From positions 1 through 25,268 of the IMG/VR virus record IMGVR_UViG_3300047300_000530: a DNA stretch of 25,268 nucleotides; one strand, given 5' to 3'. The position numbers were made by a program, and so were the translations under genes. This stretch comes from a virus. The notes under the pieces were generated by a model. The model was given only the letters and a program-made list of their open reading frames with translations, did no database searches and had not been told where the DNA came from. Below, piece after piece: positions 1-25,268 of the stretch (position 1 is the stretch's first letter; every line of letters begins with the position of its first letter).

Positions 1-188
1 GTTTTGCCCCGATTCGCACCCAAAATGCATGTAATCCCCGCCAAAATCAATCGCGGCGGCATTGGGCGGCATGGATTCGAATGGAAAAGTACTAATAGAC
101 GGCGCATGGCGCACGGATTGGCGCATGGCGTGGCGCATTGGGCGCACGGCGGGCGGGTTTGCGGGCGGTTTGCCCCGATGGAATGCGA
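1..188. other. G/T-rich GCGC-rich non-coding tract (left copy)
   Basis: I see no convincing gene here. From about position 84 to 240 the plus strand is dominated by G and T and by the words GCGCATGG, GGCGCA, GGCGGGCGGG and GGGCGGTTTG, strung together without a fixed period. The last part runs into the 3' end of the leftward HNH gene. Open frames across it carry only Trp/Arg/Gly/Ala/His-rich low-complexity sequence and have no ribosome binding site. The same vocabulary recurs at 2431-2860 in the same orientation, so the tract is probably a related non-coding element. Its function is unknown. Confidence 0.5.
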
Positions 189-623
189 TTAGGTTAGATC
201 GCCGCGCATGGCGGCGGGGTAATCGTGCGCGGTTAGGGTTTGCGCGCCATTGGATCGGTAATATATAAATTGTCCCCGCGCTTCGCTTGCCGTCTTCAGG
301 GAATGATGCCCGGCGCACAATGATTGGAACAAATTACGGGCGAACGATTGACCGCCAATAATGCGCCACGGGAAAACGTGGTCAACGTGGACCGCTAACG
401 TAACCCGGTTTTCAAGGTTGCAAGCTTGGCACAATGGAACCCGTGATAACTGAGCGGCGCGTATGCTTTCCCATAACCTTGTCTTATATGCGCGATTGGA
501 TTCTAGGCGCGTGGCACTTAGGCGCGGTTTGCCGCCGTGAGCTTCACAGTGCGCCGAACCGGGCACCCGTGGCGCTTCACACCGTAAAGCTTCGCACTTA
601 GTAAATTGAGGGAAAACGGGCAT
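189..623 (-). CDS. HNH endonuclease
   Basis: A 144-residue protein with a C-terminal HNH fold. A CQAC pair near residues 69-72 is followed by VDHVFPWR (about 81-88, with the DH catalytic pair), then NLFQSLC..HHS.KTA.E..G (about 97-114). The spacing C-x2-C ... DH ... N ... C-x2-HH matches free-standing phage HNH nucleases, which often sit beside terminase genes and can assist packaging or act as homing enzymes. An N-terminal set of Cys/His residues (CEALRCEAP...HCEAHGG) may bind another zinc. The ATG is at 623; the Shine-Dalgarno is weak (GGG very close to the start). It is transcribed away from the rightward unit beginning at 651. Base use matches the G+C-rich left block. The family call is firm; its role in this phage is inference, and no terminase is visible in the window. 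Confidence 0.85.
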   Translation of the reverse strand: MPVFPQFTKCEALRCEAPRVPGSAHCEAHGGKPRLSATRLESNRAYKTRLWESIRAAQLSRVPLCQACNLENRVTLAVHVDHVFPWRIIGGQSFARNLFQSLCAGHHSLKTASEARGQFIYYRSNGAQTLTAHDYPAAMRGDLT

Positions 624-650
624 ACCCGATCATTGTATGGGGTTTTTCTA

Positions 651-705
651 TTGAGCCGTGTTAAGTAATTTTGCTATGATGACGTCATGCGCTAATAGTG
701 GCGCA
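651..705 (+). promoter_or_regulatory. Extended -10 sigma70 promoter with palindromic operator-like site
   Basis: A -35-like TTGAGC (651-656), an 18-bp spacer and a TATGAT -10 (675-680) preceded by TGC, making an extended -10. A perfect 10-bp palindrome, ATGACGTCAT (679-688), overlaps the end of the -10 and the expected start point. A second inverted repeat, TGCGC-N8-GCGCA (688-705), follows. The position suits regulated transcription of the 729-2404 genes. The promoter is read from sequence only; a regulator for the palindrome is not identified. Confidence 0.65.
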
Positions 706-728
706 AAATTGAAAACCGGAGTATTAAA

Positions 729-995
729 TTGGACAAAAAAACTTATCAAATAACGCGCCGTTCAATTCGCGAAAACGGATTGCGTTACACCGCGCACGTT
801 GCCGCTGAAACTTCAAATTTTGCCGCGCTTGAAATTTGCGACAGCGTGGCAAACCTTATCAAACAAACCGATTGGCTCGCCATGCGCGCACAATTTGCCC
901 GCAATGAAACCGCCGCCATTGCATTCAAGCTCACGATGCGGCAATGGCTTGATCGCCGTGGAATGGATTTTCCGATCATATGGGGCAAACAATGA
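729..995 (+). CDS. Small unknown protein, first gene of the left unit
   Basis: An 88-residue, mostly helical protein of no recognised family. I chose the TTG at 729 because GGAG lies seven bases upstream (718-721) and no ATG is available in frame nearby. The N-terminal part is basic and polar (KKTYQITRRSIRENG). The remainder is Ala-rich and ends in a WLDRRGMDFPIIWG segment. No Cys cluster, signal peptide or membrane segment is seen. It follows the 651-680 promoter directly, so it is likely the most strongly transcribed gene of the unit. Its stop overlaps the start of the next gene in an ATGA. Codons are rich in GCG, GCC and CGC, like the rest of the left block and unlike the phage genes to the right. 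Confidence 0.65.
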   Translation: MDKKTYQITRRSIRENGLRYTAHVAAETSNFAALEICDSVANLIKQTDWLAMRAQFARNETAAIAFKLTMRQWLDRRGMDFPIIWGKQ

Positions 996-1072
996 AAACC
1001 AAAATTCTTGATATCGCGCTTGCAGTAGCGCTTGGCATCATGTTTGCCGCTTTTTTGTTCGCGGGCATTTAA
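992..1072 (+). CDS. 26-residue single-pass membrane peptide
   Basis: A very short frame beginning at the ATG that overlaps the previous stop (ATGA). After MKTKILD it is almost wholly hydrophobic (Ile, Ala, Leu, Val, Gly, Met, Phe) and ends AFLFAGI, so it would form one membrane-spanning helix or an uncleaved signal-like peptide. The coupling, the clean Lys-then-hydrophobic pattern and the absence of space for another gene support it. Function is unknown; many phages encode such micro-membrane proteins. Confidence 0.5.
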   Translation: MKTKILDIALAVALGIMFAAFLFAGI

Positions 1073-1097
1073 AAACCATCACTTTATAGGATAAGAC

Positions 1098-1826
1098 ATG
1101 AAAAACACACAAACCGCGCTTGCCGCCGCTTTTTCACAATCCCCCGTTCGGGTCCATTTCGTGCCCGTTTCAAATAACAGCAAAACCGGACCAATCCCCG
1201 TCACCTATTCGGAACGCGCTACTTGCCCGCTATCGTGCCCGCATTATCGCTCTGATTGTTATGCCGAAGATTACTACACAAAAATGACATGGGATAAGGT
1301 GCCGATGCGCGGCGGCGATTGGCACGATTTAATTATGAGCATTTCAAGCTTGCCGGCGGGTCAATTGTGGCGGCATAACGTGGCGGGCGATTTACCCGGC
1401 GACAATGAAACCGTGGACCCCGTGGCGCTTGGTTACTTAGTGCGCGCAAACATTGGCAAGCGCGGTTTCACTTACACACACAAACACACACCGGAAGCGC
1501 TTAAGTGGATTCGCCATGCGAACAATTGGGGATTCACAATTAATTTAAGCGCCGATGATGCCGGGCACGCCGATACCCTAGCCGATACGGGCGCGGGTCC
1601 GGTTGTTTGTATCGTGCCAAGCGATACACCGGAAAAAACGCAAACCCCGGCGGGGCGTGACATTGTTGTTTGCCCCGCGCAAACGCGCCCTGATGTAACG
1701 TGCGCCACTTGCGGTTTGTGTCAGCGGCAAAACCGGGCGGTGATTGTAGGTTTCCGGGCGCATGGCACCCGCGCCAAAATCACAAACGAAAAAGCGCGGC
1801 GCGTGATTCCAATCGCCAAAATTTGA
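1098..1826 (+). CDS. Cysteine-cluster phage protein, DUF7227-like
   Basis: A 242-residue protein and the largest product of the left unit. Conserved-looking blocks in order are: RVHFVPVSNNSKTGPIPV (about 18-35), the Cys cluster CPLSCPHYRSDCYAE (about 43-57), LWRHNVAGDLPGDNE (about 90-104), GFTYTHKHTPEAL (about 123-135), GFTINLSADDAGHADTLAD (about 150-168), then VVCPAQ...VTCATCGLCQ (about 190-209) and VIVGFRAHGTR (about 215-225). From memory this pattern matches a phage family of unknown function now named DUF7227; I cannot run a search. The two Cys clusters suggest zinc or iron-sulphur binding, and the layout recalls the phage Gp37/Gp68 (DUF5131) proteins, which have radical-SAM-like folds; that link is speculative. 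The ATG has AGGA seven bases upstream. Its stop forms a repeated stop-SD-start cassette with the next gene. Confidence 0.75.
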   Translation: MKNTQTALAAAFSQSPVRVHFVPVSNNSKTGPIPVTYSERATCPLSCPHYRSDCYAEDYYTKMTWDKVPMRGGDWHDLIMSISSLPAGQLWRHNVAGDLPGDNETVDPVALGYLVRANIGKRGFTYTHKHTPEALKWIRHANNWGFTINLSADDAGHADTLADTGAGPVVCIVPSDTPEKTQTPAGRDIVVCPAQTRPDVTCATCGLCQRQNRAVIVGFRAHGTRAKITNEKARRVIPIAKI

Positions 1827-1836
1827 GGGGCAAATA

Positions 1837-1980
1837 ATGAAAAAACAATTTGCTGAAGTTAAGACGCGCTACTTTGCAAAAAAATTAATGCCGTGGGCTT
1901 GCATCATTGTGCAAGTTAATGGCGGTTTTTTGGGCTTTGAATGTGCCGCCGATTATCAAAATTGGCGAAAACAAAAATGA
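1837..1980 (+). CDS. Small basic unknown protein (47 residues)
   Basis: An ATG-initiated frame preceded by GAGGGGC seven bases upstream, within a stop-SD-start cassette that recurs at 1978-1997. The product is rich in Lys and aromatic residues, with a short central hydrophobic stretch (MPWACIIVQVNGGFLGF) and two Cys. The ending YQNWRKQK resembles small phage host-interaction peptides only in size. No family is recognised. Support comes from the strong cassette, the tight packing and the codon use shared with its neighbours. Confidence 0.6.
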   Translation: MKKQFAEVKTRYFAKKLMPWACIIVQVNGGFLGFECAADYQNWRKQK

Positions 1981-1990
1981 GGGGCAAATA

Positions 1991-2188
1991 ATGAAAAGTT
2001 ACATTAGAAAAAGTTATGCATTTAAAGATGATCGAATGATTGTTTTTAATGGTCACATAAAAAGTGAAACCGCTATAAAGCGCGGTTTTTCTCATGTGAC
2101 GTTATCAATTTTTGATGCATCGGGAAAGGGGCGCGGGGAAAATCGCCGTTTTTCCTATCCGTTCGCCACAATGAAACCGTTTTTTTGA
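1991..2188 (+). CDS. Small unknown protein (65 residues)
   Basis: It starts at the ATG inside the second copy of the TGAGGGGCAAATAATG cassette. The protein alternates polar and hydrophobic residues (RMIVFNGHIKSETAI, SHVTLSIFDASGKG, RRFSYPFATMKPFF) in a way that suits a small beta-rich fold. No catalytic motif, signal or membrane segment is visible. A further in-frame upstream extension exists but would bypass the cassette and overlap the previous gene, so I reject it. The function is unknown. Confidence 0.6.
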   Translation: MKSYIRKSYAFKDDRMIVFNGHIKSETAIKRGFSHVTLSIFDASGKGRGENRRFSYPFATMKPFF

Positions 2189-2197
2189 GGGGCAATA

Positions 2198-2404
2198 ATG
2201 AAAATTCCACGGATTGGAGAACGGGTGCGCTATGCGCCCGCTTTTTTGGCAAGCATTGCCGCACCGGGTTGGAAAACGCGCCGGGGCACAATTGTGCAAG
2301 TAAATGGACCCGTTCGCCACAATGGTCCGATGTACTTGAAAATTCAATGGGACAATGCCGGCGAACCTAGCGGGGCGCTTTCCTGTAACGTCAAAATAGT
2401 CTAA
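2198..2404 (+). CDS. Small beta-rich SH3/KOW-like phage protein
   Basis: A 68-residue protein starting at the ATG of the third (one base shorter) copy of the stop-SD-start cassette. The pattern PRIGERVRYAPAFLASI...RRGTIVQVNGP...YLKIQWDNAGE...NVKIV is typical of small phage proteins with an SH3-like barrel: a Gly-x-Arg-Val-Arg-Tyr strand, a turn, a Gly-Thr-Ile-Val strand and an Ile-x-Trp strand. Such proteins are common and have no assigned function. It is the last gene of the left unit; an intrinsic terminator begins two bases after its stop. Confidence 0.65.
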   Translation: MKIPRIGERVRYAPAFLASIAAPGWKTRRGTIVQVNGPVRHNGPMYLKIQWDNAGEPSGALSCNVKIV

Positions 2405-2405
2405 T

Positions 2406-2430
2406 CCGGGGTTCGCCCCGGTTTTTTTTT
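2406..2430 (+). terminator. Intrinsic terminator of the left unit
   Basis: A perfect six-base-pair GC stem, CCGGGG (2406-2411) and CCCCGG (2416-2421), is closed by a stable TTCG tetraloop and followed by nine T residues (2422-2430). This is a textbook rho-independent terminator. It lies directly after the 2198-2404 gene, so it closes the rightward transcription unit and insulates the sequence to the right. Confidence 0.95.
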
Positions 2431-2860
2431 GCCGTGCGCGGGTAACCGTGCGCGGGTTCGCCATTGGTTCGCCAATTGTGCGCGGCACGGGTTCGCCCGT
2501 GAAAATTTAGGTTAGCGCCGGGGATTTGCCATGCGCGGCACCCGTGCGCGGGTTATGCCATGCGCGGCGGGTTTGCGCGTGACGGGGCAATTGTGCGCCC
2601 GTGCGCTAGCGTGGAGCGGGGCATTGTGGCGGGTTTCATGGCATGGCGGCGCTTGGCACGGGTGCGGGCGGCGCGGGTGCGCTTGGCGGGTTTTGCGGCA
2701 TTGTGGCGCGTGGCGCGGGTGCGCGTGGCGCGTGGCATAGCGGGCGGCATTGTGGCGGGTTTTTAGCGCGTGGCGGGGCATTGTGGCGCGGCGCGTGGCG
2801 GTTTTTATTGTGGCGGGGCGCGCATGCGGCAAGCTTGCAAACCCTTGATTTATAACGGTT
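2431..2860. repeat. GCGC-rich, G/T-skewed degenerate repeat tract (right copy)
   Basis: About 430 bases without a credible gene. Short words recur irregularly: CCGTGCGCGGGT three times, GCCATGCGCGGC twice, and ATTGTGGCG five times (starting near 2622, 2699, 2748, 2779 and 2807, at shrinking intervals of about 77, 49, 31 and 28). GCGC is extremely frequent, and in the line 2641-2700 I count 46 of 60 bases as G or C. The plus strand is strongly G over C and poor in A. Every open frame across it encodes Arg/Ala/Gly/Trp low-complexity sequence. A 10-bp palindrome, GCAAGCTTGC, sits at 2829-2838. It could be a cis-acting site, a structured RNA or decaying repeat DNA; nothing in the sequence decides. 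Confidence 0.6.
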
Positions 2861-2873
2861 TTTTCGTTTTTTC

Positions 2874-2924
2874 AGCGCTTGGCGCTTGGCGGTTTGCGCC
2901 TATTATCCCTATTCCCGACACGGG
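2874..2924. other. Hairpin-forming segment left of the 9-bp repeats
   Basis: The segment contains a direct repeat of GCGCTTG (2876-2889), an inverted repeat GGCGC-N10-GCGCC (2881-2900), and a small CCCG-ACA-CGGG hairpin (2914-2924). There is no gene. It forms the last G+C-rich part of the left block just before the direct repeats. Confidence 0.4.
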
Positions 2925-2929
2925 TAAAG

Positions 2930-2965
2930 GGTTGTAAGAATTGTAAGGATTGTAAGAATTGTAAG
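2930..2965. repeat. Four tandem 9-bp direct repeats (iteron-like)
   Basis: Four head-to-tail copies of RRTTGTAAG occur: GGTTGTAAG, AATTGTAAG, GATTGTAAG and AATTGTAAG, with no spacer. They are followed by AATC and a run of seven G (2970-2976), and then by A-rich sequence (2977-2984, 3007-3016). Tandem short repeats beside an A+T-rich stretch are typical of iteron-type origins or regulator-binding arrays. The array lies exactly where base composition changes. No initiator gene is identified in the window, so an origin role is inference. Confidence 0.7.
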
Positions 2966-2977
2966 AATCGGGGGGGT

Positions 2978-2996
2978 AAAAAATTGGGTAGACCCA
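2978..2996 (-). terminator. Possible weak terminator of the leftward early operon
   Basis: Read on the minus strand there is a four-base-pair stem, TGGG-TCTA-CCCA, followed by ATTTTTT. It lies about 35 bases beyond the last leftward gene (stop at 3032). The stem is short, so this is a weak candidate. No better terminator is visible between 2860 and 3031. Confidence 0.3.
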
Positions 2997-3031
2997 CTAG
3001 TCATTTTTAAAAAAAAAATTGAAATGCCTTT

Positions 3032-3220
3032 TTACTTTTTCACTGGCTGGCTGCATTCTGATATTTTTTTGTCGCCGCCAGAAAAATTATTATTATTTTC
3101 ACCGTCCTCTTTAAATCCGTGAGCGTAAGCTGCCCTGGCTACCGACAGTGCTTTTGCTTTGGTAGAAAACGGTCCTTTTGATCCCCAGAACCATTTTCCG
3201 TTGACGTTTCGCAGCGGCAT
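3032..3220 (-). CDS. Small conserved phage protein of unknown function
   Basis: A 62-residue protein. The N-terminal half, MPLRNVNGKWFWGSKGPFSTKAKALSV..AAYAHGFKE (about 1-40, shown here in part), matches a pattern seen in many phage proteins: a short strand with Gly-x-Trp-x-Trp-Gly, a Lys/Ala-rich helix and an Ala-Tyr-x-x-Gly end. Its tail is Asn- and Lys-rich and probably disordered. It is the last gene of the leftward early operon and starts nine bases after the previous stop. No function is known for the pattern. Confidence 0.65.
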   Translation of the reverse strand: MPLRNVNGKWFWGSKGPFSTKAKALSVARAAYAHGFKEDGENNNNFSGGDKKISECSQPVKK

Positions 3221-3229
3221 ATTAATCTC

Positions 3230-3625
3230 TTATTTCAAGAATCTAAGTTTATACAGCGTAGAGTTAATCAGGTCTGCAATTTCATCCACAATATTTTGAA
3301 GTTCGCTGTCTTGCGGGAATCGCTGTTGGCGTCTTAGCGTTTCAACCTCAGTCTTGAGATATTCAAGGTAAGCAACGGGTTGATCTGGGAGTTTGTAATC
3401 ATTCGTGAAATCGTGAAGCAGTCCATATTTACCTTGGAATGCCTCAACAAATGAGTCCACTAAATCCCCAATTTCTCCGTAAAATAATTCTAATGCTTTA
3501 TGCTCGGAGTAGCTGCGAGTCGTTAAGTGAAGAATGTGGGCATTGGTCACACTGTGAAGCAAACACATGGTGAACTGCATCACTGGATCGTTGGATTTGG
3601 CTTCGATGCTTGCGACAAACTTCAT
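3230..3625 (-). CDS. Helical, Dps/ferritin-like phage protein (DUF5856-like)
   Basis: A 131-residue, almost wholly helical protein. I chose the ATG at 3625 (MKFVASIEAK) because GGAG lies five bases upstream; an upstream extension has no such site. The heart of the protein has well-placed His, Glu and Asp: SVTNAHILHLTTRSYSEHKAL, then FYGEIGDLVDSFVEAFQGKYG. This resembles phage proteins with a Dps- or ferritin-like four-helix bundle that I recall as DUF5856; the match is from memory. His38-, Glu- and Asp-type ligands could bind metal, but nothing proves it. It follows the HNH-like gene after a 78-base gap in the same operon. The role is unknown. Confidence 0.6.
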   Translation of the reverse strand: MKFVASIEAKSNDPVMQFTMCLLHSVTNAHILHLTTRSYSEHKALELFYGEIGDLVDSFVEAFQGKYGLLHDFTNDYKLPDQPVAYLEYLKTEVETLRRQQRFPQDSELQNIVDEIADLINSTLYKLRFLK

Positions 3626-3703
3626 GTTAACTCCAAAAAGATGGGGGACGAATCCCCCAACAGGGGAAGGCAACTGCTTGAGAGGAGAACTCTGGCGACC
3701 CTG

Positions 3704-4036
3704 TCATTCGAATTTTCCCACATCTGGCAAAGGAATACCAGAAATCCATTCTCTGTTCATTATCAAAGTCTCAATTGTTTTTTTGTGTGCGTTAATCCAC
3801 ATTTCTTTTCTTTGTTCTTTTGTTAAGTTAGACCCTTGATCTATTTCATAGTGACATGACAGGCAAAGTGCAGCAGTGTAAATGTCGCTGGCTTTGATTC
3901 CCTTTCCCTTACCAAATTCCGACCAATTGGCATGAGCCGCCTGGACGTTGTCACTGTTGCCACAATGTTGACACCGCAGTGAAGCAACCAGCTTTAACAA
4001 TTTTTGGCTTCTGACATATTCAGTCTTTGGATACAT
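3704..4036 (-). CDS. YbcO/DUF1364-like HNH-fold recombination nuclease
   Basis: A 110-residue protein with C-x2-C (CQHC, about 22-25), QAAHANW (about 32-38), GKGKGIKASD (about 41-50) and ALCLSCHYEIDQG (about 56-68). This order matches the lambdoid YbcO/DUF1364 group, small HNH-fold proteins encoded in the nin regions of phages and linked to recombination or Holliday-junction processing. Nearby NinB-like and VRR-NUC genes support that role. The ATG at 4036 overlaps the upstream TGA; a TTG one codon earlier is better spaced from AAGGAG and could be used instead. The fold assignment is good, while the exact activity is inference. Confidence 0.7.
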   Translation of the reverse strand: MYPKTEYVRSQKLLKLVASLRCQHCGNSDNVQAAHANWSEFGKGKGIKASDIYTAALCLSCHYEIDQGSNLTKEQRKEMWINAHKKTIETLIMNREWISGIPLPDVGKFE

Positions 4037-4326
4037 CAAGTGTTTTTCTCCTTGAGGATTGACTCCGCGCTAGTAGCCGCTTGCAACTTTGTTAAGCACG
4101 ACTGATTGATCGCCGAAAAATCTTCTTCCATCAGACCAACCCATGTGCGTTTAGGCTCCCATCCAAGTGATGTAGCAATTCTGATTGCCGCCGACTTGTC
4201 AATCACAGGCTCTGCCTGTGCCAATACTTCTTTGATAACAGGTATTGCTTTTTTTTTCGCATTCCAATTAGCAAGATTGGCTTCAAGCGCCTCTAGCGCA
4301 ATTATCAGTGCTTCTTTTTCAGTCAT
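4036..4326 (-). CDS. Small unknown phage protein (MTEKEAL type)
   Basis: A 96-residue protein with a strong AAGGAG seven bases before its ATG. It begins TEKEALIIALEALE and later has PVIKEVLAQAEPVIDKSAAIRIATSLGWEPKRTWVGL. The opening helix followed by an IKEVLAQAE-like helix is common in short phage early proteins of unknown function. The tail is polar. There is no catalytic motif or membrane segment. It lies between the NinB-like gene and the YbcO-like gene and overlaps the latter start, so it is translated with the recombination genes. Confidence 0.6.
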   Translation of the reverse strand: MTEKEALIIALEALEANLANWNAKKKAIPVIKEVLAQAEPVIDKSAAIRIATSLGWEPKRTWVGLMEEDFSAINQSCLTKLQAATSAESILKEKNT

Positions 4327-4328
4327 AG

Positions 4329-4739
4329 CTACTCCTTAAAAGTGATTCCGTTGTCTGCGCCCCAGGCATGGAGCCAGTCGATAAATTCGGTTGCTTGCTC
4401 TGTTGTGAAACTTCGTGTTTGCATCCCTAACTGAACAATTCCGGTCTTGTCTAGGCTCGGAACAATCTTGCCTTGATTGATTCCCGCATCCCTTACAAAC
4501 TGGTCAACCAAAAACCGTTTCCAGCTTTCCGCATCCCATCTTGAACCCATGTGTTCAGCTTGCTTTGCAATCTCACCAATCATGGCGTGATACTTTTCCT
4601 CTTGTTCACGACTTTTTTTAGGCTCGGTGATTGTTAAGGTTAACACATTTCCAGCCTGCAATCTAGCTTTTATTCTTGGCATCAGGTCTAGGATCGTCTG
4701 GTGAGCCTGCTGGTAGTTAAAGAGTTTAAATTCAGCCAC
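4329..4739 (-). CDS. ninB: NinB-like recombination protein
   Basis: A 136-residue protein with the hallmarks of NinB, the lambda ORF protein family that acts in RecF/Beta-type recombination as a recombination mediator. The visible features are an N-terminal EFKLFNYQQAHQTIL strand-helix, LTLTITEPKKSREQEEKYHAMIGEIAKQ (about 38-65, shown in part), then a WDAESWKRFLVDQFVRD helix, KTGIVQLGMQTRSFTTEQATEFIDWLHAW and a C-terminal FKE. I placed the start at the GTG at 4739, where GGGG lies six bases upstream and the gene overlaps the end of the VRR-NUC gene by eight bases. Family length is about 140-150 residues, so it is complete. DNA binding and partner are not shown by sequence. Confidence 0.85.
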   Translation of the reverse strand: MAEFKLFNYQQAHQTILDLMPRIKARLQAGNVLTLTITEPKKSREQEEKYHAMIGEIAKQAEHMGSRWDAESWKRFLVDQFVRDAGINQGKIVPSLDKTGIVQLGMQTRSFTTEQATEFIDWLHAWGADNGITFKE

Positions 4740-5001
4740 GCAATACCCCAATCATTCTTAAAGCCGCCTCAGGGCTATCAATTCTTGCCAACGTACCACC
4801 AGACCAATTCTCGAAAAAGTCGGCTTGTAGCTTCGTTAAACGCTTTTTGGAGCCACTTTTGCACTCGACCAAGAATGTGTGACCCTTGTAGCCAACCAAA
4901 AGGTCAACAGGCAAGCCAATTATCCAGACATACGCACCTGCTGCGCGTAATGCTGAAACGATCTGATCTTGCGTTGCGTCAACCCTGGCGGCGTATCTCA
5001 T
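4732..5001 (-). CDS. VRR-NUC domain nuclease
   Basis: An 89-residue PD-(D/E)xK nuclease of the minimal phage VRR-NUC type. An N-terminal helix (QDQIVSALRAAGAYV) is followed by the catalytic core: Asp in PVDLLVGYKG (about 32-41), then the VECK motif (about 46-49), and a downstream helix LTKLQADFFENWSGGTLARIDSPEAAL (shown in part). Phage VRR-NUC proteins cut branched DNA such as Holliday junctions or replication forks; here the gene sits beside NinB-like and YbcO-like genes. The ATG at 5001 overlaps the stop of one upstream frame in ATGA. It is a complete minimal domain. Confidence 0.85.
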   Translation of the reverse strand: MRYAARVDATQDQIVSALRAAGAYVWIIGLPVDLLVGYKGHTFLVECKSGSKKRLTKLQADFFENWSGGTLARIDSPEAALRMIGVLRG

Positions 5002-5206
5002 TGAGTCGCTCCGCTACTTTTTTTCCAAGGTCCGGAAAGTCCTTCTGAAAATTCTTCACCATGTATCTGGAGTGTTCGATATGGTTGATCGCTACTTGTG
5101 CATAGTGCTCCACCAGTCTGTTTTCTAGGTCTTCCAAGTACGTTGGGAATGTCTCCGGTAAGAATGAGTGCTTTCCTGATTCGGTGGGCTTCAATGAGGA
5201 TTCCAT
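4979..5206 (-). CDS. Helical unknown protein in the second frame of a two-frame locus
   Basis: A 75-residue frame whose latter part, TYLEDLENRLVEHYAQVAI...HSRYMVKNFQKDF...KVAERLNEIRRQG, reads like a genuine amphipathic helical protein. Its own ATG at 5206 has no clear ribosome binding site. It shares about 200 bases with the frame that starts at 5249 and carries a strong site. It ends inside the VRR-NUC gene, a 23-base overlap. The two frames may be one gene joined by frameshifting, an overlapping pair, or the result of a sequence error. The function is unknown. Confidence 0.5.
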   Translation of the reverse strand: MESSLKPTESGKHSFLPETFPTYLEDLENRLVEHYAQVAINHIEHSRYMVKNFQKDFPDLGKKVAERLNEIRRQG

Positions 5207-5249
5207 TTTTTACCATGTCTAAAAGATTGTGGGCTTCAATCTTAGTCAT
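4998..5249 (-). CDS. Unknown protein in the first frame of a two-frame locus
   Basis: An 83-residue frame whose ATG at 5249 overlaps the upstream stop (TAATG) and has AAGGAG eight bases upstream, so initiation here is very likely. The first 35 residues, TKIEAHNLLDMVKNGI and HRIRKALILTGDI, match a widespread short phage protein pattern. After that the sequence becomes Gly/Ser/Pro-rich and less protein-like, exactly where the overlapping second frame looks better. Its stop forms ATGA with the VRR-NUC start. A -1/+1 shift between about 5140 and 5200 would fuse the two good halves. I am confident of the N-terminal half only. Confidence 0.55.
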   Translation of the reverse strand: MTKIEAHNLLDMVKNGILIEAHRIRKALILTGDIPNVLGRPRKQTGGALCTSSDQPYRTLQIHGEEFSEGLSGPWKKSSGATQ

Positions 5250-5434
5250 TAAAAAATCTCCTTAGGTTCATACCAATTCTGAGATGTTTTTTTCTCTTTG
5301 TTCCATTGGTGATAACTGCACATTGGTTTGTCAATCTTGACTGACCAAGGTTTTCCACATCCTGGCACTGTGCATAAAAGACGCTGAAATTCATCTTGCG
5401 TTTCAGATTTTTGAATTGGTTTAGCAAAACTCAT
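5249..5434 (-). CDS. Small zinc-binding phage protein
   Basis: A 61-residue protein with TVPGCGKPWSVKIDKPMCSYHQW in its middle (positions about 22-44, given in part: CTVPGCG, then MCSYHQW). The four ligands Cys, Cys, Cys and His in the order C-x4-C-x12-C-x2-H suggest one zinc site. Similar short proteins (APGC-x3-W-x-V ... CS-x-H-x-W) are found next to replication genes in many phages. The ATG at 5434 overlaps the previous stop as ATGA and has AAGGAT upstream. Alternate reading of the same bases from 5427 gives a poor protein. The role is unknown; DNA or protein contact in replication is inferred from position only. Confidence 0.7.
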   Translation of the reverse strand: MSFAKPIQKSETQDEFQRLLCTVPGCGKPWSVKIDKPMCSYHQWNKEKKTSQNWYEPKEIF

Positions 5435-5712
5435 GATTGATTATCCTTCCACCATTTACGAACTTCATCTGCACGAAACCATGTATTTCTTGTCGAATCG
5501 TTTTGCGTAACGTGAGTTGGTCGAGGACCATTTTTATCTTTTCTTAATTGAGCACTCAGAAATTGAGGCGTTACACCAAATTCTTCTGCCAATTCTTTTA
5601 AAGTACGTTGAGGTTTTCTTGCACCATTTTTCTTTATTCTTTGCGTAAATTCACCAATATTTTCTCCAAAGCGTATGCTTTTAGAAATGCTATGAATTTC
5701 TGTGCGGCTCAT
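5431..5712 (-). CDS. Helix-turn-helix DNA-binding protein
   Basis: A 93-residue basic protein. The core TLKELAEEFGVTPQFLSAQLRKD (about 37-59, shown in part as LKELAEEFGVTPQFLS) is a clear helix-turn-helix: helix, Gly turn, then the recognition helix TPQFLSAQL. The C-terminal end STRNTWFRADEVRKWWKDNQ resembles a small wing or dimer helix, as in MerR/excisionase-like proteins. It overlaps the DUF1376 gene by ATGA, so it is co-translated with it. A role as replication accessory or regulator is plausible; no operator can be assigned. Confidence 0.7.
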   Translation of the reverse strand: MSRTEIHSISKSIRFGENIGEFTQRIKKNGARKPQRTLKELAEEFGVTPQFLSAQLRKDKNGPRPTHVTQNDSTRNTWFRADEVRKWWKDNQS

Positions 5713-6530
5713 TTGTTGTACTTCCCATCTATGATTTTCTGAAAATTAGTCGCGTTAACAATCCACTCAAGGTCTGGTCGCCATGTTCGCCCATTGCCTT
5801 CAAACCCACGGGCAAGGTTTGTGTCGTTCGCTATGTAACCAAAAAATGAATCCCACCACTTCAACCCATCCTGAACTGTTTTGTAACCTTCAGGTGAATA
5901 GTCCGATGGTTTGCCAGCCTGTATCCATCTCTGCTTGAGACTTGACTGCCTGGAACCTTCCCACGATCTTGGTTGGGTAAGGTGCGGTAAATGCTTTTTG
6001 TAGAGACTTAACAATTCTTTTTGTGGACAGGGCGGGAAGGTACTTCCCGACAAAGAAATAATGTGTTCTGTGTCTTGTATTATGTGTCTTGTGTCTTGTG
6101 TAGCATTGCTTTCGGATTGCGTTTGCAATGCGTTCGCATCTTTAGGCTTATTCCATCTTGCTTTAGCACTCTCACTTGCTTTAGCTGATTTCTCTCCAGC
6201 TTTAGCAATTTCTATGTTTGCACGATGGTTAATCCACCCAACTTCCGTGCGCTCGAAATACTCATGCAATACAGTCGTAATGCAATCGGTATGCGAACGC
6301 ATACGAATCTGTCTAGCAGTTTCGTTTATGTCAAGAGGGATAGGGCTTTCGTGAAGATAGTACCAATCAAGCAATCGCCGATAGGTCAAGTCTTCCATTT
6401 CCGAAAGATGTTCGGTGTGACTTTTGTAGTCACCAATGTTAAATTGGTAATAGTGCATTTCCCACGCCTCAATACCACCCTGAAATGAAACCTCGGCAGG
6501 CGGGGTGGGTTCGCTTTTCGGTTGGCTCAT
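5709..6530 (-). CDS. DUF1376 (YdaU-like) phage replication-associated protein
   Basis: A 273-residue protein. Residues about 25-100 carry the DUF1376 signature: MHYYQFNIGDYKSHTEHLS followed by MEDLTYRRLLDWYYLHESPIPLD, and a winged-helix-like segment up to WINHRANIEIA. The middle is a polar, Ala/Ser/Gln-rich linker with a repeated TQ/DT pattern (NATQDTRHIIQDTEHI). The C-terminal part (SYKKHLP through WRPDLEWIVNATNFQKIIDGKYNK) resembles the end of phage replication proteins. The family is found at phage replication loci and is thought to be an initiator-like or helicase-loading factor. The ATG at 6530 has GGAAG upstream; a start at 6458 (MHYYQ) is also possible, with GAGG eight bases upstream. 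No DnaC-type partner is in the window. Confidence 0.8.
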   Translation of the reverse strand: MSQPKSEPTPPAEVSFQGGIEAWEMHYYQFNIGDYKSHTEHLSEMEDLTYRRLLDWYYLHESPIPLDINETARQIRMRSHTDCITTVLHEYFERTEVGWINHRANIEIAKAGEKSAKASESAKARWNKPKDANALQTQSESNATQDTRHIIQDTEHIISLSGSTFPPCPQKELLSLYKKHLPHLTQPRSWEGSRQSSLKQRWIQAGKPSDYSPEGYKTVQDGLKWWDSFFGYIANDTNLARGFEGNGRTWRPDLEWIVNATNFQKIIDGKYNK

Positions 6531-6564
6531 GACTTCCAACCTAGCCGTGTTTCAAAAAAGTATA

Positions 6565-6678
6565 CTAGATTTTTGCCTTGCTAGGCAACCGATGCGTTGT
6601 AGGAATGATCGTGATTGACTTTCTAAACTTTGTCACGGTTTCCTCTTTGTGAGGATCATCCTTGCGAACTGTGGTCAT
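6565..6678 (-). CDS. Small basic protein coupled to the Cro-like gene
   Basis: A 37-residue frame whose ATG overlaps the stop of the Cro-like gene (ATGA). The product is basic and Thr-rich (TTVRKDDPHKEETVTKF, THRLPSKAKI), with one short hydrophobic stretch. There is no recognised family. A longer frame extending into the repressor gene (to 6756) shares its C-terminus but lacks a start signal, so I prefer the coupled start. The existence of this gene is likely but not proven. Confidence 0.45.
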   Translation of the reverse strand: MTTVRKDDPHKEETVTKFRKSITIIPTTHRLPSKAKI

Positions 6679-6893
6679 TGTTGACCTGTCACGCTGGCGC
6701 TGGAGTTCAAGTCCGATGCTGTCTTGTCCTGTTCTCCATTGAAATGCGTTTGCCATTCCTTAATTTCCTTGAGTTGGTTAAGTCTTTTCTGAGGGATTTC
6801 ATCCCACATAGTCACTGCTGCGCGGGAGATACCCAAGAGCTTGGCAAGTTTACTCTTGGAGCCAGCGATTTCAACTGCTTTTTGTATGTTCAT
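6675..6893 (-). CDS. Cro/CI-like repressor (YdaS-type helix-turn-helix)
   Basis: A 72-residue protein. The N-terminal half is a classic short Cro-type domain: NIQKAVEIAGSKSKLAKLLG, then ISRAAVTMWDEIP, that is helix 2 (SKLAKLLG), turn, recognition helix (SRAAVTMW), and a downstream helix ending around WQTHF. It is like Cro of phage 434/YdaS proteins that bind short palindromes. The tail is polar. I chose the ATG at 6893 because AGGA sits eight bases upstream; longer frames lack this. It is the first gene of the leftward operon and faces the rightward operon across a region with three inverted repeats, its likely operators. No second repressor is seen, so it may act alone or with a CI outside the window. 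Confidence 0.85.
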   Translation of the reverse strand: MNIQKAVEIAGSKSKLAKLLGISRAAVTMWDEIPQKRLNQLKEIKEWQTHFNGEQDKTASDLNSSASVTGQQ

Positions 6894-6992
6894 GATGTGT
6901 CCTTTGGTGCTGGTCAGTCTCATAAAGCAGAGTTGTGGGCGTTGCACTCTGATACATTGATCCACCAGGCGCTAACCCTGTTTCTGACCAGC

Positions 6993-7012
6993 GTTAAGAT
7001 TGTAACCTTAAC
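6993..7012. promoter_or_regulatory. Inverted repeat, probable operator (site 1)
   Basis: GTTAAG-N8-CTTAAC is a perfect six-base inverted repeat in the Cro-side half of the divergent control region. Its half-site (CTTAAC) is shared with the 7051-7067 palindrome, which suggests the same protein binds both. A leftward -10-like TACAAT (6999-7004, minus strand) lies inside it, with only a poor -35 match upstream. Confidence 0.55.
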
Positions 7013-7026
7013 AAATCACTCAACAT

Positions 7027-7041
7027 TAGGGAAAGTCCCTA
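7027..7041. promoter_or_regulatory. Inverted repeat of a different sequence (site 2)
   Basis: TAGGGA-AAG-TCCCTA is a perfect inverted repeat between the two CTTAAC-type sites. Its half-site differs from theirs, so it may bind a second regulator or form a short hairpin. Its central position in the divergent region makes a regulatory role likely. Confidence 0.45.
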
Positions 7042-7050
7042 GATAAGCAC

Positions 7051-7080
7051 CTTAACACTTTGTTAAGATCACATTATCTT
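7051..7080 (+). promoter_or_regulatory. Rightward early promoter with overlapping operator
   Basis: -35 TTAACA (7052-7057), 17-bp spacer and -10 TATCTT (7075-7080). The perfect palindrome CTTAACA-CTT-TGTTAAG (7051-7067) covers the whole -35, so a bound repressor would block polymerase. The first rightward gene starts at 7102, about 15 bases past the expected start point, with AGGAG upstream. Confidence 0.7.
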
Positions 7081-7101
7081 AATACAACAGGAGTAGCAAA
7101 T

Positions 7102-7191
7102 ATGTGGCCCTTCCCTACTGAACCCCTGCCAGTCAAGCGTAACAAACCTATTCCTTTTAACCCAGACAATTACGAGGATGCGCCGTTATGA
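7102..7191 (+). CDS. 29-residue Pro-rich small protein
   Basis: The first rightward early frame, with AGGAG nine or ten bases before its ATG. It is short and unusually Pro-rich (WPFPTEPLPVKRNKPIPFNPDNY). Its stop overlaps the next start (ATGA). Such first small frames are common behind early phage promoters. No family is recognised, and it might also serve as a translated leader. Confidence 0.5.
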   Translation: MWPFPTEPLPVKRNKPIPFNPDNYEDAPL

Positions 7192-7340
7192 ACACACAAG
7201 CCCTTAAAACCGTTCGTAGGCTTTTCAATGTTGACTATGTACCCAAGCAGCAGAATCGACACAATCAACGCGCTTGGGTGCGTTCTGTGCGTATTCTGGG
7301 GGATCGTTGGTTGCTGTCACAGAAAGTAGAAAAAAAATGA
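7188..7340 (+). CDS. Small basic unknown protein (50 residues)
   Basis: It begins in ATGA overlap with the previous gene and ends in ATGA overlap with the next. The product is rich in Arg, Lys, Asn and Gln (ALKTVRRLFNVDYVPKQQNR, RAWVRSVRILGDRWLLSQK) and would be strongly positive, consistent with nucleic acid binding. No family is recognised. Tight coupling on both sides supports real expression. Confidence 0.6.
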   Translation: MNTQALKTVRRLFNVDYVPKQQNRHNQRAWVRSVRILGDRWLLSQKVEKK

Positions 7341-7540
7341 GTCCTGAGTACATCATCAATTCAATCAAGCAGATTTCAGAAATCAACTACCGCAATGGTG
7401 AAAGCGCAGATCGCCTTGCATACCGAGTTGGTTTGCTGGAGTCAAAAATCAGAGAGCTTTGCTTTGTGCATGAAGAAAGAGTAAAGTTTCTGAAAGAAGA
7501 AATCTTGTCCCTCAAGAAAATTATCGACAATCTTAGTTAA
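7337..7540 (+). CDS. Small helical/coiled-coil unknown protein
   Basis: A 67-residue protein. The ATG at 7337 overlaps the previous stop; a longer frame upstream would read through the previous gene, so I reject it. The body has heptad-like spacing of hydrophobic residues (LAYRVGLLESKIREL, ERVKFLKEEILSLKKIIDNL), suggesting a coiled coil. No catalytic motif is visible. It lies nine bases upstream of the Erf-type gene in the same operon and could be a small partner, but no evidence shows that. Confidence 0.6.
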   Translation: MSPEYIINSIKQISEINYRNGESADRLAYRVGLLESKIRELCFVHEERVKFLKEEILSLKKIIDNLS

Positions 7541-7549
7541 GGAGTAGCA

Positions 7550-8131
7550 ATGAAAGTTTATCAAGCAATCAATTCAGTCCAAGCAGAGCTTTGCAAAATT
7601 GGCATCGCCAAAGACTCAAGAAACACCCAGGGGCAGGGATACAACTTCAGAGGCATTGACGCTGTCTATAACGTGCTGTCATCAATCATGGCGCAGAATG
7701 GTCTTGTCATCGTTCCCAGGATGTTGGCTAGAACCTGTGAGGAAAGAATCAGCAAATCAGGTGGCGCACTTTTCTATGTGACAGTAGAAGCTGAGTTTGA
7801 TCTGATCTCCGCTGAAGACGGGTCCAAACACACCGCTAGGACGTTTGGTGAAGCGATGGATAGTGGAGACAAAGCCACTAACAAAGCAATGTCAGCAGCC
7901 TATAAATACATGGCGTTCCAGACCTTTGCAATCCCCACTTCTGGTGACAATGACGCAGACTCATCGACTCATGAAGTTGTCAGAAAGAAACCAACTATCG
8001 ACAACAATCGTCTAGGTCAGGCAATCCAGAAAATCAAAGAGGGAGCCTACACCACTGACAAACTCAGAGAGACTTTCGCTCTGACCGCAGAACAGGAAAA
8101 AGTCTTGGTAGGAGCACTTGCAAATGATTAA
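7550..8131 (+). CDS. erf: Erf-family single-strand annealing protein
   Basis: A 193-residue member of the ERF superfamily (phage P22 Erf type), which anneals complementary single DNA strands during phage recombination. The N-terminus has IAKDSRNTQGQGYNFRGIDAVYNVLSSIM (about 19-47, shown in part as QGYNFRGIDAVYNVLS), and the core has the diagnostic GEAMDSGDKATNKAMSAAYKYM and FAIPTSGDNDAD at about 100-140. The C-terminal part is a polar extension with a short helical end. The ATG has a strong AAGGAGTAGC site. It overlaps the next start. Together with the YqaJ-type exonuclease and SSB downstream it forms a complete two-component recombinase. Confidence 0.93.
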   Translation: MKVYQAINSVQAELCKIGIAKDSRNTQGQGYNFRGIDAVYNVLSSIMAQNGLVIVPRMLARTCEERISKSGGALFYVTVEAEFDLISAEDGSKHTARTFGEAMDSGDKATNKAMSAAYKYMAFQTFAIPTSGDNDADSSTHEVVRKKPTIDNNRLGQAIQKIKEGAYTTDKLRETFALTAEQEKVLVGALAND

Positions 8132-8345
8132 TACAGGTGGACCAGCGTTTCCCTGCGAAACCATACATCCATGCGGTTCGCATGAACAAGTTGATGGTTT
8201 ATCTATCCGTGACTACTTTGCGGCTAAGGCGATGCTTCCTCTCATGGGTCACAGCGGCGGTTACTGGACAGAGGCAAACTTAGCCGCATACGCCAATACT
8301 GCATACGCAATGGCTGACGCCATGCTGAAAGCGAGAGAACAATGA
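8124..8345 (+). CDS. Small conserved phage protein (GGPAFP...RDYFAAKAM type)
   Basis: A 73-residue protein that begins within the end of the Erf gene. I chose the ATG at 8124 with AGGAG nine bases upstream over a TTG two codons earlier. The sequence INTGGPAFPCE, GLSIRDYFAAKAMLPLM and AAYANTAYAMADAMLKARE matches a widespread short phage protein of unknown role: Gly-Pro-Ala-Phe-Pro, then Ser-x-Arg-Asp-Tyr-Phe-Ala-x-Lys-Ala, then a C-terminal helix. It is overlapped by the exonuclease start (ATGA) and is therefore coupled to the recombination genes. Confidence 0.75.
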   Translation: MINTGGPAFPCETIHPCGSHEQVDGLSIRDYFAAKAMLPLMGHSGGYWTEANLAAYANTAYAMADAMLKAREQ

Positions 8346-8974
8346 TTGAACAAGGCACACAAGAATGGCATCAGATGCGCCTGGGCAAAGTTTCTGCCTC
8401 ACGCATGTCTGATCTTCTCGCTAAGACCAAATCCGGTTACGGAGCAAGTCGAGCCAAGTACATGGCACAACTTCTTTGTGAACGAATGACAGGACAACCC
8501 ACAGAATTTTTTACGACAGCAGCAATGCAAAGGGGGACAGAAATTGAGCCAGTCGCCAGAGCAGCCTACGAAGCACAAAACCTTACCTCAGTCGAGCAAA
8601 TCGCTTGGGTCGAGCATCCGACTATTCCGATGGCGGGATGCTCACCTGATGGTGTCGTGGGAGAACACGGTCTTGTCGAGATCAAATGTAAAGAGATTCA
8701 CAATCACTTGGATTCGATTCTGAACGACCGCATAGACCCAGACCATGCCGCGCAAATGATGTGGCAAATGGCTTGTACAGGTAGACAATGGTGTGACTAC
8801 GTTTGCTTTGATGACCGCGCACCTGAAGGGTTGCAGTTGTTTATTAAAAGATTAGAACGTGATGACAATGAAATCAAACGCATGGAGGATGAGGTTAGGA
8901 TATTTCTCAAAGACTTAGATAGCATGATTCAGAAACTCAACGCAATTAAGGATAAACATGGCAAGCGTCTGTAA
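8342..8974 (+). CDS. YqaJ/lambda-type viral exonuclease
   Basis: A 210-residue protein with the YqaJ viral recombinase fold. Its start WHQMRLGKVSASRMSDLLA (about 9-27) is the usual N-terminal motif; the active site appears as RGTEIEPVAR (about 64-73), GCSPDGVVGEHGLVEIKCK (about 99-117, with Asp and the E-x-K pair), and a downstream HAAQMMWQMACTGRQWCDYV helix. It digests 5' ends of double-stranded DNA to make 3' tails for the Erf annealing protein. Family length is about 200-220 residues. It overlaps its upstream gene by ATGA and the SSB gene by 17 bases. Confidence 0.92.
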   Translation: MIEQGTQEWHQMRLGKVSASRMSDLLAKTKSGYGASRAKYMAQLLCERMTGQPTEFFTTAAMQRGTEIEPVARAAYEAQNLTSVEQIAWVEHPTIPMAGCSPDGVVGEHGLVEIKCKEIHNHLDSILNDRIDPDHAAQMMWQMACTGRQWCDYVCFDDRAPEGLQLFIKRLERDDNEIKRMEDEVRIFLKDLDSMIQKLNAIKDKHGKRL

Positions 8975-9362
8975 AGTTCACTTGGTAGGCAACATCGGTA
9001 AAGACCCTGAAGTACGTTATTCGGCAGCAGGTAAACCGATCACTAACGCATCACTGGCGACCACCTCTAAGCGTAAAAACAAAGAAGGTGAAATGGTTGA
9101 AACAACGGAATGGCACAAGCTGACATTTTTTGACAAACTCGCTGAAATCGTTGGTGAGTATGTAAAAAAAGGCTCCCTCATTTATGTTGAGGGAACGATC
9201 AAATATGAAAAGTTTATTAACAAGAATGGAGTGGAGGTGAATACAACTCAGATTATTTGTAATGAAATGACCATTCTCAAACGTGCTGAGAATAAAGTCG
9301 AAAACAAACCTGAACACTATGAAGGTTTGCCCAAACTTGATGATGACGATCTACCTTTTTAA
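8958..9362 (+). CDS. ssb: Single-stranded DNA-binding protein
   Basis: A 134-residue SSB with one OB fold: VCKVHLVGNIGKDPEVRYSAAGKP at the N-terminus (shown in part: HLVGNIGKDPEVRY), TTEWHKLTFFDKLAEIVGEYVKKGS and IYVEGTIKYEKF. The C-terminus ends in DDDDLPF, the acidic tip with terminal Phe used by SSBs to contact recombination and replication partners. The start is ATG at 8958 within the exonuclease gene. It protects single strands for replication and for the Erf/exonuclease pair. The linker is short compared with chromosomal SSBs. Confidence 0.95.
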   Translation: MASVCKVHLVGNIGKDPEVRYSAAGKPITNASLATTSKRKNKEGEMVETTEWHKLTFFDKLAEIVGEYVKKGSLIYVEGTIKYEKFINKNGVEVNTTQIICNEMTILKRAENKVENKPEHYEGLPKLDDDDLPF

Positions 9363-9371
9363 GGAGTAACC

Positions 9372-9500
9372 ATGAAAAAAATCATTGCAGCAGTTTTATT
9401 GGCATCGTATGCTTTTGCATCGTTTGCCTCTTGTCCGATTGGCACTCGCTATGATTGCCAGTCTACTTTCAACGGAAAAATGTCTTGTGGGTGCCGATAA
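9372..9500 (+). CDS. Small secreted Cys-rich protein (42 residues)
   Basis: An AAGGAG site lies six bases before the ATG. The product has MKK, a hydrophobic IIAAVLLASYAFASFA signal peptide and four Cys after it (C-P-I-G-T-R-Y-D-C, then a short linker and C-G-C-R). It should be exported; the SFASC segment is a borderline lipobox, so lipoprotein is possible. Cys pairs suggest disulphides in the periplasm. It is unrelated to its recombination neighbours and may act on the host envelope or in superinfection exclusion; that is inference. It ends TAATG with the next gene. Confidence 0.7.
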   Translation: MKKIIAAVLLASYAFASFASCPIGTRYDCQSTFNGKMSCGCR

Positions 9501-9661
9501 TGAAACTTGAACTTGAAGAAAATGAAGTCGTGTTCTTGATGAACGTCTTGGGCGAATTGCCTACCAAATCTGGAGCGTTTATTCTGCTTCAGAAGATCGG
9601 ACAGCAAAAAGCTGAACAAGAAACAGCGAATGCTATGGTTCAACCAAAAGAAATTCAATGA
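9500..9661 (+). CDS. Small acidic helical unknown protein (53 residues)
   Basis: It starts in TAATG overlap with the secreted-peptide gene. Sequence begins KLELEENEVVFLMNVLGELPTKSGAFILL and ends in a Gln/Glu/Lys-rich tail. A short helix-turn-strand pattern with no Cys, signal or catalytic site is seen. The pattern Leu-x-Glu-Asn-Glu-Val-x-Phe-Leu-Met-Asn-x-Leu-Gly is typical of small phage early proteins with unknown function. A longer upstream frame overlaps the secreted peptide gene and is rejected. Confidence 0.6.
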   Translation: MKLELEENEVVFLMNVLGELPTKSGAFILLQKIGQQKAEQETANAMVQPKEIQ

Positions 9662-9754
9662 TTGACGGGGGAAAGCGGATGCTGGAGGTAGGTGCTGTCT
9701 AAAGGGCATATCAAGAACAGACGCAGCGAGTACCCCACTTTTTAAGGAGTAGCA
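9662..9754 (+). other. Intergenic gap before the winged-helix gene
   Basis: This 93-base gap interrupts otherwise overlapping genes. It contains a 14-codon frame starting in ATGA with the previous stop (9658-9702, IDGGKRMLEVGAV), which could be a decayed gene start. It ends with the same stop-SD-start string found before the Erf gene (9742-9760). No hairpin or promoter is convincing. Confidence 0.4.
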
Positions 9755-10036
9755 ATGAAACTTTTAGACCTTTTCAAACGTGCGCGTAGTAACGATCCCA
9801 TCACCTCTTTTGAGGCAGCAGATCAAGTCAAACCAGAAAAACACTTTCAAATGATCGTAGAGTGTTTGCGCCAGCATGGACCACTTGGGAAAGACGGAAT
9901 AGCCCAACACACCGGACTTGAGGCAGTTGCGATCTCGCGCAGGCTTCCAGAACTTCAGGTGATGGGCTTAGTCAAACTGACAGGCAAAACCACCAAATCT
10001 TCAAAAGGAAGAAACGAACGGGAGTGGACAGCATGA
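9755..10036 (+). CDS. Winged helix-turn-helix protein
   Basis: A 93-residue protein with the pattern RARSNDPITSFEAADQVKPEKHFQMIVECLRQHGPLGKDGIAQHTG (shown in part: DPITSFEAADQV and HGPLGKDGIAQHTGL) and then AISRRLPELQVMGLVKLTGKTTKS with a REW end. This is a winged-helix domain: helix 1, helix 2 (KDGIAQHTG), recognition helix (VAISRRLPEL) and a wing (LVKLTGKTTKSSKGRNEREW). Such DPITS-x-EAA proteins are common in phage early regions. The ATG has AAGGAG seven bases upstream. It may regulate early genes or bind DNA during replication. The next gene starts in its stop (ATGA). Confidence 0.8.
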   Translation: MKLLDLFKRARSNDPITSFEAADQVKPEKHFQMIVECLRQHGPLGKDGIAQHTGLEAVAISRRLPELQVMGLVKLTGKTTKSSKGRNEREWTA

Positions 10037-10296
10037 AACTCGCAGACGCAATCGCTTATTCCACAGCCGATTTTGAGTATGAAACAGAGGATGGTCCTGT
10101 TCATGTCTATTACATCTATGAACGTGGTGATCCAACCGTAGGACTAAGTGAGGATTACGACATTTACATCTTTGATGGAGATGACGACATAACTTTTGAT
10201 TCAGACCATAATCTGTATCTCAAGATCAAAAAGCTAGTCCCCGATCATCACCGCAAAATCCAATCAGACAGAGACACTTACCTAAGTGAGCCTTAA
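10033..10296 (+). CDS. Acidic unknown protein (87 residues)
   Basis: It starts at the ATG overlapping the winged-helix stop. The protein is strongly acidic, rich in Asp, Glu and Tyr (DFEYETEDGPVHVYYIYERGD, DYDIYIFDGDDDITFDSDHNLYLK), with a short basic end (HHRKIQSDR). Its charge suggests either metal binding or DNA mimicry as seen in some phage anti-restriction proteins, but no motif of a known family is seen. This is description only. Confidence 0.65.
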   Translation: MKLADAIAYSTADFEYETEDGPVHVYYIYERGDPTVGLSEDYDIYIFDGDDDITFDSDHNLYLKIKKLVPDHHRKIQSDRDTYLSEP

Positions 10297-10399
10297 TCTG
10301 TCACTGATTTTTCTCATTGTTTTGATAGGGCTAACCATTGCCCTATCTATCATCAGTTATTTATTGGCTTGGTTATATGTCACGAATTCACACAATTGA
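10286..10399 (+). CDS. 37-residue single-pass membrane protein
   Basis: A GTG at 10286 lies inside the end of the acidic gene (an 11-base overlap). The frame reads SLNLSLIFLIVLIGLTIALSI (21 residues in the gene; key part LIFLIVLIGLTIALS) then IISYLLAWLYVTN, a long hydrophobic helix. It is compact and ends within the next gene, which starts at 10377. The start lacks an obvious ribosome binding site, so expression is uncertain, but such micro-membrane proteins are common in phages. Confidence 0.45.
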   Translation: MSLNLSLIFLIVLIGLTIALSIISYLLAWLYVTNSHN

Positions 10400-10862
10400 A
10401 AGTTTAAAAAAGAGAACAATTGAGGATGGAGAATGTTGGGAATGGCAGGGATATTGTGCTAACGGAACACCTAGCGTTTCTCATGACGGAAAGATGATTT
10501 CGGTTCGTAGACTGTTTACTCAGCTTCTTGGGAATACAGTTAGAGAAGGATATTATGTCCCAAAATGCGGAAATAAACTTTGCGTGAACCCAGAACACAC
10601 AACCTACAACGACCCCAAGCAGCACATGAAAAAAGCCGCTAGAAAGGCTTTACAAAGCCCTACAAGGCGTTTAAAAATCCAGATACATAAGAGAGCTACA
10701 ACTGCAAAATTAACGCAGGAAATGGCAGACGAAATCCGTTGCTCAGAAGGTCCGTCTAGGCTAATCGCTGAAAAGTATGGTGTTAACAAATCTGTTATAT
10801 GTAGAATTAGAGCAGGGAAAGCCTGGGTCAATCTATCCAATCCATTCGCAGGTTTAATGTGA
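10377..10862 (+). CDS. HNH homing-type endonuclease with C-terminal DNA-binding domain
   Basis: A 161-residue protein. The N-terminal half holds an HNH nuclease: GECWEWQGYCANGTPSVS (shown in part), VRRLFTQLLGN, then PKCGNKLCVNPEHTTY, in which Cys, Cys, Asn and His are the conserved ligands. The C-terminal part, LTQEMADEIR with RLIAEKYGVNKSVICRIRAGKAW, is a helix-turn-helix of the type that tethers homing nucleases to their target. I chose the ATG at 10377 over an upstream TTG. It overlaps two small genes and lies within an otherwise phage-essential early operon, consistent with a free-standing mobile nuclease. No split gene is apparent beside it. Confidence 0.85.
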   Translation: MSRIHTIESLKKRTIEDGECWEWQGYCANGTPSVSHDGKMISVRRLFTQLLGNTVREGYYVPKCGNKLCVNPEHTTYNDPKQHMKKAARKALQSPTRRLKIQIHKRATTAKLTQEMADEIRCSEGPSRLIAEKYGVNKSVICRIRAGKAWVNLSNPFAGLM

Positions 10863-11035
10863 AAATCGCTTATCCAAACTTACAGACGCCGACACAAGTG
10901 GAAGTTCGTCAGAAACAAATCCACTATGAGCAAATCTTAAAGAATAAGGTTGCTGAAGTGTTGGATAAGCAGACCCAGACTGAAGAATACAAATACTGGA
11001 AGTCTTTGGGGTCAAGGATTGACGTCTACGCTTAA
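10859..11035 (+). CDS. Small unknown protein, last gene of the rightward operon
   Basis: A 58-residue frame beginning GTG in overlap with the HNH stop (ATGTGA). The sequence is helical and charged (VEVRQKQIHYEQILKNKVAEVLDKQTQTEEYKYWKSLGSRIDVYA). No motif is recognised. The C-terminal end overlaps the end of the convergent lysozyme gene by 24 bases. Continuity with the operon supports it. Confidence 0.55.
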   Translation: MKIAYPNLQTPTQVEVRQKQIHYEQILKNKVAEVLDKQTQTEEYKYWKSLGSRIDVYA

Positions 11036-11503
11036 AAACATAGCACGTTCATCAATTCTGCGGTTTTGCAGACCTTTTAGAACTTTTCCTCCTGCCATGC
11101 AATATTTCAAAAGTTCTTCAGCAGCGCCCTCTTTATCTCCACGCAAAACCTTTTGACGGAGTGTGCTTCTTTGTAATGTTCCCAAACCAACATTAAAGCT
11201 AAAAGAGACAAGAGCATCAAATTGCCCTTGGCTAAGAGGAACGGGGCAATATTGAGCCACTCCACGTTCAAACCTTGCAAGATCACTTCTGAGAATCCCA
11301 TCAACTTCTTCCATTGTGAATGTCCGATCATCTTCAGGACGAAGTGCAAACGACATTCTGTCTTCTAATTTCATTTTCCCTTGTTCGGGATACAAAACAT
11401 GACCAACACCAATCGTCCATAACTTAGCTGGACAGCGGTAAGGCTTTTGCCTCACCCCTTCATGGTGTTTGATCGTCTTTATGGCTTTAGGCGAAACGTT
11501 CAT
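11012..11503 (-). CDS. GH24 endolysin (T4-type lysozyme)
   Basis: A 163-residue muramidase that cuts peptidoglycan at the end of infection. The active site is HHEGVRQKPYRCPAKLWTIGVGH: Glu15, then Cys24 in place of the usual Asp, then Thr30 (an E-8-C-5-T pattern also common in related phage lysozymes). Further family parts are YCPVPLSQGQFDALVSFSFNVGLG and LLKYCMAGGKVLKGLQNRRIDERAMFL. No signal or SAR segment exists at the N-terminus, so export depends on the holin just upstream. The ATG at 11503 overlaps the holin stop (ATGA). The length is normal. Confidence 0.92.
   Translation of the reverse strand: MNVSPKAIKTIKHHEGVRQKPYRCPAKLWTIGVGHVLYPEQGKMKLEDRMSFALRPEDDRTFTMEEVDGILRSDLARFERGVAQYCPVPLSQGQFDALVSFSFNVGLGTLQRSTLRQKVLRGDKEGAAEELLKYCMAGGKVLKGLQNRRIDERAMFLSVDVNP
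11057..11078 (+). terminator. Weak terminator-like hairpin in the convergent zone
   Basis: TCTGC-GGTTTT-GCAGA (11057-11072) is followed by CC and TTTT. It lies just beyond the rightward operon and inside the lysozyme reading frame. The stem is five base pairs and the T-run is short, so it is only a possible terminator. Confidence 0.25.
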
Positions 11504-12018
11504 TTTCCAAATGCCCGACCACCAAAATGAAACGCTATGATGCTGGCAAACAAAGCCTGGGTGTCGTTGTCCCACAGTTGTTCTGCCATGTCTTTAAAAG
11601 ACACATCATATTTAAAACCATGCCAAACCAATGCGGCATCAATGCCCACCAGCAGGAAGAAGAAACCATAAGTAATGACGGGGCGCACACTTGCACGAAG
11701 GTTTTTCATCCATTGTGAAGTGCCTTCATTAAGTGCAGTGTCATGTGCATAGATTGCTTGCATTTCAGCTTGTTGAGCAGCTATCACAGACATTTTTTCA
11801 TTAGATTTGGTTTCCATCTCCAGTTGCTGAGTATGGATGTTTTCTACTCGCTCTTGAGCTTCAAAGCCTAACTTTCTCATTTCTAATTCGCGTTGAATTT
11901 GAAGTTGAGCCAGTTCCATTTCATGTTTCTTATCTGCACGATCTTGAAAGAAATCAAGAATCTTTGGCAGACCGCCCATCAAAAAGGAAATCAGTGTGGA
12001 TAGAAGTGTCAACATCAT
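11500..12018 (-). CDS. Holin, GTA_holin_3TM type
   Basis: A 172-residue protein. It opens with a hydrophobic MMLTLLSTLISFLMGGLPKIL helix, followed by a long charged coiled-coil (DRADKKHEMELAQLQIQRELEMRKL..., to about residue 85), then SVRPVITYGFFFLLVGIDAALV and a last hydrophobic segment before GGRAFGK. This layout fits the GTA_holin_3TM family (holin of three transmembrane segments), which opens the inner membrane. It overlaps its neighbours on both sides by ATGA. Two adjacent ATGs are possible; the second has better spacing from GAGG. Confidence 0.8.
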   Translation of the reverse strand: MMLTLLSTLISFLMGGLPKILDFFQDRADKKHEMELAQLQIQRELEMRKLGFEAQERVENIHTQQLEMETKSNEKMSVIAAQQAEMQAIYAHDTALNEGTSQWMKNLRASVRPVITYGFFFLLVGIDAALVWHGFKYDVSFKDMAEQLWDNDTQALFASIIAFHFGGRAFGK

Positions 12019-12245
12019 TTGTCCTCTTGTTCTTCATGGGAAAGTTTAACGCCAGCAAGCAAGCCAATAAAGCCGCCGACAATGGTAGAAAAAGCTGGAG
12101 CCAAAATGGGAAAGATATCCTTGTTATCTACGACATTGTTCGGCATGAACAGTCCAGCTAACAAGGCTCCTACCATTGAAAGAAGAATGATACAAAGAGT
12201 GATGCTAACTAAAAGCGTCACCCAGAACGTCAATTTAGCTTTCAT
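12015..12245 (-). CDS. Two-helix membrane protein of the lysis cluster
   Basis: A 76-residue protein with two membrane segments: LTFWVTLLVSITLCIILLSMVG and a second around ILAPAFSTIVGGFIGLLAGVKL. Short ends are charged (MKAK, SHEEQEDK). An AAGGAA site precedes the ATG. It sits directly upstream of the holin and may be a second holin or an antiholin; small two-TM proteins beside GTA-type holins are usual. The topology is predicted by eye. Confidence 0.7.
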   Translation of the reverse strand: MKAKLTFWVTLLVSITLCIILLSMVGALLAGLFMPNNVVDNKDIFPILAPAFSTIVGGFIGLLAGVKLSHEEQEDK

Positions 12246-12246
12246 T

Positions 12247-12417
12247 TCATTCCTTTCTACAATCTTCCTGAAATTGTCTTCTTAACTCAATTACCCGTTT
12301 GTCCATCTTTTTTGCCCTGGCTTCTTCTGTTTTGTAATCCATTAAAAGAAACCCTCCAAAGGTCAAAAACATCACCAGAACAAACATTAAGATGATGTTG
12401 CCCACCATAGCCGCCAT
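12247..12417 (-). CDS. Single-TM protein with helical tail, candidate i-spanin
   Basis: A 56-residue protein with an N-terminal membrane helix (MVGNIILMFVLVMFLTFGGFLL) followed by a charged helix (TEEARAKKMDKRVIELRRQFQEDCRKE). This N-in membrane anchor plus periplasmic coiled coil is the layout of inner-membrane spanins, but it is short and no partner lipoprotein is seen. I start it at ATG 12417, which has AGG four bases upstream and lies inside the 232-residue gene (a 31-base overlap). A longer frame from 12510 lacks a start signal. Confidence 0.55.
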   Translation of the reverse strand: MAAMVGNIILMFVLVMFLTFGGFLLMDYKTEEARAKKMDKRVIELRRQFQEDCRKE

Positions 12418-13085
12418 GTACCTGCGCTGTGCAGCGTAATAGCGTAGAGCAAAATCATCATGTAAATTATTACTATTGCGATTGATGCCAACCATCCAGC
12501 GATCCCCCAAACAAAGTCTGTTTCTTTTTGTTTTTCAGCCGCTTCTTGTTGGCGTTGTATTCTCAATCTCTCCCAGGCTCTCTTTTGTTCGTTTCCTATC
12601 TGTGCGCGCATAGCCTCAAAACGGGTCCACAGGTCTTTTAATTCTGGAGGTGAATGATAGATCATCAGTTCTCGCATTTCAGCCTCCATCATCGTCAGGC
12701 GAGATCGAATGAGAACCCGTTGAAGTGCCCTCTTGCTGACCGATTCATCACCTTCATAGACCTTGTTAGCGTTTCGTTCTTCTTCATAGAAAAGTTGCTC
12801 AATCTTGTCAAAAGCCTCGAAAAAGTCGCCTAACTGATTACCGATGCGTGAGATAACGTCATTTGGATCAGTGGTAGCGGCTTCTCGAAACTCTGCCTTT
12901 TTCTCAGCAATCTTTTCTGCTTGAGCCTTAGTTACTTTTCTTCCAGCAAATTGTTTGTCAATGTCTTTCAGAACAGACGAAACATCACCTGCTGCACTTT
13001 TAATGTCTTTGTAAAGTTGGCAACCCTTCTTGACAGCGGCAACAGCGCCGTTAGCCATTGCCAAGAGGGTGATTGGATCAAGCAC
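12387..13085 (-). CDS. Membrane-anchored coiled-coil phage protein
   Basis: A 232-residue protein opening DPITLLAMANGAVAAVKKGCQLYKDIKSAAGDVSSVLKDI, which is similar to a group of phage proteins of unknown function that lie between tail and lysis genes. The middle is a long charged helix rich in Glu, Lys and Arg (about 45-185), and it ends with a membrane helix (GWLASIAIVIIYMMILLYAI, about 195-215). The start is GTG at 13085, two bases after the previous stop. Possible roles are tail attachment or envelope disruption; none is shown by sequence. Confidence 0.6.
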   Translation of the reverse strand: MLDPITLLAMANGAVAAVKKGCQLYKDIKSAAGDVSSVLKDIDKQFAGRKVTKAQAEKIAEKKAEFREAATTDPNDVISRIGNQLGDFFEAFDKIEQLFYEEERNANKVYEGDESVSKRALQRVLIRSRLTMMEAEMRELMIYHSPPELKDLWTRFEAMRAQIGNEQKRAWERLRIQRQQEAAEKQKETDFVWGIAGWLASIAIVIIYMMILLYAITLHSAGTWRLWWATSS

Positions 13086-13086
13086 T

Positions 13087-13260
13087 TTACATCTTGTGTG
13101 ACAAAGAAGTCCAGATAACCGCAGCCATGCCGCACAGCATCACGCCAGCGACTTTAATCATGATTCCTTCTAGCCTTTTTAGACGCGCATTAATCTGTTC
13201 GTATCTGTGTGCACAAACAGCCTCATGCGTGTCTAGTCGAGCTTCTACTGGACTAACCAT
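13087..13260 (-). CDS. XhlA-like small coiled-coil membrane protein
   Basis: A 57-residue protein: a short coiled coil (VEARLDTHEAVCAHRYEQINARLKRLEG, shown in part as RYEQINARLKRLEG) followed by one membrane helix (IKVAGVMLCGMAAVIWTSL). This order matches phage XhlA/hemolysin-like proteins and small accessory holins. It starts at ATG 13260, five bases after the upstream stop. Family assignment is tentative because the sequence is short. Confidence 0.55.
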   Translation of the reverse strand: MVSPVEARLDTHEAVCAHRYEQINARLKRLEGIMIKVAGVMLCGMAAVIWTSLSHKM

Positions 13261-13265
13261 AATTT

Positions 13266-13586
13266 TTATGCTGCCCAAGGCAAAGGCGTGTTTTCAGGAC
13301 TAACAGGAGGCGTGATTTGGCTATCAATCTGACCTTGGACACAAGCCTGTGCGCTGGCAATTTGTTCGGCAGGAATCCAGCCAGTGACGATTTCGGGAGT
13401 TAGGTTTGCATACGGGATAAAGTTCTCAGGCGCTTGGCTTGAGTCAAACTGCGTGTTGCCGCCGATTTCGCCAGTGTATTGACCATCTACCCCGCTGACT
13501 GTCCAAATCACATTTACAACGTAGTTGGGATCAGGTTGTTGTAATGTGTACATCGCGTTGATGGTGGTTGTAAAAGTTGTTGCCAT
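13266..13586 (-). CDS. Small virion-type protein (possibly DUF7936-like)
   Basis: A 106-residue protein. The N-terminal half has beta-strand texture, TTFTTTINAMYTLQQPD and YVVNVIWTVSGVDGQYTGEIGG, then a PENFIPYANLTPEIVTGWI section and a Gln/Pro-rich tail. The V-x-V-x-W-x-V-x-G-x-D-G-x-Y signature appears in small phage proteins near the fibre; I recall the family as DUF7936 but cannot check. It starts at ATG 13586 behind AAGGAG. A tail-linked role is inferred from its place immediately downstream of the fibre genes. Confidence 0.6.
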   Translation of the reverse strand: MATTFTTTINAMYTLQQPDPNYVVNVIWTVSGVDGQYTGEIGGNTQFDSSQAPENFIPYANLTPEIVTGWIPAEQIASAQACVQGQIDSQITPPVSPENTPLPWAA

Positions 13587-13588
13587 TT

Positions 13589-13849
13589 TTAAACTCCTTG
13601 AATTGGCGGGTTGGGATCATACGGCTGGGGCGATGGTTGGCTCCAAGCGTAGTTGGCGATGTTGAGGTAGTAAGCCTCATCCAGCACCGTGGCGGCTTGT
13701 GGGTCATTAGGCGCAAGGACGCAACGCCAATAAGTGGTGGAGATGACTACCCCATCCTTCAGGACATCAGTGCTCTTGCGAACACCAATGCACCCGTTGG
13801 GCTGGATGTCAAACTGAGAGATGTAGGTGACTTCGGTGAATGTGGACAT
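13589..13849 (-). CDS. Small tail-linked protein of unknown function
   Basis: An 86-residue protein with STFTEVTYISQFDIQPNGCIGVRKSTDVLKDG and VISTTYWRCVLAPNDP (shown in part). Beta strands alternate; the Pro/Asn-rich end (YAWSQPSPQPYDPNPPIQG) is typical for short virion proteins. It directly follows the fibre gene with an AAAGGA site, and the same order (fibre, then this kind of small V-x-K-x-T-x-V-x-K-D-G-x-x-I protein) is often seen in phages. No function is known. Confidence 0.6.
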   Translation of the reverse strand: MSTFTEVTYISQFDIQPNGCIGVRKSTDVLKDGVVISTTYWRCVLAPNDPQAATVLDEAYYLNIANYAWSQPSPQPYDPNPPIQGV

Positions 13850-13860
13850 TATTTTTTCCT

Positions 13861-16800
13861 TTAATCAGTGAAATAGGTGAAATAACCGCGCAACGTATAA
13901 GTAGAAGCTGAACTATTTTCTACTGCTGCTCCGGCAACAGTCCACATATTAAATTGTGATACACCACCGCCAATCGCAAAAGTAACATTACTTATGCTTG
14001 CAGTTTGATATGTGAAACCGCCACCGCCAGGATTGGAAACAGAAGGATAATATACAGATGCAAACGGTAATCCACCAATTGTGATTTGCGCTGAACTTGC
14101 AGTAGACGGGAAAGTCATATTAAAATAAACAATAACTTGCCTGCCAATTTTTGTGTAATTGCCAGCCGCATTACTAAATGAAAGACTTGCACCGCTTGCA
14201 TCAGACGGAGTCCAAGTCCCCTCCTCATAGTCATCCAGCGTGTTGGCGTTGGAGGATGCGTTTTGGGTGGCGGGGAAGGTGATGCCTGCACCGGAAGTTG
14301 CCGGGTCTGCGTCTCCAACACCAATACACTTCACGGCTTTGAAGCCGTACCCAGAAGAATCAAATTGCAGGATTGGGTGATATCCGTTATCTGTTGAGTT
14401 TGGCTGAATAAACCGAACGGCGTTGCGGAACATCACCTCGCCACCAACACCACTAAAACTGCCGCTGGCGTTGCTGCTTGGGTCGTAGTTGATACTGACG
14501 GTCTGGTTCCATCCCACAGGAGCGCCAATCACCAATGCGCCATAACTGCCGGGAGAGTACCCAAAACCTGACTGCTTAATGCCCGGGAAACGGTTAGTTT
14601 GCCCAATTTGCTGGAAATAGACCTGACCAGTTTGCGCCGTTGCAGAGATCAATGGGTTGCCATCACCGTCAGACAGTACGAGCCAATTGCTTGCAGTGCG
14701 AATGTCGAGGTTGCCTTGGTTGCCGTTGTAGGAGCCGAGGATGGTGTTCTTTGCGCCATTGGTCATGTAATAACCAGCGGCACGACCAACGAAAGTGTTT
14801 AAGTCTCCACTTGTTTGGTTGTAGGCACACAGGCTTCCTACAAATGTGTTGTAGCTACCTATAGCCGCATAACCAGCGCGGTAACCAGTGTAGTGATTTT
14901 CTTCACCTGTCTGGTTGCTATACCCAGCCTGATAACCAACAGCAGTGTTGTTAGATGCGGCAGCGCTTGCCTGAAGAGCTTGAAAACCTACTGACGTATT
15001 ATTGTTTCCAGTGGTGTTACTGGACAACGATTCTTTGCCAACAGCGGTGTTGTAAGTTCCGCTATCGTTCCAAAACATTGACAAATCGCCAATGGCTGTG
15101 TTGTTTGAACCAGTCCCAGACCCCGTGTAACCATACATCGCCCCACGACCAAAAGCAGTGTTGCTGTATCCGGTCGTGTTGATGTACATCGCCTGATAAC
15201 CTGCAGCGGTGTTGTATGAGGCGGTGGTGTTGGCGTTAAGAGCATTAGCACCAAGTGCTACGTTATACGAGCCTGTTGTATTTGCTTGAAGCGTGTTATT
15301 ACCAAATGCTGCATTGTTTGTCCCGCTAGTTGTTGCTGGCATTGCCAAGCGACCAAAAGCGTTATTGGCATCTCCTGTTGACAAAGCCAATGCGTTATAG
15401 CCAAAAGCAGTTGAAGCGTTACCGATGGTATTTACTGCAAGAGCATTAGCGCCTCCAGCAGTGTTTTGAAATCCACTTGTATTAGCCGCCAAAGCACTCG
15501 CACCCACCGCAGTATTGGTGGACACAGCACCTGCGCCACGACCTACGGTGACATCATAAACAGTTATGTCATTAGCTAATGCATTAGATGATCCACCCAA
15601 TGCAATTGCAGTACCACCAATTGTGATGCTAGAGTTTGTTAATGCACTATTTGGAACGTTGCTTAAAGTTCCACCTAAAGTTAAATCTCCTGATGTGGTA
15701 ACAGTTCCAGTCAGCGTTAGACCATTGACAGTTCCCGTTCCACTGACAGAAGTCACTGTTCCCAATGGATTGGTTGCCCAAGATGTATTAGAACCATCAG
15801 TGGTCAGATACTTTCCTGAGTTACCAGTTTGATCGGGAGCAAGAGCGTTAAACGCAGCATTAGCCGTGGTTTGACCTGTACCACCGTTGGCAATACCCAA
15901 AGTACCAGCAAGCGTCACAGCGCCAGCCGTAGCCGTGGAAGGAGTAAGACCAGTTGTACCACCGCTAAAAGTTGTTACAGAAACATCACTAGGAGCAACG
16001 TTTTTCCAATACTGCAAAGTGCTATCGTATTGAATCAGGTTTCCGTTAGCCAAGGTTCCAAACTGAACGTTAGAGTCCGTACCACCCAACACAGAGCCAG
16101 CAGAAACACGAACCAAAACAGAACCACTGGCAGCGTTACCTGAGTTAATAACCGCACACATCTGAACTTTGATATCAGGTGCGCTTGGTTTGGTAGCAGT
16201 CAACCCACCAGTAACAGAAGGGTTGTACCAAAGAATGTCACCATCAGTAAAAGCTGATGTGTCAAATCCTCTCAACGTGCCTTCAAACTGAATAAGTCCA
16301 AATCCATTAATAGCAATGCTTTCAGCAGCAATGCCCATAATGTAAGAACCATCAGTTACAGAGGCAGCAGGAGCACCAGTCACAACACCAGATGCACCCA
16401 CCGATCCGGTAAACATTACCACTTGACCTTTGGTAATTGCAGAAGATGCCTTGATGTAATAGAACTGATCTTCACCAATCTTTTGAACAACATTACCACC
16501 CGCCATGCCCAAGCCAAGGGTGTTATTGCCATCCCAACCCAATTGACCAGCAGTCAAAGCAGTTGTGTATGTCGTGTCAAATGCAACGTAGTCAACCGTG
16601 GAAATGCCACCTGTAATTCCAGACATTGAGGTAATGTCAGAGTTAGCACCAGAAGCAGCAGCACCTAAGTTAGTCCTGGCTCCTGAAGCAGTAGACGCAC
16701 CAGTGCCACCATCTGCCACTGCCAAATCCGTAATGCCAGTGATAGAACCACCAGTGATAGATACGTTATTGGCATCTTGAGTTGACATAGTGCCCAACCC

Positions 16801-18234
16801 AGATACTTGCGTATTTGCAATCGCAATAGTTGTACTAGCAGCAGCAGTCAACCTGCCTTGACCATCAACAGTAAAGTTACCAACAGAAGATGCAGAGCCA
16901 TAAGAACCCGCTGTAACCGCTGTATTAGCCAAAGAAATTGTGCGGTTGGCACTTAGGTCGCCACCACCAGAAAGACCCGTTCCTGCGCTGATTGTGAGGC
17001 TTGTAGGAGGTGCGCCAACATCAGAGGCAGAAAGAACCACAACTCCGGTATAACCGTTAACAGAAGCAACCGCATCAGTGTTGTCAATTTTTTCCCAAGC
17101 AGTGCCGTTAAAGATTGCCCAGTCGCCTGGCAACCAATCAGTAACGCCGTTCAGGTTAGTGTTACCAGCAACAGAAACAACATAGTAATAACCTTTTGAA
17201 CCAACGCTAGAAGTCAAAGTAGGCGTGTTGGTCGAAGCATTCCAAGACCCTTGATAACTCACACCACCTTGAATTGATGCGGGAATCTGGGAAAGAGGAA
17301 CAGTGCCACCAGAATCAAGCGTAGCAACGCCGTTAGCAACACCAGCATTCAAGGTAGCAGCAGTGCCCAAACCAAGGTTAGAACGTGCTCCAGACGCCGT
17401 AGAAGCGCCCGTTCCACCATCGGCAATAGCAAGGTCAGTAATTCCAGTGATTGAGCCGCCAGTAATGCTTACATTGGAGGAGTCTTGCGTTGCAATCGTT
17501 CCAAGACCCAGGTTAGTCCTAGCCCCAGAAGATGTTGAAGCACCAGTGCCACCGTCAGCAATAGCAAGATCGGTAATACCAGTAATAGACCCACCAGTAA
17601 TTGCAACAGCAGAAGCGTCTTGAGTAGAAATTGTGCCAAGTCCAAGATTAGTCCTTGCTCCAGAAGCGGTGGACGCACCTGTGCCGCCATCAGCAACCGC
17701 AAGGTCAGTGATGCCAGTAATCGAACCACCAGTTATTGAAACATTGGAAGAATCTTGCGTTGCAATAGTCCCCAACCCTAAATTAGTTCTGGCTCCAGAA
17801 GCTGTCGTTGCACCAGTACCACCGTTGGTAATTGGCAAAGTGCCAGTAATATCACCAGTGGAAATATCTAGCGTATCCCAAGAACTATTAGTTCCATCGG
17901 TTTTAAGATATTTACCTGAATTTCCTGTTTGAGAAGGAGCCAGAGCATTAAAACCAGCATTAGCGGTTGTTTGTCCAGTGCCACCCAAGTTAACAGGAAC
18001 GGTACTCAAACTAATCGTAGAACCAGTCACAACAATTGGAGATGCACCAATGTATTGAATGGTTCCCACAGGTCCAACTGTTTCGGTTGTGCCATCAGAG
18101 AAATAAAACTCCAAATACAGAGCGTTATCAATTTCAACAGGCACAACATCCGTGACACTGCGACCAGCAACGCCACGATCAATGCGAACAATCAGGTTAT
18201 TTCCGTCAACAACAACAACTTTTTGGATAGCCAT
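13861..18234 (-). CDS. Tail fibre, 1,457 residues, repeat-built
   Basis: The receptor-binding fibre. After an N-terminal attachment part (VVVVDGNNLIVRIDRGVAGRSVTDVVP) it contains a GGTGQTTANA-FNALAP-QTGNSGKYL module twice (about 83-115 and 785-820). Three full 45-residue units (GGTGASTASGARTNLGLGTI, then TQDSSNVSITGGSITGITDL) occupy about 136-285, with partial units there and near 481-525. A Trp-rich GSWNASTNTPT...DWLPGDWAIFNGTAWEKID segment lies between them. About 15 copies of a 16-20-residue N-T-A-x-G-x-x-A-L-x-x-N-T-T-G unit run from about 902 to 1165 and should form a beta-helical stalk or head. The tip begins NTLDDYEEGTWTPSD (about 1331). No S74 chaperone domain is visible. AAGGGG precedes the ATG. 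Confidence 0.93.
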   Translation of the reverse strand: MAIQKVVVVDGNNLIVRIDRGVAGRSVTDVVPVEIDNALYLEFYFSDGTTETVGPVGTIQYIGASPIVVTGSTISLSTVPVNLGGTGQTTANAGFNALAPSQTGNSGKYLKTDGTNSSWDTLDISTGDITGTLPITNGGTGATTASGARTNLGLGTIATQDSSNVSITGGSITGITDLAVADGGTGASTASGARTNLGLGTISTQDASAVAITGGSITGITDLAIADGGTGASTSSGARTNLGLGTIATQDSSNVSITGGSITGITDLAIADGGTGASTASGARSNLGLGTAATLNAGVANGVATLDSGGTVPLSQIPASIQGGVSYQGSWNASTNTPTLTSSVGSKGYYYVVSVAGNTNLNGVTDWLPGDWAIFNGTAWEKIDNTDAVASVNGYTGVVVLSASDVGAPPTSLTISAGTGLSGGGDLSANRTISLANTAVTAGSYGSASSVGNFTVDGQGRLTAAASTTIAIANTQVSGLGTMSTQDANNVSITGGSITGITDLAVADGGTGASTASGARTNLGAAASGANSDITSMSGITGGISTVDYVAFDTTYTTALTAGQLGWDGNNTLGLGMAGGNVVQKIGEDQFYYIKASSAITKGQVVMFTGSVGASGVVTGAPAASVTDGSYIMGIAAESIAINGFGLIQFEGTLRGFDTSAFTDGDILWYNPSVTGGLTATKPSAPDIKVQMCAVINSGNAASGSVLVRVSAGSVLGGTDSNVQFGTLANGNLIQYDSTLQYWKNVAPSDVSVTTFSGGTTGLTPSTATAGAVTLAGTLGIANGGTGQTTANAAFNALAPDQTGNSGKYLTTDGSNTSWATNPLGTVTSVSGTGTVNGLTLTGTVTTSGDLTLGGTLSNVPNSALTNSSITIGGTAIALGGSSNALANDITVYDVTVGRGAGAVSTNTAVGASALAANTSGFQNTAGGANALAVNTIGNASTAFGYNALALSTGDANNAFGRLAMPATTSGTNNAAFGNNTLQANTTGSYNVALGANALNANTTASYNTAAGYQAMYINTTGYSNTAFGRGAMYGYTGSGTGSNNTAIGDLSMFWNDSGTYNTAVGKESLSSNTTGNNNTSVGFQALQASAAASNNTAVGYQAGYSNQTGEENHYTGYRAGYAAIGSYNTFVGSLCAYNQTSGDLNTFVGRAAGYYMTNGAKNTILGSYNGNQGNLDIRTASNWLVLSDGDGNPLISATAQTGQVYFQQIGQTNRFPGIKQSGFGYSPGSYGALVIGAPVGWNQTVSINYDPSSNASGSFSGVGGEVMFRNAVRFIQPNSTDNGYHPILQFDSSGYGFKAVKCIGVGDADPATSGAGITFPATQNASSNANTLDDYEEGTWTPSDASGASLSFSNAAGNYTKIGRQVIVYFNMTFPSTASSAQITIGGLPFASVYYPSVSNPGGGGFTYQTASISNVTFAIGGGVSQFNMWTVAGAAVENSSASTYTLRGYFTYFTD

Positions 18235-18244
18235 TTTTTACCCC

Positions 18245-18730
18245 TTAGACCACAACAACGCCATCAGAACGAACCAAGAACATCAGGAAAATGATGTTGT
18301 CTTCTGCTGGAGTAGGCAAATTAGCTGCAAACGCAATTTTGATTCGACCAGTGAAACAAGCAGGGTTAACTGCATCAATGTCCAATTCAGGGTCAGACGA
18401 AATCAACGACCATGCCGAATCATCAATTACCAAAGTAAACGAACCAGCAGCATCTACTTTGTTGGTGATCGTCAGGTTGATTGGAGTTGGTGTAGGCGTG
18501 TAGTTGGCTACATCAAAAGATAGACCGTTTCGAGTGTCAATCAGGTTAGATACCTGACGCCTCACAATTGATGCCGTGATTGTGGCTGTGCTTAGATCAA
18601 CAGGTTGATTTGCTGAGTCTAGGAGGGTTATGTTCCAGTACCAGTTCTGGTTGTAAACCAGTTCTCCGGTAATGAGAGGATTGTCAAAACCACTGACTTG
18701 AGTGATTACATTCTTAGAAAATAAAGCCAT
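18245..18730 (-). CDS. Tail/fibre-proximal structural protein
   Basis: A 161-residue protein of beta texture. The sequence runs LITGELVYNQNWYWNITLLDSANQPVDLSTATITASIVRRQV... and later INLTITNKVDAAGSFTLVIDDSAWSLI and GRIKIAFAANLPTPAEDNIIFLMFLVRSDG. The D-L-S-T-A-T-I-T-A-S-I-V-R and F-T-L-x-I-D-D-x-x-W pattern fits phage baseplate or upper-fibre adaptor proteins (BppU N-terminal-like, tentative). It is the first gene behind the 18781-18809 promoter and lies just before the fibre gene, consistent with joining the fibre to the tail tip. Confidence 0.65.
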   Translation of the reverse strand: MALFSKNVITQVSGFDNPLITGELVYNQNWYWNITLLDSANQPVDLSTATITASIVRRQVSNLIDTRNGLSFDVANYTPTPTPINLTITNKVDAAGSFTLVIDDSAWSLISSDPELDIDAVNPACFTGRIKIAFAANLPTPAEDNIIFLMFLVRSDGVVVV

Positions 18731-18760
18731 AGTCGTTCCCTGTACTCAGTTAGAACACCC

Positions 18761-18777
18761 GCGAACTTGCGGTTCGT
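18761..18777. promoter_or_regulatory. Hairpin in the leader of the fibre-end genes
   Basis: The inverted repeat CGAAC-TTGCG-GTTCG (18762-18776), extended by one G-T pair, would form a five- to six-pair hairpin in the leader between the 18781-18809 promoter and the 18730 start codon. An alternative stem, CCGC-GAACTT-GCGG (18759-18772), uses the same bases. There is no T-run, so it is not an intrinsic terminator; RNA stability or translational control is possible. Confidence 0.4.
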
Positions 18778-18780
18778 TGT

Positions 18781-18809
18781 ATTGTATTTTTCTTATGAAA
18801 TCATGGCAA
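18781..18809 (-). promoter_or_regulatory. Near-consensus sigma70 promoter inside the late operon
   Basis: On the minus strand there is -35 TTGCCA (18804-18809), exactly 17 bases, and -10 TACAAT (18781-18786). It overlaps the last codons of the 96-residue gene and points at the 161-residue protein and fibre genes. It lies in the only gap of some 70 bases in an otherwise tightly packed tail cluster, which supports a real promoter. Confidence 0.7.
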
Positions 18810-19091
18810 TTTAGGATACTTAGCTTTTACAGCTATGCAAGCATCTATGTATGCTTGAATCTGAGCTTGATCTCCCTTAACAATTCCATCAAGGTAGTCT
18901 CGGACATCAGGATATTCTCTTGCTCTTTTTTCAGCATAAGTCAACAAATTAAAATCAGCTTGTAACTTAGCCAAATTGATAGCATCTACTTCTTCTTTGG
19001 TGATTTGAATTTTGTCACCAATAAGATCATCTTGTGAACCATCAAGTTCATAAGCATAAATTACATTGTTAGAATCTTTATAATATTTCAT
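18801..19091 (-). CDS. Small fibre-assembly-like protein
   Basis: A 96-residue protein. The N-terminus KYYKDSNNVIYAYELDGSQDDLIGDKIQITKEEVD resembles fibre-tip adaptor proteins (shown in part), and the C-terminal RAREYPDVRDYLDGIVKGDQAQIQAYIDACIAVKAKYPKL (in part: YPDVRDYLDGIVKGD and AYIDACIAVKAKYP) matches the end of phage proteins such as XkdW/DUF4376-type tail-fibre assembly proteins. The match is from memory. GAGG precedes the ATG and overlaps the upstream stop. It probably helps fold or attach the fibre. Confidence 0.65.
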   Translation of the reverse strand: MKYYKDSNNVIYAYELDGSQDDLIGDKIQITKEEVDAINLAKLQADFNLLTYAEKRAREYPDVRDYLDGIVKGDQAQIQAYIDACIAVKAKYPKLP

Positions 19092-19095
19092 TCGA

Positions 19096-19446
19096 TTACC
19101 TCAGTTCAAACCAACCACTAAAAGTTCCGTAGTTATTGGTTACTTGATATGTGTTGCCGACAGGAACAAAAACAGTCATAGATTCTGTTCCACCATATTG
19201 GTCTACACCTGATGTTGCAGCCACGTTTCCATTAACATAAATTTGAGTTGAAGAATAATTGCCCCCATATCGTCCAATAGATACAACAATAATTTTTCCG
19301 GTTGAATTAGTATAAACAACTCCAATTGCCCTGGAACTTGTTACTACTTGCCATGTTTGACCTGATCCAAAAGGATAGCCTGCTGAGCTTTGGTTTGTTG
19401 AATCAGGATAAGTAATGCCGTTTTGAGGATCAAATGTTATAGACAT
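19096..19446 (-). CDS. Tandem paralog B of a 116-residue tail-tip protein
   Basis: A 116-residue protein, paralogous to its upstream neighbour: about 73 of 116 residues match without gaps by my count. The shared core reads YTNSTGK, VSIGRYGG, SSTQIYV and the ending SGW-x-ELR; the start NGITYPDSTNQSSAG resembles the FPDGTTQSTA motif of phage fibre tips. Beta-rich, without Cys. Differences cluster in the first 45 residues, around 63-79 and around 89-109. The last codons (CTGAGGTAA) supply the ribosome binding site for the next gene, as in the other copy. Confidence 0.7.
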   Translation of the reverse strand: MSITFDPQNGITYPDSTNQSSAGYPFGSGQTWQVVTSSRAIGVVYTNSTGKIIVVSIGRYGGNYSSTQIYVNGNVAATSGVDQYGGTESMTVFVPVGNTYQVTNNYGTFSGWFELR

Positions 19447-19448
19447 AA

Positions 19449-19799
19449 TTACCTCAACTCATACCAACCACTAACAGTACCATTACTATTGTAAACTTGA
19501 TATGTAAATCCATTTGGCACAATAGAAATCATTTGCTCAGTGCCGCCATATCTATCAACGCCTGCCGTGGCTGAAACAACACCACCAACATAAATTTGAG
19601 TTGAAGAACCATCTCCACCATATCTACCAATAGATACACATATTGGTTTACCTGTGGAGTTTGTATATGTAACATTAGCCGATCTGCTAGAAGCTACGTT
19701 TTGCCAAGTTTGATTACTTGCAAAAAGACTTGCAGCAGTTGATTGAGTTGTTGTGTCTGGAAAAACAACTCCGTTTGTTCCATCTAATTTTGCAGTCAT
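19449..19799 (-). CDS. Tandem paralog A of a 116-residue tail-tip protein
   Basis: The first copy of the pair, with strong AAGGAG upstream of the ATG at 19799. It starts KLDGTNGVVFPDTTTQSTAAS and shares the core of the second copy (TYTNSTGKP, VSIGRYGGDGSSTQIYVGG, GVDRYGGTEQM, SGWYELR). It lies directly after the J-like hub and before the fibre, so it is probably a small tail-tip or receptor-contact protein. Its end TTGAGGTAATTATG couples it to the next copy. Sequence gives no enzyme motif. Confidence 0.7.
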   Translation of the reverse strand: MTAKLDGTNGVVFPDTTTQSTAASLFASNQTWQNVASSRSANVTYTNSTGKPICVSIGRYGGDGSSTQIYVGGVVSATAGVDRYGGTEQMISIVPNGFTYQVYNSNGTVSGWYELR

Positions 19800-19808
19800 A
19801 TATTCTCC

Positions 19809-22529
19809 TTAAACAACAGTCCAAACACTTCCACTTGGAACGGTTACAGCATAACCGGAACCGATAGTAATTGGTCCAACACTCAAAGCATTACTTGCAT
19901 TTGCCACCGTTGCATCTTGGTTAATTGTCTGAGGGTTTTGCAAAAAAGGCAAGTTTAAATATAACGTGGTTCCATCAAAAACCAAGTTATTGCTTGAGTT
20001 ACCCGATGCAATCCGACCATCAGAATACAAATGTGTTCCTGTACCTGTCATGGTTGTCCCGCTAATTTCAGGACTAGAACCAACTTGAATATCACCAGCA
20101 TCAATTGATCCAAGGTCTGTGCTAATAGCAGACAAATATGCAACTTTTAGACTGGAAATGTAAGGTGTTGTCCAAGTGGTTTGATTTGCCACAGGGTCAT
20201 AAATGCCATCAGATTGATACAGAGAATCAGTGCTTGATGGATTGGGATCAGATGCACCCCATGTAGCAGAAAATCCCCATGTGCTTAAAGACTGAGCACT
20301 AGAAGGATATGAACTACCACCACTGGTAACAATGCTTCCAGAAACAGGAGCAGGATTAGAAGGAACTCGCGCATAGCAAATCCTTGAAGAATTGCCGCTT
20401 GTGCCATTTTGAGCAATTGCATAAACACTAACACCAGTTGTCCAATTAACTGTGGTTGTTGTGGTTCCAGGGCTTGCCGTGATGTTTTTTTGAGCTTCCC
20501 ACAAACTTAATCCAGATGTACCTGGGTTTGCAGGAATTGAAATTGTCCAACCATCAGATGCGGTATATGCACTATTGGTTGCAGTTGCCCATGTGTAAGT
20601 GGAGTTTCCAGTTGGGTTGGCAGGTGTTGTTGCTTTCCATTGGTACAAACTAACACTTGCAGTTTGAATTGCAGGTCCAGTAGGCGCCCATGCAAAAGAA
20701 GAACTTTTTGTGCTTAATGTAGAAGCAGCAATTTCATTGCCTACAACATAAGCAAAATAAAAAGTTCCACCTGGGAGGATTTCATTCAAGAAATCAAAGT
20801 TAGTTGAATTTGCTAATGGCTGCGAATTAGATTGAGAATATGTGTCAAACAAAATCCAATCAGACGCTGAAGGTGTTGCGCTTGTCGTATAAAAAAGCTG
20901 AATGTAAGTAACTCGACCAACCGCAGGAACCGTTACTCTTACATCAAAAGATGGAACGTCACCAGAAGGGCGAGAAGCAATTACAGTAGGAGCAGAAAGA
21001 GCAGGAAAATATGAAGGCGCAGCCAATCCACTGTTAGGCACAGGCGTGAATTGCGTAATACTTGCATCGTCATAAACGTCTGCGTTGTATTCATTCAGTT
21101 CAAGTTTTGCACCCAAAGTGCCATCAGGCAATGATGCTTCATTGACTTTCATCACCCTGAATAACTTATTTGTCCATCCATAATTTGAGTTAGTTACAGA
21201 CACTACATTTCCAGCATCAACTTGAATGCCGTAATAAGTTGTGCTGAAACTGACAATCAAATCTTCACGGGCTTGCTCTAGGATTCGGTTTGCCAAATAA
21301 GTAGCTTGAACCGAATCATTCACAACATCAAAACTGGTTGAGAATTTATTGACTGGTTCATTAGGATAGAGAAGACCTGAAGGAGTTTGCAGGTTTACAT
21401 ACTCAGGTTGATCTCGATTTTCTTTAAAAGGAAACTTAGCCTCAATCTGATTGATTGAGTTTGTGATATCTGTTGCACTTACCCTAATCTCACCAATGAT
21501 GTTTGTGTCATCAAATGAATAAGATGATGATTCTGCTTTGTTGATAACAATAGACCATTGACCCGTAGCGGCTTGATATGCCATCCATGAATCACAGGCA
21601 GTCAGAATCCGATCTAAGTTATTGAGCACAGTTTCGCCAGCATTGAGAACACCGTTGATTCTGTATCTAGCTTGCGTAGCCGAACCGCCACCGCTAGGCG
21701 TGTAAGTAATGGTTTGATCTGAATAAGTGTTGAGTGCTGTGGCACTGGCAGAATCCACATAAGAAGTGTCAATAGCCCCACCATACACAGTGTTTGTGAT
21801 GTAGTCATACCAAACATCACCAGGCTTTGCTAAACCAGTGGAATTCAGATAGTGACTGCATTTGAACGTGATAGGCTCTAATTGTGTGGTCTGAGCATCA
21901 CGGGAATATTTGAGTTTGACAATAGCAAACGCCAAACCATTCATTTGCCGACCGCTAGACGCCCAACGATAAGAAGCAGAAATGTCCGATCCACCCATCA
22001 CAGTGGATGGTGGAGAACTTGTGTTTAAGCCTGTAATCGTGCCTGCTGCGTTTGATTTGTACAGGTAAATTTGAAGTAGATCACCCGTAGCAATTGCGGT
22101 ATCTACGTTGCCAGCTTCATCGGTTAGGCTTGCAACTGCATTAGTATTTCCTGATGATTTAAACGTAATCAGTCTATCGCCATAATACATATTTGATGTA
22201 TCAAAGCTAAACTGACCATTGGGGCTAATACAACTTACCGCAAGAACGTAATACATTGTGGTTTGGTCATCAGACAAAACCGCATCAACAAACGTACCAC
22301 CTAAATAAGCATCGCCATAAACAACGGGAATTGAGTTAGTGGAACTTGGTGGAATCTGCTGACGAACTCCATTGTCTTGCTGTTGTCCAGAGCTAGGGTC
22401 TTGTGCAAAGGTTCTGGTTAAAACCTGAGAGACAGCAAAGTTCACCGCAAAAGCAGTAGCAGTAGCGGCAAATCCAGCACTAATTACGCCAGAAGCAACA
22501 AATTCAGCAGCAACTAATGAACCGACCAT
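19809..22529 (-). CDS. J-like tail hub / host specificity protein
   Basis: A 906-residue central tail-tip protein. A hydrophobic, Ala-rich N-terminus (about 1-37) resembles lambda gpI-type tail assembly proteins; then IPVVYGDAYLGGTFVDAV starts the J-like hub. Domain texture follows the hub pattern: RWASSGRQMNGLAFAIVKLKYSRDAQ (about 190-215), a Tyr/Thr-rich beta section, NNLDRILTACDSWMAYQAATGQWSIVINK (about 310-340, shown in part as LTACDSWMAYQAATGQWSI) typical of the phage tail hub domain, and LFRVMKVNEASLPDGTLGAKLELNEYN (about 450-480). The last 400 residues are FN3-like repeats and a short beta tip. It attaches fibres and contacts the receptor. The start ATG has TAGGGA upstream. Confidence 0.88.
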   Translation of the reverse strand: MVGSLVAAEFVASGVISAGFAATATAFAVNFAVSQVLTRTFAQDPSSGQQQDNGVRQQIPPSSTNSIPVVYGDAYLGGTFVDAVLSDDQTTMYYVLAVSCISPNGQFSFDTSNMYYGDRLITFKSSGNTNAVASLTDEAGNVDTAIATGDLLQIYLYKSNAAGTITGLNTSSPPSTVMGGSDISASYRWASSGRQMNGLAFAIVKLKYSRDAQTTQLEPITFKCSHYLNSTGLAKPGDVWYDYITNTVYGGAIDTSYVDSASATALNTYSDQTITYTPSGGGSATQARYRINGVLNAGETVLNNLDRILTACDSWMAYQAATGQWSIVINKAESSSYSFDDTNIIGEIRVSATDITNSINQIEAKFPFKENRDQPEYVNLQTPSGLLYPNEPVNKFSTSFDVVNDSVQATYLANRILEQAREDLIVSFSTTYYGIQVDAGNVVSVTNSNYGWTNKLFRVMKVNEASLPDGTLGAKLELNEYNADVYDDASITQFTPVPNSGLAAPSYFPALSAPTVIASRPSGDVPSFDVRVTVPAVGRVTYIQLFYTTSATPSASDWILFDTYSQSNSQPLANSTNFDFLNEILPGGTFYFAYVVGNEIAASTLSTKSSSFAWAPTGPAIQTASVSLYQWKATTPANPTGNSTYTWATATNSAYTASDGWTISIPANPGTSGLSLWEAQKNITASPGTTTTTVNWTTGVSVYAIAQNGTSGNSSRICYARVPSNPAPVSGSIVTSGGSSYPSSAQSLSTWGFSATWGASDPNPSSTDSLYQSDGIYDPVANQTTWTTPYISSLKVAYLSAISTDLGSIDAGDIQVGSSPEISGTTMTGTGTHLYSDGRIASGNSSNNLVFDGTTLYLNLPFLQNPQTINQDATVANASNALSVGPITIGSGYAVTVPSGSVWTVV

Positions 22530-22531
22530 TT

Positions 22532-22978
22532 TTATTCCCTAAAGAAAGATGCGCCAAGGATTGAATAGCCGCGCTTTGTGTAATCAATCATTGGACCCAT
22601 CGGAGATACTGAAGTCACAACCATTTGTATAGTTCCTTCCTTCAGCATTTCTTCTGCCAACCTGTCAAACTCTTTCCAAAGCCTGCCGCCAATTGTCCCG
22701 TTTCGATGCTCTGGCTCAACCCACCACAACAATTCATTCAGTTCGGTAACAGTCTTGCACCAAATGTTTTTATTCTTCAATGCAATCAAAACGCCAGTCA
22801 TGTGCGTGTCAATCAAAATGAATCCACGACCCATGATGATTTCAAACAACATTTGCTCTACATCTTGTGGATGATGATTTCTAACATCACTCAAACACTT
22901 GATTGGCATTTCAAAAGCATAAGCCTCTACCATTTCCAAAAGCCTTGGAATGTCGTATCTTGTCGCTTTTCTTATCAT
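22532..22978 (-). CDS. GNAT acetyltransferase in the tail cluster
   Basis: A 148-residue GNAT. It begins MIRKATRYDIPRLLEMVEAYAF, has a middle strand and ends with the acetyl-CoA loop WVEPEHRNGTIGGRLWKEFDRLAE, in which RNGTIGG matches the R-x-x-G-x-G/A pattern, followed by helix and strand to GPMIDYTKRGYSILGASFF. It overlaps the L-like gene stop (TAATG). A GNAT among tail genes is seen in several phages; a role in modifying host or capsid/tail proteins is plausible but not shown. The catalytic residue is not obvious. Confidence 0.8.
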   Translation of the reverse strand: MIRKATRYDIPRLLEMVEAYAFEMPIKCLSDVRNHHPQDVEQMLFEIIMGRGFILIDTHMTGVLIALKNKNIWCKTVTELNELLWWVEPEHRNGTIGGRLWKEFDRLAEEMLKEGTIQMVVTSVSPMGPMIDYTKRGYSILGASFFRE

Positions 22979-23622
22979 TAAGCACCTGAATAATTATCAA
23001 CAACTTGATCTGGCGCAGTTGCTTGGGTTTGTCTCTTAGGAGGCGCACCAAAATCAAAGAACACATTGGAGATTTCAGAAACTCGGTTCATCGATGTGTC
23101 GCCAGGATAGGTAAACTGCCAAGAGTCTTTGTTAGTTCTCACACCAGAGATTCGGTTTTCAAGAATCCTACGCATGGAACTACATGAAATTGAACAAGTC
23201 GCCAATCGAGTGCGTGTGTCTTGGTTCCAATCCTCAGTAATACTTACGTTATTGACAATCCCTTGGTAACGCTTAAAAAACTGAGTTGTTGGGGTTGTAA
23301 TGATCTGGTTATTTGAATCCAAGAATCCACGCCAAACCTCAATCAATGACCCCTTGATGTTGCTGGAAAGAATCAATGCCACGTTGGTAGGATCAATTCC
23401 AACAAGCGATATGGTCATGTCATCTGACGTTGCCTTAATGTCTCGCTGTACATCGCCAACAAGCAAAAGCGCACCCAGATTGGTAAAAGAATCAGACCCC
23501 ACAGTGATGGGTGAAGCAGCGTTACAAAACGAATATGTAGCCGTGACAGGATTGCCCACAGAGAGCTTAACAAACTCTGTATGGCGAATTGACGAACTAG
23601 AAACTGCTGCAATTGTGGTCAT
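22978..23622 (-). CDS. Minor tail protein L-like / DUF2163-type hub protein
   Basis: A 214-residue protein. It opens TTIAAVSSSSIRHTEFVKLSVGNPVTATYSFCNAASPITVGSDSFTNLG (start of the upper domain), then DVQRDIKATSDDMTISLVGIDP, IEVWRGFL and the Cys-rich ATCSISCSSMRRILENRISG, with KDSWQFTYPGD at about 165-175. The order matches phage hub proteins that join the tube end to the J-like protein, for which DUF2163/lambda L-like is the closest named family. Three Cys in the middle (CSISC) may bind an iron-sulphur cluster as in lambda gpL. Overlap with the next gene is ATGA. Confidence 0.75.
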   Translation of the reverse strand: MTTIAAVSSSSIRHTEFVKLSVGNPVTATYSFCNAASPITVGSDSFTNLGALLLVGDVQRDIKATSDDMTISLVGIDPTNVALILSSNIKGSLIEVWRGFLDSNNQIITTPTTQFFKRYQGIVNNVSITEDWNQDTRTRLATCSISCSSMRRILENRISGVRTNKDSWQFTYPGDTSMNRVSEISNVFFDFGAPPKRQTQATAPDQVVDNYSGA

Positions 23623-24281
23623 GCGATAAATTCCCTAAACACAAACGGCGAATCCCATTGGACAAATGCACCGCTAGTCATTGGATTCAAAGTGTATGTC
23701 GGACAAGTCTCAGCGACAAGATAAAAATAAACATTTGATCCCACATTGGTCAAAGTGCCCGTAGAAGGCGTACCAATCACAGGACGATTGATGTTGACCG
23801 ATACAGTGCTTCCAGAACCTCTTAAAACGTCATCAGTGACCTTGTAGACGTATTTTGTACCTGAGGTATTGCCAAACTGAATAAAGTCTCCAGCCTTGAA
23901 TACTTTAGACGTTGAAGATACGGAAGGAAGATTTCCAATTGTGATGGTTTGAGCATTAGCCGCAGGCACAGAAGCTAAAGTCAAAGCCGCAGCCTGTACC
24001 AAAGTCAAGTCGCCTTGATAAGCCGTGAACCAAGAAAGGTTCGTTGATGAGAAAACAATGTTCTCAGGGGTTTGTCTGTCAGCGTTGTCAATTGCTTGGA
24101 TCACATCCCTGACCTGGGGATAGTACAAGTAATTGTGAGGAATGACAGTAAAGACCCAAGGAACCGCAGTCAAGTATTGAGCCACAGTCACATATCCAGC
24201 CCTGGTGACTTGTTGACCAATTGTCCTGCGGTTGTTCACCGTCATGCTTTGCTGAATCTCAAAGATTGGTTGGTAAGCCAT
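23619..24281 (-). CDS. Distal tail protein (Dit-like)
   Basis: A 220-residue protein. The N-terminal part QPIFEIQQSMTVNNRRTIGQQVTRAGYVTV and PWVFTVIPHNYLYYPQVRDVIQAID with QTPENIVFSSTNLSWFTAYQGDL fits a beta-barrel cap; the middle has a Gly/Ser-rich insertion (VFKAGDFIQFG, YKVTDDVLRGSGST), and the end FVQWDSPFVFREFIA is typical for distal tail/M-like proteins. It lies between the tape measure and the L-like gene, the normal place of a distal tail adaptor. It overlaps the tape measure stop (TAATG). Confidence 0.7.
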   Translation of the reverse strand: MAYQPIFEIQQSMTVNNRRTIGQQVTRAGYVTVAQYLTAVPWVFTVIPHNYLYYPQVRDVIQAIDNADRQTPENIVFSSTNLSWFTAYQGDLTLVQAAALTLASVPAANAQTITIGNLPSVSSTSKVFKAGDFIQFGNTSGTKYVYKVTDDVLRGSGSTVSVNINRPVIGTPSTGTLTNVGSNVYFYLVAETCPTYTLNPMTSGAFVQWDSPFVFREFIA

Positions 24282-25268
24282 TATGCGCGTCCCTTAGTGA
24301 ATGCCAGCGACTTACTAGCATACTGATTAGCAGCCCAAACCGCATTAGGGCTATTTAACAAACGATCCTCAAAACTCTTGGTGTCAATCGCATTGATTGA
24401 AAAATTGTTAATGGTTGTGGAACCACCACCCGCCAAGGCATTATTGGGAATGATTGTTCCCGATCCTGAAGGCATAAAAAATTCCGGTCCTTTTTCGCCA
24501 ACTAGATAGCCTTGACCAGCAGATACAGAGCCACCACCTGCCCTAGCATAGCCACCAATTTCTGCTGCGTCTGTCATAGATACAGCACCAGAAGCACCAC
24601 GACTGGCAAAAGCAAAGCTACTAAATAAACCACCAAGCAACTTAGTTGCCTGGGCTTTCATTTGAATTGCAATAATGTCTTGAATGACACTACGAGCAAA
24701 GTCTTTAAAGCTAAACTTTCCTGTTTTTACAAAGTTATCAATAGCATTTCCCATGTTGTTAAAAACACTATTGGAAATGTCATTTACCAATTTAAGATTC
24801 TCACCAAGATTGATGATAAGTTTTTGAGCTTCTTCTTGTTGATAAACCTGACGCTTTAACATTTCAGCGTCACGATCTCTCAGTTTTCCTTCATCTACTT
24901 GCCGATCAATATCAGCAATCTTCTTCATTGTTTCATAACGCAAGTCAATCAGCTTTACTTGTGTCTCAGTAAGACCAATCATTTGAGATTGTTCTTGTAT
25001 TCTTTGTTTTTCAATATTTAAAGTATCAGTAGAAATTCTGAGTGATTTCTCTTGAGATTCATACGCTTGATCTCTTTCAATGTTTCTTTTTGTAATATAA
25101 GCGTTTTCTTCTTCAAAGATTTTATTGCGTTCTTCTTGTTCCTCAACAATACGTTTTGCATTGATCTCTTTGATCTTCTGATTCTTTTCAGATTCAAACT
25201 GAAGGCGCTTTTGCTCAAAGATTTGCAGATTTTGCAAAGCAAGCATTCCACCTTCTTCGCGGTTTTTC
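24281..25268 (-). CDS. Tape measure protein, C-terminal part
   Basis: The frame stays open to the window edge, so the N-terminal part lies beyond 25268. About 329 codons are visible. The first two-thirds are a charged coiled coil (EQKRLQFESEKNQKIKEINA, EEQEERNKIFEEENAY), then FKDFARSVIQDIIAIQMKAQATKLLGGLFSSFAF, a hydrophobic helix typical of the lambda tape-measure C-terminal domain, and finally GGYARAGGGSVSAGQGYLVGEKGPEFFMPS, a Gly-rich end also typical for this family. It sets tail length and is ejected during infection. It overlaps the distal tail gene by TAATG. Confidence 0.88.
   Translation of the reverse strand, partial: KNREEGGMLALQNLQIFEQKRLQFESEKNQKIKEINAKRIVEEQEERNKIFEEENAYITKRNIERDQAYESQEKSLRISTDTLNIEKQRIQEQSQMIGLTETQVKLIDLRYETMKKIADIDRQVDEGKLRDRDAEMLKRQVYQQEEAQKLIINLGENLKLVNDISNSVFNNMGNAIDNFVKTGKFSFKDFARSVIQDIIAIQMKAQATKLLGGLFSSFAFASRGASGAVSMTDAAEIGGYARAGGGSVSAGQGYLVGEKGPEFFMPSGSGTIIPNNALAGGGSTTINNFSINAIDTKSFEDRLLNSPNAVWAANQYASKSLAFTKGRA

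Follow-up and report, generated by a model that had tools for sequence, protein, structure and literature searches.

A cos-bounded compositional island around an accessory gene slot, at the probable entry end of an HK97-type siphovirus

Introduction

Near the left end of a viral contig, a small cluster of genes stands apart from its surroundings in the texture of its DNA. An earlier note had read positions 624–2430 as a self-contained, moron-like cargo unit of foreign composition or, alternatively, as one side of a join between two sources at about 2900. The question raised by this locus is whether its texture belongs to the genes, as an import would have it, or to the place in the phage chromosome at which they lie. 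The window analysed here is the entire IMG/VR record IMGVR_UViG_3300047300_000530, 25,268 bases in length, and it was compared with relatives retrieved with DUF7227, DUF5856 and HNH queries.

Results

A transcription unit built around a DUF7227 gene

The transcription unit at 624–2430 is real, but the coordinates first given to it are too narrow. The six plus-strand ORFs, the promoter with its extended -10 (sigma70-like, TTGAGC-18-TATGAT) and the intrinsic terminator, which reads CCGGGGTTCGCCCCGG-T9, were all confirmed where the earlier note had placed them. A promoter scan is by itself near chance (13 sites against 9.4 expected); the call at 651–680 is rescued by its position, since a promoter-like site at +27 to +33 from the HNH start is found both in the window and in six relatives (L104, L112, L118, L119, L128 and L131). 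A plus-strand terminator stands 570–800 b ahead of the conserved gene r62 in seven islands, and no Rfam element matched significantly. The distinct ribosome-binding word that had been ascribed to the unit, GAGGGGCAA, exists, but only at the last three ORFs.

189–623, minus strand: HNH endonuclease gene, the cos-side neighbour, in HK97-type position (PHROG HNH families, best E 9e-17)
651–680, plus strand: sigma70-like promoter with extended -10, its position retained in six relatives
729–995, plus strand: orfA, 88 aa (weak match to phrog_7646, E 0.0045)
992–1072, plus strand: hydrophobic ORF, 26 aa, read from the sequence
1098–1826, plus strand: DUF7227 protein, 242 aa, with seven invariant cysteines (PF23872, E 1.6e-79)
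1837–1980, plus strand: small ORF, 47 aa (GAGGGGCAA at 1825)
1991–2188, plus strand: small ORF, 65 aa (GAGGGGCAA at 1979)
2198–2404, plus strand: small ORF, 68 aa (GAGGGGCAA at 2187), retained in L100 (57%)
2406–2430, plus strand: intrinsic terminator

The cargo had been described as having no known function. The other ORFs have no confident family; the largest does have one in the databases, the conserved, uncharacterised DUF7227 (267 bits against a cut-off of 27, residues 18–232), and its invariant cysteines were counted in an alignment of 37 sequences. No relative with a solved structure was found by sequence and no PDB fold matched at E ≤ 0.001. In a fold search the predicted model (pLDDT 78.9, weakest at about residues 40–70, which include the first cysteine group) matched models of the viral GP88 and Gp37/Gp68 proteins weakly (E 4e-3 to 5e-3), while a profile comparison of DUF7227 with GP88, made on a small alignment, was negative. 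Homology between the two is only suggested by the models, and an Fe-S enzyme is a plausible guess for DUF7227. Among isolates, CRP-345 carries a homologue near its left end and P-SSP2 one just ahead of gp0.7/RNA polymerase, and those of PAK_P1 and P26059A are in small-gene regions; none of these homologues is odd in composition. In DSL-LC05 the gene lies near the terminase. Three unrelated podovirus-like phages (L001, L009 and L026) carry a DUF7227 island with the texture described below, between the terminase genes and a large minus-strand ORF, which is a primase/polymerase in DSL-LC05; this island is transcribed away from the terminase. No protein of the window matched a counter-defence family and 62 island proteins gave only marginal matches in PADLOC-DB; this search was weak because that database lists mainly defence, not counter-defence, proteins. 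No plasmid relative of the one island protein searched was found, and among open-licence papers there was no literature on DUF7227.

One slot with many alternative cassettes

The unit occupies a slot flanked on one side by the HNH gene beside cos and on the other by a conserved minus-strand operon, r62-DUF5856:

3032–3220, minus strand: r62, conserved gene, inner border of the slot
3230–3625, minus strand: DUF5856 / phrog_858 gene (PF19174 E 1.3e-21, phrog_858 E 1.5e-29)

Among the loci of the DUF5856 set the slot is empty (0–7 b) in about 33, where the HNH gene follows within a few bases of the DUF5856 gene or r62; 13 others hold minus-strand genes or about 1.1–1.5 kb of other DNA, and the remainder carry a divergent plus-strand cassette of 1.9–3.6 kb. 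A DUF7227 gene is part of the cassette in the window and in L004–L008, L011, L013, L048, L051 and L176. Among the Pfam phage families DUF7227, GP88 and Gp37-Gp68, the window has the first, and GP88 proteins occupy the same slot in L124, L200, L267 and L270. The other cassettes encode mostly orphan proteins, and cassettes are highly variable between relatives. By these comparisons the window unit is one of many alternative plus-strand cassettes in a single slot of HK97-type cos phages; the slot is fixed, and either stands empty or is filled by a divergent cassette of several genes that brings its own promoter and terminator and is here centred on DUF7227.

The slot adjoins a fixed genome end

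No cos motif was found within the window, which ends before cos, the contig starting inside the compositional island. Its relatives provide the end: 59 loci terminate with one signature, nearly all CT[CT]... followed by TTTTAGTTT at base 22, although not all are independent and some are the same contig fetched twice. These contig ends mark a fixed genome end, as in an HK97-type cos siphovirus. Contigs that span the junction show the core CGCGCCTGCTCCCG, which we take as cos. Across it from the HNH gene lie TerS, HK97-type TerL and portal families in L139, and L006 has the same HNH-cos-TerS-TerL-portal order by matching ORF sizes. The HK97 genome is laid out likewise, with an HNH gene at its right end and TerS at its left.

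Several further features of these genomes were observed. In L006 a C5-cytosine DNA methylase gene (7106–7849) lies between cos and TerS. The HNH homologue beside DUF5856 in L169 (P19250A; 36560–36997) is publicly annotated as 'holin', probably a misannotation. The window also encodes a tail fibre of 1457 aa (13861–18234) with several near-identical internal repeats (GGTGASTASGARTNLGLGT...). The host is likely, on weak grounds, a freshwater betaproteobacterium, because one contig (L302) has been placed in a beta-proteobacterial MAG and the nearest isolate by TerL is a Methylophilaceae phage.

Composition follows the place and not the genes

A composition plot along the contig, which the earlier note had called for, gave a sharp change at about 2923 relative to the remaining 22 kb. 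The claimed difference of the unit is thus real, but it is not confined to 729–2404; it extends from base 1 to about 2923, over the HNH gene and the cassette as well as 0.5 kb of non-coding DNA. Nor is richness in G+C, which the earlier note gave for the codons of the unit, the essential contrast; this lies in the clustering of A/T against G/C and in the depletion of AG/CT. The island and its inner edge comprise:

1–2923, no strand: island of distinct composition, with A/T and G/C bases clustered and AG/CT depleted (change-point at 2923)
2431–2930, plus strand: non-coding, repeat-rich DNA, G-rich on one strand only (47 repeated 11-mers, 0 inverted; flank mean 0.5)
2927–2968, no strand: short repeats of the TTGTAAGAA type, bordering the conserved operon

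The lag-1 autocorrelation of A/T versus G/C is 0.302 in the island and at most -0.004 in any piece of equal length to the right (0.30 vs -0.04 in summary); per kilobase it is 0.27–0.34 in the island and -0.09 to 0.01 further right. AG/CT stands at 0.39 against 0.95 in the rest of the window, CAG/CTG at 0.13 against 1.35, and the trinucleotide correlation with the core at 0.30–0.36 against 0.63–0.95. Across 17 islands the autocorrelation is 0.13–0.34 (flank mean -0.03), and the vocabulary is reduced: 2 kb of island contain 361–440 distinct canonical 5-mers, compared with means of 459–476 in the flanks. Codon usage was ruled out as the cause: AG/CT is depleted alike at codon positions 1-2 and 2-3 and at the boundary 3-1 (AG at the boundary, 19 observed and 46 expected). 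Since the boundary step is equally affected, and non-coding DNA even more strongly, the effect acts on DNA rather than on codons. Which words are depleted varies with the island group; in L104/L119 GATC occurs 0 times against 119 expected and GA is enriched, elsewhere CAG is depleted, and CAG is the most consistently lost word across all 17 islands. A helical-phase (10–11 bp) curvature gave just a weak signal in one group. No literature on a cos-bounded composition island was found among open-licence papers.

The outer edge of the island falls at cos. Composition edge and cos core lie 11–14 b apart in L006 (7929/7940) and L008 (1202/1216) and about 80–110 b apart in the junction contigs L051 and L122; in 11 pooled junction contigs the autocorrelation is 0.215 from HNH to cos, and the 400 b beyond, on the TerS side, give -0.016. 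The inner edge lies within -249 to +43 b of the r62 end in all 19 islands examined, and stays there for islands of 1.9 to 3.6 kb. Dereplication at 75% identity left 41 HNH loci, 14 with a divergent upstream unit and 27 with a same-strand one, and the two classes differ in composition both upstream (p 4e-6) and inside the HNH gene (p 2e-6), values that serve as a guide only, the sequences being related. Anomalous composition (0.12 or more) is seen in 13 of the 14 divergent lineages, with unrelated genes, and slots with minus-strand genes are of normal composition. Loci that have a divergent cassette are thus compositionally distinct all the way from cos to r62, through the HNH gene as well, and the outer edge of the distinct DNA is the cos cut.

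The contrast also outlasts divergence. Between L004 and L005 the identity at 4-fold sites is 69% in HNH, 64% in DUF7227, 61% in ninB and 62% in vrr, with the contrast intact, and the DUF7227 genes of the window and L004 share 48% of these sites. Island and core have diverged together and the contrast has persisted: the composition is maintained, which makes an unameliorated import unlikely. In several groups the islands share with their cores an avoidance of CCGG and GATC, the pattern that a long stay under common pressures would leave. No such island was found at the genome ends of lambda, HK97, T7 or the isolate relative P19250A; being the first DNA to enter is therefore not enough to give rise to the texture. 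In the sister lineage L138–L163 (L139, for example), whose slot is empty, a mild A/T-G/C clustering with AG/CT depletion (about 0.63–0.76) is spread genome-wide over the available sequence instead of forming an island, so that block exchange and lineage effects have to be retained as competing explanations. The phage cores of all relatives show strong palindrome avoidance (6-mers O/E 0.37), with CCGG and GATC nearly absent in several groups, which suggests heavy restriction pressure.

Repeats, Chi and DnaA words

The stretch from terminator to r62 is 0.5–0.6 kb long, rich in repeats and G-rich on one strand, and from 2942 on the sequence of the window is homologous to L084 (83%). In L011, L048 and L051 the commonest 8-mer of this stretch is the E. 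coli Chi word GCTGGTGG, with 9, 7 and 9 copies respectively on one strand, against a simulated mean of 1.1–1.6 for the same region and 0–1 per strand in the 5-kb flanks; the window's own array consists of other G-rich words. The GCTGGTGG copies are oriented to be read by an enzyme moving from the core side towards cos, and the word, being that of E. coli, may not be the host's. Such an orientation could favour recombination within the island or its salvage. DnaA-box words number 10 in 60 kb of islands and 1 in 70 kb outside, and come from four loci; perfect copies (TTATNCACA) were observed in the divergent promoter region at +7 (L103), +26 (L115), +228 (L124) and +96 (L004) from the HNH start.

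Discussion

The explanation that we favour, with modest confidence, is that the window comes from an HK97-type siphovirus and contains, next to cos, an island of accessory genes that is probably the first DNA to enter the cell, driven by a host-type promoter and locally maintained in its composition. By homology with lambda and HK97, the HNH end would be packaged last and enter first. With a host-type promoter near the entering end, the first phage RNA would come from the cassette, whose products, DUF7227 and the small proteins, may serve counter-defence or host take-over. Only in linear DNA is cos a boundary, and whatever shapes the composition therefore most likely acts on the linear form, be it at entry, in packaging or in end-directed recombination. 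A further possibility is that the inner G-rich array labels the island as a place for recombination and the shuffling of genes. More tentatively, and as a possibility we would not yet put at even chances, a DNA-level regime may be imposed and maintained only in the last 2.5–4 kb of the linear virion chromosome, bounded by cos, wherever a divergent cassette is present, covering core genes, accessory genes and non-coding DNA alike.

Classically, a moron consists of one gene that has been added within the late region. Here the slot holds several genes and lies at the genome end. Like the morons of HK97 and lambda, the unit has its own promoter and terminator and is optional; unlike them, its odd composition is bounded by cos and extends to the core HNH gene. 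The moron-like part of the earlier description survives in that the unit is self-contained, with its own start and stop signals, and is present, absent or replaced at one site. In plasmids, anti-defence genes cluster in the leading region, the first DNA to enter (PMC11541004). The present island resembles such regions in its small genes clustered in probably first-entering DNA, and differs in belonging to a phage, in an entry order that is inferred, in its odd composition and in that known anti-defence genes were not found. Descriptions of the T5 injection stop signal list repeats, inverted repeats, palindromes and DnaA boxes (PMC13250531). T5 first-step-transfer DNA likewise has its pre-early genes on a terminal segment (here about 8% of the genome), behind which comes non-coding DNA rich in repeats; with the DnaA boxes of some islands here the parallel is one of structure only, and it is drawn with a cos phage. 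In lambdoid phages Chi words are concentrated towards cos (PMC3784561), as GCTGGTGG is close to the packaging site in L011, L048 and L051, but here as a dense one-strand array in a non-coding stretch.

Other explanations of the texture have to be weighed. An exchange of the right-end module, in which the block from cos to r62 was swapped in from a phage pool with this texture genome-wide and the composition is the signature of the donor, would suit the edges at cos and r62, the high variability of the cassettes and the genome-wide texture of L138–L163. We consider it unlikely, as that lineage has empty slots and so offers no donor, the anomaly is present in almost every divergent island that sits in a normal core, and island and core have co-diverged in L004 and L005 without the contrast fading. 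Less probable still is a mutational regime of the chromosome end that works without selection, the HNH-side end being the starting point for repeated resection, for repair synthesis or for slippage. The coincidence of the edge with a DNA end and a repeat-rich, vocabulary-poor sequence speak for it, but the other flank of the cut, towards TerS, shows no effect, the depleted words differ between groups, and the inner edge keeps to r62 whatever the island length.

The remaining candidates fare worse. A recently acquired foreign moron that retains the composition of its donor fits a variable slot unlike the core, yet the anomaly is not limited to an inserted gene: it includes the conserved HNH gene and non-coding DNA, ends at cos, recurs with unrelated genes and survives high synonymous divergence, so we regard the 'foreign' of the earlier note as unsupported and this origin as very improbable. 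It is at least as hard to credit that leading DNA avoids host restriction sites or CRISPR PAMs until antidotes are made. Leading-region anti-defence genes on first-entering DNA are a precedent (PMC11541004), and avoidance of palindromic sites was expected beforehand, but the palindrome test went the opposite way: palindromes are commoner in islands than in flanks (4-mers O/E 1.22 vs 0.73, 6-mers 0.81 vs 0.37), and CAG is the word lost most consistently. As for an assembly chimera at about 2900, which the abrupt change of texture might suggest, we give it practically no credence; nine contigs from several different metagenomes (L004, L005, L006, L007, L011, L013, L048, L051 and L100) repeat the junction, with cassette and core in the same order, and this refutes a join of two sources.

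Under the island reading that we favour, the accessory slot is ordinary in kind and the texture of its DNA is the unusual part. Compositional islands are routinely read as recent foreign DNA, and an island that is strong, resident, maintained and bounded by cos contradicts this default. A regime confined to the chromosome end would, if true, mean that selection or some process acts on one end of linear phage DNA. Such an island would also offer a marker, readable from sequence alone, of the end by which a phage chromosome enters and of the genes that are expressed earliest. DUF7227, which is widespread, has conserved cysteines and is early or terminase-proximal in several unrelated phages, may have a role in counter-defence or host take-over that is directly testable.
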